A stretch of 64,000 nucleotides of DNA from Gloeomargarita sp. SRBZ-1_bins_9. Its GTDB lineage: Bacteria; Cyanobacteriota; Cyanobacteriia; Gloeomargaritales; Gloeomargaritaceae. The notes under the pieces are model-generated. The model was not told the DNA's origin. It did not search any database and was given only the letters and a program-made list of their open reading frames with translations. The DNA is taken from the NCBI GenBank assembly GCA_039794565.1, contig JAUQVX010000001.1:1-64000 (forward strand), in the 5' to 3' direction. Shown in pieces: positions 1 through 64,000 of this stretch; within the stretch, counting starts at the first letter, position 1; each line of letters starts with the position of its first letter. A program made the position numbers and the translations under genes.

Positions 1-30
1 GTTGGAATGAGGCTTTAGCAAAAACCCTAT

Positions 31-79
31 CCAGGAAAGTTTCCCCCTGGGTCCTGTTAAACAGGGAAAACTTTCCTGG
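31..79. repeat. long near-perfect inverted repeat (hairpin)
   Basis: The left arm (31-49) and right arm (62-79) are reverse complements except for one base more or less in two short homopolymer runs, with a 12-nt loop. The stem is about 18 bp, begins CCAGGAAAGTTT and is closed by a C-rich/G-rich end. No T-run follows, so it is not a textbook terminator. It lies downstream of the truncated minus-strand ORF at 167-451 and could be its terminator, a small RNA or a miniature repeat; the sequence alone does not decide. Confidence 0.7.
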
Positions 80-166
80 GTTTATTCCTGTATTCCGGGG
101 CGACCGGCAACATGACAGAAACCCCGTCGGGAAGCCGTTTTCTTGGTAGGAAGGGGTAGGGAGGAT

Positions 167-451
167 TTAACAAAATGGAAGGTTATCTCGGAGGATGGTG
201 AGATGGTGTTCGATCGGTCCATTTTCCGCCTGGGCTACCTGTTCTAATCGGCTGGCAATGATCTTGGCCCGCTCCTGGGCGCTCCGAACATTAGCGGGGG
301 GCACCCGGAAGAGTTCTTGACCATCCAGAACAACGGGGGCTGTTTCTTCGGCTACAGTAGGGGTGGGACTGGACGTTTGCGCCCACGTTACCGGCGCCAG
401 GGTGATGAGCACAGCCAGAACAAAGCCCATCCCCCAACGCCAGCATCCCAT
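167..451 (-). CDS. truncated N-terminal part of a mechanosensitive-channel-like exported protein
   Basis: The 94-residue product starts with a clear signal peptide (about residues 1-24, ending TWAQ) followed by a segment of the type VVLDGQELF...SAQERA..I..RLEQ. From memory this is how the periplasmic leader of cyanobacterial MscS-family channels begins. Those proteins then run on for several hundred residues with membrane helices; this frame stops after about 70 mature residues and nothing resembling the channel follows. It is therefore probably a gene remnant, or a small secreted protein that reuses the leader. It is divergent from the glycosyltransferase at 503, so the 50-bp gap must hold both promoters. 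Family assignment is recall, not a search. Confidence 0.5.
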   Translation of the reverse strand: MGCWRWGMGFVLAVLITLAPVTWAQTSSPTPTVAEETAPVVLDGQELFRVPPANVRSAQERAKIIASRLEQVAQAENGPIEHHLTILRDNLPFC

Positions 452-502
452 GTTCTGCCCTTTGTCAACTGCTGCTATCTTTACGCCTTTGCATTATAAG
501 CG

Positions 503-1225
503 ATGCGTAACTCCCGCCTCTCCCTGGAAGGACTCCCCATTGACCTATGCGCCGATTACGTCCAGCTTTTGTACCGCCGTTTACAGCAGGGGCAAGGCAC
601 CCATGTGGTCACCCTCAATGCGGAAATGGTCATGCAGGCTCGCCGTCAACCGGCCCTCAAAACGGTCATCCAGCGGGCGGAGTTGGTCGTACCGGATGGG
701 GTGGGCATCACCCTGTATCTCCGGTTGCGGGGGCAGGGCACTTACCACGCACCAGGGATTGATTTAGTGGGTCAAATTCTCAGCCGGCTGCAGGGGGAAG
801 CGGTTTTTTTTCTGGGGGGAGCGCCGGGGGTGGCCGAAAAAGCCGTCCACTACTGGCAACAACGCAATCCTCAGCTCACCATCGCCGGCTATCACCACGG
901 TTATTTCACTCCGGACGAAGAACGGGCCATTTTGGATACGTTGATCCAAAAACAACCGCGTCTGATTCTGGTGGCCATGGGGGTACCGCGCCAGGAATTG
1001 TGGATTGCCCAGCACCGGTCCTGTTGTCCCCAGGCGGTGTGGGTCGGTGTTGGCGGCAGTTTTGACATTTGGGCCGGGCTAAAAAAACGGGCGCCTCGCT
1101 GGGTGCGGCGTTTGTACCTGGAGTGGGCCTTTCGCCTGTACCAGGAGCCCTGGCGCTGGCGGCGGATGTTGGCACTGCCCCAATTCGTCTGGCAGGTGTT
1201 GTTACCGGCTTGGTGGAGCGGTTAA
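503..1225 (+). CDS. WecG/TagA/CpsF-family glycosyltransferase
   Basis: This GT26-family enzyme (240 residues, full family length) transfers a sugar, typically an N-acetylmannosamine-type residue, from a UDP-sugar to a lipid-linked or glycan acceptor on the cytoplasmic face of the membrane. The T-x-N motif at residues 37-39 (VTLNAE) and the PDG aspartate at 65 match the active-site layout known for TagA. Later motifs are FFLGGAPGV near 102, VAMGVPRQELW near 157 and VGVGGSFD near 180. The C-terminus is basic and aromatic, as in members that dock on membranes. In cyanobacteria it probably serves exopolysaccharide or lipopolysaccharide synthesis; the acceptor cannot be told. No polysaccharide cluster is adjacent. 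Confidence 0.9.
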   Translation: MRNSRLSLEGLPIDLCADYVQLLYRRLQQGQGTHVVTLNAEMVMQARRQPALKTVIQRAELVVPDGVGITLYLRLRGQGTYHAPGIDLVGQILSRLQGEAVFFLGGAPGVAEKAVHYWQQRNPQLTIAGYHHGYFTPDEERAILDTLIQKQPRLILVAMGVPRQELWIAQHRSCCPQAVWVGVGGSFDIWAGLKKRAPRWVRRLYLEWAFRLYQEPWRWRRMLALPQFVWQVLLPAWWSG

Positions 1226-1372
1226 AGGCAGCCTGTGATGATAAACCGGGCACGTGCGCTGACGCAGTCCACGGCTGACTACCCGCAGCGGTCCTAGGCC
1301 CTCGGCATCCGCCCGGCAGACATCACCGACCACAGCGGGCGCAAACTGCCACCCAGTTGACCGTTCCCTGTC

Positions 1373-2572
1373 TCAAGGACGGGTGGCCGTCACTGCCGTC
1401 AACCAATCCAGCCATGGCGCCACCAACCACTGCCAGCCCACCTGCAGGCGATGTTTAAGCGTCGGTAACCGCCACAGATACACCAACCGCCGAGCAATGT
1501 AGGCCAAAGGCCCCCGCAACTGTAATCCCAACCCCGACAGGGCCGCGTCTTCCACCCCCAGCGTCAACATTTCCCCCAAATGGAAGTAGCGAAACGGCAG
1601 GAGCGAACGCCCCGTCACCAACGCCCACAAATTCCACGCCGCGTAATCCGCCTGTTGGAATGCCGCCTGGGCCGTCCGGGGTACCGCCTGTCCCTGTTCA
1701 TCCACACAGGCCGCAATATCCCCTAGCGCCAACACCTGGGGATAATCTGGCAACTGCAACGTCGGACGCACCACCAGCCGGCCCTGGTCATCGTGGAGCG
1801 TGGGCAAATCGGCAATCCACCCCGGCGTGGTCACCCCGGCCGTCCAAACCACTAGGTCCACCGGCAACACATCCAACTGGTCCTTGTAATTCAACGTAAT
1901 ACTCTCCTCCGTCATGGCCGTAACGGTCGTGGCCAAGTTTAACCAGATGCCCCGTCTTTCCAGGGCCGCCTGGGCCGCCTCCCGGGCAAAGGGAGAAAAA
2001 GTCTTGAGAATTTCCTGTCCCCGTTCTACGAGCCGCACCCGGCCCCGGGGTCCCAACAGGTCCGCCAGCTTACAGGCTAACTCAATCCCACTCGGCCCCG
2101 CCCCGACCACCACCACCCGCACCACCCCCTCCTGGCGCAGCAACAGCCGCAGCCGTTCCCGCAACCGCTCCGCATCCGCCAAAGTCCGAAACTCCAGGGC
2201 GTGTTCCTGCAATCCGGGAATCGGCGGCTTACGGGTTTCGGCCCCCACTGCCAGCACCAGGTAATCCCCCGTGATACTTTGGCCGTTAGCCTCCACCCGT
2301 CGCTGGAGCAAATCCACCCCCTGCACCTGGACCTGGTGGAACCGCACCGGCGTATCCGCCAGCAACTCCTCGTAGGGGGGCGCTACCTCCCAGCTTTGCA
2401 TCTCCCCCGTCACCACCTCGTACAACAGGGGCGAAAACAGGAAATGCCGTTCATTGCTGAGCAAAACAATCTCCGGGCGCGTGCCGTCCGTCCAAGGAAA
2501 CTGACACAGGTTCAGCGCCGTGTACAACCCACCGAACCCGCCCCCAACGATGACAATGCGACCGGCAGTCAT
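1373..2572 (-). CDS. ndbB: type II NAD(P)H dehydrogenase (NdbB/NDC1-like)
   Basis: This single-subunit flavoprotein oxidises NAD(P)H and reduces a quinone at the membrane surface without pumping protons. Two Rossmann motifs are visible: VIVGGGFGGLY near the N-terminus for FAD and VVVGAGPSGIELA near residue 155 for NAD(P)H. The stretch PLLYEVVTGEMQSWEVAPP resembles plant NDC1 and cyanobacterial NdbB, which also act in phylloquinone synthesis; the symbol rests on that resemblance. I use the ATG at 2572 (399 aa), which follows a G-rich ribosome site; a TTG 18 nt upstream is the alternative. It lies 39 nt after ctaE on the same strand and may be read from the oxidase operon, giving a respiratory NADH-quinone-oxidase unit. 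Confidence 0.88.
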   Translation of the reverse strand: MTAGRIVIVGGGFGGLYTALNLCQFPWTDGTRPEIVLLSNERHFLFSPLLYEVVTGEMQSWEVAPPYEELLADTPVRFHQVQVQGVDLLQRRVEANGQSITGDYLVLAVGAETRKPPIPGLQEHALEFRTLADAERLRERLRLLLRQEGVVRVVVVGAGPSGIELACKLADLLGPRGRVRLVERGQEILKTFSPFAREAAQAALERRGIWLNLATTVTAMTEESITLNYKDQLDVLPVDLVVWTAGVTTPGWIADLPTLHDDQGRLVVRPTLQLPDYPQVLALGDIAACVDEQGQAVPRTAQAAFQQADYAAWNLWALVTGRSLLPFRYFHLGEMLTLGVEDAALSGLGLQLRGPLAYIARRLVYLWRLPTLKHRLQVGWQWLVAPWLDWLTAVTATRP

Positions 2573-2611
2573 GCCCCCGCCTGCTGACAAACCAAGGCTA
2601 TCCTAGCATTC

Positions 2612-3211
2612 CTAGCCCAGCACCGCCAGCACGTAAATCAGCCCAAACAAAATCACCCAAATCCCATCCACAAAATGCCAGTAAATCTCCGCCAGCACCG
2701 GGCCGGTATGTTTTTGCGCCGTGTAATGCCCCGGGACATAAGACCGCCCGATCACCCCCAAAATCAACAGGATGCCCACCAGCACATGCAACCCGTGAAA
2801 CCCCGTCATCACGTAAAAACAATTGGCAAAAACATTGGTGGTCAACCCATACCCCAGGTTGAGATATTCATACACCTGCCCCGCCAGGAAAATGGCCCCC
2901 ATCAGCGCCGTCAGCCCGTACCACCGCCGCAAACCCGCCACATCCCCTTTTTTAATCGCCACATCCCCATAGTGGATCACCGCGCTACTCGACAGCAGAA
3001 TTAGGGTGTTAATGGCGGGTACGAGTAACTCCACCTCCGTATCTTCCGGGGGCCAGGCCGGGTACTCCGACCGGAAGATCAAAAACACCGCAAATAATGC
3101 CCCAAACATCAAAGATTCCGACACCAGGAAAACCAACAACCCCATGACCCGCAAATCCGGGTGTTCGTCGTGGGCAGGCAATGCCGTTGGTGTCATCGGT
3201 GCAGTCGTCAT
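2612..3211 (-). CDS. ctaE: cytochrome c oxidase subunit III
   Basis: Subunit III of the aa3-type terminal oxidase, 199 residues with about five hydrophobic segments, as expected for the short bacterial form. It stabilises subunits I and II in the membrane. Family signatures are visible: FLVSESLMFGALF in the first helix, the GFHGLHVLVG histidines near residue 140 and the terminal EIYWHFVDGIWVILF helix. An AGGAGGG ribosome site precedes the ATG. It is the last gene of ctaC-ctaD-ctaE, 12 nt after ctaD. Confidence 0.97.
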   Translation of the reverse strand: MTTAPMTPTALPAHDEHPDLRVMGLLVFLVSESLMFGALFAVFLIFRSEYPAWPPEDTEVELLVPAINTLILLSSSAVIHYGDVAIKKGDVAGLRRWYGLTALMGAIFLAGQVYEYLNLGYGLTTNVFANCFYVMTGFHGLHVLVGILLILGVIGRSYVPGHYTAQKHTGPVLAEIYWHFVDGIWVILFGLIYVLAVLG

Positions 3212-3223
3212 CGCTTATCCCTC

Positions 3224-4858
3224 CTAAACTTCTGCCCGTTGCTTGCCGTAGTCATAGGGACCGTGGGTCAACACCGGCAACTGGTGCCAATTTTCGATCA
3301 AAGGCGGCGAATCCGTCGTCCACTCCAAAGTCAAAGCCTGCCAGGGATTGCCACCCGCTTTGGGTCCCCAGCGCCAGCTCCAAATGACGTTGATCAAAAA
3401 AGGCACCACCGAGAACGCCAAGATAAACGCCCCAATTGTGCAGATTTGGTTCAGGGTCGTGAACTGGGGATCATACATCGCCACCCGACGCGGCATCCCT
3501 TGCGTCCCCAGCACGTGCATCGGCAAAAAGGTGATATTGGCCCCGATCAACGTCAAAACAAAATGAATTTTCCCCAGGGTTTCATTCAGCATCCGGCCCG
3601 TCATTTTCGGGAACCAGTGGTAAATCCCCGCATACAGACCAAAAACCGACCCCCCAAAGAGCACGTAGTGGAAATGAGCCACCACATAGTACGTATCGTG
3701 GACATGGACATCCACCGGCGCCGTCCCCAGCGTCACCCCGCTCAAGCCACCAACAACAAACATAATTAATAAGCCGATGGCAAACAACATGGCGCTGGTG
3801 TAGCGAATCTTGCCCCCCCACAGCGTCGCCGTCCAACTAAAGATTTTCACGCCCGTCGGCACCGCCACAATCAGGGTTGAGATGGTGAAAAACATACGCA
3901 TCCAGGGCGGCGTCCCGCTGGTGAACATGTGGTGCACCCAGACAAACAACCCCACAAAACAAATCACCATGCTGGAACTCAAAATCGCCCGGTAACCAAA
4001 GATCGGCTTGCGGGCATGGACCGGGATCACCTCCGACATGATCCCAAAAATGGGCAAGATCATCAGGTACACCGCTGGGTGGGAATAAAACCAGAACAGG
4101 TGCTGGTAAATAATCACATTCCCGCCCGCATCCGGCTTGTAAAACGACGTGCCGAAATTAATATCAAACAGCAACAGAATCAGACCGATTGCCAAAACTG
4201 GTGTAGAGAGCAACGTCAAAATAGAGGTTGCCAGCATGGCCCAGCAAAACAGGGGCATTTTATCCCAGGGCATGCTCGGCACCCGCAGCTTGGCCATCGT
4301 CACGATGAAATTGACCGCCCCCAGAATAGACGACGTTCCCGCCAGCACGATACTCAAGCACCACATGGACTGGGCCATCGGCGCGGTGATCAAACTCAAG
4401 GGGGGATAGGCCGTCCACCCCGCCTGCGCACCCCCAAACAGAAAACTTCCCAGTAGCAACAACCCCGCCGGGGGCAACAGCCAAAACGCCAACGCATTCA
4501 AGCGGGGAAACGCCATATCCCGCGCTCCGATCATCAAGGGCACCAAATAGTTGCCGAAGCCCCCAATCGCTGCCGGCACAATCCAGCCAAAAATCATAAT
4601 CGTGCCGTGGTTGGTCAGCAGGGCGTTATACAAATTGGGGTCAATCACATCGGGGTCAGGGGTATAAAGTTCCGTGCGCATCACCACCGCCATCAGTCCC
4701 CCGATGAGATAAAACACAAAGGAAAACACCAGGTACTGGATGCCGATGACCTTGTGGTCGGTGTTGAACGTGAAGTAGTGATACCACCTCCAGGCCTTGG
4801 GATGGTTCTCCGGAACCACCGACATATCGTGCGAGATAGGAATTTGCGCTTGGGCCAT
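3224..4858 (-). CDS. ctaD: cytochrome c oxidase subunit I
   Basis: Catalytic subunit of the haem-copper oxidase that reduces O2 to water and pumps protons; about 12 membrane helices. Haem and copper ligands are present: HPAVY, HHMF and the VHDTYYVVAHFHY motif. The D-channel region reads YSHPAV instead of GHPEVY, which is the A2-type haem-copper oxidase pattern. A GTG start 18 nt upstream would add six residues, but AGGGGGGAG lies just ahead of the ATG at 4858, so I use that (544 aa). It follows ctaC by about 20 nt. Confidence 0.97.
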   Translation of the reverse strand: MAQAQIPISHDMSVVPENHPKAWRWYHYFTFNTDHKVIGIQYLVFSFVFYLIGGLMAVVMRTELYTPDPDVIDPNLYNALLTNHGTIMIFGWIVPAAIGGFGNYLVPLMIGARDMAFPRLNALAFWLLPPAGLLLLGSFLFGGAQAGWTAYPPLSLITAPMAQSMWCLSIVLAGTSSILGAVNFIVTMAKLRVPSMPWDKMPLFCWAMLATSILTLLSTPVLAIGLILLLFDINFGTSFYKPDAGGNVIIYQHLFWFYSHPAVYLMILPIFGIMSEVIPVHARKPIFGYRAILSSSMVICFVGLFVWVHHMFTSGTPPWMRMFFTISTLIVAVPTGVKIFSWTATLWGGKIRYTSAMLFAIGLLIMFVVGGLSGVTLGTAPVDVHVHDTYYVVAHFHYVLFGGSVFGLYAGIYHWFPKMTGRMLNETLGKIHFVLTLIGANITFLPMHVLGTQGMPRRVAMYDPQFTTLNQICTIGAFILAFSVVPFLINVIWSWRWGPKAGGNPWQALTLEWTTDSPPLIENWHQLPVLTHGPYDYGKQRAEV

Positions 4859-4881
4859 GGTCTCCCCCCTTGTCACATAAA

Positions 4882-5754
4882 CTACTGATGATCGGTGTTG
4901 ACCGCCACCGTTGAAGCCATATCAGGATTTTGGGCAGCCAGATTTTCCGCCAGCCATTTTTCGTAATCCTCCTGGGTATGGACATGCACCCGCGTACGCA
5001 TCGCCCCGTGATAGGCTCCACACAATTCCGCACAAACGACCGGGTAATCCCCTACCTTGGTGGCCGTAAACCGCAAGACCGTATCTTGGCCGGGGATGGC
5101 ATCCTGCTTCAGACGAAACTGGGGCACCCAAAAGGAATGAATCACATCCGCCGATTTGATGTTGAGCTGCACCGTTTTATGCACCGGGATATGCAATTCA
5201 CCCGACACGATGCCCTCGGGATAGTTAAAAATCCAGGCATACTGCATGCCCGTCACCGTGACCGTCACATCCGGTTCGCCACTGCCGCCAAAACCGTACT
5301 TCGGCCTTGAGGATTCCCCCTCATCGCTGACCAGGTGGGCAGTGGCAGAGTGTTGATGCCCCATCAGCAGATGATTCCCGCCACCGCCGCCCACGGCAAA
5401 ACCGCCCATTTCCGTAAACACCTGCACGCTGTACACCCCCAGGACGATAACGATCACCGCCGGGATCAGCGTCCAGTAGGCCTCCAGAGCAAAATCCCCC
5501 TCTATCGGCACCCCATCCCCCTCCTCCCCTGGCCGCCGCCGGAATTGCACCGCAAAAATGAGAATGGTACCGGCCACCAGAAGAAACAGGGCCGTGGCAA
5601 TCATCAACATCAGCTTGAAAAAGTCATCCACCAGGGGTGCCTGCGCAGACGCCTGCTCGGGGAAAAGGGACACGTGATTCCCCACCCAGATCGCCACCAG
5701 CGTGACCAGGACCCCGACCGTCAGCGTCCAAATCGCCGTCGGTATCCGTTGCAT
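4882..5754 (-). CDS. ctaC: cytochrome c oxidase subunit II
   Basis: Electron-entry subunit carrying the binuclear CuA site. The motif CAELCGAYHGAM puts the ligands at C241, E243, C245, H249 and M252. There are three hydrophobic segments (about 10-26, 47-69 and 94-109) before the periplasmic cupredoxin domain; the first may be a signal-anchor. Between the last helix and the cupredoxin core is a Gly- and His-containing insert (around residues 118-145) that is unusual and could bind metal or be a linker. First gene of ctaCDE; its promoter must lie between 5755 and tRNA-Pro. Electron donors encoded in this window include plastocyanin and cytochrome cM. Confidence 0.97.
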   Translation of the reverse strand: MQRIPTAIWTLTVGVLVTLVAIWVGNHVSLFPEQASAQAPLVDDFFKLMLMIATALFLLVAGTILIFAVQFRRRPGEEGDGVPIEGDFALEAYWTLIPAVIVIVLGVYSVQVFTEMGGFAVGGGGGNHLLMGHQHSATAHLVSDEGESSRPKYGFGGSGEPDVTVTVTGMQYAWIFNYPEGIVSGELHIPVHKTVQLNIKSADVIHSFWVPQFRLKQDAIPGQDTVLRFTATKVGDYPVVCAELCGAYHGAMRTRVHVHTQEDYEKWLAENLAAQNPDMASTVAVNTDHQ

Positions 5755-5933
5755 GGTTCAGGCCCCCACCTTGACCTCAGCACTACCGGTTGTAGCACGG
5801 TTATTTTCGCCTGCCGGAGAAATCTCCAGGTATTTTTAAGATTGTGGGTCTTACCCCGGGGATTCACGGCAACTTGAGGCCTATGACCCTCTAATCGGCA
5901 GCCCCTGCGTAGGTTCTGACAAGTATTTTTCCA

Positions 5934-6007
5934 TCGGGATGACAGGATTTGAACCTGCGACCCTCTGCTCCCAAAGCAGATGCGCTACCAAACTGCGCTA
6001 CATCCCG
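5934..6007 (-). tRNA. tRNA-Pro (anticodon TGG)
   Basis: The reverse complement folds as a full cloverleaf: a 7-bp acceptor stem CGGGATG/CATCCCG, GCGC D-stem, TCTGC/GCAGA anticodon stem with loop TTTGGGA (anticodon TGG), and T-arm GCAGG-TTCAAAT-CCTGT. The discriminator is A and the CCA end is not encoded. It sits in the divergent gap between ctaC and enolase. Confidence 0.97.
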
Positions 6008-6060
6008 CTGCTCTCAATCTTAACCTAAGGATGCTTGAGATTTGGTAAAGTTCGGGTTGA

Positions 6061-7541
<1,481 letters not shown>

Positions 7542-7585
7542 AAGCAACAGCCATCAGGTTCTCTTCATAGATTACCACCTGGAGG

Positions 7586-8473
7586 CTAGGCGCGGATCGA
7601 ACCATCGGGCATCTTAGCGCCGCTCAGGTCCACCCCCGCCAGAATCGCCCGTCCCAGGTTGGCCTTGGTTAAATCCGCCCCGCTTAAATCCGCCCCGCTC
7701 AGGTTAGCCTGGGCAAGATTGGCGCCGCTAAGGTTGGCCCCCTCCAAACAGGCGCCGCTCAAATTGGCCTGGCTGAGGTTGGCCCCCGACAAATCCGCCC
7801 CCTGTAAACAAGCCCCCACAAAAATGGCATTGTTCAAAATGGCGCCGCTAATGGTCTCCCGCCGGAGGTTGGCACTGGCGTTTAACACAATCCCCCGCAG
7901 GTCAGCCCGGATGAGCACCACCCGCGTCATACAGGCTCGGGTGAGATTGGCTTCGGTGAGATTGGCGCCGCTGAGATTGGCTTCGCTGAGGAGCACCCGC
8001 GTCATACTGGCCTGGGTCAACTGGGCATCGCGCAAGTTACAACCGCTGAAATCGGCGCCGCTGAAATCCGCCCCCTGGAGATGGATCCCCCGCAAATTGG
8101 CGCTGCGCAGATTCACCCGGCTGAGGTTACAACCATCCAAAACCGGCCCGTTTAACGTAGCCTCGCTCAGGTCTGCCCCACTCAGATTGGCCCCGCTCAA
8201 GTTCGCCCAACTCAAATCAGCCCCACTTAGGTTGGCCCCGCTCAAATTGGCTTCCCGTAAATCCGCCTGGATGAGCTTGACCTTGAGGCAGTTGCTGAGA
8301 CTCAAATTGGCCCCCCGGAAACAGGCCCCGCTGGCATTGCTCCACACCAAATCACACCCTTGCAGATTAATCCCGCTCAGGTCCATGTGGATTAAGACCG
8401 CTTCACTCAAGTTGAGCCGCCCGAAGTCCCGTTTACCCTGTTGGTAATGGCGCAACAGTTCCTCCGGCTCCAT
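7586..8473 (-). CDS. pentapeptide-repeat protein
   Basis: After an N-terminal helical cap of about 25 residues (EPEELLRHYQQGKRDF), the rest is almost continuous A(D/N)LXX pentapeptides, predicted to form a right-handed quadrilateral beta-helix of some 12-13 coils. There is no signal peptide, so it is probably cytosolic. The function of such proteins in cyanobacteria is unknown. One segment near the middle (ACMTRVVLIRADLRGIVLNASANLRRET) breaks the repeat. The ATG at 8473 follows a GAGGTGGGG ribosome site; a GTG three codons upstream is possible. The cap resembles that of the pentapeptide tail of the kinase at 12820-14331 (REALRQGRKDF). Confidence 0.93.
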   Translation of the reverse strand: MEPEELLRHYQQGKRDFGRLNLSEAVLIHMDLSGINLQGCDLVWSNASGACFRGANLSLSNCLKVKLIQADLREANLSGANLSGADLSWANLSGANLSGADLSEATLNGPVLDGCNLSRVNLRSANLRGIHLQGADFSGADFSGCNLRDAQLTQASMTRVLLSEANLSGANLTEANLTRACMTRVVLIRADLRGIVLNASANLRRETISGAILNNAIFVGACLQGADLSGANLSQANLSGACLEGANLSGANLAQANLSGADLSGADLTKANLGRAILAGVDLSGAKMPDGSIRA

Positions 8474-8870
8474 CAACCCCACCTCTAGCAGGCTAGCCCA
8501 CTTCCATCACCCTAGCAGATTCGAAAACCGATAGCAGTGCGCCCCACCACCAAGTGGGATTACGGATTTGTGTCGCATTACGTATTTATTCACAAAATTT
8601 ATAAAAAATGTTTCTTGTAGGAATTGTACTAAATTATGCATTACATCAATTCCAGTAATTTTTGGTTATAAAGCTATTTCCAGCCAAGCAATGATTAAAG
8701 CTTTTTGAGAAGTCCCGGTGATTGTAGGGGGGTTGCGGAGACGGTTTTTACGGAGATTGCGGGAGGTTGCGGTGGTGGCGAATAAATTTCTTTCGTTAAA
8801 TTAAAACTACTTGCTAAATGATGTGATTCGGTAACGATTTTACGGATTCCACACAAGGAACGGTGGGGCG
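8474..8870. other. AT-rich divergent intergenic region with repeated TTACG words
   Basis: About 390 bp between the start of the pentapeptide gene and the response-regulator gene, much richer in A+T than its surroundings. No credible ORF or tRNA is seen. The word TTACGGATT occurs exactly at 8560-8568 and 8840-8848, with related TTACG words near 8577 and 8749. A G-rich block near 8725-8780 repeats GGTTGCGG. This looks like a promoter region with possible regulator sites; the regulator is unknown. Confidence 0.45.
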
Positions 8871-9998
8871 ATGGCACAGGAACAACTACTCAAGGCACTT
8901 TTGGCGACCAAGCGGGAACAGGGCACGGGGTGTTGGGTTCTCCAGTTGGGGTCGGCGGTTTGGCAGTTTTATGTGTTTATGGGGCGATTGGTCTATGCAA
9001 CAGGGGGTGTGCATCCGGTACGGCGCTGGCGACGGTTGTGGCCCCAGTACTGCCAGGAGATGCCGATGTCTCAGCTGCCAGCGGACCCGTGGCCGTGGGA
9101 CTATGGGATGGTCGTCCAGGCGGTGGCAGCGGGGGCGATGACCAAGGAGCAGGCGCAAGCCTATGTGCAGGCCTGGTCCCAGGCGACATTGTTGGAGTGT
9201 TTGACCACCTGGGAGGGGCAGCCGGGGGAGGTGCAGTTGACCTGGCAGGCCGGACCAACCCTACCCCAGCGCTGGATGTTGGTGCAGGTGGATTACTGGT
9301 GGGAGGAGGTACAGCCCCAGTGGCGGCGGTGGCAGGCTGCGGGGGGTATTCGCTGGGAGCAGGCACCGGTGATTGACCGGCGGGGCCAACTGAAAAATCT
9401 GGTCTCTCCGGCGGCCTATCAGTATCTCACCCAGGTGTTGGATGGCCGTTCCACGTTCTGGGAGATTGCCCAGCGGGTGGGACGACCGGTGGAACAGGTG
9501 GCGGCGTCGTTGCGTTCTTTGATCCAGGATGGGGTAGTGATTCTCAAGGACGTGCCGGATTGGCCGCCGCCGGTGGTGCACGTAATCAAACCAGAACCGC
9601 AGCGCCCCTTGATTGCCTGTATTGACGACAGTCCGCTGGTGGCCCAGGCCCTACGCCATATCCTGGAACCCTTGGGTTACGAGGTCTGGGGGGTAACCGA
9701 CCCGCTGCGTTCATTGTCCCAGTTGCTCCAGCGGCGGCCTGTGTTGATTTTTTTGGACTTGGTGATGCCGCAAACCAACGGCTACGAGGTCTGTAGCGTC
9801 CTGCGCAAGTCGGCGGCGTTTCAGCAGACGCCCATCGTCATCCTCACGGGGCAAGGGACGGTGATCGACCGGGTGCGGGCCAAACTCTGTGGTGCCAATG
9901 ATTTCCTGGCCAAACCGCCGGCAGCGGAGCGGGTGGTGGAGGTGGTTCAACATCTGCTACGTCAGCCCCAGGAACCCGCCATGGCTGTTGCTAGTTAG
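8871..9998 (+). CDS. PATAN-domain response regulator (PatA/PixG-like)
   Basis: Residues 1 to about 240 match the PATAN (DUF4388-type) region of cyanobacterial PatA-like regulators, and the C-terminal 120 residues are a receiver domain. Receiver signatures are CIDDSPLV, the phospho-acceptor aspartate in LIFLDLVMP, T in VILTGQG, and K in FLAKPP. There is no DNA-binding output domain, as in PixG, PilG-like and PatA regulators that control phototaxis, pili or differentiation by protein contact. The usual partners (pixHIJL-type cheY, cheW, mcp, cheA) are not adjacent. The ATG follows an AAGGA site. The 3' end overlaps the convergent phasin-like gene by 4 nt. Confidence 0.9.
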   Translation: MAQEQLLKALLATKREQGTGCWVLQLGSAVWQFYVFMGRLVYATGGVHPVRRWRRLWPQYCQEMPMSQLPADPWPWDYGMVVQAVAAGAMTKEQAQAYVQAWSQATLLECLTTWEGQPGEVQLTWQAGPTLPQRWMLVQVDYWWEEVQPQWRRWQAAGGIRWEQAPVIDRRGQLKNLVSPAAYQYLTQVLDGRSTFWEIAQRVGRPVEQVAASLRSLIQDGVVILKDVPDWPPPVVHVIKPEPQRPLIACIDDSPLVAQALRHILEPLGYEVWGVTDPLRSLSQLLQRRPVLIFLDLVMPQTNGYEVCSVLRKSAAFQQTPIVILTGQGTVIDRVRAKLCGANDFLAKPPAAERVVEVVQHLLRQPQEPAMAVAS

Positions 9999-10315
9999 CG
10001 CCACAGTCGGTTTTCCAAATCCCGCACTTGCCGTTCCAGGCGGTCAATCCGGCCCCGTAGCTCATCCACTTCGCTTTGGTGGGCCAGGCCCAACTCCCGG
10101 AGAATATCGCGCGTTTGCCGCCGCAGCCGGGTTTCCCAGTCCGGGCCTTGGGTCACTCGCCCCACCAATTCGTTGATCAAGGCAGTGGCCTGGTCAGGAC
10201 GCAAACGCCCGCTTTGGACCCATTCGTCGCTGACTTCCCGCACCTTGTCCATCACCAGGGCCGTGGCGCCAATTCCCAAAAGCAGCAATTGCCGTAGCAG
10301 ATTGTCCTGTTCCAT
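9995..10315 (-). CDS. phasin-like small coiled-coil protein
   Basis: A 106-residue protein with a short hydrophobic N-terminus (LLRQLLLLGIGATALVMDKV), a helical middle and a C-terminal coiled coil of E/R heptads (DELRGRIDRLERQVRDLENRL). It resembles cyanobacterial proteins annotated as phasin family or polyhydroxyalkanoate synthase PhaE-like. No pha genes lie nearby, so a role in storage granules is only inference. It is divergent from the L,D-transpeptidase at 10351, with just 35 bp between starts. Confidence 0.75.
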   Translation of the reverse strand: MEQDNLLRQLLLLGIGATALVMDKVREVSDEWVQSGRLRPDQATALINELVGRVTQGPDWETRLRRQTRDILRELGLAHQSEVDELRGRIDRLERQVRDLENRLWR

Positions 10316-10350
10316 AATTGGGGATGACGGTACGTCTCCTATTCTGACAG

Positions 10351-10818
10351 ATGGGTTGGCGTCAGGGGATAGGGGTGCTATTGCTCCTGGGCTGGTTGGG
10401 GGGGAGCGGTCTGGCCCTGGCCCAGGAACCCCTGTGGTTGGAACTGGTGCTCAGTCAGCGGCAACTTTATGTCTGGCGGGGACGGCAACTGGTGCGGCGC
10501 TATCCGGTGGCGGTGGGCAAGCCGGGTTGGGAAACACCCCAGGGCAACTTTGTGGTGCAAACCAAGGTGAAAGACCCGGTCTGGCAAAGTTTTACGGATA
10601 ACCGCCTCATCCCCGCCGGTCACCCGAAAAATCCCCTTGGGCGTCACTGGATTGGTTTTTGGAGCGATGGGGTGGATGCGATTGGGTTTCACGGCACCCC
10701 CTACCCGGAAACGATTGGCAAAGCCGTCAGCCACGGTTGCGTGCGTCTGCATCCCCACCACATCGCCGAACTGTTTGAGTGGGTGGACATCGGTACGCCG
10801 GTGCGGGTTAGACGTTGA
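10351..10818 (+). CDS. L,D-transpeptidase (YkuD family)
   Basis: A 155-residue secreted enzyme. Residues 1-24 form a signal peptide (GVLLLLGWLGGSGLALA). The YkuD catalytic motif appears as FHGTPYPETIG then SHGCVRL, placing the catalytic cysteine at C130. Such enzymes cross-link or modify peptidoglycan stem peptides, or attach proteins to them. It consists of the catalytic domain alone, with no LysM or peptidoglycan-binding domain. The 3' end overlaps avtA convergently by 11 nt. Confidence 0.93.
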   Translation: MGWRQGIGVLLLLGWLGGSGLALAQEPLWLELVLSQRQLYVWRGRQLVRRYPVAVGKPGWETPQGNFVVQTKVKDPVWQSFTDNRLIPAGHPKNPLGRHWIGFWSDGVDAIGFHGTPYPETIGKAVSHGCVRLHPHHIAELFEWVDIGTPVRVRR

Positions 10819-12079
10819 CCGGCAACCGTTGATAAACCTGGTGCACCACCTGGGCTATCCGTTCGACGCCCCGTTCGATCTCGGCCACCGTCGCCGTGAG
10901 GCTGATGCGCACACACTGGCGGGTGTGGGGCCATTCCTCCCGTAAGCCGGGGAAAAAGGTGTGTCCGGGCACCACAATGACCCCCGCCTGTTTCAGGAGC
11001 TGATACAGTTCCCAGTCGCTGATGGGCAAATCCCGCAGCCATAACCAGGCGAATACCCCCCCCTCCCCCCGGTGCAAAAACCACGGCAAATCAGGGGGCA
11101 ACTCCGCCCGCAACCCCGCCGCCAGGACCGCAAACTTGTGCTGGTAGTGGGGCCGGATCACTGTTTCTGCAAGATGGGCCAGTTGACCGGAACGGATCGC
11201 CTGGGCGGCCAAGGCCTGACCGTAGCGCGAGGCATGAATACAGGCATTGGTGAGAAATCCCTCCAACACCCGCAGGACGCCCTCATCGCCGATGGCAATC
11301 CCCACCCGCTCCCCCGGTAACCCTGCCTTGGAAAGACTGATGCAGTGGACGATATTGGGGCCAAACACTGGTGTCATGGGGGTGAAATTCAAGGCAGGGT
11401 AGGGCGCAGCGTAGGCGGAATCCACAAATACCGGTACCTCCCACCGGGCCGCCAGGGCCGCTATCTGCCGCACTTCCCCTTCTGACAACACATTGCCGGT
11501 GGGATTGCAGGGGCGGGAAAAAATCACACAGCCGGTGCGCCCATCAAACTGGAGCTGCTCAAAGTCGGGGCGGTACTTGAATTCGTGGGCCTGTTCATCC
11601 ACCTCCAGCGCCGGTCGCACCGCCCGCAGGGATTCTGGCACCAGACAAATCCCTCCATACCCAGTGTAGTCAGGACTCAAGGGCAAAACGATTTCCCGCC
11701 CCGCTCCCCCAAAGGCATTGGCAGCAAAAAAATACAGGGCTTGGCTACCCGGCGTCACCAGCACATTGCGGGGGGTCAAGTTTAGGCCATAGCGCTGGTT
11801 GAAATCGGCCACCACCGCCTCAATCAAAGGTTGATACCCCTGGCTGGCCCCATACCGGCAAACCACTTCGCCATAGTCCGGGCTGGCCAGCAGGTTCTGG
11901 GTACAGTCGCGCCATAGTTGCTCCACTTCCGGCAGGATCACCGGGTTGCCCGCGCTGAGATTGATCAAATCCTCCCCCGCCCGGGCCTGCAAGGTTTCCA
12001 CGATGTCTTTCATAATGGCCCGTACCCCAGTTAGCCGGGTCATGGTGGCGCCAAAATCGCTCAGTCGCGGGTTGATCAT
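10808..12079 (-). CDS. avtA: valine-pyruvate transaminase
   Basis: A 423-residue class I/II aminotransferase matching AvtA over its length. The PLP lysine lies in SLSKAGLPGERVG near residue 250, with SRPCNPTGNVLS and VDSAYAAPYP upstream. AvtA exchanges amino groups between valine or alanine and their keto acids. The N-terminus (LSDFGATMTRLTGVRAIMKDI) is family-typical. It follows the DUF2808 gene on the same strand by 68 nt. A substrate shift towards other keto acids cannot be excluded. Confidence 0.9.
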   Translation of the reverse strand: MINPRLSDFGATMTRLTGVRAIMKDIVETLQARAGEDLINLSAGNPVILPEVEQLWRDCTQNLLASPDYGEVVCRYGASQGYQPLIEAVVADFNQRYGLNLTPRNVLVTPGSQALYFFAANAFGGAGREIVLPLSPDYTGYGGICLVPESLRAVRPALEVDEQAHEFKYRPDFEQLQFDGRTGCVIFSRPCNPTGNVLSEGEVRQIAALAARWEVPVFVDSAYAAPYPALNFTPMTPVFGPNIVHCISLSKAGLPGERVGIAIGDEGVLRVLEGFLTNACIHASRYGQALAAQAIRSGQLAHLAETVIRPHYQHKFAVLAAGLRAELPPDLPWFLHRGEGGVFAWLWLRDLPISDWELYQLLKQAGVIVVPGHTFFPGLREEWPHTRQCVRISLTATVAEIERGVERIAQVVHQVYQRLPVNV

Positions 12080-12147
12080 GGAGCTAAAACACCAGCCAAC
12101 AGGCTCAAATAATGCCTATTTTAGCGGGGGAAGGGCCTATCTGCGCC

Positions 12148-12654
12148 CTAGTTAGAGCTAACCATGATCACCCAGGTACCCACCGGTCGCGGCAGGGGAA
12201 TATCCCCCGGACTCAACACCCGCAGGTTGAAGAAAAACATACCGATATTGCGGGGGTTGCGCACGTTGGAGAGGATGATTTCCACCGGGGTATCCGCCGG
12301 CACCGGTTCGGCCATGGCGATCCGCAGCTCACGGTTTTCCCGGTCCCAGACCACTTCGCCGATGCGGAACTTTTGTTGGGTTCGGCTGCGCAGCACCTCC
12401 ACGGCCTTGGTATCAAACTCACCCCGGAAGTTCTCGGGATAGCTGATGTGGTATTCGGAGATGGCGATCCGCTGGCGGGGCACTTGCAGGTAGTAGCGGT
12501 CCCAATCACCGATCCGGCCCGAATCGGCGCTGTAACGCAATTCCTTCTTGGGGCCTCCCCAGAGGGTCCAGCCGGAACCCTGCGCCCGCCCTACTGCCGG
12601 CATCAGCAGGACGCTCCCCACCGCTATACTCGCCAAGAACCACCGTTGCCACAT
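12148..12654 (-). CDS. DUF2808 exported protein
   Basis: A secreted protein of 168 residues with a signal peptide (about 1-25, ending VGRAQG) and a domain matching the cyanobacteria-specific DUF2808 family: YYLQVPRQRIAISEYHISYPENF, then RIGEVVWDRENRELRI and IILSNVRNPRN. The function is unknown; it is likely a periplasmic or outer-membrane beta-rich protein. The ATG at 12654 follows GGGGAAAG; a GTG two codons earlier is the alternative. Confidence 0.87.
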   Translation of the reverse strand: MWQRWFLASIAVGSVLLMPAVGRAQGSGWTLWGGPKKELRYSADSGRIGDWDRYYLQVPRQRIAISEYHISYPENFRGEFDTKAVEVLRSRTQQKFRIGEVVWDRENRELRIAMAEPVPADTPVEIILSNVRNPRNIGMFFFNLRVLSPGDIPLPRPVGTWVIMVSSN

Positions 12655-12819
12655 GGTCACTTTCCCCTAAGCAGTGCTAGTTCCCTTGATCCTAACACCC
12701 CCCTTTGGAGTTCCCGGCGGCCCTCCCTGTCTGCAACCGCTTTTCGAGAATGCTCCTGAATATGGGGCGCTGGCGGTTAGACTAGACAGAGAGATGCTAT
12801 CTTGCCCCTAGGGTCTCCG

Positions 12820-14331
12820 GTGAGTTACTGTTTTAATCCGGCCTGTAGCCGTCCCCAAAATCCCGAAGGCGCCTTGACCTGTAGCAACTGCGGGGCCAGC
12901 TTGGTCTTGGTGCACCAGGGGCGACAATACCGGATGAAGAAATGTCTGGGGTGTGGGGGCTTTGGGGCAACGTTTTTGGGGGTGGAGGAGAGTTTGCCAG
13001 GGCGTCCCTTATGCGTGGTCAAGCAACTGCGCCCGCCGGTGGAAAACCCTAATGACCCCATCTACCAAATGGCCAAGGAGCTATTTGAGCGGGAAGCAGA
13101 AATTCTGGGGCGTTTGGGCAATCATCCCCAGTTGGCCAGCCTGCGGGATTACTTTACTGCTCCCCCTTACTTTTACATGGTGCAGGAGTTTGTGGATGGG
13201 CCGACGCTACAGGCGGAGGTGCGGGAAAAGGGTCCCTATGAAGAAGGGGCGGTAAAACAATTTCTGCGGCAAATCCTACCGGTGTTGCAGTATATCCACC
13301 AGCAGGGGGTGATCCATCGGGACATTAAACCGGCCAATATCATCCGGCGCCGGACCGACGGGGTACTGGTGTTGATTGATTTCGGTGCTGTCAAACAGGT
13401 CGGGCAAATTCCCACGGATGCTGATAACGAATTGACCCAGTTTGCGATTGGTACCGCAGGTTATGCTCCCCCTGAGCAATTGGCCATGCGCCCGGTGTAT
13501 GCCAGTGACATCTACGCCTTAGGGGGGACTTGTCTTTATCTGTTGACTGGCAAATCACCGAAGGAGCTGGAAACGGACCCCCAGACGGGGGAAATTCGCT
13601 GGCGTCAGTATGTGCGGGTGAGCGATAGCTTTGCCCAGGTGCTGGACCGGATGCTGGCGGTATCCCTGAAACAGCGCTATGCCACGGCGGGGGCCGTCCT
13701 GCGGGCCTTGGACCTGGAGCCCTACTACGACAGTTTGGTCAAAGGCCGACGCGCAGCACCAGAAACGGAGACGCCCCCACCCCCACCGGCGGAGGACGGT
13801 TTAGACAGTCGCATCAGTCGTCTGGCGGCAGCCATTCGCGCCCGGAAGGCCCGCGCCCTGCAGGCGGAAGCTGGGGAGTCGGACGGCAGCAAGCTTAGCC
13901 CAGTGCGGTTGAGGGAAGCCCTGCGCCAAGGGAGAAAGGACTTTGCTGGCGCTGATTTCCGGGAGTACGATTTGCAGGGCCAGGTGATGGTGGGCTGCAT
14001 TTTGACTGAGGCCGTCTTGACGAGAGCCAATTTGCGGGAGTGCATCCTGGAGGAGGCCAATTTGAGCCGGGCCAATCTCCAGGGGGCCAATTTGCAACGG
14101 GCGAACCTGCACAAGGCCTACCTGAGCTTTGCCAATTTACAGGGGGCGGATTTGCGCCATGCCGATTTGACGGAGGCTTACCTGCGTAACGCTAATTTGC
14201 GGGATGCCAATCTCTGCGGGGCGAATTTAGAGGGTGCTCTGGTGTCAGCAGAGCAGTTGGCGGTGGCCCGCACCAACTGGGCGACGAAACTGCCAGTGGG
14301 GATGCGCCGAGGCACCTGGTGGCGACTCTAG
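12820..14331 (+). CDS. spkB: serine/threonine kinase with zinc ribbon and pentapeptide tail (SpkB-like)
   Basis: Three parts are visible. The N-terminus is a four-cysteine ribbon (CFNPAC...CSNCG). A Hanks-type kinase domain covers about residues 35-300, with VVKQLRP (ATP lysine), HRDIKPANI (catalytic loop), LIDFGAVKQ (DFG) and GTAGYAPPEQ. The C-terminal 120 residues are pentapeptide repeats. This is the architecture of Synechocystis SpkB, linked to motility and oxidative stress. The GTG at 12820 gives VSYCFNPACSRPQNP, matching the SpkB N-terminus; the longer frame starts with TTG six codons earlier. The glycine loop (LGCGGFGATF) is intact. Orthology is inferred from architecture and N-terminal similarity. 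Confidence 0.88.
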   Translation: MSYCFNPACSRPQNPEGALTCSNCGASLVLVHQGRQYRMKKCLGCGGFGATFLGVEESLPGRPLCVVKQLRPPVENPNDPIYQMAKELFEREAEILGRLGNHPQLASLRDYFTAPPYFYMVQEFVDGPTLQAEVREKGPYEEGAVKQFLRQILPVLQYIHQQGVIHRDIKPANIIRRRTDGVLVLIDFGAVKQVGQIPTDADNELTQFAIGTAGYAPPEQLAMRPVYASDIYALGGTCLYLLTGKSPKELETDPQTGEIRWRQYVRVSDSFAQVLDRMLAVSLKQRYATAGAVLRALDLEPYYDSLVKGRRAAPETETPPPPPAEDGLDSRISRLAAAIRARKARALQAEAGESDGSKLSPVRLREALRQGRKDFAGADFREYDLQGQVMVGCILTEAVLTRANLRECILEEANLSRANLQGANLQRANLHKAYLSFANLQGADLRHADLTEAYLRNANLRDANLCGANLEGALVSAEQLAVARTNWATKLPVGMRRGTWWRL

Positions 14332-14392
14332 TCGGATTGTCAGGGGGGAAACGAAAGGGCTATGGTGGAAGGCGGTTGGTGTGAGGACAGAC

Positions 14393-15946
14393 ATGCCTGG
14401 AAAACCCTTGCGCTGGTGGCTGGGGAGTTTGCTGGTTGTGGGCATCAGTGGGGGTGCTTGGGGGGCAGAAACCCATGAGCCGCTCTTGCCAGGCCAGGTA
14501 CCAGGGCTGCCAGATCTGCCGCCGGTGACACCGGTGCCCCCCAACTCGCCGGGCGCGCAGGACTTGCGTAACTTGCCCCCCTTATTAGCCCCCTTACTGC
14601 CGGAGGCCAACCCCCTGACGACGCCTACCCAGCCGGCAGAGTTAGAGGTGAAGATCACCCGGTCGTTGACCTTGCAGCAGGCCTTGGAGTTGGCGGCCCG
14701 CACCAACCGGGATTTACAAGCGGCTCGCGCCCAGATTGAGGCCGCCCGCGCCGGATTACGCCAAGCCCAGGCCGCCCTATTTCCCACTATCACCTTTCAA
14801 TCCAATTTCCAGCGCAGTGAATCGGCCCAAGCGGAGATTGCCGACCGGGCGACCCAACAACGGGCCCAGGGTTTATTGCGTCCTGGCCGGAGTGATGGGC
14901 CTTCGACCGTTTGGGACGGTACTTTGCGCCTGACCTATAGCCTTTATGCCGGGGGACAACGGGGCGCCCGAATTCAGCAGGCTCAAGAGCAGTTGCGTCA
15001 GGCGGTGCTCAATGGGGTGCAGGTGGCCCAGGAGGTGCAACTGGCGGTGACCAACGCCTACTACGACCTGCAAAATGCCGATGCCCAGGTGGCCATTGCC
15101 CAGTCGGCGGTGCGCAATGCGGAGGTGAGCCTACGGGATGCCCAGGCGCAGTTGCGGGCGGGGGTAGGCACCCAATTTGCCGTCCTACAGGCGGAGGTGC
15201 AGTTGGCCAATGCTCGGCAACAGTTGGTCAACGCCCAGCGGGACCAGGCCGTGGCCCAGCGCCGGCTGGTGCAGCTGTTGAGCTTGGGGGAGCAGGTCAA
15301 TGTCACCGCTGCCGACCCGATTGAAGTGGCCGGGACATGGCAGCTTTCTCGGGAAGAGAGCATCCTGCGGGGGTGGCAGCAGCGCCCGGAACTGCTCATT
15401 CCCCTGTCCCAGCGGCGATTCCAACAGGCGCAGCGGGAAATTGCCCTGTCTGCAATTCGCCCCAGCATTGCCCTGTTTGCCCAGACAGATTTCCTGCGGT
15501 TTTTTGAAAGCCCTACCGGCCTAGACCGGGGGGGGTTCGGTCAGGGCTACGCCTTCGGGGTGCAGTTGAGCGTTACTTTGTTTGACGGGGGGGCAGCCCT
15601 GGCGGGAGCGCGCCAAGCGGAAGCCAACATTGCCGTCGCCGACATTAACTACGCCAATGTGCGCAACCAGGTGCGGTTTCAGGTGGAGCAAGCCCTAAAC
15701 GACCTGCGGGCCAACGAAGCCAATATCAAAACGGCGGCCCTGGCGCTGGAGCAGGCCAACGAGAGCTTGCGGCTGGCGCGGTTACGCTTCCAGGCGGGGG
15801 TGGGCACCCAGACGGATGTGATCAACCAGGAAAACGCCCTCACCCAGGCGCAAGGGAATCTGGTCAACGCGGTGCTGGGCTACAACCGGGCCTTGGCGGC
15901 CTTGAAGCGGGCGGTGGGGGAACCCCCTTTTAGTTTTGGGCACTGA
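14393..15946 (+). CDS. TolC-family outer-membrane efflux protein
   Basis: A 517-residue protein with a signal peptide (about 1-29), a proline-rich linker of some 60 residues, and two similar helical halves typical of TolC, e.g. LTLQQALELAARTNRDLQAAR and the later GVGTQTDVINQENALTQAQGN. It should form a trimeric channel across the outer membrane for drug or protein export with an inner-membrane pump. No pump or adaptor gene is adjacent. The ATG at 14393 follows GAGGA and begins the signal peptide; the longer frame runs back into the kinase gene. The end overlaps asnB convergently by 17 nt. Confidence 0.92.
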   Translation: MPGKPLRWWLGSLLVVGISGGAWGAETHEPLLPGQVPGLPDLPPVTPVPPNSPGAQDLRNLPPLLAPLLPEANPLTTPTQPAELEVKITRSLTLQQALELAARTNRDLQAARAQIEAARAGLRQAQAALFPTITFQSNFQRSESAQAEIADRATQQRAQGLLRPGRSDGPSTVWDGTLRLTYSLYAGGQRGARIQQAQEQLRQAVLNGVQVAQEVQLAVTNAYYDLQNADAQVAIAQSAVRNAEVSLRDAQAQLRAGVGTQFAVLQAEVQLANARQQLVNAQRDQAVAQRRLVQLLSLGEQVNVTAADPIEVAGTWQLSREESILRGWQQRPELLIPLSQRRFQQAQREIALSAIRPSIALFAQTDFLRFFESPTGLDRGGFGQGYAFGVQLSVTLFDGGAALAGARQAEANIAVADINYANVRNQVRFQVEQALNDLRANEANIKTAALALEQANESLRLARLRFQAGVGTQTDVINQENALTQAQGNLVNAVLGYNRALAALKRAVGEPPFSFGH

Positions 15947-17840
15947 GCCAAGCCTGAAACATCAGCACCGGCCACAGCAGGGCTTGCCAGTTGGCCCGGC
16001 CCGCCAGATGTTCCTGCCAGGTGCGTCGAATGGCCGCCACATCCCAATACCCCTGTTGCTGCAGTCGCTGGGGGTGCAAAAACGTCTCCGCCCAATCCCG
16101 CAGGGGTGGCTGGCGCAACCATTCCCCCAACGGTAAAGCGAACCCCTGTTTGGGGCGTGCCAACAGGGCCGGGGGGACATGGCGATAGAGCACCTGCCGC
16201 AGTATCCATTTGGTTTGCCCCCCCCGCACCTTGTAGTGCACCGGCAACCGCCAGGCCAGGGCCACCACCTGGGGGTCAAGATAGGGCGCCCGGGATTCCA
16301 GCCCCACCGCCATCGTCGCCCGGTCCACCTTCACCAAAATGTCATCGGGTAACTCCATCAGTGCATCCGCCAGCATCACCAGCGGCACCACTCCCCAACA
16401 AGCGGGCAATTGGGTTGCCAACTGCTCAAAAACCGTCGTTGGTTCGGTATCGGCGAGTGGTACCAGGGGCGGCGACAACCAGCGGGCCATCAAATGCCGA
16501 TACAGCAGGGTGGGATGGCACTCCCGAAGGACTGCTGCCAAACGAGCTAGATTATCTGCCGGCGAGTAGTAGGGCGTCGTGAAATAGCGATCCAACCAGC
16601 GAGCCGGCAGGCGTGTGAGCACCCAGGCCAGTTGCTGCCGAACGCCCCCTGGTATGGCGGATAAAGCGCGCCAGATACGCCGGGCATACACATACTGCCG
16701 GTAGCCCCCAAACAGTTCATCGCCCCCATCCCCTGACAAACTCACCGTCACCGACCGGCGCGTCAACTCCGCCACCAGAAACGTAGGAATTTGGGAATTA
16801 TCGGCCAGGGGTTCGTCGTAAATCTGGGGGAGTTTGGGAATCACGGCCATCGCCAGCGCCGGTGTGGCCATCAGTTCCGTGTGCGCCGTGCCCAGGTACT
16901 GCGCCACCCGTTTGGCCCAGGGAGCTTCGTTGTAGGCCGCTTCTGTAAACCCAATCGCAAACGTCTTGACCGGCTGGGGGGACTGCTTTTGCATCAGGGC
17001 CACGACCAACGATGAATCGATCCCCCCTGACAAAAAAGCCCCCAAGGGCACATCGGCTACCATCTGTTCCGCCACCACCTGCATTAACAGGTTCTCCAAC
17101 ACCTGCACCGTTTCCTGGGGGGGCAACCGCCACGGTTCTCCAGAAGTGGCCACCGCCAGCAAAGACCAGTAGGGTTGGGGTTGACAGGATTGACCGGGGT
17201 TGGGGATACGCAACCAAGTCCCCGGCGGCAATTTGTAAATGCCCTGGTAGATGCTGTGGGGGGCAGGGATGTAGCCATAGCGCAAAAGCAAATCCAACGC
17301 CTGCCGGTTAATGGCACCGGACCACCCCGGCGTACCGCGCAATGCCTTGAGTTCTGACGCAAACCCAAACCCCCAAGCCGTCCAGCCGTAATACAGGGGT
17401 TTTTCCCCCATCCGGTCCCGCGCCAGATACAGGCATTGCTCCTGGGGGCGCCACCAGGCCAGGGCAAACATCCCCCGGCAACGGGACAAACAGGTTGCCA
17501 GACCCCAATGCTCTAGCCCCACTAGCAGCACCTCCGTATCCGTCCGGCTGCGGAAGCGGTACCCTTGGGCGAGCAATTCCTGCCGTAGTTCGCCGTGGTT
17601 GTAGATTTCCCCGTTCAACACCAGCACCGACCCGGTAGGAGAGACCATCGGCTGGGTCCCCTGGGGCGAGCGGTCCAAAATGGCCAAACGCCGGTGCCCC
17701 AGCCCTACCCCTGTGCTCTCATCCACCCAAACCCCTTCCCCATCCGGTCCCCGGTGCGCCAGGGTAGCTATCATGCGCCGCACCACAGCTTCCAGACGTT
17801 CGCCCCCATCCCGGTACCATATCCCCGCGATGCCACACAT
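15930..17840 (-). CDS. asnB: asparagine synthase (glutamine-hydrolysing)
   Basis: A 636-residue class II enzyme. The N-terminal nucleophile is Cys2 (MCGIAGIWY), with the glutaminase motifs AHRGPDGEG, GHRRLAI and LNGEIYN. The C-terminal synthetase domain shows SGGIDSS for ATP and LSGDGGDELFGGY. It makes asparagine from aspartate, glutamine and ATP, although paralogues in glycan clusters amidate sugars or peptides. It starts immediately after the GT39 glycosyltransferase stop, which leaves room for a role in cell-surface synthesis. The two genes are surely co-transcribed. Confidence 0.94.
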   Translation of the reverse strand: MCGIAGIWYRDGGERLEAVVRRMIATLAHRGPDGEGVWVDESTGVGLGHRRLAILDRSPQGTQPMVSPTGSVLVLNGEIYNHGELRQELLAQGYRFRSRTDTEVLLVGLEHWGLATCLSRCRGMFALAWWRPQEQCLYLARDRMGEKPLYYGWTAWGFGFASELKALRGTPGWSGAINRQALDLLLRYGYIPAPHSIYQGIYKLPPGTWLRIPNPGQSCQPQPYWSLLAVATSGEPWRLPPQETVQVLENLLMQVVAEQMVADVPLGAFLSGGIDSSLVVALMQKQSPQPVKTFAIGFTEAAYNEAPWAKRVAQYLGTAHTELMATPALAMAVIPKLPQIYDEPLADNSQIPTFLVAELTRRSVTVSLSGDGGDELFGGYRQYVYARRIWRALSAIPGGVRQQLAWVLTRLPARWLDRYFTTPYYSPADNLARLAAVLRECHPTLLYRHLMARWLSPPLVPLADTEPTTVFEQLATQLPACWGVVPLVMLADALMELPDDILVKVDRATMAVGLESRAPYLDPQVVALAWRLPVHYKVRGGQTKWILRQVLYRHVPPALLARPKQGFALPLGEWLRQPPLRDWAETFLHPQRLQQQGYWDVAAIRRTWQEHLAGRANWQALLWPVLMFQAWLSAQN

Positions 17841-19424
17841 TTAGGTCTCGTCCCGCACGTACACCAACCGCCAGCCCTCATAGACCGCCACCACCCGATA
17901 GGGCCGCCGGGGTTGCAGTTCCCGTCCCGGTTGCACCCAGGCCCAACTACCGGGGGGCAGGGCCGCCGCCTCGGGATACCACCGCCCTGGATAAGGCGTG
18001 TAAATACTCAGCAAAATTTGAGCTTCGTCCCCTCGGCCTTGGCGGACAAAATGCACCGTCTCTTGAGCCAAGACAGCGGCCAGCGGTTCCTGCTGCAAAA
18101 ACGCCTTCACCTCCGGGCGATAGTTCCCCACCAGCCCCAGGCCCCCTAGCAACGTCAAGGTCAACCAGGGACCGGCCACCATCAACCCCAGCCAAACCCG
18201 CAGCCCCGGCCAGACCCGCCGCCAACGATAGCGCAGCAGCCAGCACAAGGGCAACAGCCCCCAACTGACCCCCAGCACCAACGCCGGCCAACGGTAGGGG
18301 GCCACCTCCGGCGCCTGTTCCACCAATCGGGGATACAGCACCGTGGTCAACAGCACCAGCGCCCCCCCCAGCACCCCTAGTCCGTAGGCCCAGGTGCGCG
18401 CCACCCAGCGGCTTTTGGCCACACCGGCGAACATCCACCCTAAGCGCACCAGCCCCAACCCCGCCCACAGGGCCAGCCAGGGCAACGCCAGCAATCCGTA
18501 ATGGGGCAACCGGGTCGCCACCACACTCAACCCCCCCAGCACCACCAGCGGATACCCCAGCAGCAGACTCCGCCGCGCCGTCGGCAGCACCGGCAACCCC
18601 ACCAACCCCAGCAACGGCCAAGGAAACCCCTGCACCGGCACATTCCACAGGTAATACAGGGGTCCGTTGCCCTGGCGCGTCCGCACTAAAGCCCGTCCCA
18701 CGAAGCCCAGCAGCGCCTGTAGGGGTTGCCAGCCGTCCTTGACCATGACCAGCCCCAGCCAGACCAGCATAGGCAGCATGCCCAGTCCCACCCCACCCCA
18801 GAACCAGGGGTTAGGCCAATGGCCATGGCGCTTGCGTTCCCACCATAAATAGGGCAGCAGAGCCAGCAGGGGAATCAACCCCATCACACTGCGCAGGAGC
18901 AAACCCAATCCCAAACACACCCCCGCCCCCAACCGCCAGCCCTGGCTCCCCCGGGAGACTTCTTCCGCCCGCAGCAGCGCCCACACCCCCACCACCCCCA
19001 GCATCACCGTCAGAACATCTGGAGTCGCCTGCCGACTGTAGGCAAACCACAGGAAATGGAGATTCAACAGCAACGCTCCCCACCAGGCCGCCGCCGGGGC
19101 CACCAGCCGTTTCCCCAGGTCATAGAGCACCAGCGTAGTCACCAGACCCGCCAGCCGGGATGGCAGCCGCGCCGCCGTCTCACTCAACCCCCCTACCTGA
19201 AACACCCCCGCCAGCAGCCAATAGAACCCCGGCGGTTTATGGTAATGGACGGTTTCCCAGGAGCGGGGCACCAGCCAATCCCCCGAGCGCAGCATCTCCC
19301 GTGCCCGCCAGACATACAGCCCCTCGTCGTAGGGCAAAAAACTTTGCACCGGCCCCTGCCCAAACAGCAACGGCAGCACCAACAGCAGCAACGTCACATA
19401 GGGCAGCCAAACACGCCAGCGCAC
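17841..19424 (-). CDS. GT39-type membrane glycosyltransferase (ArnT/PMT-like)
   Basis: A 527-residue GT-C fold protein with about ten to twelve hydrophobic segments. The first extracytoplasmic loop holds the acidic motif DEGLYVWRAREM and then HKPPGFYWLLAGVF, typical of ArnT/PMT enzymes that move sugars from polyprenyl-phosphate carriers to lipids or proteins in the periplasm. A C-terminal soluble region of about 80 residues follows. GTG start. It lies 7 nt after argC and abuts asnB, so it belongs to the long minus-strand operon. Acceptor unknown. Confidence 0.88.
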   Translation of the reverse strand: MRWRVWLPYVTLLLLVLPLLFGQGPVQSFLPYDEGLYVWRAREMLRSGDWLVPRSWETVHYHKPPGFYWLLAGVFQVGGLSETAARLPSRLAGLVTTLVLYDLGKRLVAPAAAWWGALLLNLHFLWFAYSRQATPDVLTVMLGVVGVWALLRAEEVSRGSQGWRLGAGVCLGLGLLLRSVMGLIPLLALLPYLWWERKRHGHWPNPWFWGGVGLGMLPMLVWLGLVMVKDGWQPLQALLGFVGRALVRTRQGNGPLYYLWNVPVQGFPWPLLGLVGLPVLPTARRSLLLGYPLVVLGGLSVVATRLPHYGLLALPWLALWAGLGLVRLGWMFAGVAKSRWVARTWAYGLGVLGGALVLLTTVLYPRLVEQAPEVAPYRWPALVLGVSWGLLPLCWLLRYRWRRVWPGLRVWLGLMVAGPWLTLTLLGGLGLVGNYRPEVKAFLQQEPLAAVLAQETVHFVRQGRGDEAQILLSIYTPYPGRWYPEAAALPPGSWAWVQPGRELQPRRPYRVVAVYEGWRLVYVRDET

Positions 19425-19431
19425 AGGGGCC

Positions 19432-20490
19432 TTAGGGATAAAAACTCAACTGCGGCAATCCCAACGTCTCCGGCCAACCCCGGGAGATATTCAGACATTG
19501 TACCGCCTGGCCCGCCTGACCCTTGAGCAGGTTGTCAATGGTGCTCATCACCACCACCCGGTCCGTATGGGAATCCAGCTCCAGACCGATATAACACATA
19601 TTCGTCCCAGTTGCCCATTTAGTTTGGGGATAGACCCCCGGCGGCAGCACCCGCACCCAGGGTTTCCCCCGATAAAACGCCTGATAGATCATCAACAAAT
19701 CCTCCGTCGTCAGACCCGGGTCGCGCATCTGGGCATAGACCGTCGCCAGAATTCCCCGCACCATTGGCACCAAATGGGGCGTGAATTGCACCTTGACCGG
19801 TTGCCCCGCCAGCTCCGTACACACCTGTTCAATCTCTGGGCGATGGCGATGGCGAGCCACCCCGTAGGCCGCTACCGACTGGTCCGCCTCCGCCAGCAGC
19901 AAGTGGGTTTTGGCCTGCCGCCCGCCCCCCGACGTCCCCGACTTGGCATCAATCACAATACTGTCCCACACCACCAACCCCTGGCGTAACAGGGGCGCCA
20001 ACGCCAGTAAGCTTGCCGTGGGATAGCACCCCGGACAGCCCACCAACCGCGCATCCACCAACGCCTCCCGATACAGTTCCGGCAGACCGTACACCGCCTG
20101 GGCCGCCACCTCCTTATCCTGGCGCTCTATCCCATACCAGGTCTGGTAGGTCTGCAAATCCCGGAAGCGATAATCCGCCGACAGGTCAAAAACCTGACAC
20201 CCCGCCGCCAACAAATCCGGCACCAGTTTGGGGGCCACCCCATTGGGCAAAGACAGGAACACCACCTCCGCCCGGCGGGCAATGGTAGCCGCATCCACCG
20301 GTTCCACTAACCGTTGCAGGCGATGGCCCAGGTGGGGGTAGATCTCGGCGTAATCTTGTCCCGCGCTAGTGTCCCCCCCCAAATACACCAACTCCACGTA
20401 GGGATGTTCCAGTAGCAGGCGCACCAGTTGCACCCCGCCGTAGCCCGAGGCCCCCACCACCGCCGCCCGCAGCTTGGCCGTCTCCGTCAC
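19432..20490 (-). CDS. argC: N-acetyl-gamma-glutamyl-phosphate reductase
   Basis: The third step of arginine synthesis: NADPH reduction of N-acetylglutamyl phosphate to the semialdehyde. The NADP motif [10 protein letters not shown] is at residues 14-23, the catalytic cysteine is in GCPGCYPTA near residue 155, and the family motif HRHRPEIEQ is present. The length of 352 is normal. GTG start with a GGAGAGG site. It sits inside an operon otherwise concerned with assembly and the cell surface rather than with other arg genes. Confidence 0.97.
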
Positions 20491-20544
20491 CAGTGGTCCT
20501 CTCCCCTCCCCCTGCCGTTAGCCTAGCACGCCATCCGGCTTTTT

Positions 20545-20937
20545 TTACAGAATCAATAGCCAGTCGCTGGCCTCGCTCGGACGGGTGGGTTTACCGGTGC
20601 TCCCGACCACAAACGGCCCCCAGTAACGGCGCGACCCATCCAGGCTAAAAGCCACCAGAATATCCCCCACCTGCAGCACCAGAGGTCCCTCCGGCAAGCT
20701 CAGGAGCAATCCATCCCGTTCCCCTTCCCCCGGCGCAAAATCCCAATGCACCGGCTCCTGGTACCCCCCACCCGGTTTACGGGCCAACAACACCAACCGC
20801 AGGGGTTGTTTCGTGCGATTACTCACCCGCAGTCCCCGCCCCGACTGACTGCCCAGCAAAGTCGGCCGTGCCTGTCCCCGCGCCGCCGCTGCCAGCCCCC
20901 CTAACACCAGCCCCAGGGCCAACCCCCGTCGTTTCAT
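20545..20937 (-). CDS. exported protein of unknown function
   Basis: A 130-residue product with an N-terminal signal peptide (MKRRGLALGLVLGGLAAAARGQA) and a small beta-rich mature part. No family is recognised. Its ATG overlaps the stop of the CCB-like gene (ATGA), so the two are translationally coupled. That link could mean a thylakoid-lumen or periplasmic partner in cofactor assembly, which is inference only. Confidence 0.7.
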   Translation of the reverse strand: MKRRGLALGLVLGGLAAAARGQARPTLLGSQSGRGLRVSNRTKQPLRLVLLARKPGGGYQEPVHWDFAPGEGERDGLLLSLPEGPLVLQVGDILVAFSLDGSRRYWGPFVVGSTGKPTRPSEASDWLLIL

Positions 20938-21569
20938 GACCTCACCTCCTGGACCGCCAAGACCACCGCCAACTTATCCGCCAACGCCGCAATCCAGGTC
21001 TCCTCCTGGCGCGTGTAACAGCGGGGCCGGTTGCTACCGAGAATCAACACTCCCTGTCGCCCAATCGGCTGCACCACCACCGCCTGGGTATTGGGGGGCA
21101 AATAATCAAACTCCACCCGGCCCGGATAGAGCTTCAGGTCCACCAGATAGACCGGTTGGTGCCGGGCCAACACCCGCTGCAGAATCAATCCCGGCTGCAC
21201 CTGGGCGTTCGGCCCCAGAATCCCCCGCCGCAGGTACGTCTGCCCCTCGTAATACACCACCACCGTTTTGGTGGGTGTGGTCGTCAGCAAGGTATGGGAC
21301 AGCCAGGCCAATTCCCGTTGGATCGCCGGCGGCAAGTCCGGTTTCATTTCCAGTCCCACCACCCCCACCAGTTCCACCGCCTCCGCCGGTCGCGGTTGGA
21401 TGTGCTGCCAGAGTAAACCCGTGAGTATCAAAACGGCGCTCAAGAGAATCCCCAGGGCATCGGCGCGGGTTTGACTGGGCGTGGGCCAGGCCGTGAGCGC
21501 CCGATTCACCAGCAGGGCCACCCCCCCCAAACTCCCCACCACCAGTGGCAACCAACGCCAATCCCCCAT
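20934..21569 (-). CDS. cofactor assembly of complex C subunit B (CCB2/CCB4-like)
   Basis: A 211-residue membrane protein with two N-terminal helices (about 8-24 and 40-57) and a soluble domain. DYLPPNTQAVVVQPIGRQGVLI and the following SNRPR...EETWIAALADKL match the cyanobacterial and plastid CCB2/CCB4 family. In the CCB pathway these proteins attach haem c_n (c_i) covalently to cytochrome b6 on the stromal side. It lies 7 nt after the ATPase-like gene and overlaps the exported-protein gene by 4 nt. Confidence 0.85.
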   Translation of the reverse strand: MGDWRWLPLVVGSLGGVALLVNRALTAWPTPSQTRADALGILLSAVLILTGLLWQHIQPRPAEAVELVGVVGLEMKPDLPPAIQRELAWLSHTLLTTTPTKTVVVYYEGQTYLRRGILGPNAQVQPGLILQRVLARHQPVYLVDLKLYPGRVEFDYLPPNTQAVVVQPIGRQGVLILGSNRPRCYTRQEETWIAALADKLAVVLAVQEVRS

Positions 21570-21576
21570 GGACCTG

Positions 21577-21975
21577 CTATCGCTGTCCTGTCGGCAAATG
21601 CTTAGTCAACTGTAAACGCTGGCGCCGGTCACACCACTCCACCCGGTCAAAAACCTGGTACAGGATATATAGGCCCCGGCCTGACTCCCAGGACCATTCC
21701 GGCCCCTCCGGCAAACAGGTGCAGTCGGTCGGGCAGCCCGGCCCCTGGTCCTCGATCACCCAGCACCAGCCATCCGTGCGCCCCTCATAATGCACCCGAA
21801 TCATTTTGTGGGGGTCCAGGTTATTGCCGTGTTTGGCCGCATTCACCAGCGCCTCCTGCAACCCCAACCGTACCAAAGGCGACAGTTCCGGCGGCACATC
21901 CGCCAGCAGCAACTCCAACACCGGACTGAGATACAACGTGGACGGAAAACTCAGGGTCAGTTGCCGCGGGCGCAC
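21577..21975 (-). CDS. anti-sigma-factor-type ATP-binding protein (HATPase, RsbW-like)
   Basis: A small stand-alone GHKL ATPase domain: the N-box is LGLQEALVNAAKHGN, the G1 box EDQGPGC and the G2 box ESGRGLYIL. Proteins of this kind act as serine kinases or anti-sigma factors in partner-switching systems. No anti-anti-sigma or PP2C gene is nearby. The start is uncertain: a GTG at 21975 is preceded by GGGA, while a TTG at 21996 has no ribosome site. It heads the minus-strand operon running to asnB, and its upstream region carries the direct repeats shared with the divergent parM-like gene. Confidence 0.85.
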   Translation of the reverse strand: MRPRQLTLSFPSTLYLSPVLELLLADVPPELSPLVRLGLQEALVNAAKHGNNLDPHKMIRVHYEGRTDGWCWVIEDQGPGCPTDCTCLPEGPEWSWESGRGLYILYQVFDRVEWCDRRQRLQLTKHLPTGQR

Positions 21976-21998
21976 AGGGATTGGGTCCCATAACAACA

Positions 21999-22048
21999 GG
22001 GTGCTATGCTTAGCTTAGCATTCCGGCGGCTGGGTGCTATGCTTAGCT
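21999..22048. repeat. two exact 17-bp direct repeats (parC-like or operator)
   Basis: GGGTGCTATGCTTAGCT occurs at 21999-22015 and again at 22032-22048, start-to-start 33 bp, close to three DNA turns. After the first copy, TAGCA makes a short dyad with TGCTA. The repeats fill the gap between the divergent ATPase-like gene and the parM-like gene. Iterons placed ahead of parM-parR are the centromere and operator of type II partition cassettes; two copies is few compared with plasmid parC. Confidence 0.8.
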
Positions 22049-22052
22049 GTAA

Positions 22053-23138
22053 ATGGGGTTTCCGTCTATGACCACCAGTCAATTCATTGGCTCCCCTTCC
22101 CTGTTGAGTGTGGACCTGGGACGCACCGCCATCAAAACCTGTATCAGCAGCGACCCAAACGAAGTCTTAGTTATTCCCGCTAACATTGCCAAACTCACTC
22201 CTGCTCAGGTGCGCCAGGGCCGGTTTGAAGGGGGCGACCCCCTGCGGGACATGTGGGTGGAATACCAGGGCCGCGCCTATGCCATCGGACACCTAGCTGC
22301 CGATTTTGGGGCCGGTTTAGGGGTGGGGCAGTCCAAGGTGGAGGACGCCCTGGTGAAAACCTTTGCCTGTATAGGCCATTTCGAGCTAACCGGGGACCTG
22401 GCCATTTCTTTGGGGTTGCCCTATCTATCCCAGGAGCAGTTCGACACGGAAAAACGCCAGTTGGTGGCCCAGTTGCAGGCGCCCCATGCCCTCTCCTACC
22501 GGGGACGCAATTTCACCGTCAATGTGGTAAAGGTTTGGGTCATGCCCGAGGGCTATGGCAGTTTGGTCTGGTGCCACAAGATTGAAAAAGAAATGCTGGA
22601 AAAGGAAAAAGCGGCCGGCAAAAAAACCGATGACAAATCCCTGGTCAACCTGCACGTGGCCGTGATTGACATCGGTCACCAGACCACCGACATGCTCAAG
22701 GTGGATAAGTTTCACTTCGCCCGGGGCACCTCCCGCAGCGAGCAGTTCGGCATGAGCCAGTTTTACGAGCAACTGGCTGCCCAGATCAAAGGGGCCGACA
22801 GCGAGGATTTGACCCTGATCGAGGCGGTCCATCGTCCTCCAGGACAGCGCTTCTATCGCCCGCGCGGGGAAAAACCCATTGACCTAGACGACATCCTGCC
22901 CCGCATCCGCGCCAACTTCGCTCGGGAACTCTGGGAACGGATTCGCCAGTGGCTGCCCAGCCAGGTGACCGACGTGATCATCACCGGCGGCGGCGGCGAA
23001 TTTTTCTGGCCGGATTTGGAACCCCTGCTGCGGGAATTTGGTTTGACGCCCCACCTGGCCCAACCCACCCGCACGGCCAACGCTTTGGGACAATATATCT
23101 ATGGGCAGGTGCAATTGAGTAAAGATAAAGGGGCGTAG
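22053..23138 (+). CDS. ParM/StbA-family actin-like ATPase
   Basis: A 361-residue actin-fold protein. Phosphate-1 motif SVDLGRTAIKT lies near residue 20, phosphate-2 AVIDIGHQTTD near residue 208 and the adenosine motif ITGGGGEFF near residue 310. ParM proteins polymerise with ATP to push DNA apart; this copy is chromosomal. The lysine-rich loop EKEMLEKEKAAGKKTDDK before phosphate-2 is a likely insertion. An alternative start is the ATG at 22068 (MTTSQF); neither has a strong ribosome site. The next gene starts 2 nt after its stop and encodes a ribbon-helix-helix protein, the order of parM-parR. Confidence 0.88.
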   Translation: MGFPSMTTSQFIGSPSLLSVDLGRTAIKTCISSDPNEVLVIPANIAKLTPAQVRQGRFEGGDPLRDMWVEYQGRAYAIGHLAADFGAGLGVGQSKVEDALVKTFACIGHFELTGDLAISLGLPYLSQEQFDTEKRQLVAQLQAPHALSYRGRNFTVNVVKVWVMPEGYGSLVWCHKIEKEMLEKEKAAGKKTDDKSLVNLHVAVIDIGHQTTDMLKVDKFHFARGTSRSEQFGMSQFYEQLAAQIKGADSEDLTLIEAVHRPPGQRFYRPRGEKPIDLDDILPRIRANFARELWERIRQWLPSQVTDVIITGGGGEFFWPDLEPLLREFGLTPHLAQPTRTANALGQYIYGQVQLSKDKGA

Positions 23139-23140
23139 GG

Positions 23141-23620
23141 TTGAGTAAACGGGTGAGCCGCTCGATTACCTTTTACCCGACCCCGGAGGACAACGAACTC
23201 CTGGAGGAACTGGACCGCCGGGCCGCAGCACAGCAAATCGCTTTTAGCGAGCTATGTAAGTTGGCCTTGCGGCAATTTGTCCAGGGACATCCCTACAGCG
23301 TCACCTTCGGCCCCGGGGAAAAGGCCCTGCAGGACCGGTTGGAGACGGAACTGGCGGCCCTGGGTATTACTTTCAGTGAGTGGGTCAAGCGCCAACTGGC
23401 TCAACCTGCCGACCTGGAACACCGTCTCCGGCGCCTAGAGCAAGCGGTGGCCGAATTGCAACAGCGTCCCTTGCCCCTCACCCAGGCGGACATCGAAGCC
23501 CTGATCCGGCAGCATGTGACCCGCACCCCCCAACCCAACCAACCCCCGCCACCCCCGCCTCCGGCGACTCCTGACCCCTTGATCGCTGAACTGGGTGCCC
23601 TGCTGGGGGATGATTTTTAA
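23141..23620 (+). CDS. tandem ribbon-helix-helix protein, ParR-like
   Basis: A 159-residue protein. Residues 8-49 (SITFYP then IAFSELCKLALRQ) read as a ribbon-helix-helix, and residues 53-88 (SVTFGP then ITFSEWVKRQLAQ) repeat the same pattern, so one chain may carry a fused pseudo-dimer. A coiled-coil-like segment (92-126), a proline run (132-145) and an acidic tail LIAELGALLGDDF follow. The layout of N-terminal DNA binding and C-terminal tail parallels ParR, whose tail contacts ParM filaments. TTG start with AAGGGG upstream; a GTG at 23153 is possible. Its stop overlaps the Pho box of pstB. Confidence 0.78.
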   Translation: MSKRVSRSITFYPTPEDNELLEELDRRAAAQQIAFSELCKLALRQFVQGHPYSVTFGPGEKALQDRLETELAALGITFSEWVKRQLAQPADLEHRLRRLEQAVAELQQRPLPLTQADIEALIRQHVTRTPQPNQPPPPPPPATPDPLIAELGALLGDDF

Positions 23621-23672
23621 CCTAAACTTAACCCAGACTTAACTATTTAGTGGGGTTGCGGGTTCTTATACT
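23616..23672 (+). promoter_or_regulatory. Pho box (three repeats) and -10 of pstB
   Basis: Three 8-bp repeats with exact 3-bp spacers: TTTAACCT (23616-23623), CTTAACCC (23627-23634) and CTTAACTA (23638-23645). Their 11-bp period and sequence fit the cyanobacterial SphR/PhoB site. A -10 hexamer TATACT lies at 23667-23672, about 21 bp beyond the last repeat, and no clear -35 is seen, as expected when PhoB-type activators substitute for it. It indicates induction of pstB by phosphate starvation. Confidence 0.85.
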
Positions 23673-23731
23673 AGGAACAAGTTGTGTAGGGTTGGATCGA
23701 ATCGGCGCACGCTTGTTGCAAGGAGCCAGCG

Positions 23732-24532
23732 ATGGGAGCACAGATTGGGACGCCTGATGAAGATATTGTTCTCCATGCCAAGGTGGATGCCTTTTACTAC
23801 GGTTCGTTCATGGCGCTTCGCAACATTGATTTACCGATTAAGCGTAACCGCATTACCGCCTTCATCGGACCATCGGGCTGCGGCAAGAGCACGTTGTTGC
23901 GCTGTTTCAACCGGTTGAATGATTTTATTAAAGGTACGCGTCTGGAGGGGCAGATTCTCTTCCACGGCAAAAACATTTATGACCCATCGGTGGACCCGGT
24001 GGCCCTGCGGCGGCGCATTGGCATGGTGTTCCAAAAGCCCAACCCCTTTGCCAAGAGTATTTACGAAAACATTGCCTTCGGGCCGCGCATCAACGGTTAC
24101 AAGGGGGATATGGATGAACTGGTGGAGCGGTCCTTGCGGCAGGCGGCCCTGTGGGATGAGGTGAAGGATAAATTAAAGAAACCGGGGACGGCCCTGTCGG
24201 GGGGTCAGCAGCAGCGGTTGTGTATTGCCCGGGCGGTGGCGGTGCAGCCGGAGGTGATTTTGATGGACGAACCCTGCTCGGCCCTAGACCCCATTTCCAC
24301 CCGGCGGATTGAGGACCTGATGCAGGAGCTACGGGACCTGTACACGATTGTGATCGTGACCCACAATATGCAGCAGGCGTCACGGGTGTCGGACTACACG
24401 GCCTTCTTTAACGTGGAAATGAAGGAGGGCAGCCGCACAGGGCAGTTGGTGGAATACGATGTGACGGCCAAAATCTTCCAGCAACCCAGCCAAGAAGCCA
24501 CCCAGGCCTACGTCGGCGGTCGCTTCGGTTAA
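23732..24532 (+). CDS. pstB: phosphate ABC transporter ATP-binding protein
   Basis: A 266-residue ABC ATPase specific to PstB: Walker [10 protein letters not shown] near residue 47, Q-loop [14 protein letters not shown], signature LSGGQQQR, Walker B VILMDEP and the PstB hallmark [15 protein letters not shown]. It powers high-affinity phosphate uptake by PstSCA at the cytoplasmic membrane. No pstS, pstC, pstA or phoU is adjacent, so it is a detached or extra copy. AAGGAG precedes the ATG. Confidence 0.97.
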
Positions 24533-24537
24533 GGGGC

Positions 24538-24543
24538 TACAAT
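24538..24543 (+). promoter_or_regulatory. -10 element of thiG
   Basis: TACAAT immediately follows the pstB stop codon, 28 nt before the thiG start. It would give thiG its own transcript with a short leader. There is no space for a TPP riboswitch. Confidence 0.4.
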
Positions 24544-24570
24544 AGAGCCATGGTTGAGGCAAGGTAGGGC

Positions 24571-25383
24571 ATGGTCACGGCGACAGCGCCGGTGGTGGAT
24601 GAGTTATGTATTGGCGGTAAATGTTTCCGGTCGCGCCTATTTACGGGTACGGGACGCTACCGCAATCTTGCCGAGATGCAGGCCAGTATTGCCGCCAGTG
24701 GCTGTGAGATGGTGACGGTGGCGGTGCGACGGGTACAGGACCAGGCGCCGGGGCATATCGGGCTGGTGGAGGCCTTGGACTGGGGGCGGTTGTGGCTGTT
24801 GCCCAATACGGCGGGGTGTCGCACGGCGGAGGAGGCGGTCCGGGTGGCGCGTTTAGGGCGAGAAATGGCCAAAGTGTTGGGGCAGGAGGACAACAATTTT
24901 GTCAAGTTGGAGGTGATCCCGGACCCCAAGTACCTGTTGCCGGACCCCATTGGCACCCTGCGGGCGGCGGAACAACTGGTCAAGGAGGGATTTACGGTGT
25001 TGCCCTACATCAACGCCGACCCGGTGCTGGCCCGCCAGTTGGAGGAAGTGGGTTGCGCCACGGTGATGCCGTTGGGGTCGCCGATCGGTTCGGGGCAGGG
25101 GCTGCGCAACGCCAGCAATATCGCTATTATTATCGAGCAGGCCCGGGTGCCGGTGGTTATTGATGCGGGCATTGGCACCCCCAGCGAAGCGGCCCAGGCC
25201 ATGGAAATGGGCGCCCAAGCGGTTCTCATCAACACGGCGATTGCCCAGGCCCAGGACCCCCCCCGGATGGCCGCTGCCATGCGCTTGGCGGTGGAGGCAG
25301 GACGGTTGGCCTTTTTAGCCGGGCGCATCCCGATCCAACCCCATGCCATCCCTAGCTCGCCCTTGACCCAGCGGGTGCAGTAG
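24571..25383 (+). CDS. thiG: thiazole synthase
   Basis: ThiG forms the thiazole phosphate of thiamine from deoxyxylulose phosphate, dehydroglycine and the ThiS thiocarboxylate. The 270-residue TIM barrel is full length. The Schiff-base lysine is in [17 protein letters not shown] near residue 112, and the phosphate loops [11 protein letters not shown] and [13 protein letters not shown] are intact. thiS and thiO are not adjacent. Confidence 0.97.
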
Positions 25384-25802
25384 TTATCCACTTGGTTCCA
25401 AAAGCAGCGGTTGAGTAACTGGGTATCCCGCAAGTTCACTGGCCGGTGTAGATCTATCCCCCAGGACGCGCTCGAGACCAAATGAAAATTCAGACGGCCC
25501 CGTGGCTGAGCTAGGAAGGCTGGCATGGCGCAAGGACGGAGATCCTATGCTACTAAGCAGGTCCAAAGTTGATGCCCTCTACATCCGTTTTCTGGAAACT
25601 ACTGTCACTATCAGCACTCAACAGCGCGATTCCTATACGGATTCATCCGGTGGGCCACCCCAACTCTCCTCCCACAGCACCGGCAGGGCAGTCAGTCCCC
25701 AAAAACATCTGCCGGGACTGGGCTAAAACCGCCTACAAGCTGAACCGGCATGGCTTGCCAACGGACCTTGCGTTTTAGTCGAAGTCTTGGCAGCAGGGGC
25801 AG
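25384..25802. other. 419-bp gap without a recognised gene
   Basis: Between thiG and tRNA-Thr. Several open frames of 60-75 codons exist on both strands but none has a good start site or a recognisable protein. The segment has mixed composition and no obvious long hairpin or repeat. It may be a decayed gene, a structured RNA, or spacer; nothing decides. Confidence 0.4.
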
Positions 25803-25874
25803 AGCTGGTGGACGGATTCGAACCCTCGACCGCTCGCTTACAAGGCGAGTGCTCTACCGCTGAGCTACACCAGC
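25803..25874 (-). tRNA. tRNA-Thr (anticodon TGT)
   Basis: The reverse complement has acceptor stem GCTGGTG/CACCAGC, D-stem GCTC/GAGC, anticodon stem CTCGC/GCGAG with loop CTTGTAA (anticodon TGT) and T-loop TTCGAAT. The T-stem GAGGG/CCGTC holds a G-G mismatch at its middle pair. CCA is not encoded. Confidence 0.95.
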
Positions 25875-25887
25875 ACCGCCCCCCATT

Positions 25888-26907
25888 TTAGCTCAAGAGC
25901 GGACGAAAGCCGTGCTTGCGGGAAACTGCCCCGATTTGCGCCATTTTGTCAAGGGTAATCTGGTTGCGGCCCCAGGAGAAATTGGTGTACCAGCCCTCAA
26001 ACTCCAGTAACATCGCTTCGGCAAAACAGGCGTACAGATGGCGGCTGGGGTCCGTCAGGTTTGCCCACTCCATAATTCGCCAGTCAATCTCCAGCGCGTG
26101 TTCCACCATGCCCCCCTGCAACACCCGCACCCCCGGTCGCCGAATTTGGGTGTTGAGATTCTTGGGATAGCCCCCGTCAATCACCAGGCAGGGATTCTTC
26201 AGCACCGCCGGGTCAATCTCCAACCCCTTGGGCAGGCTCGCCACCCACACAATCACATCCGCCAGGGGTAACCCCTCCTCCAAAGCCATGATGCGTCCCG
26301 TCCCCAATTCCTGGCGGAAGTCCTGCAGGCGCTGTTGATTGCGGGCCACCAGCAGGAGGTCGGCGTGGGGATAGTAATGGGCCACCCACCGGCACACAGC
26401 ACTGCCAATGTCCCCGCTGGCCCCACACACCAAAATCGTCGCCCGCTGCAAGTTGATGTCCATTTCCCGGGCCGCCAGTTCCATCTGCTGGGTAATGATG
26501 TAGGCCGTGTGGGTGTTGCCGGTGGTGAAGCGCCGAAAATCCAGGGAAACATTGCGCACCTCCCGGATTTGGTCCAGGTTAAAGTTTTCAAAAATGATGG
26601 AAGTAAACCCCCCCAGGGCCGTAATGTCAATGCCGTGTTTTTGGGCATGGGCCATGGCATTCAGCACCTTGCGCATGGCGGCTTTGAAGCGATTTTGGGC
26701 CAGCATTTCCGGGACAAAACAGGACTCCACATACCGCCCCTCGATCACCTGTCCCGTGACGCTGCGCACTTTGATTTCATCCAAGATATGGGGCGGCGCC
26801 ATACACCAAAAATCTAACCCCTGTTCGGCATACTCGGGATAACCCAAACGGTCGGCCAGGGATTGCGCATATGCTAAGCTGGTGAGATGGCCAATCAGTC
26901 CAAACAT
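25888..26907 (-). CDS. aar: long-chain acyl-ACP reductase
   Basis: Reduces fatty acyl-ACP to fatty aldehyde with NADPH, the first step of cyanobacterial alkane synthesis. The N-terminus [18 protein letters not shown], the nucleotide motif [15 protein letters not shown] and the catalytic-cysteine region [13 protein letters not shown] are all diagnostic. The 339-residue length is normal with the ATG at 26907; the longer frame adds ten residues not found in the family. It is 54 nt downstream of ado, forming the usual ado-aar operon. Confidence 0.97.
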
Positions 26908-26961
26908 GAGCCGGTTGTATCCAGAAAACACCCCCACCAGGATAACGAAAATGCATCGCGT

Positions 26962-27648
26962 CTAGGCAGTCACCAGGCCCATGGCCGTCAGTTGCATCAC
27001 TTCCCGGGTGTTAAAGCCAACCTCCGCCAGGGCATCCCCGTAGGCAATCAGGAAATCCTCCACCAGGGCCGCCTTTTCCATACCCAAAGTGGCCGCATCC
27101 TGTTCCACGTCATTCAACATTTGCCAGACCAGGGGCAGATTTTGGCGATTGGCTTCCTTCAAGGCCTCCTTGACATCGGCAAAATGATCTTTCAGCCACT
27201 TTTGGCCAAAGTTCAGATGCAAATATTCGTCCTTGACTACCCCCTCTGTGATCTTGCGGGCAAAGGGGTCCGCTACAGGGATGTAAATGTTGTAAGCGGC
27301 AATGGCAAACGCCTCGATGATCAGGGCTTGAATCAACAGGCAGGCCACCACATTGCCACTCTGGAAGGCGGTTTGGAAATTGTTGTGTAACTTCTGAAAG
27401 AACCTTTGGGCAAAGGGAAAATCCGGGGTGACGTTCAGGTTGCGTCCACAGGCTTCAAAACCCTTTTTGTGGCGGCTTTCCATCTTGGCCAGGGCCACCA
27501 ATTCTTCCCGATGCTCCGGCAACAGTTCGGCGATTTTGTAGTAGTTATCCGCCGCTTGCTGTTCCCCTTCGATCACAATGGCGTTGATGCGACTGTAGGC
27601 ATCCCGGTAGGTGTCGCTGTGGTAATCGAGGGTCGCGGTTGCCGTCAT
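26962..27648 (-). CDS. ado: aldehyde-deformylating oxygenase
   Basis: A ferritin-like di-iron enzyme that turns fatty aldehydes into alkanes plus formate. Ligand motifs are all present: [32 protein letters not shown] and [10 protein letters not shown]. The length of 228 residues is normal. With aar it makes C15-C17 alkanes that sit in membranes. It is divergent from ccmP, with 124 bp between starts. Confidence 0.98.
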
Positions 27649-27772
27649 CGTGGTTCACTCCTTTTGGCTGCTGGGTTATCGGGCATTTTTACTGTACCAG
27701 AATCCCCTGCTGCCTGCCAAACCTGGTGGTCCGTTGCCCTTACACTGGGTATGGACAGGCCGGGAGGCAACC

Positions 27773-28414
27773 TTGGGGGTCATCCTGCGCAGTTACGTCT
27801 ATATTGATAGCTTGCAACCCCAGTACGCGGCTTACCTGGGGACGGTGCTGTCGGGCTTCCTGCCCCTGCCGGGGGACGCGTCCCTGTGGGTGGAAATTTC
27901 GCCGGGGATTGAAATCAACCGCATTACCGATGTGGCCCTCAAGTCCAATCTGGTGCGGCCCGGGGTGCAGGTGGTCGAGCGGTTGTACGGGCTGCTGGAA
28001 ATCCACGCCAGTCGCCAAGGGGAAGTGCGGGCAGCCGGGCAGGCCATTTTGGCGGCGCTGGGGGTGAAGGAACAGGAACGGCTCAAACCCCGGGTGGTCT
28101 CCAGCCAGGTGATCCGCAACATTGACCCCCACCAGGCCCAACTCATCAACCGCATGCGCCGGGGTCAGATGATTTTGGCGGGGCAAACCCTGTACATTCT
28201 GGAGGTGGAGCCGGCAGCCTATGCGCCCCTAGCGGCCAACGAAGCGGAAAAAGCGGCCCTCATCAACATCTTGGAGGTGCAACCCTTCGGCAGCTTTGGG
28301 CGGGTGTACCTCGGCGGCCAAGAGCGGGACATCCTGGCGGGGTCGCGGGCAGCCCTGGCGGCGATTGAGCAATTACAGGGCGTTGTCACCCCTACCGTTG
28401 AGCGGCGGGAGTAG
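27773..28414 (+). CDS. ccmP: carboxysome shell protein CcmP (tandem BMC)
   Basis: Two BMC-type domains in one 213-residue chain, the size of CcmP, a double-stacked trimer in beta-carboxysome shells with a gated pore. Segments such as [37 protein letters not shown] and [13 protein letters not shown] match my memory of Synechococcus CcmP. The TTG at 27773 gives [12 protein letters not shown], matches the family start and has GGGAGG 5 nt upstream; the longer frame starting at 27650 runs into the ado promoter. ccmP is normally apart from the ccmKLMNO cluster, as here. Confidence 0.92.
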
Positions 28415-28990
28415 CTAGGGGTTGACTGCCACCACCATCCAATCCCCGGGTGAGGTTTGCCAATAGCGATAGCGGTTCTGGGGCTGACCGCGCAATTCCA
28501 GGTGGTCCACTTGCCAGGGATGCAACCACAGCACACAAAACTCAGCGGGTGGTTCAGGGGGGACAGGGATGTTCACCGGCAGGTCACCCGTGCGGGGTTG
28601 GCCGGGATGGGGCCAGAGAAATTGCTGCCGTCCCGCATCCGACAGAGCCTGCCACCGTTCGCGGCGTTCGGCTTGGGCCAAGGGGTCAGGGTGGTCCCCA
28701 TCCACCAATTCCAGCACCCCCGCCAGGCGAAACTGCTCCCGCGTTTGGGGAAAATACCAGCACAACTCACCCCAGGGTTGATGGTGGAGATGTTGCACCT
28801 TTTCGCTACGCCGGTCGGTGACAAAGGCCAAGGTATCCCGGTCCTGGGAAAAACCGCGAAACACCACCGTGCGGTTGTGGGGACGGCCCTGGGCATCCAC
28901 CGTGGCCAGTTGGACGTAACGGCTGTAGGCCAGGGACCGGTTCCGGTGCAACGCCCGCGCCAAGGGCAGCCGCCAAGGGGCCAGGGCCAT
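28415..28990 (-). CDS. pyridoxamine-5'-phosphate-oxidase-like flavoprotein (Alr4036 family)
   Basis: A 191-residue split-barrel FMN protein. RPHNRTVVFRGF, FVTDRRSEKVQHLHHQPWGELCWYFP and the later PVPPEPPAEFCVLWL fit the PPOX-class Alr4036 family. These proteins bind FMN or F420-like flavins; the substrate is unknown and it is not the PdxH of vitamin B6 synthesis. It begins one base after the cytM stop, so the two genes share a transcript. Confidence 0.85.
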   Translation of the reverse strand: MALAPWRLPLARALHRNRSLAYSRYVQLATVDAQGRPHNRTVVFRGFSQDRDTLAFVTDRRSEKVQHLHHQPWGELCWYFPQTREQFRLAGVLELVDGDHPDPLAQAERRERWQALSDAGRQQFLWPHPGQPRTGDLPVNIPVPPEPPAEFCVLWLHPWQVDHLELRGQPQNRYRYWQTSPGDWMVVAVNP

Positions 28991-29386
28991 CTAGGAGGAA
29001 GGCAATTCTTCCAAGTAACGCAATAGGTCGGCCATCGCCTGGGGACTGGGTTGAAACTGGGGCATCGGTGGTGTTTTCCCCTCGATCACTTGGGCGATGA
29101 TGCGTCTGGCCGACCGCCGTTTGACCACCCCCTGCAAGGAAGGTCCCACATGACCCGACCCTTCCACCCCGTGACAACTGGCGCAGTTTTGTAGAAAAAT
29201 ATCTCGCCCCCGCACTGGGTCGCCCACCAGACTGAGAACCGCTTGCACGTAAGGGTCGGGCGTAGACAGGCGCACCGCAACCCAACTGACCCCTACCAAA
29301 CACAGGATCAACCCTAGACCCACCAGTACCGATGGCCACCGGAAGCGATCGGTCGAGGTTAAAGGCTTCGATTGCACCGTCTCCAC
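28991..29386 (-). CDS. cytM: cytochrome cM
   Basis: A 131-residue membrane-anchored class I c-type cytochrome: an N-terminal anchor (about residues 17-38), then DPYVQAVLSLVGDPVRGR, haem motif CASCHG, and the axial methionine in KTPPMPQFQPSPQ. This matches CytM, conserved in cyanobacteria and implicated in respiration or in restraining photosynthesis under stress. GTG start. It precedes the FMN protein gene directly. Confidence 0.9.
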   Translation of the reverse strand: METVQSKPLTSTDRFRWPSVLVGLGLILCLVGVSWVAVRLSTPDPYVQAVLSLVGDPVRGRDIFLQNCASCHGVEGSGHVGPSLQGVVKRRSARRIIAQVIEGKTPPMPQFQPSPQAMADLLRYLEELPSS

Positions 29387-29585
29387 TGGAGCCCCTTCTC
29401 AAAGAGATTTTGGTTAATGACTAGACCCTTGGGTGGGTCCCCACCAGTTGTTAAAAACGCTATTCCTTAAGGAGTTTTGGAACATATTGTAACAATAACC
29501 ACTCCCTTTGTGTACCGAAGACACTGCTTGTGCTAGCCCTTGTCGTTACGCTATATTTATTTTTTGTCCTAAAAGTGCTTCAGTT

Positions 29586-30056
29586 ATGGCCAAACGGGTG
29601 CAAGTGGTGTTGACAACCGCCGTGCCGAAGTTGGGGGTAGCCGGGGACGTGGTGGAGGTGGCGCCGGGATATGCCCGTAATTATCTAATCCCCCAGGGGA
29701 AAGCGGTCGCGGCCACAGCCAGTGTTTTGCGGCAGGTGGAACAGCAGCGGGAACGGGAACGGCAGCGTCAGCTACGGGAAAAAGAAGAGGCCCTGGCCCG
29801 TAAAACCGCCCTGGAGGTCATTGGTCTATTGACGTTGCCCATGACGGTGGGGGAAAAGGACCAGTTGTTCGGGCGGGTGACGGAGCAGGATGTGGCGGAG
29901 ATGATCCAAGCCGGTACCGGTCAGGTGGTGGACCGCCGCGATATTACCATTCCCGATATTCGCAAGCTGGGGACCTACGAAGCCCAGGTGCGCCTCCATC
30001 CCGAGGTGATGGCTACGGTGCGGTTCAAGGTGGTACCGGCCAAGGGGTCTGCCTAA
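29586..30056 (+). CDS. rplI: 50S ribosomal protein L9
   Basis: Binds 23S rRNA at the base of the L1 stalk. The 156-residue product shows the N-terminal RNA-binding lobe (VQVVLTTAVPKLGVAGDVVEVAPGYARNYLIP), a long connecting helix rich in E/R/Q, and a C-terminal lobe. The ATG at 29586 (MAKRVQVVL) is the family start; a longer frame back to 29508 is unlikely. An AT-rich tract (TATATTTAT) just upstream is a likely promoter -10 region. dnaB, a frequent neighbour of rplI, is elsewhere in this window. Confidence 0.98.
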   Translation: MAKRVQVVLTTAVPKLGVAGDVVEVAPGYARNYLIPQGKAVAATASVLRQVEQQRERERQRQLREKEEALARKTALEVIGLLTLPMTVGEKDQLFGRVTEQDVAEMIQAGTGQVVDRRDITIPDIRKLGTYEAQVRLHPEVMATVRFKVVPAKGSA

Positions 30057-30286
30057 CCGGGGGTTATCGGCTATGCACCGCCTGGGCGGCCCTTTGCCCC
30101 AAGACCATACCGGTGCAGGCCTTGTCTTCAATGCACCTGAGGGTGGCTGCCGGCTCCGCAAAACCCGTATTTCCTCTGACGGCCGCTAGATTGGCCATCC
30201 AGGTCAGGGAACTGACCACACCCTAGCGGAAGGTGCCGATGGTCCGCTCCGGTGCAACCCCAGCCACCACAGCACCCCCGCCCAGC

Positions 30287-31675
30287 CTAATCCCCGCCGA
30301 TGACCACATCCCGGATGAGCAAGCTGGGTCCCCCGCACCCGACCGGCAGCCCGTTTTGGCCCCCCTTGCCGCAGCCGCCCGATTCGTCCCAGACCAAGTC
30401 GTTGCCAATCCCCTCGATTTGGGCCAGGGTGTGGAATACATTACCCGTCAAGGTCACGTCCCGCACCGGTTCGGCTAACTGTCCCTTGCGCACCCGCCAG
30501 GCCTCCCCCGCCGTAAAGGTGAACATTTCCCCGTTGGTCATGCCCCCCAGCCAGTTACGGGCGTAAATCCCCTCCCCCAGAGCCGCCAACAAATCCGTCA
30601 GAGAAGCGTTCCCCGGCCCAATCCAGGTGTTGGTCATGCGCACCAGGGGGGGATGGTGATAGTTCAGGCAGCGGGCATTGCCGGTGGGTCGTTCCCCCAA
30701 CTTCCCCGCCGTTTCCCGGGAGTGGAGCCGCGCCGTTAAAACCCCATCCGTGATCAGTTGGGTGATGGTGGCCGGTACCCCCTCATCGTCATAGCCATAA
30801 CTCCCCCGGTGCCCCGGCAGCGCCGCCCCGTCAAAAATCTGTAACTCCGGTGGCCCAAAGCGCCGCCCCAGCGTCATCACCTCCAGCATGTCCGGGTTTT
30901 CGTAGAGCATGTCCGCCTCCGACAGGTGCCCAAAGGCCTCATGCACAAACAACCCGGTCAGGATGGGGTCAATCACCACCCGGTACACGCCCCCTTTGAC
31001 CTTGGGCAGGGTCAACGCCTGAACCGCTCGTTCCGCCGCCCCCCGCACCTGGGCCTCCAGCCCCTGCAAATCCCGCCAATCTCGCCGCGAACCGGTGGTT
31101 TCCCGCCCCACCTGCACCAGCCCATCTCCCGTCGCCGTCGCACTGAAACGCATTTCCATATCCACCCAGGACTGGTCAATCCAGGTGCCCTCAGAGGTGG
31201 CCAGGATCACCCGGTGGGCCGCATCCCCGTAGCGCACGGTTGTGGTGCTGATCTGGTCCGAAACCGACCGCAGGACATCCCGGTAATGTTCACACAGGGC
31301 CTTTTTGTCCGCCAGGGGCACCGTGCGGGGGTCCACACCGCTAAGCAAGGGACCGCATCGGGCCTGCACCGGTTCAACGGGCGCCAGTTGAGTGGTTTCC
31401 GTGCCGACCATCCGCGCCGCGCTGACGGCATAGGCCACCTGGTCCGCCAGGGTGTCCAGGGCGTCAAAGCTGACAAACCCCCAGCCTCCCCGATAACAGG
31501 CCCGCACCTGCCCGCCAATGGCCAAACGTTCCCCCAAGGCTTCGATACGCTCGTTGCGCAGGACGATGTCGGTGCTTTCGATGGCCTCTAGGCGGATGCT
31601 CAAGAAATCCACCTGTCCCCGGTAGCGCTGAAGTGCCTCCGTTACATGGGAGCAATAACTGTCCAGGTCCATCAT
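30287..31675 (-). CDS. TldD/PmbA-family metalloprotease
   Basis: A 462-residue TldD-type protein with the zinc motif [11 protein letters not shown] and the C-terminal [18 protein letters not shown]. TldD with TldE degrades unfolded peptides and matures some modified peptides. The ATG at 31675 overlaps the purM stop (ATGATGG), indicating coupled translation; the longer frame would run inside purM. The partner gene (pmbA/tldE) is not in the window. Confidence 0.93.
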
Positions 31676-32706
31676 GGCGAGGACGTCTTCGGTGTCACTT
31701 CCCCAATGATAAAAGTCGGTATCCCTAAGCCTGCCAGCACGGTTTGCGCCGAGGTCACCTGGTCCGGCGGCACCACCACCACATAGCCAATGCCCAAATT
31801 GAAGGTTTCCCGCATGGCCGCTTCCGTCACCTGGCCCTGCCGCGCGATCCACTGAAAAATGCCCGGCCAAGACCAGTTCTGCCACTGAATGTCAATATGT
31901 TGACCGGGACCCAAGCAGCGGGGCAGGTTTTCCGGCAAGCCACCGCCGGTGATGTGGGCCATGCCGTGGATGGGAATCCCCTGTTCCCGCAGGGTATTCA
32001 CGGCCGGTGCGTAGATGACCGTCGGCGTAAGTAGCACCTCCCCCAAACTTTTTCCGGCCAATTCCGGGGGGGTTTGGGCCAGGATATCAGGGATGTGGGC
32101 TTCGTCCCCCGCCAGATAGGCCAAAATACGCCGCACCAGACTGTAACCGTTGCTGTGCACCCCGCTGCTGGCCAGCCCCAGGGCCACATCCCCCACTTGC
32201 ACCTGGGTGCCGTCGAGGAGGTCCTGCCGTTCCACCACCCCGACGCAAAATCCCGCCAAATCGTAAACTCCCGGGGCATAAAAGCCCGGCATTTCTGCCG
32301 TTTCTCCTCCCAGGAGCGCACAGCCGCTTTGCCGACAACCCTCGGCTATCCCCTGCACCACAGTGGTTAAGGTGGCGGCCTCCAGTTTACCGGTGGCGAT
32401 GTAGTCCAGGAAAAACAGGGGACGGGCGTTGCTGGTGAGGACATCGTTGACGCACATGGCCACCAGGTCAATGCCGATGGTGTCGTGGCGGTTCAGCCAT
32501 TGGGCCAGTTGGAGTTTGGTGCCCACCCCATCGGTCCCCGCCACCAGCACCGGTTCTCGGTACCCCGCCGGCAGTTGAAAATAACCCCCAAAACCGCCAA
32601 TACCCCCCAAGACACCGGGGATACGGGTGCGGTCAACCGCTGGACGAATGGCCTCGATAAATGCCCGCGCCCCTGCCAAATCCACGCCAGCGCTGCGGTA
32701 ATCCAT
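31672..32706 (-). CDS. purM: phosphoribosylformylglycinamidine cyclo-ligase
   Basis: The AIR synthase of purine synthesis, closing the imidazole ring with ATP. The 344-residue length is normal. Motifs: [43 protein letters not shown]. It is the first gene of a purM-tldD pair. Confidence 0.98.
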
Positions 32707-32847
32707 GGTGCGGTCTTGTGCCGGTCAGACGGAATCTGCTACAGTTCGGTGGGGATTAACCCGTTTTTTCACTCTGCCACGAACTGTCCCTAACGCCAAG
32801 GGCATTTCTGGCCGCACTCTAGTTTTGTGGGTTGTGAGGAGTGAACC

Positions 32848-33753
32848 ATGCCCAACACACCTAAAGCTCAGGTTCTGCAAATGGCAACGTTGACCTCCCT
32901 GGTAACGAGTGTTCTGTGGAGTGTTCCTGCCTTACCGGGCCGGGCTGAGGTGGTTAAGGTCGGTGAGCGCACCCCTGCGATTGTCCCTACCCTGCGGGTG
33001 TATCCCCACACCCTCAACGGTCAACCGGCGGCTACCGTCTTAGTGCGGGACATTCCGGTTTTAACGTTCCTGGGGCGGACCTCGGGGGTGGTGGCCGATG
33101 GGGGGATGAAGATGGCCCAGGCTGCCCTGCGCGCCGATGACCCCCTGGTGCCGGCGACCCAATTTATTGCCCGTTTGCACCGCTTGACCCAACAGCGCTG
33201 GGATGCCCGGGATTTGCAGGTGGTGGTGGATGATCGCCAGCAGCTCTGGTTGCAGTACCGGAACGAACGCCTGCTGCGCTTCGATGGCTCGGTGACCTTT
33301 GACGGGGCAACCCCCGATGCGGTGCAAAATGCCCTACAGATGACCAATCGCCTGCGCCTGCGTTTGGGCAATGCCCCCCCCTTGACGGCGGTGGTGAACC
33401 TGGCGGGGCAACCCTCCCTAGCGCAACGGGTCCTATCGGCGGCGGTGGGGTCGGTGCGGGCGGTTTTACAGGGATGGGCCTCCTGGTATGGAGCAGAGTT
33501 TCGGGGACAGCGCACGGCCAGCGGTGAACCCTTTAATCCCCAGGACTTGACGGCGGCCCATCGCACGTTGCCTTTTGGTACGCGGGTGCGAGTGACCAAC
33601 TTGCGCAACGGTCGTTCGGTGGTGGTGCGGATCAACGACCGGGGTCCCCACTTGCCGGGCCGGGTGATTGATATTTCCGCAGCGGCGGCCCAGGCGCTAG
33701 GGTTGATCCAGATGGGAACAGCACCGGTGCGTTTGGAGGTATTAGGGCCGTAA
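32848..33753 (+). CDS. RlpA-like septal ring protein (DPBB domain)
   Basis: A 301-residue exported protein: a signal sequence at the N-terminus, a cyanobacterial middle region, and a C-terminal double-psi beta-barrel of RlpA type (QGWASWYGAEFRGQRTASG, then RTLPFGTRVRVTNLRNG and VRINDRGPH) from about residue 208. RlpA proteins cleave naked glycan strands at septa. The catalytic Asp of NDRGP is present. A GAGGAG site precedes the ATG. panC-cmk starts 2 nt after its stop. Confidence 0.9.
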   Translation: MPNTPKAQVLQMATLTSLVTSVLWSVPALPGRAEVVKVGERTPAIVPTLRVYPHTLNGQPAATVLVRDIPVLTFLGRTSGVVADGGMKMAQAALRADDPLVPATQFIARLHRLTQQRWDARDLQVVVDDRQQLWLQYRNERLLRFDGSVTFDGATPDAVQNALQMTNRLRLRLGNAPPLTAVVNLAGQPSLAQRVLSAAVGSVRAVLQGWASWYGAEFRGQRTASGEPFNPQDLTAAHRTLPFGTRVRVTNLRNGRSVVVRINDRGPHLPGRVIDISAAAAQALGLIQMGTAPVRLEVLGP

Positions 33754-33755
33754 AG

Positions 33756-35261
33756 GTGCGTCTGGTACGAACCCGAGCGGGCTTGCAAACGGCACTGGCA
33801 AACCGGCAGGATGTGGGTTTTGTGCCGACGATGGGGGCGTTGCACCCGGGCCATGCCGCCTTGATCCGGGCAGCCCGCCAGGAACACACCACGACGGTGG
33901 TGAGTATTTTTGTCAACCCTTTGCAATTCGGCCCCCAGGAGGATTACCAGCGCTACCCGCGCACCCTAGAGGCGGATGTGGCCCTGTGTGCTTCCCTGGG
34001 GGTGGATGTGGTGTTTGCCCCGGAGGTGGCGGAGTTGTTGGGCGCGGGGGAAATAACCCAGGTGGTGCCCCCAGCGAGTCTGACTCAGCATTTGTGTGCG
34101 CCCCATCGCCCTGGTCATTTCACGGGGGTGGCCACCATCGTAACCCTGCTGCTGCAACTGGTGCGCCCCCGGACGCTCTACCTGGGGCAAAAGGACGCCC
34201 AACAGGTGGTGATCCTGCAGCGGGTGCTCCGGGACTTGGAATTGGGGGTGCAGGTGCGGGTGGTGCCGACGGTCCGGGAGCCGGATGGGCTGGCCTACAG
34301 TTCCCGCAATGCCTACCTGAATGGGGCGGCGCGCCAGCGGGCGGGGTGTATTTATCGGGCGCTCCAACAGGCAGAGATACTGTTTCGCCAGGGGGAACGG
34401 CAGGCGGGAGCACTCCTAGCCGCAGTCCAGGCGGTATTAGCCCAAGAACCGGCCTTGAGGGTCCAATACCTGGAGTTGGTGGATGCCGTTACCCTCCAGC
34501 CGGTGACGGTGGTAGAAACGGAAGCTATCTTGGCGGTGGCGGCCTTTTTAGACGGGGTGCGGCTGATAGATAACCTGTGGCTGCGGTGCCGCGCACCGAT
34601 CCTGGCGATTGATGGACCGGCCGGGGCGGGTAAATCCACGGTCTCGCGGCTGGTGGCCCAACGGTTGGGGTTAACCTACTTGGATACGGGGGCCTTGTAC
34701 CGGGCGGTGACCTGGGCTGTCTTGCAAGGGGGGATCGACCCGACCGACCGGGTAGCCGTGGCGGAGCTGGTGGCCCGACTGCACCTGGAATTGCGTTGGC
34801 AGCCGGAGTTGCGGGTGTATGTCAACGGGGTGGATGTCACCGACGTGATCCGTACCCCGGAGGTCACCCAGGTGGTGTCGCAGATTGCCGCGCAGCCGGC
34901 AGTTCGCCAGGTATTGCTGGCCCTGCAGCGGCAGTACGGGCAGCGGGGGGGGATCGTCATGGAGGGGCGGGACATTGGTACGACGGTGTTTCCCGAAGCC
35001 GAGGTGAAGATTTTTCTGACTGCCTCGGTGCAGGAACGGGCCCAGCGGCGCTGGCGGGAGTTGCAACAGCAAGGGGTCACGGATGTAGAAGTAGGGACCA
35101 TTGCCGAGGCGATAGCGGCCCGGGATGCCCAGGACAGTCAACGGGCGGTTTCCCCCCTGCGGCAGGCGGCGGATGCGGTGGTGATTGATTCCGATGGGCT
35201 GACGATTCAAGAGGTGGTGGACCGGATTGTGGCGGTCTGGCACAAAACGGTGGGGCTATAA
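33756..35261 (+). CDS. panC/cmk: fused pantoate-beta-alanine ligase / cytidylate kinase
   Basis: One 501-residue chain with two enzymes. Residues 1 to about 278 are PanC (MGALHPGHAALI, HRPGHFTGVATIV, SSRNAYL), joining pantoate and beta-alanine for coenzyme A. From about 283 it is Cmk (AIDGPAGAGKSTVSRL, LDTGALYRAVTW, MEGRDIGT), phosphorylating CMP. This fusion is a known cyanobacterial trait. GTG start, 2 nt after rlpA, so the two genes are co-transcribed. Confidence 0.97.
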   Translation: MRLVRTRAGLQTALANRQDVGFVPTMGALHPGHAALIRAARQEHTTTVVSIFVNPLQFGPQEDYQRYPRTLEADVALCASLGVDVVFAPEVAELLGAGEITQVVPPASLTQHLCAPHRPGHFTGVATIVTLLLQLVRPRTLYLGQKDAQQVVILQRVLRDLELGVQVRVVPTVREPDGLAYSSRNAYLNGAARQRAGCIYRALQQAEILFRQGERQAGALLAAVQAVLAQEPALRVQYLELVDAVTLQPVTVVETEAILAVAAFLDGVRLIDNLWLRCRAPILAIDGPAGAGKSTVSRLVAQRLGLTYLDTGALYRAVTWAVLQGGIDPTDRVAVAELVARLHLELRWQPELRVYVNGVDVTDVIRTPEVTQVVSQIAAQPAVRQVLLALQRQYGQRGGIVMEGRDIGTTVFPEAEVKIFLTASVQERAQRRWRELQQQGVTDVEVGTIAEAIAARDAQDSQRAVSPLRQAADAVVIDSDGLTIQEVVDRIVAVWHKTVGL

Positions 35262-35267
35262 TGGAGG

Positions 35268-36374
35268 ATGAGCTACCCCAGCTCTGGCCCTATGCTTGAT
35301 GTAGTGATTATTGTCTCGTTGCTGGTAATTGCCGGGGCGCTGGGCTTTCAAAGTGTGGAATGGTTACCCCCAGAGACCTTGGCGCCGGTGCAGAACGTGA
35401 CGGGTTTACGGTGGGTGCTGAGTGGGTTTGCCGCCCTGATTGTGGGGCTGCCTTTAGGGCTGATAGTCCAGGGGGCTTACCGCCGTCTGGAACGGCAGTT
35501 GCGGCAATGGCCCATTGAGGTGGTGTTGACCCGGGCGGTGGGCTTGGTTTTGGGGTTGCTGGTGGCCAATTTGCTCCTGGCGCCTTTGTTTGTCCTGCCG
35601 ATTCCGGGGGGATTGGGTTGGCTCAAGCCCCTGGCGGCGGTGGTGACCAGCTTGGCGTTGGCATACGTGGGTATGTCAACGGCGGATACCCACGGCCCGG
35701 CCCTGTTGCGCTTGATCAGCCCGAACACGGTGCAACCGATGCTCCTGGCGGAGGGGACGTTGCAACCGGCAGCCAGCAAAATTTTGGACAGTAGTGTCAT
35801 CATTGACGGGCGCATTGAACCCATCCTGGCTACTCAGTTTCTGGAGGGTCAGCTCATCGTACCCCGTTTTGTCCTGGCGGAGTTGCAGGGCCTAGCTGAT
35901 AGCAGTAATGACCAGCGGCGCCAACGGGGACGTAAGGGATTGGAGTTGCTCAGGCGCTTGCAGCAGACCTATCCCCAACGCCTGGTGATCCACAGCGCCG
36001 ATTACCCGGACCTGGGCACGGTGGATGCCAAGTTGGTGCGCTTGGCCCAAGAACTCAACGCTATGCTGCTGACGAACGATTACGGGCTGAACCAGGTGGC
36101 GACGGTGCAGGGGGTGCGAGTGTTGAATTTGAATGACCTGGCCCAGGCGCTGCGGGCGATGTACCAGCCGGGCGACACGTTAGATTTGAAGATTCTCAAG
36201 GAGGGTAAGGAACCCAGCCAGGGCGTCGGCTATCTGGAGGACGGTACGATGGTAGTCGTCGAACAGGGCCGCGACTACATTGGGGGCCAACTGCCGGTGG
36301 TGGTCACGGGGGCGTTGCAAACCAGTGCCGGTCGTATGATTTTTGCCCGTCCCAAGGCCTCCCTGAAGACCTGA
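35268..36374 (+). CDS. membrane PIN-TRAM domain protein (YacL-like)
   Basis: A 368-residue protein with about four N-terminal membrane helices, a PIN nuclease domain (ILDSSVIIDGRIEPIL from about 173, with later acidic residues in DLGTVDAKLVRLA and LLTNDYGLNQVA) and a C-terminal TRAM domain (GVGYLEDGTMVVVEQGRDYIG), which binds RNA. Members are conserved in cyanobacteria and Firmicutes; the target is unknown. GGAGG lies next to the ATG and the start is 6 nt past cmk. Confidence 0.93.
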   Translation: MSYPSSGPMLDVVIIVSLLVIAGALGFQSVEWLPPETLAPVQNVTGLRWVLSGFAALIVGLPLGLIVQGAYRRLERQLRQWPIEVVLTRAVGLVLGLLVANLLLAPLFVLPIPGGLGWLKPLAAVVTSLALAYVGMSTADTHGPALLRLISPNTVQPMLLAEGTLQPAASKILDSSVIIDGRIEPILATQFLEGQLIVPRFVLAELQGLADSSNDQRRQRGRKGLELLRRLQQTYPQRLVIHSADYPDLGTVDAKLVRLAQELNAMLLTNDYGLNQVATVQGVRVLNLNDLAQALRAMYQPGDTLDLKILKEGKEPSQGVGYLEDGTMVVVEQGRDYIGGQLPVVVTGALQTSAGRMIFARPKASLKT

Positions 36375-36411
36375 GCACCCGTGGATCTGGCCCGGCCAAG
36401 GATGGCGTTGG

Positions 36412-36684
36412 GTGCTGGGGCAATCGGGTTGGCCTCTGCTGTTAGTTATTGGTCCGAACCCCAGTCGCGCTACGCCTAGCCAAGGGGACCCCACTTTAAT
36501 AGAGGTCGCCCGGATCAGTCGGCAGGTGGGATTTAACGGGTTGGTCCTGGTCAACCTATGCCCCCTGTGCGCTCATCCCCGCAACCTGCCCCCCGCTTGG
36601 CCACGGAAATGGCAACAGGAGAACTGGGAGCTGAAGAGTTGCCAAGTCCTGGGGTCTGCCCTTGACCACCTGAGGGTTCCCTGA
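36412..36684 (+). pseudogene. truncated DUF1643 gene
   Basis: A 90-residue frame carrying LLLVIGPNPSRATPSQGDPTL and GFNGLVLVNLCPL, the unmistakable N-terminal part of DUF1643 proteins. Family members run to about 150-170 residues; this frame stops early and the expected second half is not visible. No ATG is available and the GTG start is poor, although conserved-looking codons continue upstream (WPGQGWRW) without a start. It is probably decaying. Confidence 0.6.
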
Positions 36685-36760
36685 CCCACCGGGAGCATCC
36701 TCGCCATGGGTTACGGCCAGCGCTTGGTCCCCTTGGACATCACCCGCCACACCCAGGGAC

Positions 36761-37057
36761 TCAAAACCCCAGCCGGTCCAGACGTTGGGCGAACTCGTCC
36801 CAGGGGATGTGCTGTTCCAGGTAGCGGGGGTTTTGGGGGTCATAGGGAGCGGACAGCCGATCCACCCAGAGAATCTGTGCTTGCGGCGACAGCACCGGCA
36901 CATCGGGGTCAAAGGCGGTTGGCGACGTCAAGGAGCTGCTAAACCCCTTGTACACCAGCACTTCACCCGTTTCGTCCCCCTCCCACACCGTCAACCGCAA
37001 CACCTCGCGGGGGTGAAAACGGCTGTAGTTTTCTAAGCGTTCGATGGGCGTGGGCAT
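36761..37057 (-). CDS. conserved cyanobacterial protein (DUF7734-like)
   Basis: A 98-residue cytosolic protein. LVYKGFSSSLTSPTAFDPDVPVL and the later WVDRLSAPYDP strongly resemble a small protein conserved through cyanobacteria and plastid-bearing plants. Function unknown. It starts 5 nt after the DUF3177 gene and is co-transcribed with it. Confidence 0.82.
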   Translation of the reverse strand: MPTPIERLENYSRFHPREVLRLTVWEGDETGEVLVYKGFSSSLTSPTAFDPDVPVLSPQAQILWVDRLSAPYDPQNPRYLEQHIPWDEFAQRLDRLGF

Positions 37058-37062
37058 GGCTT

Positions 37063-37659
37063 TTAGGGGGACAGGGCCGTCCGACCCTGTTTAGCCAGGC
37101 GCACCAGCAGGAAATAGGCCAGGGCCAGACCGTACACCACCAACCCCAGCACCCCCCAGAACCCCAAATCGGTCGTGGGTACGTTGCGGTGGAAGAGTTC
37201 CCGGTAACCCCAGGGGGCCTCCAGCCAAACCCGGCACTGGCCATCCGCCACTAGAGCCGCCGAAGACAAAAAGCCGCAGCGCAAAAACGGCAGCATCGCC
37301 AATGCCCCCAAACTGGCCGCCCAGGTGACAATCCAGCGCCAGACCCGGATCGCCCAAGCTAAAGGCCCCGGTCGCTCGGCAATTTCCTCGTTCAGGTCCA
37401 CCCAAAACCACAGGCAGACCGGCAATAGGATTTGGGCCAGCAACGACACCGGAAACCCAATCGGCAAGGCCCCGATCATCAAGTACACCGTGATCATCAG
37501 CAAGCTGGACACCTGCCAGTAAATACCCAATAGGGTGACGATGGCCCGTGCCCGCTGCACCCAGGCCCAGACCAACAGTCCCAACGGCACCAGCACGTAA
37601 AACAACACCGCCACCCGGTAGTAGGTCCACACTAAGGTCGTCAGCCACACCTGGGGCAT
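37063..37659 (-). CDS. DUF3177 membrane protein
   Basis: A 198-residue protein with about five membrane helices: N-terminal VWTYYRVAVLFYVLVPLG, the core SLLMITVYLMIGALPIGF and WFWVDLNEEIAERPGPL, and the C-terminal ...YFLLVRLAKQGR. This matches the cyanobacterial DUF3177 family. Function unknown. Confidence 0.83.
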   Translation of the reverse strand: MPQVWLTTLVWTYYRVAVLFYVLVPLGLLVWAWVQRARAIVTLLGIYWQVSSLLMITVYLMIGALPIGFPVSLLAQILLPVCLWFWVDLNEEIAERPGPLAWAIRVWRWIVTWAASLGALAMLPFLRCGFLSSAALVADGQCRVWLEAPWGYRELFHRNVPTTDLGFWGVLGLVVYGLALAYFLLVRLAKQGRTALSP

Positions 37660-37763
37660 CGTTTCTCGCTCTAACCACCAACCCGGCCACCCCTAGTCTA
37701 ACACCCCGCCCCGAACGCGATAGGATGAAAAAGTGTAAACATTAAGAAAATATAAAAAATGCT

Positions 37764-38975
37764 ATGGGCGGTTATACCCTGCGGTGGGTCAAGGGGGTAG
37801 GGGAGGTGCCGGCGGCCCAGTGGAATGCCCTGGCGTTGCCCTTGAAGACGCCTTTTTTGGAGTGGGAGTGGCTCAACCACCTGGAAAGTTCCGGCAGCGC
37901 TATCCCCCACACCGGCTGGCTCCCCCGGCATTTAACCCTCTGGCGTGGAGAAGTCCTCATCGCCGCTGCCCCCCTCTATCTAAAAGGCCACAGTTACGGC
38001 GAGTTTGTGTTTGACCACCAGTGGGCGGAATTGGCCTATCGCCTGGGCGAACCCTATTACCCCAAGTTGGTGGGCATGATTCCTTTTACGCCGGCGGTGG
38101 GCTACCGGTTTTTGGTGGCGCCGGGGGAAACGGGGGTGAATGAGTTATTTGCCCAGGCAATTGACCAATTTTGTCGGCAGGAGAGGATTTCCAGTTGCCA
38201 TTTCCTATTTGTGGACCCGGACTGGGGCGAGGCCATGACCCGCCTGGGATACCACCGCTGGCTACATCACCACTATCTCTGGCAGAACCGGCATTACCGC
38301 TCCTTCGACGACTACCTGGCCCAATTCAACGCCAACCAGCGCCGCAACATCAAGCGGGAGCGCCAAACGGTGCACAAAGCCGGTATCCAGATGCAGGTGC
38401 TTACGGGCGCCGCCATTCCCGAACCCTTTTTCAACCTGATGTACGACCTGTACAGCCACACCTGCAACCGGTTTTTATGGGGCAGCAAATACCTGACGCG
38501 GGCCTTTTTCCGGGGGTTGGCACGGGATTACCGGCACCGGGTGGTGTTCAGCGTGGCCTGTAGCGAGCAGGGGTTAGCTGAACCGGTGGGCATGGCTTTT
38601 TGCATCGTCAAGGACCAGCAACTCTATGGCCGCTACTGGGGGGCCTGGCAGGAAATTGACTGTCTGCACTTTGAGACCTGTTACTACACGCCGATTGCCT
38701 GGGCCATCGAACAGGGCATTCAGGCCTTTGACCCCGGCGCGGGTGGGCGACATAAGAAACGGCGGGGCTTTTGGGCCACTCCCAACTTCAGCCTGCATCG
38801 CTTCTACACCCCACGCCTGGGGGCCATCCTACCCGAGTACATCCACCAGACCAATGCCTACACCGCCCAGGAAATCCAGGCCATCAACGAAAACATCCCC
38901 CTGAAGTGCGACCCGCCCGTGACCCAAATCGCCGGCCTGACCCTGTCGCTACCCCACGAAACCGACGAAGCCTAG
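37764..38975 (+). CDS. GNAT/FemAB-like acyltransferase (COG3146)
   Basis: A 403-residue peptidogalycan-type N-acyltransferase (DUF482/COG3146): PFLEWEWLNHLESSGS near the start, SCHFLFVDPDW, NANQRRNIKRER and FDPGAGGRHKKRRGF. The substrate is unknown. A strongly A-rich tract precedes the ATG. The last 4 nt overlap the convergent FKBP gene. Confidence 0.88.
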   Translation: MGGYTLRWVKGVGEVPAAQWNALALPLKTPFLEWEWLNHLESSGSAIPHTGWLPRHLTLWRGEVLIAAAPLYLKGHSYGEFVFDHQWAELAYRLGEPYYPKLVGMIPFTPAVGYRFLVAPGETGVNELFAQAIDQFCRQERISSCHFLFVDPDWGEAMTRLGYHRWLHHHYLWQNRHYRSFDDYLAQFNANQRRNIKRERQTVHKAGIQMQVLTGAAIPEPFFNLMYDLYSHTCNRFLWGSKYLTRAFFRGLARDYRHRVVFSVACSEQGLAEPVGMAFCIVKDQQLYGRYWGAWQEIDCLHFETCYYTPIAWAIEQGIQAFDPGAGGRHKKRRGFWATPNFSLHRFYTPRLGAILPEYIHQTNAYTAQEIQAINENIPLKCDPPVTQIAGLTLSLPHETDEA

Positions 38976-39499
38976 GGCTGAATCGCCAACAACTCCACAT
39001 CAAAATACAGCGTGGCGTTGGGGGGAATCAGGCCGGCCACCCCTTGGTCCCCATAGCCCAACTCCGGGGGAATTTCCAAACGTCGTTGGCCGCCGACCCG
39101 CATCGTCGCCACCCCTTCATCCCAGCCTTTAATCACCTGGCCCACCCCCACCCGGAAACGGAAGGGTTGGTTGCGCTCATAGGAACTGTCAAACACCTGC
39201 CCATCCGCCAACTTGCCCACGTAATGCACCACTGCCGTTTGGCCCCGCTGGGGACTGGCCCCCTTGCCCGGACGCAACTCCTGATACCGCAGCCCCGATG
39301 GCGTGATGACCCAGTCGTCTAGGGTGGTGCTGGGGCGTTGGGGGGCAGGGGTTTCCGCAGCGACTGTCTCGGTTGGCAATTCTGGCGTGGCCGCCGCCGG
39401 TGGCGCTTGCAGGGCTGCCTTCACCTGGGCGCCGATGAGCACCAGCGCACTGAGCACAAACACCACCAGACTCACCAGAATAGCCGGGAGATGGTCCAT
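38972..39499 (-). CDS. FKBP-type peptidyl-prolyl isomerase, membrane-anchored
   Basis: An N-terminal hydrophobic anchor (residues 4-24) then a Pro/Ala/Thr linker and an FKBP domain of about 110 residues: VVHYVGKLADGQVFDSS, VIKGWDEGVATM, GGQRRLEIPPELGYGDQG and LYFDVELLAI. It probably folds proteins in the lumen or periplasm. The ATG at 39499 has AGGGAGG 5 nt ahead; the frame from 39529 would start inside ahcY. It is 11 nt after ahcY. Confidence 0.92.
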   Translation of the reverse strand: MDHLPAILVSLVVFVLSALVLIGAQVKAALQAPPAAATPELPTETVAAETPAPQRPSTTLDDWVITPSGLRYQELRPGKGASPQRGQTAVVHYVGKLADGQVFDSSYERNQPFRFRVGVGQVIKGWDEGVATMRVGGQRRLEIPPELGYGDQGVAGLIPPNATLYFDVELLAIQP

Positions 39500-39510
39500 C
39501 GGTCCTCCCT

Positions 39511-40821
<1,311 letters not shown>

Positions 40822-40867
40822 CTACACCATCGTCCTAGGATCAAAGCAATGGCACGGGAGACGGCCC

Positions 40868-41812
40868 ATGCAGCCACACAGCCGGATTTATGTAGCCGGG
40901 CATCGGGGATTAGTCGGTTCAGCGCTATGCCGGCAATTGCACCGGCGGGGGTATACGCATCTACTAACCGCTACCCGCCAGGAATTGGACCTCCGGGATG
41001 AGCGGGCCGTCGGGCGTTGGTTTGACCAGCACCGGCCGGAATACGTGTTTTTAGCAGCGGCCAAAGTCGGGGGCATTCTGGCTAATGCCACCTATCCGGT
41101 GGACTTTCTCCAGGACAACCTTCAAATTCAAACCAACGTCATTGCCCACAGTTTCCGCACTAGCGTCAAGAAACTGTTGTTTTTGGGGTCATCCTGCATC
41201 TATCCCAAATTCGCCCCCCAACCCATCAAAGAAGAGTACCTGTTAACCGGTGCTTTAGAACCCACCAACCAATGGTATGCCGTGGCCAAAATTGCCGGGA
41301 TCAAACTTTGCCAGGCCTACCGGCAGCAGTACGGCTGGTCCGCAATCTGCGCCATGCCCACCAATCTCTACGGCCCCGGCGACAACTTTGACCTGGCAAC
41401 CTCCCATGTGTTACCGGCCTTGCTGCGCAAATTCCATGAAGCCAAGGTCAAGGGAGAACCCCAGGTGGTGGTGTGGGGAACAGGAACCCCGCGCCGGGAA
41501 TTCCTCTACGTGGATGACCTGGCCGATGCCTGTATTTTTCTGATGCAGCACTACGACGCAGCGGACATCATCAATGTGGGCACTGGCGAAGACATCAGCA
41601 TCCGGGAACTGGCAGCCCTGGTGCAACACATCGTGGGTTACCAAGGGGACATCGTGTACGACACCAGCAAACCCGATGGCACCCCCCGGAAATTGCTGGA
41701 CGTCTCCCGGTTGCGGGCGCTGGGATGGCAGGCGCAAACCCCCTTAGCAGTCGGCATTGAAAAAACCTACGCCTGGTACCTACAGCATGCCCAAGGGTGT
41801 CTCCAAACGTGA
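40868..41812 (+). CDS. fcl: GDP-L-fucose synthase
   Basis: An NADPH epimerase-reductase making GDP-L-fucose for cell-surface glycans. The short-chain fold shows [11 protein letters not shown] at residues 8-18, GSSCIYPK, and the catalytic YAVAKIAG. The 314-residue length is normal. The ATG at 40868 follows GGGAG; the longer frame from 40457 is antisense to ahcY and is rejected. GDP-mannose dehydratase, the preceding enzyme, is not in the window. Confidence 0.95.
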
Positions 41813-41942
41813 TCTCCCCCAGAAGGTGTGTCCGGTCTGCGGTCGGCCCTTTAGCTGGCGCAAAAAGTGGGCGGATTGCTGGGACGCGGTGAAGTACTGC
41901 TCAGAGCGCTGTCGGCGGCGGCGTCATTCGGCCAGTTCGTGA
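41787..41942 (+). CDS. DUF2256 zinc-ribbon-like small protein
   Basis: A 51-residue protein starting [11 protein letters not shown] with [14 protein letters not shown] and CSERCRRRR: four cysteines for a zinc site and basic flanks, as in DUF2256. Function unknown. It overlaps the end of fcl by 26 nt and the convergent ABC ATPase gene by 19 nt. Confidence 0.88.
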
Positions 41943-42832
41943 CCCGTTAGCCGTAAAAACACATCCTCCAAATTGGCCCGGCGACGGCTCAGGCGGGTGC
42001 TATCCAGGTGTTCTAGGGCCTGCCAAAGCGCCGAGTCGTGGGCCGGCAAGCTCATGACATAGCCCTGGCCCAGGGGGCGCCACCAAACCCCCGCCCGTTC
42101 CGCCAACTCCTGCACCACCGCCGCCGGTACCCCCTCAATTTCCGCCACTTCGGTGCCGATGATGCGTTGGATGAGCGCTTCCGGCGGTCCCTGGTCCACC
42201 ACCACCCCCTGTTGCAACAGCAGCAGCCGGTCACACAACCGTTGCGCCTCGTCCATGTAGTGGGTGGTCAACAGTACCCCACAGCTCTCCTGCTTAAGTT
42301 GGGCAATGCGGCGCCAGAAGGCCTGGCGGGCATCCGGGTCCAGACCGGTGGTTGGTTCATCCAAAAAGATGATCTTGGGTCGGTGAATAAGAGCGCGGGC
42401 CAGTACCAGCCGTCGTTTGAGTCCCCCCGACAGGACATCCACCCGCTGGTGGGCGTAATCCGTCAGCCCCATATCCGCCAACAATTCCCAAGCCCGTTGG
42501 CGCGCCGGTCGCCCTGTGATCCGGTAGTGGTGGGCAAAAAACACCAAATTTTCCCAGACCGTGAAATCCGGGTCCAGATTGTCCTCTTGGGTGACCACAC
42601 CCAGGAATTGCCGCGCCTGACGTCCTTGCCGTTGCACGTTGTAGGGACCCACCTGCACCAACCCACGCTGGGGAATCACAGCGCCGTAGAGCATCCCAAA
42701 CGTCGTGGTTTTGCCTGCCCCATTTGGCCCCAGTAGCCCCAGGATTTCACCGGGTTGTAGTTGTAGGCTCACCCCTTGCACCACCGCCCGCTGCCCGTAA
42801 TACTTCCACAAATCCTGGGCCATTAACTCCAT
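41924..42832 (-). CDS. ABC-2 transporter ATP-binding protein (DrrA/NodI-like)
   Basis: A roughly 302-residue ATPase with Walker [10 protein letters not shown], signature LSGGLKRR, Walker [14 protein letters not shown] and the C-terminal accessory region of the drug or polysaccharide exporter type. The ATG at 42832 is used; a GTG at 42853 and an ATG at 42823 are alternatives. Its likely partner is the ABC-2 permease at 45977-46834, three kilobases away. It is 4 nt after the small exported protein gene. Confidence 0.9.
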
Positions 42833-42836
42833 CGGT

Positions 42837-43292
42837 TTAGCGGGGGGGATCACAAATGAGCAAGCTCATGCTGCTGCGTACCGGTTCCAGGGTCAAGCGG
42901 GGCCGACCAGCCCTGGTTTGGGTGTACTCCCGCAGGACCCGTTGCGCTTGGGCATAAGGCACCGACAACACCAGCGCCTCCAATTGACCTTGGGGGCAAG
43001 CGCGGGCCTTGGGGTCTCGGTCCAACCAGGCCTGACCACAGATACCTGCCCAGACCTCCGCCACCGGCAACCCGCGATAACTCCCCTGGGCAGCAAACAC
43101 TGCAATACCTTGAATTTCCGGGTCGAGACGGGTCGGACGTTGGCGCGCCAAAGAGCGAAACAGGGCACTGCTGCGGCAACGCTCGAAACCCTGGAGAACC
43201 CGGTCATTCACCAGAACCGTCCCAGTCGCCCCCAGCAGAGCTAAGCTGCCAATAAGGCCAGCAAGAACAGCACCGACTCGCCACTTTGCCAT
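42837..43292 (-). CDS. exported or membrane-anchored protein of unknown function
   Basis: A 151-residue product with an N-terminal signal or anchor (VGAVLAGLIGSLALLGATG), several cysteines (ERCRSS, AGICGQ, RACPQG, LICDPP) and no recognised family. The ATG at 43292 begins the hydrophobic segment after an AGAGGG site; longer frames add a region unlike a protein start. It lies directly before the ABC ATPase gene. Confidence 0.62.
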   Translation of the reverse strand: MAKWRVGAVLAGLIGSLALLGATGTVLVNDRVLQGFERCRSSALFRSLARQRPTRLDPEIQGIAVFAAQGSYRGLPVAEVWAGICGQAWLDRDPKARACPQGQLEALVLSVPYAQAQRVLREYTQTRAGRPRLTLEPVRSSMSLLICDPPR

Positions 43293-43600
43293 CAGCCCTC
43301 TCTCCAGCTCTCCAGTCACCCAACCCATACTAGCAGGACAGGTATTTGAGTTGGTCTGCTCGTCACAGCGGCAAACGCCCGGTCGTTTACCAAAGGGTGG
43401 TGGGTTCCAAAACCGCATAACCGCTGGTGACAATCAACAGGAGAGGCACTAGGCCCCAGCTTTTTTAGTCCCAGGAGAAAAACACCAGCATCAATACCCC
43501 GGCCATCCGGACCAAAAAGCTCCCATCGCGGCTACCCCCCCCCACCAGACAAGAGAGGATGGCTAAGTGGTAAAGAGAAAAAGAAAATACTTTATCCTAA
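43293..43600. other. 308-bp gap, no gene recognised
   Basis: No tRNA or convincing ORF. A minus-strand open stretch (about 43467-43590) ends in a hydrophobic peptide MAGVLMLVFFSWD but lacks a proper start and could be a remnant of a small membrane protein. A run of nine C at about 43538 and an A-rich tract near 43575-43595 mark the region. Confidence 0.35.
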
Positions 43601-44056
43601 TTGCAGGTGCCATTGCCCAGCATCGCTCCCTCTTTTGTCAGCGCCCTGTACCGGGCCAATTACCAAGGGTTTATTCGGGGGTGCGATCCCTGGATGGAAA
43701 ATGTCACCTTTTCCGGTCTTTTTTATGTTGTGACTAGTATACTCTCGACTCTTTCGCCCGACTGTTCCAGATGGATTTTGATGCTCCGTTCTGGACGATG
43801 TTTATTCATCAGGGAGTATTTTCCTTTTAGCTGGACCCAGACAGTGGTTATGCCCTTGGCCAACCTGTGTCTAGTTTTTCGGCAATGGTGGGATAGCGAG
43901 GGGGACATACGGTTTACCATCGAACTGCCCACCCCGCAAAAGACCTACGAAATCTATGAGTCTGGAGGCGCAGAAAAGGCAGAGCAGCACTGGCAGCAGG
44001 ACCCTTTGGTACAGGCCCTCAAGCGCTTAGTCCGCACCCAGGAAATCCGCCCCTCA

Positions 44057-44136
<80 letters not shown>

Positions 44137-44146
44137 AGGCAACTTT

Positions 44147-44173
44147 TATTATAGCCCTTGCTATAGTAGGGCT
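44147..44173 (+). promoter_or_regulatory. hisF promoter region with hairpin
   Basis: Candidate -10 hexamers are TATTAT (44147-44152) and TATAGT (44162-44167). AGCCCT (44153-44158) and AGGGCT (44168-44173) form a perfect 6-bp dyad ending one base before the hisF ATG. No ribosome site is seen. If the second -10 is used the mRNA would be almost leaderless. Confidence 0.45.
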
Positions 44174-44174
44174 T

Positions 44175-44948
44175 ATGTTGGCCAAGCGCATTATCCCCTG
44201 CCTAGATGTCCACGCCGGCCGGGTGGTCAAGGGGGTCAACTTTGTCAACCTGCGGGATGCGGGGGACCCGGTGGCCCTAGCCCAGCACTACAATCAGGCG
44301 GGAGCCGATGAACTGGTGTTTTTGGACATCAGCGCTACCCACGAGGGCCGCCATGTGTTGTTGGACGTCATTGAACGCACGGCTAGTCAGGTGTTTATCC
44401 CCCTGACAGTTGGAGGTGGCATCGGCGACCTGGACACCATTAAGGCCATCCTGCGGGCGGGCGCAGATAAGGTGAGCCTGAATTCGGCGGCGGTGCGCAA
44501 CCCGGATTTGATTAACCAGTCCAGCGAGCGCTTTGGCCGCCAGTGCATTGTCATTGCCATTGATGCCCGGTGGGTGGGGGACCGCTGGACGGTGTGGGTG
44601 CGGGGGGGACGGGAGGATACAGGCAAAGACGCCATCGCCTGGGCAGAGGAGGCGGTGCAGCGGGGGGCAGGGGAACTCCTGGTCACCAGCATGGATGCTG
44701 ATGGGACTAAAGCGGGGTATGACCTGTGCTTAATCCGGGCGATTGCCCAACGGGTGCCCGTACCGGTGATTGCCTCCGGGGGTGCCGGGAATTGCCAACA
44801 CGTTGCCGATGCTTTTGTCCAGGGGGGGGCAGCAGCTGCGTTGCTGGCTTCATTGCTGCACTACGGTGAATTGACCATCGCCGACATCAAGACTTACTTG
44901 GCTCAGCAGGGAATACCGGTGCGTCAGTGTGGTCAGGATAACCCCTGA
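44175..44948 (+). CDS. hisF: imidazole glycerol phosphate synthase, cyclase subunit
   Basis: Makes imidazole glycerol phosphate and AICAR with ammonia from HisH. The 257-residue beta/alpha barrel keeps both catalytic aspartates ([12 protein letters not shown] and IAIDARWVG), VGGGIGDLD, and SGGAGNCQH. No other his gene is close, as is usual in cyanobacteria. Confidence 0.97.
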
Positions 44949-45000
44949 GGCGAAAAATCTCTGGTACAACTAAGGCAGGAGTCATCTAGGGGGGGTCCTC

Positions 45001-46014
45001 ATGGTCAAGTACAAGATTTTGGTCATTGACGACAGTTTTCTGATCCGCAAGTCCCTGGTAGAACAGCTTTCCGGGGACCGCTTTGAGGTGTACGAAGCCC
45101 AGGATGGTCCTTCCGGTTTGGCCAAGGCGGAAGAGGTCAACCCCGATGTCATCCTACTGGATTTCATCATGCCAGGGATGAACGGCTATGAGGTGTACCA
45201 GGCCTTGCGCGCCAACCCCAAATTCGCCAATACGCCGGTGATCATCATTTCCAGTAGCTATGACGAGGTGGTGAGTAAATTTGGCTACCCGTTTGTGGGG
45301 TTTGATTTTCTGGCCAAACAGTTTACCAAAGAGCAACTGGAGGAGCGCATCAACGCCGTTTTGCCCATGATTGCTGCCACGCCGGAGCATGTTGGGGTGG
45401 GCGTCACCGAAAAACCGCCGGTGGACCACTGGCAGCGGCTGGAAACCCTCCTAGGCGAGTTGGGGCAGCAACTGCAACAAAAACCCACCTGGGTCAACGA
45501 ATTACCGACCCCCCCGGACCTCACCCCCCTACTGGTGCAACTGCAAACCCTGGAAGGACGCCTGCAGGAGCTATATCACCGCCCACCCGCCCCCCACTTG
45601 CAGGAAATGACCGCCGCCTTGACCCATTTGCAGCAGAGCTTGTCCCTGGAGCCTTTGCATCAGCAACTGCAAGCCCTGCAGGAACAGGTCAAGACCCTGC
45701 AATCCCAATTACAGACCCACCAGTTGACCCAAGCCACTCTCGAGCAACTGACCAGCAGCATGCAGAGTTTGAACCAGGGCATTGCCCATCTACCACGCAC
45801 CGATGCGATACTCGAGCAACTGAAATCCCTGGAGGAAAAAATTGACCGAAGCCGGCAACCAACCCCAAACTTTCTCCTGGGATTTGTTGCTGTCACAGTC
45901 GGGGCATTAGTTGGCGCGTTTATTGGCGCTAGCGTCGTTGCCGGTCAACGTCAGTCCCCACTACCGACCACCCCCACTAGCTCAATTTCCGCTGGAGCAA
46001 CCCACGGATGCTAA
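45001..46014 (+). CDS. tail-anchored response regulator with coiled coil
   Basis: The N-terminal 120 residues are a complete receiver domain (VIDDSFLIRK, phospho-aspartate D54 in ILLDFIMPG, IIISSS, FLAKQF). A Gln/Leu-rich coiled-coil region follows (about 135-290), then one hydrophobic helix (FLLGFVAVTVGALVGAFIGASVV) and a short Ser/Thr tail. There is no DNA-binding or enzymatic output. A receiver tethered to the membrane by its C-terminus is unusual and suggests a scaffold controlled by phosphorylation. No kinase gene is adjacent. The 3' end overlaps the convergent ABC permease gene. Confidence 0.85.
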   Translation: MVKYKILVIDDSFLIRKSLVEQLSGDRFEVYEAQDGPSGLAKAEEVNPDVILLDFIMPGMNGYEVYQALRANPKFANTPVIIISSSYDEVVSKFGYPFVGFDFLAKQFTKEQLEERINAVLPMIAATPEHVGVGVTEKPPVDHWQRLETLLGELGQQLQQKPTWVNELPTPPDLTPLLVQLQTLEGRLQELYHRPPAPHLQEMTAALTHLQQSLSLEPLHQQLQALQEQVKTLQSQLQTHQLTQATLEQLTSSMQSLNQGIAHLPRTDAILEQLKSLEEKIDRSRQPTPNFLLGFVAVTVGALVGAFIGASVVAGQRQSPLPTTPTSSISAGATHGC

Positions 46015-46834
46015 GAACAACCGCCGCATCGCAGATCGCCAGAATCGCCACTGCTGTTCCCAGGGTTGTTTCACCCCAAGGTGCACTCAGGACCACATCC
46101 GACCAATGCCAGTGGGGGTGCAAATACACGTGGCGAATCGGCTCAATGGCATAGCTCAGGGGATTGAGACTGGCAATTACCTGCAACCAGCGGGGCATGA
46201 AATGCAACGGGGCCAAGGCCGTACTGGCAAACAGCAAGGGTAAATTCACCACAAAGATCACCGCCAGCAATTCCACGTGCCCCGGCAGGGCGAAGGTCAA
46301 TCCCAAACTCAAGGCCGTCATGCCCAACACCAGCAACAGGACAACTGCCACCAGCAGGGCAAAACCGCTGGCACCCGGTAAACCACCCCCCAGCAGATAG
46401 CTGGTTAACAGCACCGCCACCGTCTGCACCAAACTCAGCAGCGTGATAAAAATGGTCGAGGCTAGGACGATAGAAAAGCGGGAGACCAGAGGGGCGACCA
46501 AAAAACGATTCAAAAAGCCAAACTCCCGGTCAAACATCACCGGTAAGCCCGCATTTAAGGCCCCCGAAAAAACCGTAAACACGATGATTCCGGCGCTCAA
46601 AAACTGGGCATAGTTGACCCCCTCCCCCAAAAACCCCGCCGGTGCATTCTGAAACAAGGCCCCGAACAAAATCAACCACATCAGGGGCTGGATAATCCCG
46701 GCAATCAGGGTCGCGGGCCGCCGCCGCAGTTGGATGAGCAAACGCCGCGTCAGGGCCGTTGTTTCTTGCACCAGCTCAGCTAGCGGATGACTACCCGATG
46801 TCACCGGTGGGGCAGAAGTCACCGTTGCAGCCAT
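45977..46834 (-). CDS. ABC-2 type transporter permease
   Basis: A 285-residue permease with six hydrophobic segments and motifs of the DrrB type: LIAGIIQPLMWLILFGALF, MFDREFGFLNRFLVAPL, and ASLNPLSYAIEPIRHV. It should pair with an ATPase to export a drug, lipid or glycan; the only candidate here is at 41924-42832. The ATG at 46834 follows GGGAG. It overlaps the response-regulator gene convergently by 38 nt. Confidence 0.9.
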   Translation of the reverse strand: MAATVTSAPPVTSGSHPLAELVQETTALTRRLLIQLRRRPATLIAGIIQPLMWLILFGALFQNAPAGFLGEGVNYAQFLSAGIIVFTVFSGALNAGLPVMFDREFGFLNRFLVAPLVSRFSIVLASTIFITLLSLVQTVAVLLTSYLLGGGLPGASGFALLVAVVLLLVLGMTALSLGLTFALPGHVELLAVIFVVNLPLLFASTALAPLHFMPRWLQVIASLNPLSYAIEPIRHVYLHPHWHWSDVVLSAPWGETTLGTAVAILAICDAAVVLSIRGLLQRKLS

Positions 46835-46899
46835 AGCCACTCCCAGCACACAACCACTGCTAGGATCAGGCTAACGCAGGAACACCATTTTGACCAGCA

Positions 46900-47079
46900 A
46901 TGCACCTGGCCCTGGTAAATATCACCCTGGACTGGAAGGGGTCCCTAACGGAGTTGATTCCCCAGATTCACGCCCACCTGCAGACCTACGGCACTCCTGT
47001 GCGCTGGGCCATCACGGCGGTTCAGGACCGGACCCTCACCCTAGAGGCGGTAGTGGTGACGTCACAGTTGCCCCAGTAA
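46900..47079 (+). CDS. small conserved-looking protein, 59 aa
   Basis: A 60-codon frame with good protein character: LALVNITLDWKGSLTELIP, then VRWAITAVQDRTLTLEAVVV. Alternating beta and helix pattern with sensible codon use. I seem to recall similar small proteins in other cyanobacteria but cannot name a family. It overlaps the queE 3' end convergently by 18 nt. Confidence 0.6.
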   Translation: MHLALVNITLDWKGSLTELIPQIHAHLQTYGTPVRWAITAVQDRTLTLEAVVVTSQLPQ

Positions 47080-47817
47080 GGGATGGGTTTGGGGAATCAC
47101 CCGCACCCGCTCCACGTACTCCTGGGCTAACCGTTGCCAGTTCAGAACTTGCTCCGGCGTGGGGGCCGCACTGGTCAACCGGGGGGTCACGGGCTGTAAC
47201 ACCACCAGAACCCGGGGGTCCACCGCCCGAATCATGGTTAAGGCGTCCACCAACTCGGGGGTTTGGGTGTGCCGGTCCACCACGATCTTGACAAACACCT
47301 CCACCCCCGCCTGTACCGCCAGGGTCAGGAATTGGTGGTGCGCTTCGTGGTGCTGCTCGCCGCTGACACTGGGGAGTTTGTAGTCCATGGCGATAGTACG
47401 GATCCAGGGCAACACCCACGCCAATTCCTGGGGTCGGTGTCCCCCCGTTTCCAGGTAAACCGGCAGAGGGATGGTTCGGGTCAATTCGGGCAGGAATTCT
47501 GCTAGGAAGTCGGCCTGCAGCAGGGGTTCTCCCCCGGTGAGGCTGATGGCGGTGTGTTTCCCCCCCTGATAGTGCCTTTCCAGCCAAGCCAACACCTGTT
47601 GGACGGTGACGGGATTGGCCACCCTTTGAAAATCGCGCATCCCCGGCGTCATTTCCACCCGTCCCTGGGGTGCGGGCCGCCACGTATGCCTACTATCGCA
47701 GAACCGGCAACGCAGGTCACAGCCGCCCAGCCGCAGGAAAACCTGACGGTCCCCGACGTAAGGTCCCTCCCCCTGAATAGCCGAGAAAATTTCCACCAGA
47801 TTAGCGGTTGTCTTCAT
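47062..47817 (-). CDS. queE: 7-carboxy-7-deazaguanine synthase
   Basis: A radical-SAM enzyme of queuosine/7-deazaguanine synthesis. The iron-sulfur cysteines are in GGCDLRCRFCD; the substrate motifs EIFSAIQGEGPYVG and SLTGGEPLLQ are present. The 251-residue length is right with the ATG at 47817, which overlaps the upstream DUF3011 stop (ATGA), so translation is coupled. The longer frame from 47901 is antiparallel noise. Confidence 0.95.
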   Translation of the reverse strand: MKTTANLVEIFSAIQGEGPYVGDRQVFLRLGGCDLRCRFCDSRHTWRPAPQGRVEMTPGMRDFQRVANPVTVQQVLAWLERHYQGGKHTAISLTGGEPLLQADFLAEFLPELTRTIPLPVYLETGGHRPQELAWVLPWIRTIAMDYKLPSVSGEQHHEAHHQFLTLAVQAGVEVFVKIVVDRHTQTPELVDALTMIRAVDPRVLVVLQPVTPRLTSAAPTPEQVLNWQRLAQEYVERVRVIPQTHPLLGQL

Positions 47818-48116
47818 CGCCAGATGAGAAATTCCCCTTCGCAACCCTGATCCACCCAGATGCCCTGGCGGTCGTAGCCCCAGGTGCGCCCCTCGATACA
47901 ACGGCGATTGCTCAACTGACGCTCCAAACGCACACCTCCGTGATTCCCCACCGGACAGGTCCTGTAGCGCCCGTTGATGGATTCACAGGTCATCCTTACT
48001 GGTTTCGCCGCCGGGAACCCACCTGTCTTGGGCTTGCGCCGCCACCTGTGCCAACCCCCTGAATGCAACCTCAACAGCGTTAGTTGACCGAGATGTCTGC
48101 CCACCCCTGAGGGCAA
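47814..48116 (-). CDS. DUF3011 domain protein with damaged or mis-called N-terminus
   Basis: The last 58 residues (TCESINGRYRTCPV, RRCIEGRTWGYDRQGIWVD) are a DUF3011 domain, normally secreted with cysteine pairs. The 42 residues before it do not form a signal peptide. In the next frame, just upstream, the codons read LAQVAAQAQDRW, which looks like a signal-peptide end. A small indel would restore a normal secreted protein. As written it starts at TTG. Confidence 0.6.
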   Translation of the reverse strand: MPSGVGRHLGQLTLLRLHSGGWHRWRRKPKTGGFPAAKPVRMTCESINGRYRTCPVGNHGGVRLERQLSNRRCIEGRTWGYDRQGIWVDQGCEGEFLIWR

Positions 48117-48149
48117 TGCACCCTTATTTCTAATTCTGTCAGTTTTGCC

Positions 48150-48674
48150 CTAGTTGCGCAGGGAACCGTCCACCCAGCGGGTGCTCTGGTAGGTCACTTC
48201 CGCAATGAAGGCCCGTTGCAAGGTGGCGCCCGTGAGATTGGCATGACTCAGGTTGGTATTGACCAGCACCGCCCCCGTCAAATCAGCCCCGCTGAGATTA
48301 GCGCCCGTTAAGTTGGAGCCGATCAAACTGGCGCCGGCCAGATTGGCCCCCGTGAGGTTGGCTCCACTGAGATTGGCCCCGTCAAGGCTGGTGTTGCGCA
48401 GATCGGCACCTTGGAGATTGCTATTGCTCAAATTGGCGCGGCTTAGGGCAGTGCGGTTTAGCTCTTGAACCGCTGTTCCCAGGCGCGCCCCCTGGAGATT
48501 GGCCCCTGTTAAGTTCACCCCGATTAAATTCAAACCCCGCAAATCCGCCCCTTGCAGGTTGCAATTCACACATTCCCGATTGTTCTTCAAGCGTTGCACC
48601 GCCTCCAGTTGCGCCCCCACCGGTAGGCTAAAACTTAGCAGTAGTAAGCTAAGACCAATCCACACTTGGCGCAT
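48150..48674 (-). CDS. secreted pentapeptide-repeat protein
   Basis: A 174-residue protein with a signal peptide (about 1-21, ending PVGAQ), a short CVNC motif (RECVNCNLQGADL) and about 20 pentapeptides of A(N/D)LXG type to near the end. The secreted location distinguishes it from the cytosolic pentapeptide protein at 7586-8473. Function unknown. Confidence 0.9.
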   Translation of the reverse strand: MRQVWIGLSLLLLSFSLPVGAQLEAVQRLKNNRECVNCNLQGADLRGLNLIGVNLTGANLQGARLGTAVQELNRTALSRANLSNSNLQGADLRNTSLDGANLSGANLTGANLAGASLIGSNLTGANLSGADLTGAVLVNTNLSHANLTGATLQRAFIAEVTYQSTRWVDGSLRN

Positions 48675-48765
48675 GGTCAGAACCTACCTGTCGTTCCCCC
48701 CGTTACTTTAACACGGGTTAGGGGGAGTTGGTTAGAATGGACGGGCGTGGTCAACCCTGGCAGCC

Positions 48766-49857
48766 ATGGGCCTTTACGAGTCTTGGGTCCGGCCTTGGAT
48801 CTTTACCCTAGACCCGGAATGGGCGCATCAAACTTTCATCCAGACCCTGCACCGGCTACCCCCCCAGCCCAACCATTGGTTGCATGCCCTGGCGCGGCGA
48901 CACTTCACCTACAACCACCTTGCCCTGCATCAACAGGTATGGGGCCTGCATTTTCCCAATCCCCTGGGTTTAGCCGCCGGCTTTGACAAAGATGGCTGGG
49001 GCATCCCCTGGTGGGCCGATTTGGGTTTTGGTTTTGCCGAGCTGGGAACCGTGACCCCCCAGGCCCAACCCGGTCAACCGCCACCCCGCCTGTTTCGCCT
49101 CCCCGCCGATCAAGCCCTCATCAACCGCCTGGGGTTCAACAACCGGGGGGTATGGCAGTTACAGGAGCAGTTGCAGCGGGCATGGGCCATCGGCAAACCG
49201 GCTATTCCCATCGGCATCAATCTGGGTAAAGGCAAGGACACCCCCTTGGAGCAGGCCTGGCAGGACTATCTCTACAGCTTTCAACGGTTGAAAAACTGGG
49301 GGGACTATTTTGTGGTGAATGTCAGTTCCCCGAATACGCCGGGTTTGCGGGAGTTACAGGCCCGGTCGTTCCTGGCCCCCATTTGCGACGCCCTGCAACA
49401 GGCCAACCCCCAGGGGAAACCCCTTTTGCTGAAAATCAGCCCCGACCTAACCGAGGACCAGGTGCTAGCCGTGCTGGAACTGGTGCGCATTTATGGTTTA
49501 GCCGGGGTGATTGCCACCAATACCACCACCGCCCGCCCGTCCTTGCGCAGTCGCCACCGTCAGCAAGCGGGGGGATTGAGCGGTAAGCCCCTCGCCCCAC
49601 GCTCTACCCAATTCATCCACTTCATTTACCGCCAGACCCAGGGGCAATTACCTATTATCGGGGTGGGGGGGATTTTCGATGCCCATGACGCCTGGGAAAA
49701 AATCACCGCCGGTGCCTGTTTACTGCAACTGTACACGGGCTGGGTATATCGGGGGCCGGGGGTCGTGCGCCGCATTTTGACTGGACTAGTGGAAAAGCTC
49801 AGCCAGCAGGGCTTGACGTGCCTATCCCAAGCGGTGGGGCGCCAACACCGGCTTTAA
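48766..49857 (+). CDS. pyrD: dihydroorotate dehydrogenase (quinone), class 2
   Basis: Oxidises dihydroorotate to orotate and passes electrons to the quinone pool. The 363-residue length and N-terminal membrane-association helices (LYESWVRPWIFTLDPEWAH) mark class 2. Motifs: GLAAGFDKDGWG, NRLGFNNRG, VNVSSPNTPGLREL (Ser base) and GVGGIFDA. It overlaps lapA convergently by 4 nt. Confidence 0.97.
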   Translation: MGLYESWVRPWIFTLDPEWAHQTFIQTLHRLPPQPNHWLHALARRHFTYNHLALHQQVWGLHFPNPLGLAAGFDKDGWGIPWWADLGFGFAELGTVTPQAQPGQPPPRLFRLPADQALINRLGFNNRGVWQLQEQLQRAWAIGKPAIPIGINLGKGKDTPLEQAWQDYLYSFQRLKNWGDYFVVNVSSPNTPGLRELQARSFLAPICDALQQANPQGKPLLLKISPDLTEDQVLAVLELVRIYGLAGVIATNTTTARPSLRSRHRQQAGGLSGKPLAPRSTQFIHFIYRQTQGQLPIIGVGGIFDAHDAWEKITAGACLLQLYTGWVYRGPGVVRRILTGLVEKLSQQGLTCLSQAVGRQHRL

Positions 49858-50180
49858 GAGCGGGCTGTTTCCTCCACCGAACTAGGTAAGGACAGTTGCT
49901 GCCGGTACTGTTCGATGTCCCGCTCCAAGGAGGCAATTTTCTGGTCGCGCCGCCACAGTTCCCGCCGGGCAATCAGCCAGCGTTGAAACTGATTCCAGAT
50001 ACCAAAGAGCCAAGCCAGGACAGCCCCCACCCCCATCGCCATGATCAATTCCACCGCCAAGGGATAGTTCACCGTGTAGGAACCGAGCAGATGCACCGTG
50101 ACCGGCTCCATGTTCTGGAGGCTGAAAAGCACTAACGCCAGGCAAAACGCAAAAATCAAGACGGCGTTGATCTGCACCAT
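49854..50180 (-). CDS. LapA-family membrane protein (DUF1049)
   Basis: A 108-residue protein with two membrane helices (about 5-20 and 40-62), LFSLQNMEPVTVHLLGSYTVNYPLA between them, and a C-terminal coiled coil. The helical-pair pattern is typical of LapA/LapB-associated proteins; function in cyanobacteria unknown. Confidence 0.85.
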   Translation of the reverse strand: MVQINAVLIFAFCLALVLFSLQNMEPVTVHLLGSYTVNYPLAVELIMAMGVGAVLAWLFGIWNQFQRWLIARRELWRRDQKIASLERDIEQYRQQLSLPSSVEETARS

Positions 50181-50222
50181 AAAATTTCACCTCGGACGCT
50201 CACGATTTATAGGGTATCAGGC

Positions 50223-50792
50223 TTACGGCCCCGGCTCCCCATTTTCAACCTTCCTTAAATAACGCCGCGCCAGAAAGAAACCGACGATGGTTTTGGCATC
50301 CACGGCTACCCCCCGGTCAATGGCCTTGGTCAGTTCCGCCGGCGTCAACAACACCACCTCCAAGTCCTCATCCGGGTCCCGTGGGGGCGGCTGGGCCAGG
50401 GGTACCACATCCGTCGCCAGGTAGGCATAAATAATCTCATCAGAATAACCGGGCGCCAGGAAAAACTCTCCCAGGGATTGCCAGGTGCGGGCGTAGTAAC
50501 CCGTTTCCTCCGGCAATTCCCGCTGGATGGTTTGGAGAGGGCTTTCACCCTTTTCGACCGTCCCCGCCGGAAACTCCAACAGCCGCCCCTGGGCCGTAAA
50601 CCGGTACTGCCGCACCAGCACCAACTGGCCCTCCGGCGTCACTGGCACCGCTAACGCTCCCCCCGGATGGCGCACACACTCCCACTCCCCTTCTGCCCCA
50701 TTGGGCAACCGCAGGCGATTCACCTCGTAGCGAAATTTCCGCCCCTGATGCCAAAACCGCTTCGCCAAGAGCGCCGGGGGTTCGTTGCCCAT
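50223..50792 (-). CDS. Nudix hydrolase (ADP-ribose pyrophosphatase type)
   Basis: A 189-residue protein with Nudix box GTVEKGESPLQTIQRELPEETG, spelled out here as residues around 90-111, matching GX5EX7REUXEEXGU. VLVRQYRFTAQGRLLEFPAG before it indicates the ADP-ribose/ADP-sugar group. Its start lies 2 nt after the GST stop. Confidence 0.9.
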   Translation of the reverse strand: MGNEPPALLAKRFWHQGRKFRYEVNRLRLPNGAEGEWECVRHPGGALAVPVTPEGQLVLVRQYRFTAQGRLLEFPAGTVEKGESPLQTIQRELPEETGYYARTWQSLGEFFLAPGYSDEIIYAYLATDVVPLAQPPPRDPDEDLEVVLLTPAELTKAIDRGVAVDAKTIVGFFLARRYLRKVENGEPGP

Positions 50793-50794
50793 GG

Positions 50795-51352
50795 CTAGCC
50801 GGGGGTCATGGCCTTTTGAAACGCCGCCCGATGCTGACAGCGCTGGAGATAGGCCGCTATAGCCGGGTAAGGGCTGACCTCCAGGCCGAACATCTGGGTA
50901 GCAAAGAACAAAATGGACGCCAGGGCCACATCCGCCACCGTCAACTGAGAACCCGTCAAGTAGTCCCGGTCGCTCAGGATTTGCTGCAACGGCGGCAGGA
51001 GTTTCCCCAGTTCCTGCTCCCGTTTTTCCGGCGGTTGCGCCAGGGCCTGGACCAGCGTGGAATTGCTAAACAACACCCATTGATAAAGCTCCGCCCGTTT
51101 GGCTGGGGTTGGCGGCAGTTGCCCGTATTTATCCGCCAGGTACAGCAGGATCGCCCCTGACTCCCATACCACCACGTCCCCATCCACCAGCGCCGGCACC
51201 TTGCCCATGGGGTTAATGGCTAAGTACGCCGGTTGCCGATGGTCACCCGCCCCCATGTCCAACCGCACAAACTCGTAGGGAACCTGTAGCTCTTCGAGGT
51301 ACCAGGCCACAATGGCCGCCCGGGAGCGGGCTCCCCCGTACAGTTTCAGCAT
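50795..51352 (-). CDS. glutathione S-transferase
   Basis: A 185-residue GST. The thioredoxin-like N-terminal domain includes LYGGARSRAAIVAWYLEEL and NPMGKVPALVDGDVVVWESGAI; the helical C-domain has LTVADVALASILFF. The ATG at 51352 fits the family; the longer frame reaches into psaM. Substrate unknown. Confidence 0.93.
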   Translation of the reverse strand: MLKLYGGARSRAAIVAWYLEELQVPYEFVRLDMGAGDHRQPAYLAINPMGKVPALVDGDVVVWESGAILLYLADKYGQLPPTPAKRAELYQWVLFSNSTLVQALAQPPEKREQELGKLLPPLQQILSDRDYLTGSQLTVADVALASILFFATQMFGLEVSPYPAIAAYLQRCQHRAAFQKAMTPG

Positions 51353-51360
51353 AACAACGG

Positions 51361-51456
51361 CTATTTGTACAGCGCCAGCCCCAACCGTACCGCCATCACC
51401 AACGGCAACAGGGCCACCACCAGCGCCACAAACACCTGCGTATCCGACAGTCCCAT
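51361..51456 (-). CDS. psaM: photosystem I subunit XII (PsaM)
   Basis: A 31-residue protein, one helix, beginning MGLSDTQVFVALVVALLP and ending GLALYK, which is PsaM. It lies at the periphery of photosystem I near the trimer contact. It is co-oriented with gst, whose start is 8 nt beyond its stop. Too short for most gene callers. Confidence 0.95.
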   Translation of the reverse strand: MGLSDTQVFVALVVALLPLVMAVRLGLALYK

Positions 51457-51558
51457 CGCTTGCGCTCCACACACAACTCCCTAGATTACTGTGCCGGAAA
51501 TGGGCGTCCGTTGCACCGATCTGTTACATTATGAAATACTGTGCGTCCCACCCCCAGG

Positions 51559-52266
51559 ATGGAACCACTCCTTGACCGGCTGATTGAGGTCCCCCAGCAC
51601 TTTGGTCCCCAGACCCTAATCATCATCGGGATTTTGGTTCTTTTGGAAGCCGTTTTATCGGCGGATAATGCCATTGCCCTGGCGGCGATTGTCCAGAATT
51701 TGCACGACCCCAAATTAGAACAGCGGGCCTTGAACTGGGGCCTGGCCTTGGCCTTTATTCTGCGGGTGGTTTTAATCTTAACCGCCACCTGGGTCCTGCG
51801 ATTTCCCATTGTTTCCGTCATGGGGGGGTTGTATTTGTTGTGGCTGGTCTGGAATTATTTACGCCATCGCCACCGGGAAGAGGACCCCCAGGAAATGCCC
51901 ATCCCTCTGGACCCGGCGGCCTCCTTTTGGCAAGTGATTCCGGCGTTGGCCTTGACGGATTTGGCCTTTTCTTTAGACAGCATTACGACGGCCATTGCGG
52001 TGGCGGAAGAAACCTGGCTGGTGCTGTTGGGGGGTGTAATGGGTATTGTGGCCCTGCGCTGTTTAGCGGGTCTGTTCATCCGCTGGTTGGAAATCTATAC
52101 CCATTTGCAGGATGCGGGTTATGCGACGGTGGCTTTGGTGGGGCTGCGCCTGTTGATCAAGGCATTTCGACCGGACCTGCTGCCGCCGGAATGGTTGACC
52201 ACCACGGTGATCGTGGGTTTGTTTGTGTGGGGGTTTTCCCAGAAAAATCCCGATACTTCCCCCTGA
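51559..52266 (+). CDS. TerC-family membrane protein
   Basis: A 235-residue integral membrane protein with about seven helices and the TerC signature EAVLSADNAIALAAI and DLAFSLDSITTAIAV, whose acidic residues may bind metal. TerC proteins act in metal (Mn) export or in thylakoid biogenesis. A GTG at 51541 is an alternative start. The stop overlaps the next start (TGATG). Confidence 0.92.
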   Translation: MEPLLDRLIEVPQHFGPQTLIIIGILVLLEAVLSADNAIALAAIVQNLHDPKLEQRALNWGLALAFILRVVLILTATWVLRFPIVSVMGGLYLLWLVWNYLRHRHREEDPQEMPIPLDPAASFWQVIPALALTDLAFSLDSITTAIAVAEETWLVLLGGVMGIVALRCLAGLFIRWLEIYTHLQDAGYATVALVGLRLLIKAFRPDLLPPEWLTTTVIVGLFVWGFSQKNPDTSP

Positions 52267-53381
52267 TGGTGGTGGCGACACCGCGCTTTTTGGCCAAATT
52301 AGCCGCCCAGTTGTGGCCCAGTGACACCGAGCAGCAAAACCGCTTTGTCCAGGTGCTGCTGTCCCCAACACCGCTGCCGACCGGGATAGCCTGGTGTCGT
52401 CCTCGCCCCGAGCCGTTGCCCTTTCCGGTGCTGCCACCCCTGGCTTGGCAACCGCCTTGGGTGGATCGGGTGGCGCCAGAGGTGCAACCAGGCCGGCATC
52501 CCCTGCACAACCGGGGCTATTACTACTGTCTGGACATGTCGTCGGTGTTTGCGGGGGCGGTACTGGGGGCGATTCCGGTGACCCAACCGGTGGTAATTGA
52601 CCTGTGTGCCGCGCCGGGGGGTAAGAGTGTGCTGGCCTGGCGGTATTTGCACCCTTCCCTGCTGATTGCCAACGAACCCATCGGCAAACGGGTGCGCACC
52701 CTGTTGAGCAACTGGCGGCGCTGTCGTATCCCGGGCGTGGTGGTGCAGCAGGACCCGGCAACGCTGGCGCAGCACCTGGCCCAGACCGCCGATGTGGTGA
52801 TTGTGGATGCGCCCTGCTCGGGGCAATCCCTCCTGGCCAAGGGCATGAAAAATCCCGGCTGTTTTCACCCCCGCACCGTCCAGTTCAATCGTCAGCGCCA
52901 GCGCCGGATTTTGGCCCAGGCCCAGCAACTGCTCAAACCGGGGGGGTATCTGGCCTACATGACCTGCACCTACAGCCCCGAAGAGAACGAGGAGAACTGT
53001 CAATGGTTGATGACCCATTTCCCCGAGCTGCAACCGGTAGGGGTGCCGGCCCTGGCAGCGGCTCAATCCCACTTGGTCGCGTTTCCCTGCTATCGTCTGT
53101 GGCCCCAGGGGGGAGAGGGCGCCGGTGCATTTACCTGTCTCTGGCAATGGTTGCGGGAGGGGACTGGGGCGGCGGTGGATAGGGACTGGTTACGGCAGGT
53201 GCAGGTATCGCCAGCGCGCCGGGCAATGCAAATAAATGGCAATGAAAAGGGGGTGGGGGACGGGGAGCGTGATAAGTTCAAGGATGTGCCTCTCAATGGT
53301 GACGATTATGAGCGAAACTCCGACGATTTCTCCCCGGCAGATGAATCTCCTGCGGGTGGTGGCGGCCCTGTCTTGGAGTGA
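52266..53381 (+). CDS. RsmB/NSUN-type RNA cytosine-5 methyltransferase
   Basis: A 371-residue SAM-dependent methyltransferase. DLCAAPGGKSVLAWR binds SAM, DAPCSGQSLLAKG and MTCTYSPEENEENC hold the two catalytic cysteines. It resembles RsmF/NOP2 members; the RNA target is not known. The last 50 residues are low-complexity and acidic and overlap the start of terB by about 70 nt in another frame. Confidence 0.93.
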   Translation: MVVATPRFLAKLAAQLWPSDTEQQNRFVQVLLSPTPLPTGIAWCRPRPEPLPFPVLPPLAWQPPWVDRVAPEVQPGRHPLHNRGYYYCLDMSSVFAGAVLGAIPVTQPVVIDLCAAPGGKSVLAWRYLHPSLLIANEPIGKRVRTLLSNWRRCRIPGVVVQQDPATLAQHLAQTADVVIVDAPCSGQSLLAKGMKNPGCFHPRTVQFNRQRQRRILAQAQQLLKPGGYLAYMTCTYSPEENEENCQWLMTHFPELQPVGVPALAAAQSHLVAFPCYRLWPQGGEGAGAFTCLWQWLREGTGAAVDRDWLRQVQVSPARRAMQINGNEKGVGDGERDKFKDVPLNGDDYERNSDDFSPADESPAGGGGPVLE

Positions 53382-53787
53382 TGGCGAATTGTCCCCCGCC
53401 GAACGCAACTTGATCCTGGACCGATTTTCCCAACTGTTTGCCCAGGACCCGGCCCAACAGGCCCGCCTGCGCCAGGAATTGCAGGACTACGTCACCCAAA
53501 ACATTCCCCTGGAGGAACTGGTGCCCAAGTTGGCGACGGAAACGGAAAAGTTGCTGGTGTTACAACTGGGCTATGCCGTGATCAAAGCCAGTCGCCGCCG
53601 GCCCGACGAACCCCTGATTAACCCGGAAGAACAGGCCGCCTACACCAAACTCATCCAGCTTCTCCAAATTCCCCCAGAACAGGTGCAGATTTTGGAAGCG
53701 GAAATGGAGGCGCAACTGCAACAGCGGCCCAGCCTGGTGGAGGCCGTGGTGGACAAGGTCAACCGGTACATCCAGACCTCCCCGTGA
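53308..53787 (+). CDS. TerB-family protein
   Basis: A 159-residue helical protein of the TerB (tellurite-resistance) family with MNLLRVVAALSWSDGELSPAERNLILD and later LGYAVIKASRRR...LINPEEQAAYTKLI. The acidic motif D-G-E is the TerB metal-site region. ATG 53308 is preferred; ATG 53296 is possible. Its TGA overlaps a GTG of the dnaB frame. Confidence 0.82.
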   Translation: MSETPTISPRQMNLLRVVAALSWSDGELSPAERNLILDRFSQLFAQDPAQQARLRQELQDYVTQNIPLEELVPKLATETEKLLVLQLGYAVIKASRRRPDEPLINPEEQAAYTKLIQLLQIPPEQVQILEAEMEAQLQQRPSLVEAVVDKVNRYIQTSP

Positions 53788-53837
53788 GACTGGAGCAGGC
53801 AGGGTCGGCTAGAATAGGGCCAAGGGATGGCCTGCCT

Positions 53838-55205
53838 ATGGTATCTGATGCCCCAAACCGTTCGTTGACCTCAGAATTCAGTTTTTCGCCCCATCAGCTC
53901 CCCCCTCAAAATGTAGCGGCGGAGGAGGCCATCTTGGGGGGGATTTTGCTGGATCCCGATGCTATGGGGCGCATCAGTCACCTCCTCAAACCGGAGTTTT
54001 TCTATATCCAGGCCCACCAGGAAATTTACCGAGCGGCCCTGAGTTTGCATTTGCAGGGCAAACCCACGGATATGACAGCGGTGGCCACCTGGTTGCAAGA
54101 CCAGGGACTGCTGGAAAAGGTAGGCGGCCCGGCCAAGTTGGTGCAATTGGTGGATCAGGTGGTCAGCGCAGTCAACATTGACCAGTACGCAGCCCTGGTG
54201 GCGGATAAATACCTGCGGCGCCAACTGATCCAAGCGGGCCAGGCTATCCTGCGTTTGGGTTACGAAACCACCCTGCCCATTGAACAAGTCCTGGACCAGG
54301 CGGAACAACAGATTTTTGCCGTTTGCCAAAATCAACCCCGGCAGGAACTGGTCTCCACGGCGGAAATGGTGAGCACCATTTGGCACGAAATCGAACAGCG
54401 CTCCGAAGACATGCTGCCGCCGGGGATCACCAGTGGGTTCTATGACCTGGACGCCCTCACCCAGGGGTTTCAACGGTCGGATTTGATCATCGTCGCTGGA
54501 CGGCCCTCCATGGGTAAGACCTCCTTTTGCCTGAACATCGCCCGCAATATCGCCGCCACCCACCGGTTGCCCGTGGCCCTGTTTAGTTTGGAGATGTCTA
54601 AGGAGCAACTGGTGTACCGGCTGCTGGCCAGCGAAGCCCGTATCGAAAGCACCCGCCTGCGCACCGGTCGCATCGCCGAGCATGAATGGCCTCAGCTCAA
54701 CCAGGCCATCAGCACCCTGGCGCAACTGCCCATTTTTATAGACGATTCCGCCAGTGCGACGGTGATGGAGATTCGCTCTAAGTGCCGGCGGCTGCTAGCG
54801 GAGCAGGGTAACCTGGGGCTGGTGCTGATTGACTATTTGCAATTGATGGACAGCGGCGGCAGCGGCAGCGAAAACCGGGTGCTGGAACTGTCCCGCATGA
54901 CTCGGGGCTTAAAGACCCTGGCGCGGGAGTTGCAGGTGCCGGTGATCGTGCTGTCCCAGTTGAGCCGGGGGGTGGAACACCGCACCAACAAGCGCCCCAT
55001 GCTGTCGGACCTGCGGGAAAGCGGCAGTATCGAGCAGGACGCGGATGTGGTAATTATGTTGTACCGCGATGAGTATTACCATCCCGACACACCGGAGCGG
55101 GGGATCGCCGAAGCCATCATTGCCAAGCACCGCAACGGGCCGACGGGGGTGGCCAAGTTGCTCTTCGACGCCCACCTCACCCAGTTCCGCAATTTGAAAC
55201 ACTGA
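53838..55205 (+). CDS. dnaB: replicative DNA helicase
   Basis: Unwinds the chromosome ahead of the fork as a hexamer. LPPQNVAAEEAILGGILLD (N-domain), Walker A GRPSMGKTS, Walker B LVLIDYLQLM, QLSRGVEHR and the C-terminal RNGPTG are present in a 455-residue chain. No intein or other insertion occurs, unlike several cyanobacterial dnaB genes. The ATG at 53838 is used; a GTG at 53784, overlapping the terB stop, would add 18 residues. The end overlaps gmk convergently by 29 nt. Confidence 0.97.
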   Translation: MVSDAPNRSLTSEFSFSPHQLPPQNVAAEEAILGGILLDPDAMGRISHLLKPEFFYIQAHQEIYRAALSLHLQGKPTDMTAVATWLQDQGLLEKVGGPAKLVQLVDQVVSAVNIDQYAALVADKYLRRQLIQAGQAILRLGYETTLPIEQVLDQAEQQIFAVCQNQPRQELVSTAEMVSTIWHEIEQRSEDMLPPGITSGFYDLDALTQGFQRSDLIIVAGRPSMGKTSFCLNIARNIAATHRLPVALFSLEMSKEQLVYRLLASEARIESTRLRTGRIAEHEWPQLNQAISTLAQLPIFIDDSASATVMEIRSKCRRLLAEQGNLGLVLIDYLQLMDSGGSGSENRVLELSRMTRGLKTLARELQVPVIVLSQLSRGVEHRTNKRPMLSDLRESGSIEQDADVVIMLYRDEYYHPDTPERGIAEAIIAKHRNGPTGVAKLLFDAHLTQFRNLKH

Positions 55206-55764
55206 CCGGCAGCCCCAAGTACCGTTCCAACTCCTGCACCGCCCGGTCCAGGTCATCGTTGACGATACAGGCGTCAAATTCGGGGGTGGCCTGCAGCTCC
55301 TCCCTGGCGTGGGCGAGGCGTTTTTGCATGGCCGTTTCTGAGTCCTGACCCCGCTGGCGCAGGCGTTGCTCCAGGGTTTGCCAATCGGGCGGGCAGATAA
55401 AAACCAGGGTGGCCTGGGGAAAGGACCGCCGGATTTGCCGGGCACCCTGCAGCTCGATTTCCAAAATCACCCACTGGCCCCGTTGCAGCGCCTGTTCCAC
55501 GGGCTGGCGGGGGGTGCCGTAGTAATTGCCCGCGTATTCCGCCCACTCCAGGAGAGCGCCGGCGGCGATGGCGGCCTCAAACTCCTCACGACTGACAAAG
55601 ATATAGGACTGGCCGGGGATTTCTCCAGGACGGGGGGGTCGCGTTGTCAGGGAAACCGATACCTGCAATTGGGGATGGCGCTGGCAAAGCCGTTTGAGCA
55701 GCGTGCCCTTGCCCACCCCACTCGGTCCAGTCAGCACAATCAAGCGCCCGCTTGTCTCGGCCAT
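55177..55764 (-). CDS. gmk: guanylate kinase
   Basis: Phosphorylates GMP to GDP. P-loop LTGPSGVGKGTLLK at about residue 11, SVSLTTRPPRPGE, GALLEWAEYAGNYYGTP, and VILEIELQGARQ are all normal. The ATG at 55764 overlaps the 3' end of pgsA by 25 nt, the last gene of the cobalamin-riboswitch operon. Confidence 0.97.
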   Translation of the reverse strand: MAETSGRLIVLTGPSGVGKGTLLKRLCQRHPQLQVSVSLTTRPPRPGEIPGQSYIFVSREEFEAAIAAGALLEWAEYAGNYYGTPRQPVEQALQRGQWVILEIELQGARQIRRSFPQATLVFICPPDWQTLEQRLRQRGQDSETAMQKRLAHAREELQATPEFDACIVNDDLDRAVQELERYLGLPVSVSNCGTG

Positions 55765-56231
55765 AGGTACATTATCCCCGACAACCACGTCAGCACCACG
55801 GCCAGGCCAAACAACCCCAAGCTCACGTTGCCCGGCCACAGCAGCAGGGCCACCACCGCCCCCACCTGGCTGACCGTTTTCGCCTTGCCCCAGCCATGGG
55901 CGCCCATCACCTGGGGTAACCGCCCCCGCCAAGCCGTGATGGTCAACTCCCGGGCCAAGAGCAGAAACACTCCCCAGGCCGGTAGGTCCCCCGTTTCCAC
56001 CAGGGCCAGCAGGGGCGCCATCACCAACAACTTGTCCACCAGGGGGTCCAGCCACTTGCCCAGGTCGCTCACCTGCTGCCAGCGCCGCGCCACATAACCG
56101 TCTAGGGCATCCGTCGTTGCCCCCAGCAGAAACAGGCCCGCCGCCCAACCCCGCGCCCCCAGGGCCAGCGCCACAAACAGCCCCGGAATCACCAGCAACC
56201 GGCTGAGGGTCAACCAGGAGGCCACCGTCAT
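55740..56231 (-). CDS. pgsA: CDP-diacylglycerol-glycerol-3-phosphate phosphatidyltransferase
   Basis: Makes phosphatidylglycerol phosphate, the first step to phosphatidylglycerol, essential in photosynthetic membranes. The CDP-alcohol motif DGYVARRWQQVSDLGKWLD is intact, with about four to five helices and SWLTLSRLLVIPGLF at the N-terminus. The ATG overlaps the previous stop (ATGA). Confidence 0.95.
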   Translation of the reverse strand: MTVASWLTLSRLLVIPGLFVALALGARGWAAGLFLLGATTDALDGYVARRWQQVSDLGKWLDPLVDKLLVMAPLLALVETGDLPAWGVFLLLARELTITAWRGRLPQVMGAHGWGKAKTVSQVGAVVALLLWPGNVSLGLFGLAVVLTWLSGIMYLWPRQAGA

Positions 56232-56632
56232 GACCGCCGCCGTAGATAATCCCGCAATCGCCACAACTGCCAGACCTGCCCCACTTCCAAGGGCAAAACC
56301 GACACGGCCGCCAGGTCCACCTGCACCCAGCCGTCCCCCCAATGCCAGGCTTGCACCCCGTCCACGGCCCCGCTAAATTGCCACTGCAACGCCTCGGCGG
56401 CCACCCGTTGCACCCGCGCCCGGAAGGGGATGACGCCTCCCCAACGCAATTCCACCGACCGACCCGACGCCACCGGCATCCCCAGGGGCCAGCCCGCAAA
56501 CCACCACTGCCGCAGTGCTGCCGGTTCTAGGATCGCCTGGCGAATCTGGTCCCGGTTGGCCGTCAATTCAATGCGCAGCGTCGTGTGCTGAAAAGAACCA
56601 AACATCCTTACTGCCGGTTGCCTAACCCCCAT
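56228..56632 (-). CDS. START/SRPBCC-like protein of unknown function
   Basis: A 134-residue protein with the pattern of the START-like (SRPBCC) fold: an N-terminal strand, ILEPAALRQWWFAGWP, and a C-terminal amphipathic helix (VGQVWQLWRLRDYL). No ligand known. An ATG at 56605 is an alternative start. It is 9 nt after the geranylgeranyl-reductase-like gene and overlaps pgsA by 4 nt. Confidence 0.65.
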   Translation of the reverse strand: MGVRQPAVRMFGSFQHTTLRIELTANRDQIRQAILEPAALRQWWFAGWPLGMPVASGRSVELRWGGVIPFRARVQRVAAEALQWQFSGAVDGVQAWHWGDGWVQVDLAAVSVLPLEVGQVWQLWRLRDYLRRRS

Positions 56633-56641
56633 CGTACTGCA

Positions 56642-57766
56642 TTACCAGGGGAGTGCCTGCTGCAACCGTTGCCAAGCCAGATGGGCCACCGCCTCATAGT
56701 GGGTTTTCCCCGTAAACAACTCGGCAAACTTACGGGTCGCCCCAGGGCGTTTGACCCCTACCCGGTAGGCCAACCCCGGCCAGCGATAAAACACCTGGGC
56801 CAGCCGTTTTGCCCAGACCATGTCCCGGCCCCAGGTGTTCTGCACCGTTGCGGTGTAACGCGCTAGGGCATCCCTATCCCCCGCGAGGGCCTGATCCAGG
56901 GCTAGGGCCGCCTGCCACCCCGTCCACAGGGAAGGCCGAATCCCCTCGGCGGTAAACGGGTCCACCACACAGGCTGCTTCCCCCACCAACAGGGCGTTTT
57001 CGGTATGCAGGGGTTGGGGCGCGTCCCACAGGCATAGGGGATGACCGTACTGGCGCGCCTGGGCCACATCCACCTGGAAATGGGCGGCATAGGTCTGGAG
57101 AATCCGGCGCAAGTCCTGGGAAATGCCCCCGCCGGCCAAGGTCCCCACCCCCAGGGAAAACCCGTCCCGTTTGGGGAAGTTCCAGGCGTAGCCGTTATGC
57201 ACCAGGCCGAATTCAAAGCAGATACGGGGCCGGGGGTTTTCTAGCAAGGGTACCTCCGCCTCCAGGGCACCCGCCAGTCGCCGCCGCTGGCGAAACCCCA
57301 GCCAACCCGCCAACTTCCCTTTGGCCCCATCAGCCGCCACCAGATAGCGCCCCCGGTAGGGTTCACCCGTCGTCTGCACCTGCCAGCCGTCCCCCTGCCA
57401 GGCAATGCCAGTAACCGCCGTGCCGTCTTGCACCTGCGCCCCCTGCCTTTGCGCCTGTTGCACCAGGAAATGGTCAAACACGTCCCGCCGCACCATCCAG
57501 ATGGGGTCTAGGTCCGTCAGTTCCACCGTCACCGGGTCCCCCAACTGCCAGGTGTAGTGAATCCGGCAGCTGAGGCAGGAGATAGCCGGGGTGAAATCAA
57601 AATCAAACCATTCCTGCACCTGGGGCGAGACGCCACCCCCACAGGGCTTGTAGCGGGGCAAGGACGCCTGTTCCAGCAGCAGCACCGACCGCCCCCGTTT
57701 CGCCAGATGGTAGGCCGCACTGCCGCCGCCGGGTCCCGCCCCGACCACAATCACGTCATACCTCAT
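56642..57766 (-). CDS. geranylgeranyl-reductase-family flavoprotein
   Basis: A 374-residue FAD enzyme: VIVVGAGPGGGSAAYHLAKRG, KPCGGGVSP, and GEAACVVDPFTAEGI. The family reduces prenyl chains of chlorophyll, tocopherol or archaeal lipids. ChlP is usually longer and differently placed, so this is a second family member of unknown substrate. The ATG overlaps the cbiX stop (ATGA). Confidence 0.9.
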   Translation of the reverse strand: MRYDVIVVGAGPGGGSAAYHLAKRGRSVLLLEQASLPRYKPCGGGVSPQVQEWFDFDFTPAISCLSCRIHYTWQLGDPVTVELTDLDPIWMVRRDVFDHFLVQQAQRQGAQVQDGTAVTGIAWQGDGWQVQTTGEPYRGRYLVAADGAKGKLAGWLGFRQRRRLAGALEAEVPLLENPRPRICFEFGLVHNGYAWNFPKRDGFSLGVGTLAGGGISQDLRRILQTYAAHFQVDVAQARQYGHPLCLWDAPQPLHTENALLVGEAACVVDPFTAEGIRPSLWTGWQAALALDQALAGDRDALARYTATVQNTWGRDMVWAKRLAQVFYRWPGLAYRVGVKRPGATRKFAELFTGKTHYEAVAHLAWQRLQQALPW

Positions 57767-58728
57767 CGCCAGATGCGCCGGTGGTACTCGGTAATATCCC
57801 GATAGGGGTCCCGGTAAGAGTGATGATGATGGTGTTCGTGGGGGTCATGGGGATGGTCGTGGGAATGATCATGGGAATTCCCATTAACCACCTGGAGGCG
57901 GAATTTGCACACATCGCAGTTCATGGGGGTGATGCTGCCGAAGGTTTCCCGTTCCCGCTGGCGCAGAAGGGCCAACACCGCCGGATGCCGCCCCAGTTCC
58001 GGCAAACAGGTAATCGGGACCTCCGGGTGTTCCCGTTGCATCTGGGCGGCCATGGCTTGAATTTTCTGCACCAGGACGCCGGTGAACAAAAAGTGGGGCG
58101 CCACGATCACCCGCCGGGGTTGATGCAGCCAGACCCGCCGCCAGCCCTCCTCCAACCGGGGATGGGTAATGCCCACAAAACAGGTTTCCACCGTCAAGTA
58201 GCCGCTCCCTTCCCAGAGCAAGCGCGCCAGCTTAAAGGCATCACTATTGGCGTCTGGATCGCTCGCCCCTCGACCCACCAGCAACACCACCGTTTCGGCC
58301 CGGGGAATCGTCGGGTGGTCGGCTTGGGCCAATCGTTCCTGCCACAGGGCCAAAATCTCCGGCGCCAGGCCCAGATGCCGCCCGTAGTGAATCTGTAAAC
58401 CCGGATACTGCGCCCGTGCCCGGTCCAACTCCCGGGTGATGTCCAACTTCAGATGCCGCGCCGCCAGCAACAACAGGGGCACCACGGAAAGCTCCCGCCA
58501 TCCGGCTGCAACGCAAGTAGCAATGCCTTCAGCAATCAGGGGTTCCGTTAGCTCTAGGAAACAGGGCACTACTGGGCGCGAGGGGTCCAGCGCGGCGTAC
58601 TCCTGGGCAAAGCGTAAAAAATCAGCCCGGCCTTGGGCATCCCGGCTACCGTGGCCCACCAGCAACAAAGGCCGGGGATAGGGCAATGCTGGGAAATCAA
58701 ACCTTCGTTCCGTCTGTACAGCAACCAT
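57763..58728 (-). CDS. cbiX: CbiX-type sirohydrochlorin chelatase with His-rich tail
   Basis: A 321-residue CbiX-type chelatase that inserts cobalt (for B12) or iron (for sirohaem) into sirohydrochlorin. Two CbiX-like halves are visible: LLLVGHGSRDAQGRA at the start and VVLLVGRGASDPDANSD in the middle, with PHFLFTGVLV in the second. A CDVCKF motif and a C-terminal His-rich tail (HDHSHDHPHDPHEHHHH) could hold metal or a cluster. Directed by the cobalamin riboswitch just upstream. Ribosome site AAGGAG. Confidence 0.93.
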   Translation of the reverse strand: MVAVQTERRFDFPALPYPRPLLLVGHGSRDAQGRADFLRFAQEYAALDPSRPVVPCFLELTEPLIAEGIATCVAAGWRELSVVPLLLLAARHLKLDITRELDRARAQYPGLQIHYGRHLGLAPEILALWQERLAQADHPTIPRAETVVLLVGRGASDPDANSDAFKLARLLWEGSGYLTVETCFVGITHPRLEEGWRRVWLHQPRRVIVAPHFLFTGVLVQKIQAMAAQMQREHPEVPITCLPELGRHPAVLALLRQRERETFGSITPMNCDVCKFRLQVVNGNSHDHSHDHPHDPHEHHHHHSYRDPYRDITEYHRRIWR

Positions 58729-58740
58729 CTTCTACTCCTT

Positions 58741-58872
58741 CCACCCGTGCGACGCAGGTGGGTGCAGGACCAACCGACCCTGGGGCATTCAGGCTGAGGG
58801 CAAAGCCCATCACTGCTGCGGCACAGCGCCGGATTCGCACCGGACTTTCCCCCAGGGCCAGCGTTACCATCA
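58741..58872 (-). promoter_or_regulatory. cobalamin riboswitch
   Basis: On the minus strand the RNA reads GGGAAAGTCCGGTGCGAATC, then GGCGCTGTGCCGCAGCAGTG and CCTCAGCCTGAATGCC, the classic cobalamin-aptamer order. CCCTGGGG (58850-58857, minus) pairs with CCCCAGGG (58778-58785, minus) as a closing stem. Downstream CCACC/GGTGG (58757-58761 and 58741-58745) form a hairpin just before the AAGGAG ribosome site, a plausible expression platform controlling cbiX translation. The B12-box reads GCCGCAGCAGTG, slightly different from the usual. Confidence 0.93.
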
Positions 58873-58960
58873 TAGCGACCCAAGGACCCCCCAACCAATT
58901 TGCTAAATTATGAAATGTCTTAAATAAATCTAAACATTCGGTCGAGTTGGGAGTGTTGCG

Positions 58961-59359
58961 GTGATGGGTAAGGCATGGGTACGTTGGGGATGGGTGCTGC
59001 TGATAGCCTGTTTCTTCTGGTGGAGCGGGACCGGGTCGGCTTGGGCGGCAACCTATCAGATCAAAATGGGGGCCGACAACGGACTGCTGGCGTTTCAACC
59101 GGCCCAGTTGACCATCCAACCGGGGGACACGGTGGAGTGGCTCAACAACAAACTCCCGCCCCATAACGTGGTGTTTAGCTCAGTGCCCAACGGGGATGAG
59201 GCCCTGGCGGAAAAGCTTTCCCACCAAGCCCTGGTCTATAAACCCGGCGATAGTTTTCGCATTACCTTTGGTTCCGACTTGCCCCCCGGCACCTACACCT
59301 ACTACTGCACACCCCACCGGGGCGCCGGTATGGTGGGCAAGATCATCCTGCAGGGTTAG
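58961..59359 (+). CDS. petE: plastocyanin
   Basis: A blue-copper lumenal protein carrying electrons from cytochrome b6f to photosystem I or to the oxidase. A signal peptide (about residues 1-29, ending SAWA) precedes a 100-residue mature protein. The copper ligands are the His in PPHNVVF and the Cys, His and Met of [14 protein letters not shown] at 58961 has a better spaced GGGAG than the ATG three bases later. It is divergent from cbiX. Confidence 0.96.
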
Positions 59360-59364
59360 GGCGG

Positions 59365-59526
59365 ATGACGACGGAAGGGGTGCTGCTGGGCCTGTTTGGT
59401 CTGGCCTTACTGCTCCTGGGGAGTGTGACCGTGGGGGTGGGCTATCTCACCTGGGTGGAGTGGCGCGACCGGCGGCGACAGCAACAACAACGTCTCGGGT
59501 CCCGGTCTCGGTCGAAGGGCTTTTAG
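59365..59526 (+). CDS. small one-helix membrane protein, 53 aa
   Basis: Starts 5 nt after the petE stop: MTTEGVLLGLFGLALLLLG, then TVGVGYLTWVEWRDRRRQ and a basic Gln/Arg/Ser tail. One hydrophobic helix with a basic cytoplasmic tail. Similar small proteins occur in cyanobacteria in my memory. Function unknown; it is probably co-transcribed with petE. Confidence 0.65.
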   Translation: MTTEGVLLGLFGLALLLLGSVTVGVGYLTWVEWRDRRRQQQQRLGSRSRSKGF

Positions 59527-59623
59527 GGACTACGGGGATTGCCTTGACCGGTCCATTTTTTGTAAATTAGAAAAGCTTGCCTCTGGGGTCATGGCAGGTC
59601 CCGGAGTCAAGTAGCGCTAGCGG

Positions 59624-59744
59624 CTGGTGGATCGATTCTCGGGGATGTGATCAAAAGCGTTTGATTCTAAACGTCTTCCGGCATCCCCCTACCCTTCATC
59701 CACCAGGGCTGCGGTTGTGTGGGTGGTGATTCCCTGGATCACCA
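59624..59744. ncRNA. nested perfect hairpins, structured RNA candidate
   Basis: Three nested stems in one element: CTGGTGGAT (59624-59632) with ATCCACCAG (59698-59706); GGGGATG (59641-59647) with CATCCCC (59682-59688); and ATCAAA (59650-59655) with TTTGAT (59660-59665). A second hairpin, TGGTGAT/ATCACCA, is at 59724-59744. It lies between the petE unit and speD and ahead of the speD -10. It could be a terminator, a small RNA or a regulatory leader. Confidence 0.6.
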
Positions 59745-59749
59745 AGACA

Positions 59750-59755
59750 TACAAT
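59750..59755 (+). promoter_or_regulatory. -10 of speD-speE
   Basis: TACAAT at 59750-59755, about 50 nt upstream of the speD start. The AGGAGGG ribosome site of speD is near 59793. Confidence 0.45.
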
Positions 59756-59804
59756 GTTCATCCTCGTCAGCGATGGCGGGGGGTGCGGCACAAGGAGGGT
59801 AGCC

Positions 59805-60197
59805 ATGCAAGCACTCGGAAGACAAATCCTGGTCGAGTTCTACCAATGCGACCCCCAAGTCCTCAACGATGAGGCGCGTATCGCCCAAATTCTCCTGGAG
59901 GGGGTCCGGCGGTCTAGAGCGACGATCATTACGGATTTGTTCCACTCCTTTAGTCCCCATGGCGTCAGCGGTGTGGTGGTCATTGCCGAATCCCACGTGG
60001 CCATTCACACCTGGCCGGAGTATGGCTATGCCGCGGTGGACATTTTCACCTGTGGGGAAACCATTGACCCCTGGGTGATCCAGCAGTACCTGCAGGAGCA
60101 GTTCCAGGCCCGGAGCTATTCCAGTATGGAACTCAAGCGGGGGCTGTTCCCAACGCCGGTGCGCCATAAACCGGTGGCGGTGGCCCAGGTGGGGTAG
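59805..60197 (+). CDS. speD: adenosylmethionine decarboxylase (SpeD/SpeH)
   Basis: A pyruvoyl-dependent enzyme giving decarboxylated SAM for aminopropyl transfer. The 130-residue length and ESHVAIHTWPEYGYAAVDIFTCG region (self-cleavage at Glu-Ser, then catalytic Cys) mark the prokaryotic class. The ATG at 59805 follows AGGAGGG; the longer frame is rejected. speE follows after 5 nt. Confidence 0.95.
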   Translation: MQALGRQILVEFYQCDPQVLNDEARIAQILLEGVRRSRATIITDLFHSFSPHGVSGVVVIAESHVAIHTWPEYGYAAVDIFTCGETIDPWVIQQYLQEQFQARSYSSMELKRGLFPTPVRHKPVAVAQVG

Positions 60198-60202
60198 GCC
60201 CT

Positions 60203-61084
60203 ATGGACACCAGTAAATTTCACCAAATCCAGTTCACCGAGTTCTGGGAGGGACGCACGGGCCAAACCTTCGGCGTGGAGGATTTGCTTTATAGCCGGCG
60301 CAGCCCCTATCAGCAGGTGCAGGTCTGGCAGACGGATGCCTTCGGTCGCCTGCTGACCCTGGATGGCCTGGTCATGTGTACCGAGCGGGATGAATTTATT
60401 TATCACGAAATGATCAGCCATCCGGCCCTGTGCCTGGTCAATCAACCCCGGCGGGTGCTGGTGGTCGGCGGCGGCGATGGGGGTACGGTGCGGGAGGTGT
60501 TGCGCCACCCCAATCTGGAACAGGTGGACCTGGTGGAAATTGACGCCCTGGTGGTGGAGGTGGCCCAAACCTACTTCCCCACTATGGCCAGCGGCTTCCA
60601 AGACCCCCGCCTGCATCTCCACATTGCCGATGGGGTCGCCTTCGTCCAAGGGGTGCCTGACGGGACCTATGACGTGGTGATCGTGGATTCCACGGACCCG
60701 GTGGACATGGCGGAGGGGTTGTTCGGCTTGGATTTCTACCGGCAGGTGGCCCGGATTCTCCAACCGGCGGGGGTCCTGGTCTTCCAGAGCGAATCCCCCT
60801 TTGACCGGCTGTTTCAAGAGACGATCCGGGCAGCCCACCACAGCCTGCGGCAGCTTTTTCCCATCGTGACGATGTATTTGGCGTTTATTCCCTCCTACCC
60901 GACGGGCATGTGGTCATTTACCCTGGCCAGCAAGCAATATCATCCGGTGCGGGATTTTGACCCCCAGCGTGCCCAGGCGCAAATTAGCGCTTTTGCTTCC
61001 CAGTTACGCTATTACAACCCGGAGGTGCATGTGGCGGCCTTTGCCCTGCCTACCTTTGTGCGCCAGCAATTGGAGGAGAATTAA
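60203..61084 (+). CDS. speE: polyamine aminopropyltransferase
   Basis: Moves the aminopropyl group from decarboxylated SAM to a polyamine such as putrescine. The 293-residue length and motifs VVGGGDGGTVREVL, VEIDALVVEVA, YDVVIVDSTDPV and PSYPTGMWSF identify it. Paired with speD. Confidence 0.96.
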   Translation: MDTSKFHQIQFTEFWEGRTGQTFGVEDLLYSRRSPYQQVQVWQTDAFGRLLTLDGLVMCTERDEFIYHEMISHPALCLVNQPRRVLVVGGGDGGTVREVLRHPNLEQVDLVEIDALVVEVAQTYFPTMASGFQDPRLHLHIADGVAFVQGVPDGTYDVVIVDSTDPVDMAEGLFGLDFYRQVARILQPAGVLVFQSESPFDRLFQETIRAAHHSLRQLFPIVTMYLAFIPSYPTGMWSFTLASKQYHPVRDFDPQRAQAQISAFASQLRYYNPEVHVAAFALPTFVRQQLEEN

Positions 61085-61371
61085 TCCGCCCATTGTCTGC
61101 TTTGCTGAAGGGGACAACCCTCCATGGCGCCCAGGCCCGTACCGACCCCTAAGTATGGGGGCGCTCCCCCGAGCCTGTGGGAAGGGGTCGCCGCTGTGGG
61201 ACGTTCAAGGGTTGGACCCGACGGCCACTACAAATCTGGCAGGAAGCCGACTGTAGAGGCAGTTGCCACCACCTTTTGCCCCGGCGGATGGCTTCGTTCT
61301 CCTGGAGGAAAGTACAGTGATCTGGAACCCCATGCGGGGGCTGGGGGTGAGGAAGTTGCGTCTGGCGGTCC
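61085..61371. other. 287-bp convergent gap, G+C-rich, unassigned
   Basis: Between speE and the CHAD gene, which converge. No reading frame looks like protein. The DNA is G+C-rich and can fold (for example GAAGCC with GGCTTC, and GGGTTGGACCC). It may carry terminators or a structured RNA. It is not RNase P, tmRNA or SRP RNA by any motif I can see. Confidence 0.4.
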
Positions 61372-62292
61372 TCATCCAAGGGGAACTGCGGCGAGACGCT
61401 CGGTTTCGACCGTTGGCGCCGGAGTAACAGGGCTGCCACAACGACTGCCAAGGATACGATAGACCTGCTGGTGATGTTCGCTGCTTTGCAGTTGCGCCCG
61501 CAGGTGTTGCCATTGTCGCCAGAGTTCGGCCCGGTCCTGGATTAACCGTTCCTCCAGCACAGGACAATCCACGGTCAACTGGGCCACCAGGACAAACCCA
61601 TCCTGGAGTTGCCCCAGCACCTCCTGGGACTCCCGTAGCCACCCCAAGGACGCCCGCAGGTCTTCCCCCAGCCAGTCCTCGGCAAATTCCCACAGGTAAC
61701 GGGTGCGTTTGATGGCTTTGCGCAGGTCGTGTAGACAATCTGGGTTTTCAGAAACCGTGTTCACGGCCCACCCCGGATACAGGAACAACTCCGCCCAGCT
61801 CCTGATCAAAACGTGGGGCAGGGTTTCCGCCAGGGGACGGTCCCCCAGGGGATGCCAGCGGGGCCGGTCGATCCAATCGCGCCAGACCTTATACACCCGT
61901 TCATAGGTTGCCGAGTGCAGGAGGGCTACCAATTCCCGCTGTTGCTCCCGTCGCTGCTGTTGCAATTGCCGCACCCAGCCCTGCACCACCTTCTGCTCCT
62001 GAGGGGGCAGCGCCGGTAAATAATGGTTTTGCAACCGCTCCAGCATCACATCCGCATCCCGGGCCTGCCCCAACACCCGGCTGATCATCCCCACCTTGCG
62101 GGCCACCCGCGGCACGTCCAACACCCCCTCGAAGGTCGTCAGCAACGAGCGCAAGCGCCGCATGGCCACCCGCATCTGGTGGATGGCTTCCGGGTCTTTT
62201 CCCTCCTTGACCCCCTCCTCCTGCTTGCTCCACTTGCGAAAGGCCTTCCCGAGATGCTGATGGATCCACCACCCCAGGGTCGTCGCTGCCAT
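61372..62292 (-). CDS. CHAD-domain protein
   Basis: A 306-residue protein composed of a CHAD domain: HQMRVAMRRLRSLLTTFEGV, GQARDADVMLERLQ, HDLRKAIKRTRYLWEF. CHAD domains bind inorganic polyphosphate. No partner is adjacent. Confidence 0.9.
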   Translation of the reverse strand: MAATTLGWWIHQHLGKAFRKWSKQEEGVKEGKDPEAIHQMRVAMRRLRSLLTTFEGVLDVPRVARKVGMISRVLGQARDADVMLERLQNHYLPALPPQEQKVVQGWVRQLQQQRREQQRELVALLHSATYERVYKVWRDWIDRPRWHPLGDRPLAETLPHVLIRSWAELFLYPGWAVNTVSENPDCLHDLRKAIKRTRYLWEFAEDWLGEDLRASLGWLRESQEVLGQLQDGFVLVAQLTVDCPVLEERLIQDRAELWRQWQHLRAQLQSSEHHQQVYRILGSRCGSPVTPAPTVETERLAAVPLG

Positions 62293-62355
62293 AGCCGTTT
62301 CCCCCCAAGGTTAAGACGAGGTTAATCAGAAATAACTCTAGTATAACCCGAGGAG

Positions 62356-63150
62356 CTAAAGATGGATCCCGCACTCGGTTTTGCCGGTGCCCCGCCAGCG
62401 GCCAGCCCGTTCGTCCTCCCCTTCGGCAATCGGCGTAGTCAGCGGTTCATCCCCAATACTGGCGTAGCCCCGGTCGTGCAGGGGGTTGTAGGGGACTGTG
62501 TGTTCCATGACGTAGGCCCAGCTTTGTTTGCGGGTCCAGTAGGCCAGGGGATTGATTTTGAGGCGCTGGCGCTTGTCCCACTCCAGCACTGGCATATCGG
62601 CCCGGGTGGTCGCTTGGTCCCGCCGCCGTCCCGTAATCCAGGCCACCGCCCCCAGTTCCTGCAACCCCCGTTGCAAGGGTTCAATTTTGGTGAGGTAGTG
62701 AAATTGCTCAATATCCGTCTCCCAGAGTTTTTCCCCGTAGCGCTGGGCAAAGGCCTCCCGGGAATTCACCGTCTGGATGCGGTAGATTTTCAGGTTCAAG
62801 TCGTAGTGGGCCGTGGCTTGGGCCACCAGCTCCAGAGTCTCCGGGAAATGGTGCAGGGTATCCAAAAACAACACCGGCACGGGATGGGGGGGCTTGAGGT
62901 CCCGGTAAAGCAGGTCGGTGATCACCATGTCCTCCACGTTAAAGGCACTGGCCTGCACCAACCCCTCCAGCAACAGGTCCACCGCCCAGGCCAGGATGTC
63001 CCGCGGGGTGGCCGTCGCTAACTCCCGGTTCAGGGTTGCCAGGTCAAGCTGGCGCACCTTCTGCCACAGCTCTGGATGCACAGTCGTTTCCGTCAACACA
63101 GGACTTGTTTTTTCACCATAGGGGGTCTGGGCACCAACTGGCTGATTCAT
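62356..63150 (-). CDS. cysH: phosphoadenylyl-sulfate reductase (PAPS type)
   Basis: Reduces activated sulfate to sulfite using thioredoxin. The 264-residue product ends ECGIHL, with the catalytic cysteine, and has ITGRRRDQATTRADMPVLEWD. The CC/CxxC cluster of APS reductases is absent, so PAPS is the expected substrate. Divergent from sir. Confidence 0.95.
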   Translation of the reverse strand: MNQPVGAQTPYGEKTSPVLTETTVHPELWQKVRQLDLATLNRELATATPRDILAWAVDLLLEGLVQASAFNVEDMVITDLLYRDLKPPHPVPVLFLDTLHHFPETLELVAQATAHYDLNLKIYRIQTVNSREAFAQRYGEKLWETDIEQFHYLTKIEPLQRGLQELGAVAWITGRRRDQATTRADMPVLEWDKRQRLKINPLAYWTRKQSWAYVMEHTVPYNPLHDRGYASIGDEPLTTPIAEGEDERAGRWRGTGKTECGIHL

Positions 63151-63205
63151 TTAGCTTCCCTTAAGAGTGTCACACCACCATCCATGCTACAGTAAAAAAG
63201 AACCT

Positions 63206-63219
63206 ATTCCGATCGGAAT
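63206..63219. promoter_or_regulatory. 14-bp perfect palindrome in the cysH-sir divergent promoter
   Basis: ATTCCGATCGGAAT is exactly self-complementary. It lies nine bases upstream of the sir ATG in the 77-bp gap between divergent cysH and sir, where a regulator of both would sit. It resembles an operator; a sulfur regulator is one possibility. Confidence 0.6.
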
Positions 63220-63227
63220 TAGCGACA

Positions 63228-64000
63228 ATGACCACAGTATCTGGAGGGGAGGGGCGGTTGCCCCGGCACGAGGCGGTCAAAATCCACAGCCATTACCTCA
63301 AGGACCCCTTGGCGGCGGAGATGGCCCAACCGACCAGCCACATCAGCGAGGCGGCCGCCCAGATTCTCAAGTTTCACGGCTCTTACCAGCAGGACGACCG
63401 GGACCAGCGGCAGGTCCTGCGGCAACAGGGGTTGGAGCGGGCCTACTCCTTCATGCTGCGCACCCGCCAACCGGGGGGACACGTGCCGCCATTGCTTTAT
63501 CGCACCCTGGACGACCTGGCTGACCGCTACGGCAACGGCACCCTGCGGATAACCACGCGTCAAACCTTTCAACTGCATGGGGTCCTCAAGGCCAACCTGC
63601 CAACGGTGATCCAAGAAATCGTGCGGCAGATGGGGAGCACCCTGGCGACTTGCGGGGACATCAACCGCAACCTCATGGCCCCTCCGGCCCCTTTTCGCCA
63701 CCGGCCCAGTTATCGCTACGCCCAGGAGTACGCCCGCCGCTTGTCCGATTTATTACTGCCCCGCACCCGCAGCTACTACGAACTCTGGATTGACGACGAA
63801 GAAATCCCGATTCCTGAACTCCCCGACTTAGCCAAACTGCCCCGTATTCACCTGGACGACCCGGTGGAACCCCTCTATGGCAACCAGTATTTACCCCGCA
63901 AGTTCAAATGCGCCATCACCGTCCCCGACGACAACACGGTGGATATTTACTCCCAGGACATCGGGTTGATTGTCATTACCGACGCCAAGGGCCAACTGCG
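63228..64000 (+). CDS. sir: ferredoxin-sulfite reductase, 5' part (runs off the window)
   Basis: Reduces sulfite to sulfide. The 257 visible residues cover the N-terminal part: RQPGGHVPPLLYRTLDDLAD, RITTRQTFQLHG, ATCGDINRNLMA and PRKFKCAITVPDDN, matching ferredoxin-type sulfite and nitrite reductases; the context next to cysH favours sulfite. The sirohaem/Fe4S4 cysteines lie beyond the edge. ATG at 63228. Confidence 0.9.
   Translation, partial: MTTVSGGEGRLPRHEAVKIHSHYLKDPLAAEMAQPTSHISEAAAQILKFHGSYQQDDRDQRQVLRQQGLERAYSFMLRTRQPGGHVPPLLYRTLDDLADRYGNGTLRITTRQTFQLHGVLKANLPTVIQEIVRQMGSTLATCGDINRNLMAPPAPFRHRPSYRYAQEYARRLSDLLLPRTRSYYELWIDDEEIPIPELPDLAKLPRIHLDDPVEPLYGNQYLPRKFKCAITVPDDNTVDIYSQDIGLIVITDAKGQL

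Follow-up and report, generated by a model that had tools for sequence, protein, structure and literature searches.

A chromosomal fcmB-fcmC (corM-corR) locus with a divergent FcmC-like partner in Gloeomargarita

The window analyzed here is a stretch of 64,000 nucleotides of DNA from Gloeomargarita sp. SRBZ-1_bins_9 (contig JAUQVX010000001.1, positions 1 to 64,000). It encodes an actin-like ATPase followed on the same strand by a small partner protein, and a short upstream region carrying repeats separates this pair from a divergent gene. The features of the locus are as follows.

21577-21975, minus strand: HATPase_c_2 (RsbW/SpoIIAB-like) gene, divergent from fcmB (Pfam PF13581, 55.6 bits)
21999-22015, plus strand: 17-bp repeat copy 1, GGGTGCTATGCTTAGCT (within the conserved block 21999-22023)
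22006-22021, unstranded: near-palindrome ATGCTTAGCTTAGCAT (14 symmetric positions out of 16), a candidate operator or bidirectional -10 region
22032-22048, plus strand: 17-bp repeat copy 2, a half-site without the palindrome; matches copy 1 exactly here but is degenerate in relatives
22068-23138, plus strand: fcmB (CorM), actin-like ATPase of 356 aa (NCBIfam NF052678; PDB 9RMI match; ATPase motifs intact)
23141-23620, plus strand: fcmC-like (CorR-like) partner of 159 aa with a TTG start (NCBIfam NF052682 over the full length, below cut-off; family invariants present)
23150-23284, plus strand: RHH-like unit 1 of FcmC, residues 4-48, conserved in aligned FcmC proteins (model helices 15-31 and 35-47)
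23294-23404, plus strand: RHH-like unit 2 of FcmC, residues 52-88, in Gloeomargarita only, with a profile match to unit 1 (predicted helices 61-74 and 78-87)
23573-23617, plus strand: C-terminal tail of FcmC, DPLIAELGALLGDDF, likely FcmB-binding helix (D145 and F159 unchanged across 26 FcmC proteins)

An earlier sequence-only reading had described an actin-like ATPase gene with a second gene 2 nt later, and this arrangement is confirmed: fcmB starts at the ATG at 22068, which is kept in all relatives, rather than at 22053, and the second ORF starts at the TTG at 23141. The intergenic gap ranges from 2 to 7 nt across the genus. The expected linkage of the two genes in relatives also holds, with fcmC adjoining fcmB in all seven Gloeomargarita genomes, and a same-strand FcmC-type ORF lies downstream of fcmB at most FcmB loci examined. 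The locus is most likely a chromosomal fcmB-fcmC (corM-corR) operon.

The divergent gene adjoins fcmB in every Gloeomargarita genome and is not beside it in the sister genus. Its listed ORF extends to a TTG at 21996, and the relative SKYG116 favors a GTG start near 21975. It had been described as anti-sigma-like; the HATPase_c_2 assignment stands, but the RsbW, RsbA and SpoIIAB models score far below their cut-offs. This RsbW-like gene (21577-21996) is a possible regulatory partner. On the other side of the operon, CTTAAC-containing direct repeats at 23620-23650 precede an ABC-transporter ATPase gene (23732-24532); the repeats resemble a Pho box, and the ATPase is a putative PstB.

The window actin scores 507 bits against NF052678, the NCBIfam FcmB model (“filament morphology actin-like protein”; curated cut-off 300 bits). 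Its sole PDB sequence match (E=1e-128) is the CorM filament of Anabaena, deposited as “Cryo-EM structure of the CorM filament in the presence of CorR from cyanobacterium Anabaena sp. PCC 7120” (PDB 9RMI). CorM, the member of the Anabaena pair compared here, matches the whole of the window actin; the Anabaena filament has been seen by cryo-EM, whereas Gloeomargarita FcmB is known here from its gene. With a structure predicted from 23 aligned relatives (pLDDT 80.7, pTM 0.82) as query, Foldseek again ranks 9RMI first (E=8e-42, 55% identity), ahead of every plasmid ParM. Below it come Alp7A, an archaeal actin homolog and ParM-type actins (E values of 1e-16 and weaker), with Alp7A, pSK41 ParM, R1 ParM and AlfA at about 1e-16 to 1e-11 and approximately 12-18% identity. 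In a tree of 31 FcmB proteins and five ParM-type proteins that the same search returned at low scores, all FcmB sequences fall on one side of a branch with 100/100 support. The phosphate-1, phosphate-2 and adenosine motifs (VDLGRT, DIGHQTTD and TGGGGEFF) are intact and align across the family, and omega values of 0.03-0.11 for fcmB across the genus indicate purifying selection. Judged by its sequence, the window actin is a member of the FcmB/CorM family, a chromosomal actin derived from ParM. The evidence obtained here comprises homology, gene order, conservation, chromosomal location and the intact ATPase motifs.

The partner protein is more divergent. It matches the NCBIfam FcmC model NF052682 over its full length with 55.2 bits (E=1e-14), below the curated cut-off of 90. 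The columns invariant among 26 aligned FcmC proteins are F11, D17, F35, L38, C39, K40, L43, D145 and F159, and the window protein carries both the N-terminal F..D..F..LCK..L pattern and the C-terminal D(P/S)xxxxLxxLLxDF tail of the family alignment. It is termed FcmC-like because the alignment, its position and its tail fit FcmC yet the score falls below the cut-off; in sequence terms it is a divergent counterpart of FcmC. The tail is likely to be an FcmB-binding helix, by analogy with PDB 4A62, in which ParM binds a C-terminal peptide of ParR that occupies an analogous position. The gene evolves faster than fcmB, with omega of about 0.09-0.32, still under purifying selection.

The same product had been called a DNA-binding RHH protein. 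An RHH assignment is plausible from the family alignment and the predicted two-helix pattern, but the match to Pfam RHH_5 is weak (E=0.1). The model of FcmC, of low global confidence (pTM 0.33), contains two successive two-helix units followed by a helix and a C-terminal helix; searching the PDB with FcmC, by sequence and by fold, gave no convincing match, and no solved fold was matched. In Gloeomargarita FcmC, residues 52-88 resemble unit 1 with a profile-profile probability of 96% and P=2.3e-9, a value that is optimistic because the two segments were picked by eye before the test. Of the seven genus genomes, one (G096) gives weak single-sequence support for this second RHH-like unit. The unit is absent from all other aligned FcmC proteins, those of the sister genus included. 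A divergent FcmC with a predicted second RHH-like unit, unseen in the other FcmC proteins examined, is a new feature of Gloeomargarita. Given the score below the cut-off and the extra unit, the function of FcmC may have shifted in this genus.

What is the host range of this system? FcmB has been reported as “completely absent in unicellular strains” (PMC12645912). Here, seven Gloeomargarita genomes and one from the sister genus were compared; all eight have FcmB above the cut-off, and FcmC was found in each. The closest named locus, at 95% identity, is that of Gloeomargarita sp. SKYG116. The gene is chromosomal in the genus: it lies on a 2.84-Mb contig (2,835,982 bases) of the four-contig genome G016, and G035 and G049 are single-contig genomes. 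We infer that G016 is the cultured isolate Synechococcus sp. C9, “a thermophilic unicellular cyanobacterium” (PMC9387270) whose 16S groups with Gloeomargarita (PMC10775510), and on this basis a cultured unicellular strain bears fcmB on a chromosome-size contig. The occurrence of fcmBC throughout Gloeomargarita, including a genome that is probably that of the unicellular C9, is new. FcmBC, a recently described system, has been put forward as characteristic of filamentous cyanobacteria and as a possible key to the changing cell shapes of these organisms (PMC12645912); its presence across this genus, with a genome matching C9 among the carriers, removes a strict link to filamentous forms alone. 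Bin G085 has two fcmBC loci (L023 and L024) on different contigs, one of them SKYG116-like, and is probably a strain mixture. MreB scores highly in six of the seven genus genomes, and the seventh (83% complete) has weak matches only.

Filaments of FcmB run around the cell circumference at the membrane in Nostoc punctiforme, where FcmC interacts with FcmB and is needed for its membrane localization (PMC12645912). Loss of either gene gives wider, rounder cells that are no longer rod-shaped (PMC12645912). By analogy, Gloeomargarita FcmBC is very probably a membrane-tethered actin system that helps to set cell width; filament formation, membrane tethering and the role in shape are inferred from the Nostoc and Anabaena work. 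FcmB would be an ATP-dependent actin assembling into filaments, FcmC would bind it through the conserved C-terminal tail and anchor its filaments to the cell membrane or cap them there, and the pair would constrain cell width and help to make a rod. The pair would descend from a plasmid ParMR system whose role in DNA segregation has been lost. “Another filament-based job”, offered earlier as one option for the locus, agrees with this assignment, since the actin falls in a cytoskeletal family whose Nostoc mutants change cell shape (PMC12645912). The Gloeomargarita locus shares with that of N. punctiforme the chromosomal fcmB-fcmC order, an FcmB above the cut-off, and the N-terminal motif and C-terminal tail of FcmC (PMC12645912; NF052678, NF052682). 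It differs in its unicellular host lineage, in an FcmC that scores 55 bits, lacks the Nostocales N-terminal MFQWSKK and has the second RHH-like unit, and in the conserved palindrome and RsbW-like neighbor upstream.

The upstream region had been read as carrying iterons or a parC centromere. Its two identical 17-bp repeats are real: the copies of GGGTGCTATGCTTAGCT begin 33 bp apart, and when the 250 bp preceding the actin ORF were dinucleotide-shuffled 60 times, no shuffle contained a repeat of equal length. Their conservation is unequal. Among the seven genus loci, the block around copy 1 has 23 of 25 columns invariant, compared with 97 of 182 in the neighboring coding region, whereas copy 2 has 8 of 17 and decays in relatives. 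At two loci (L019 and L020) copy 1 is set apart from the region of copy 2 by some 23 inserted bp, which hold further degenerate repeat-like pieces. Within the copy 1 block, ATGCTTAGCTTAGCAT is unchanged at the fcmBC locus in all seven genomes. Elsewhere in these genomes the 14-bp core of this palindrome recurs exactly only at the additional fcmBC locus of G085, the mixed bin; one site with a single mismatch occurs, in one genome. A genome-wide look for further repeat copies had been suggested, and a search of the 2.22-Mb genome found no other exact copy of GGGTGCTATGCTTAGCT, the next best sites having three mismatches; dispersed chromosome-anchoring sites were dropped, as none lies within two mismatches genome-wide. 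Nor does the repeat accompany the two genes wherever they are kept: the sister genus has fcmB and fcmC and neither repeat. No comparable palindrome or consistent repeat was found upstream of fcmB there or at most other FcmB loci examined, and the few that have an upstream repeat or palindrome carry sequences unrelated to the Gloeomargarita element. Iterons or a parC centromere were accordingly dropped, there being a single conserved copy, none in the sister genus and no comparable element at other FcmB loci.

These observations bear on the reading of the locus as a chromosomally encoded ParMRC system, with the repeats serving as the centromere through which the chromosome is segregated or anchored. 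That reading is very unlikely. The order of repeat, actin and RHH protein fits it, polymerizing chromosomal ParMs are known in Firmicutes (PMC12270681), and no ParB above the curated cut-off was found in the seven Gloeomargarita genomes (G000-G096), so no other partition system speaks against a segregation role. Set against this are a single conserved site in place of an array, the decay of copy 2, the lack of either in the sister genus, the position of the actin in the FcmB/CorM clade and the report that fcmB and fcmC mutants of N. punctiforme have no obvious change in nucleoid distribution (PMC12645912), which also tells against chromosome segregation as first proposed. Plasmid ParM-ParR-parC systems (R1, pSK41, AlfA and Alp7A) share the actin fold and the actin-adaptor gene order; the Gloeomargarita locus differs in being chromosomal, in having no parC array and in forming a clade apart from the sampled cyanobacterial plasmid-type ParMs. 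Neither of the type II partition hallmarks of plasmid location and multi-copy centromere repeats was found here. The chromosomal ParMs of Desulfitobacterium and Clostridium are likewise ParM-type actins on a chromosome but are from Firmicutes, lie outside the FcmB family and are of no established cellular function (PMC12270681). What survives of the proposed ParM/ParR-like cassette is an actin descended from ParM, encoded on the chromosome in a unit of two genes together with a ParR-like partner; the repeats as parC do not.

Since one site is conserved, copy 2 decays and the element is limited to the genus, a promoter or operator is preferred to a centromere array. The palindrome would be a putative genus-confined, locus-specific promoter/operator, from which fcmBC would be transcribed away from the RsbW-like gene; a promoter scan at the locus returned no sigma-70-type promoter. 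What might bind it? One tentative answer, possible if rather doubtful, is that a tandem-RHH FcmC binds the palindrome and represses fcmBC, and perhaps the divergent gene, a vestige of the circuit by which ParR acts on the parC promoter, and that the protein also works with FcmB at the membrane. The near-palindrome is strictly conserved, has no other exact site and occupies the parC position in every genus genome, and the tandem RHH-like units and the palindrome co-occur in the genus and are both missing from the sister genus. However, this co-occurrence amounts to one evolutionary event, Nostoc FcmC is membrane-associated (PMC12645912), DNA-contact residues are not confidently assignable, and another regulator or bidirectional -10 elements would explain the palindrome equally well. 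Such autoregulation is compatible with the membrane-actin explanation. An unlikely extension is an adaptor partway between a ParR that binds a centromere and one that works at the membrane. Its duplicated RHH would bind the palindrome of its own promoter, and the one protein would both control the operon and connect cortical actin filaments with a DNA site.

The origin of the locus is compatible with both vertical descent and transfer, because FcmB is patchy on the RpoB tree and the base of the FcmB tree, on which the deep placement of Gloeomargarita depends, is poorly supported. Plasmid-borne copies occur in Nostocales (46-49% identity), and three were examined, from Nostoc N6, Dolichospermum UHCC 0315A and Trichormus variabilis ATCC 29413 (L128, L129 and L130). 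They nest within chromosomal Nostocaceae FcmB and have no FcmC-like neighbor, which argues that they are derived, through apparent moves from chromosome to plasmid. An origin of FcmB from close plasmid relatives was dropped on the same grounds. That the Gloeomargarita locus is a functionless, decaying remnant of a recent horizontal acquisition is hardly credible. The patchy distribution (14 changes on the RpoB tree, at least five forced by well-supported branches) and the long Gloeomargarita stem in the FcmB tree (0.6) would suit it, but all seven genus genomes and the sister genus carry the locus with intact motifs, and purifying selection on fcmB across the genus contradicts it.

With fcmBC present across Gloeomargarita, the system can be tested in an organism that is simple and single-celled. 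Thanks to the unique palindrome and the added RHH-like unit, retention of DNA binding by a ParR-derived partner is directly testable, and an intermediate adaptor, if real, would belong to a unicellular group for which a sister relationship to plastids has been proposed. Gloeomargarita has been recovered in that position (PMC6640209), a placement that is disputed (PMC6902448), and the finding raises the question of whether a lineage near the plastid ancestor once had a second actin, FcmB.
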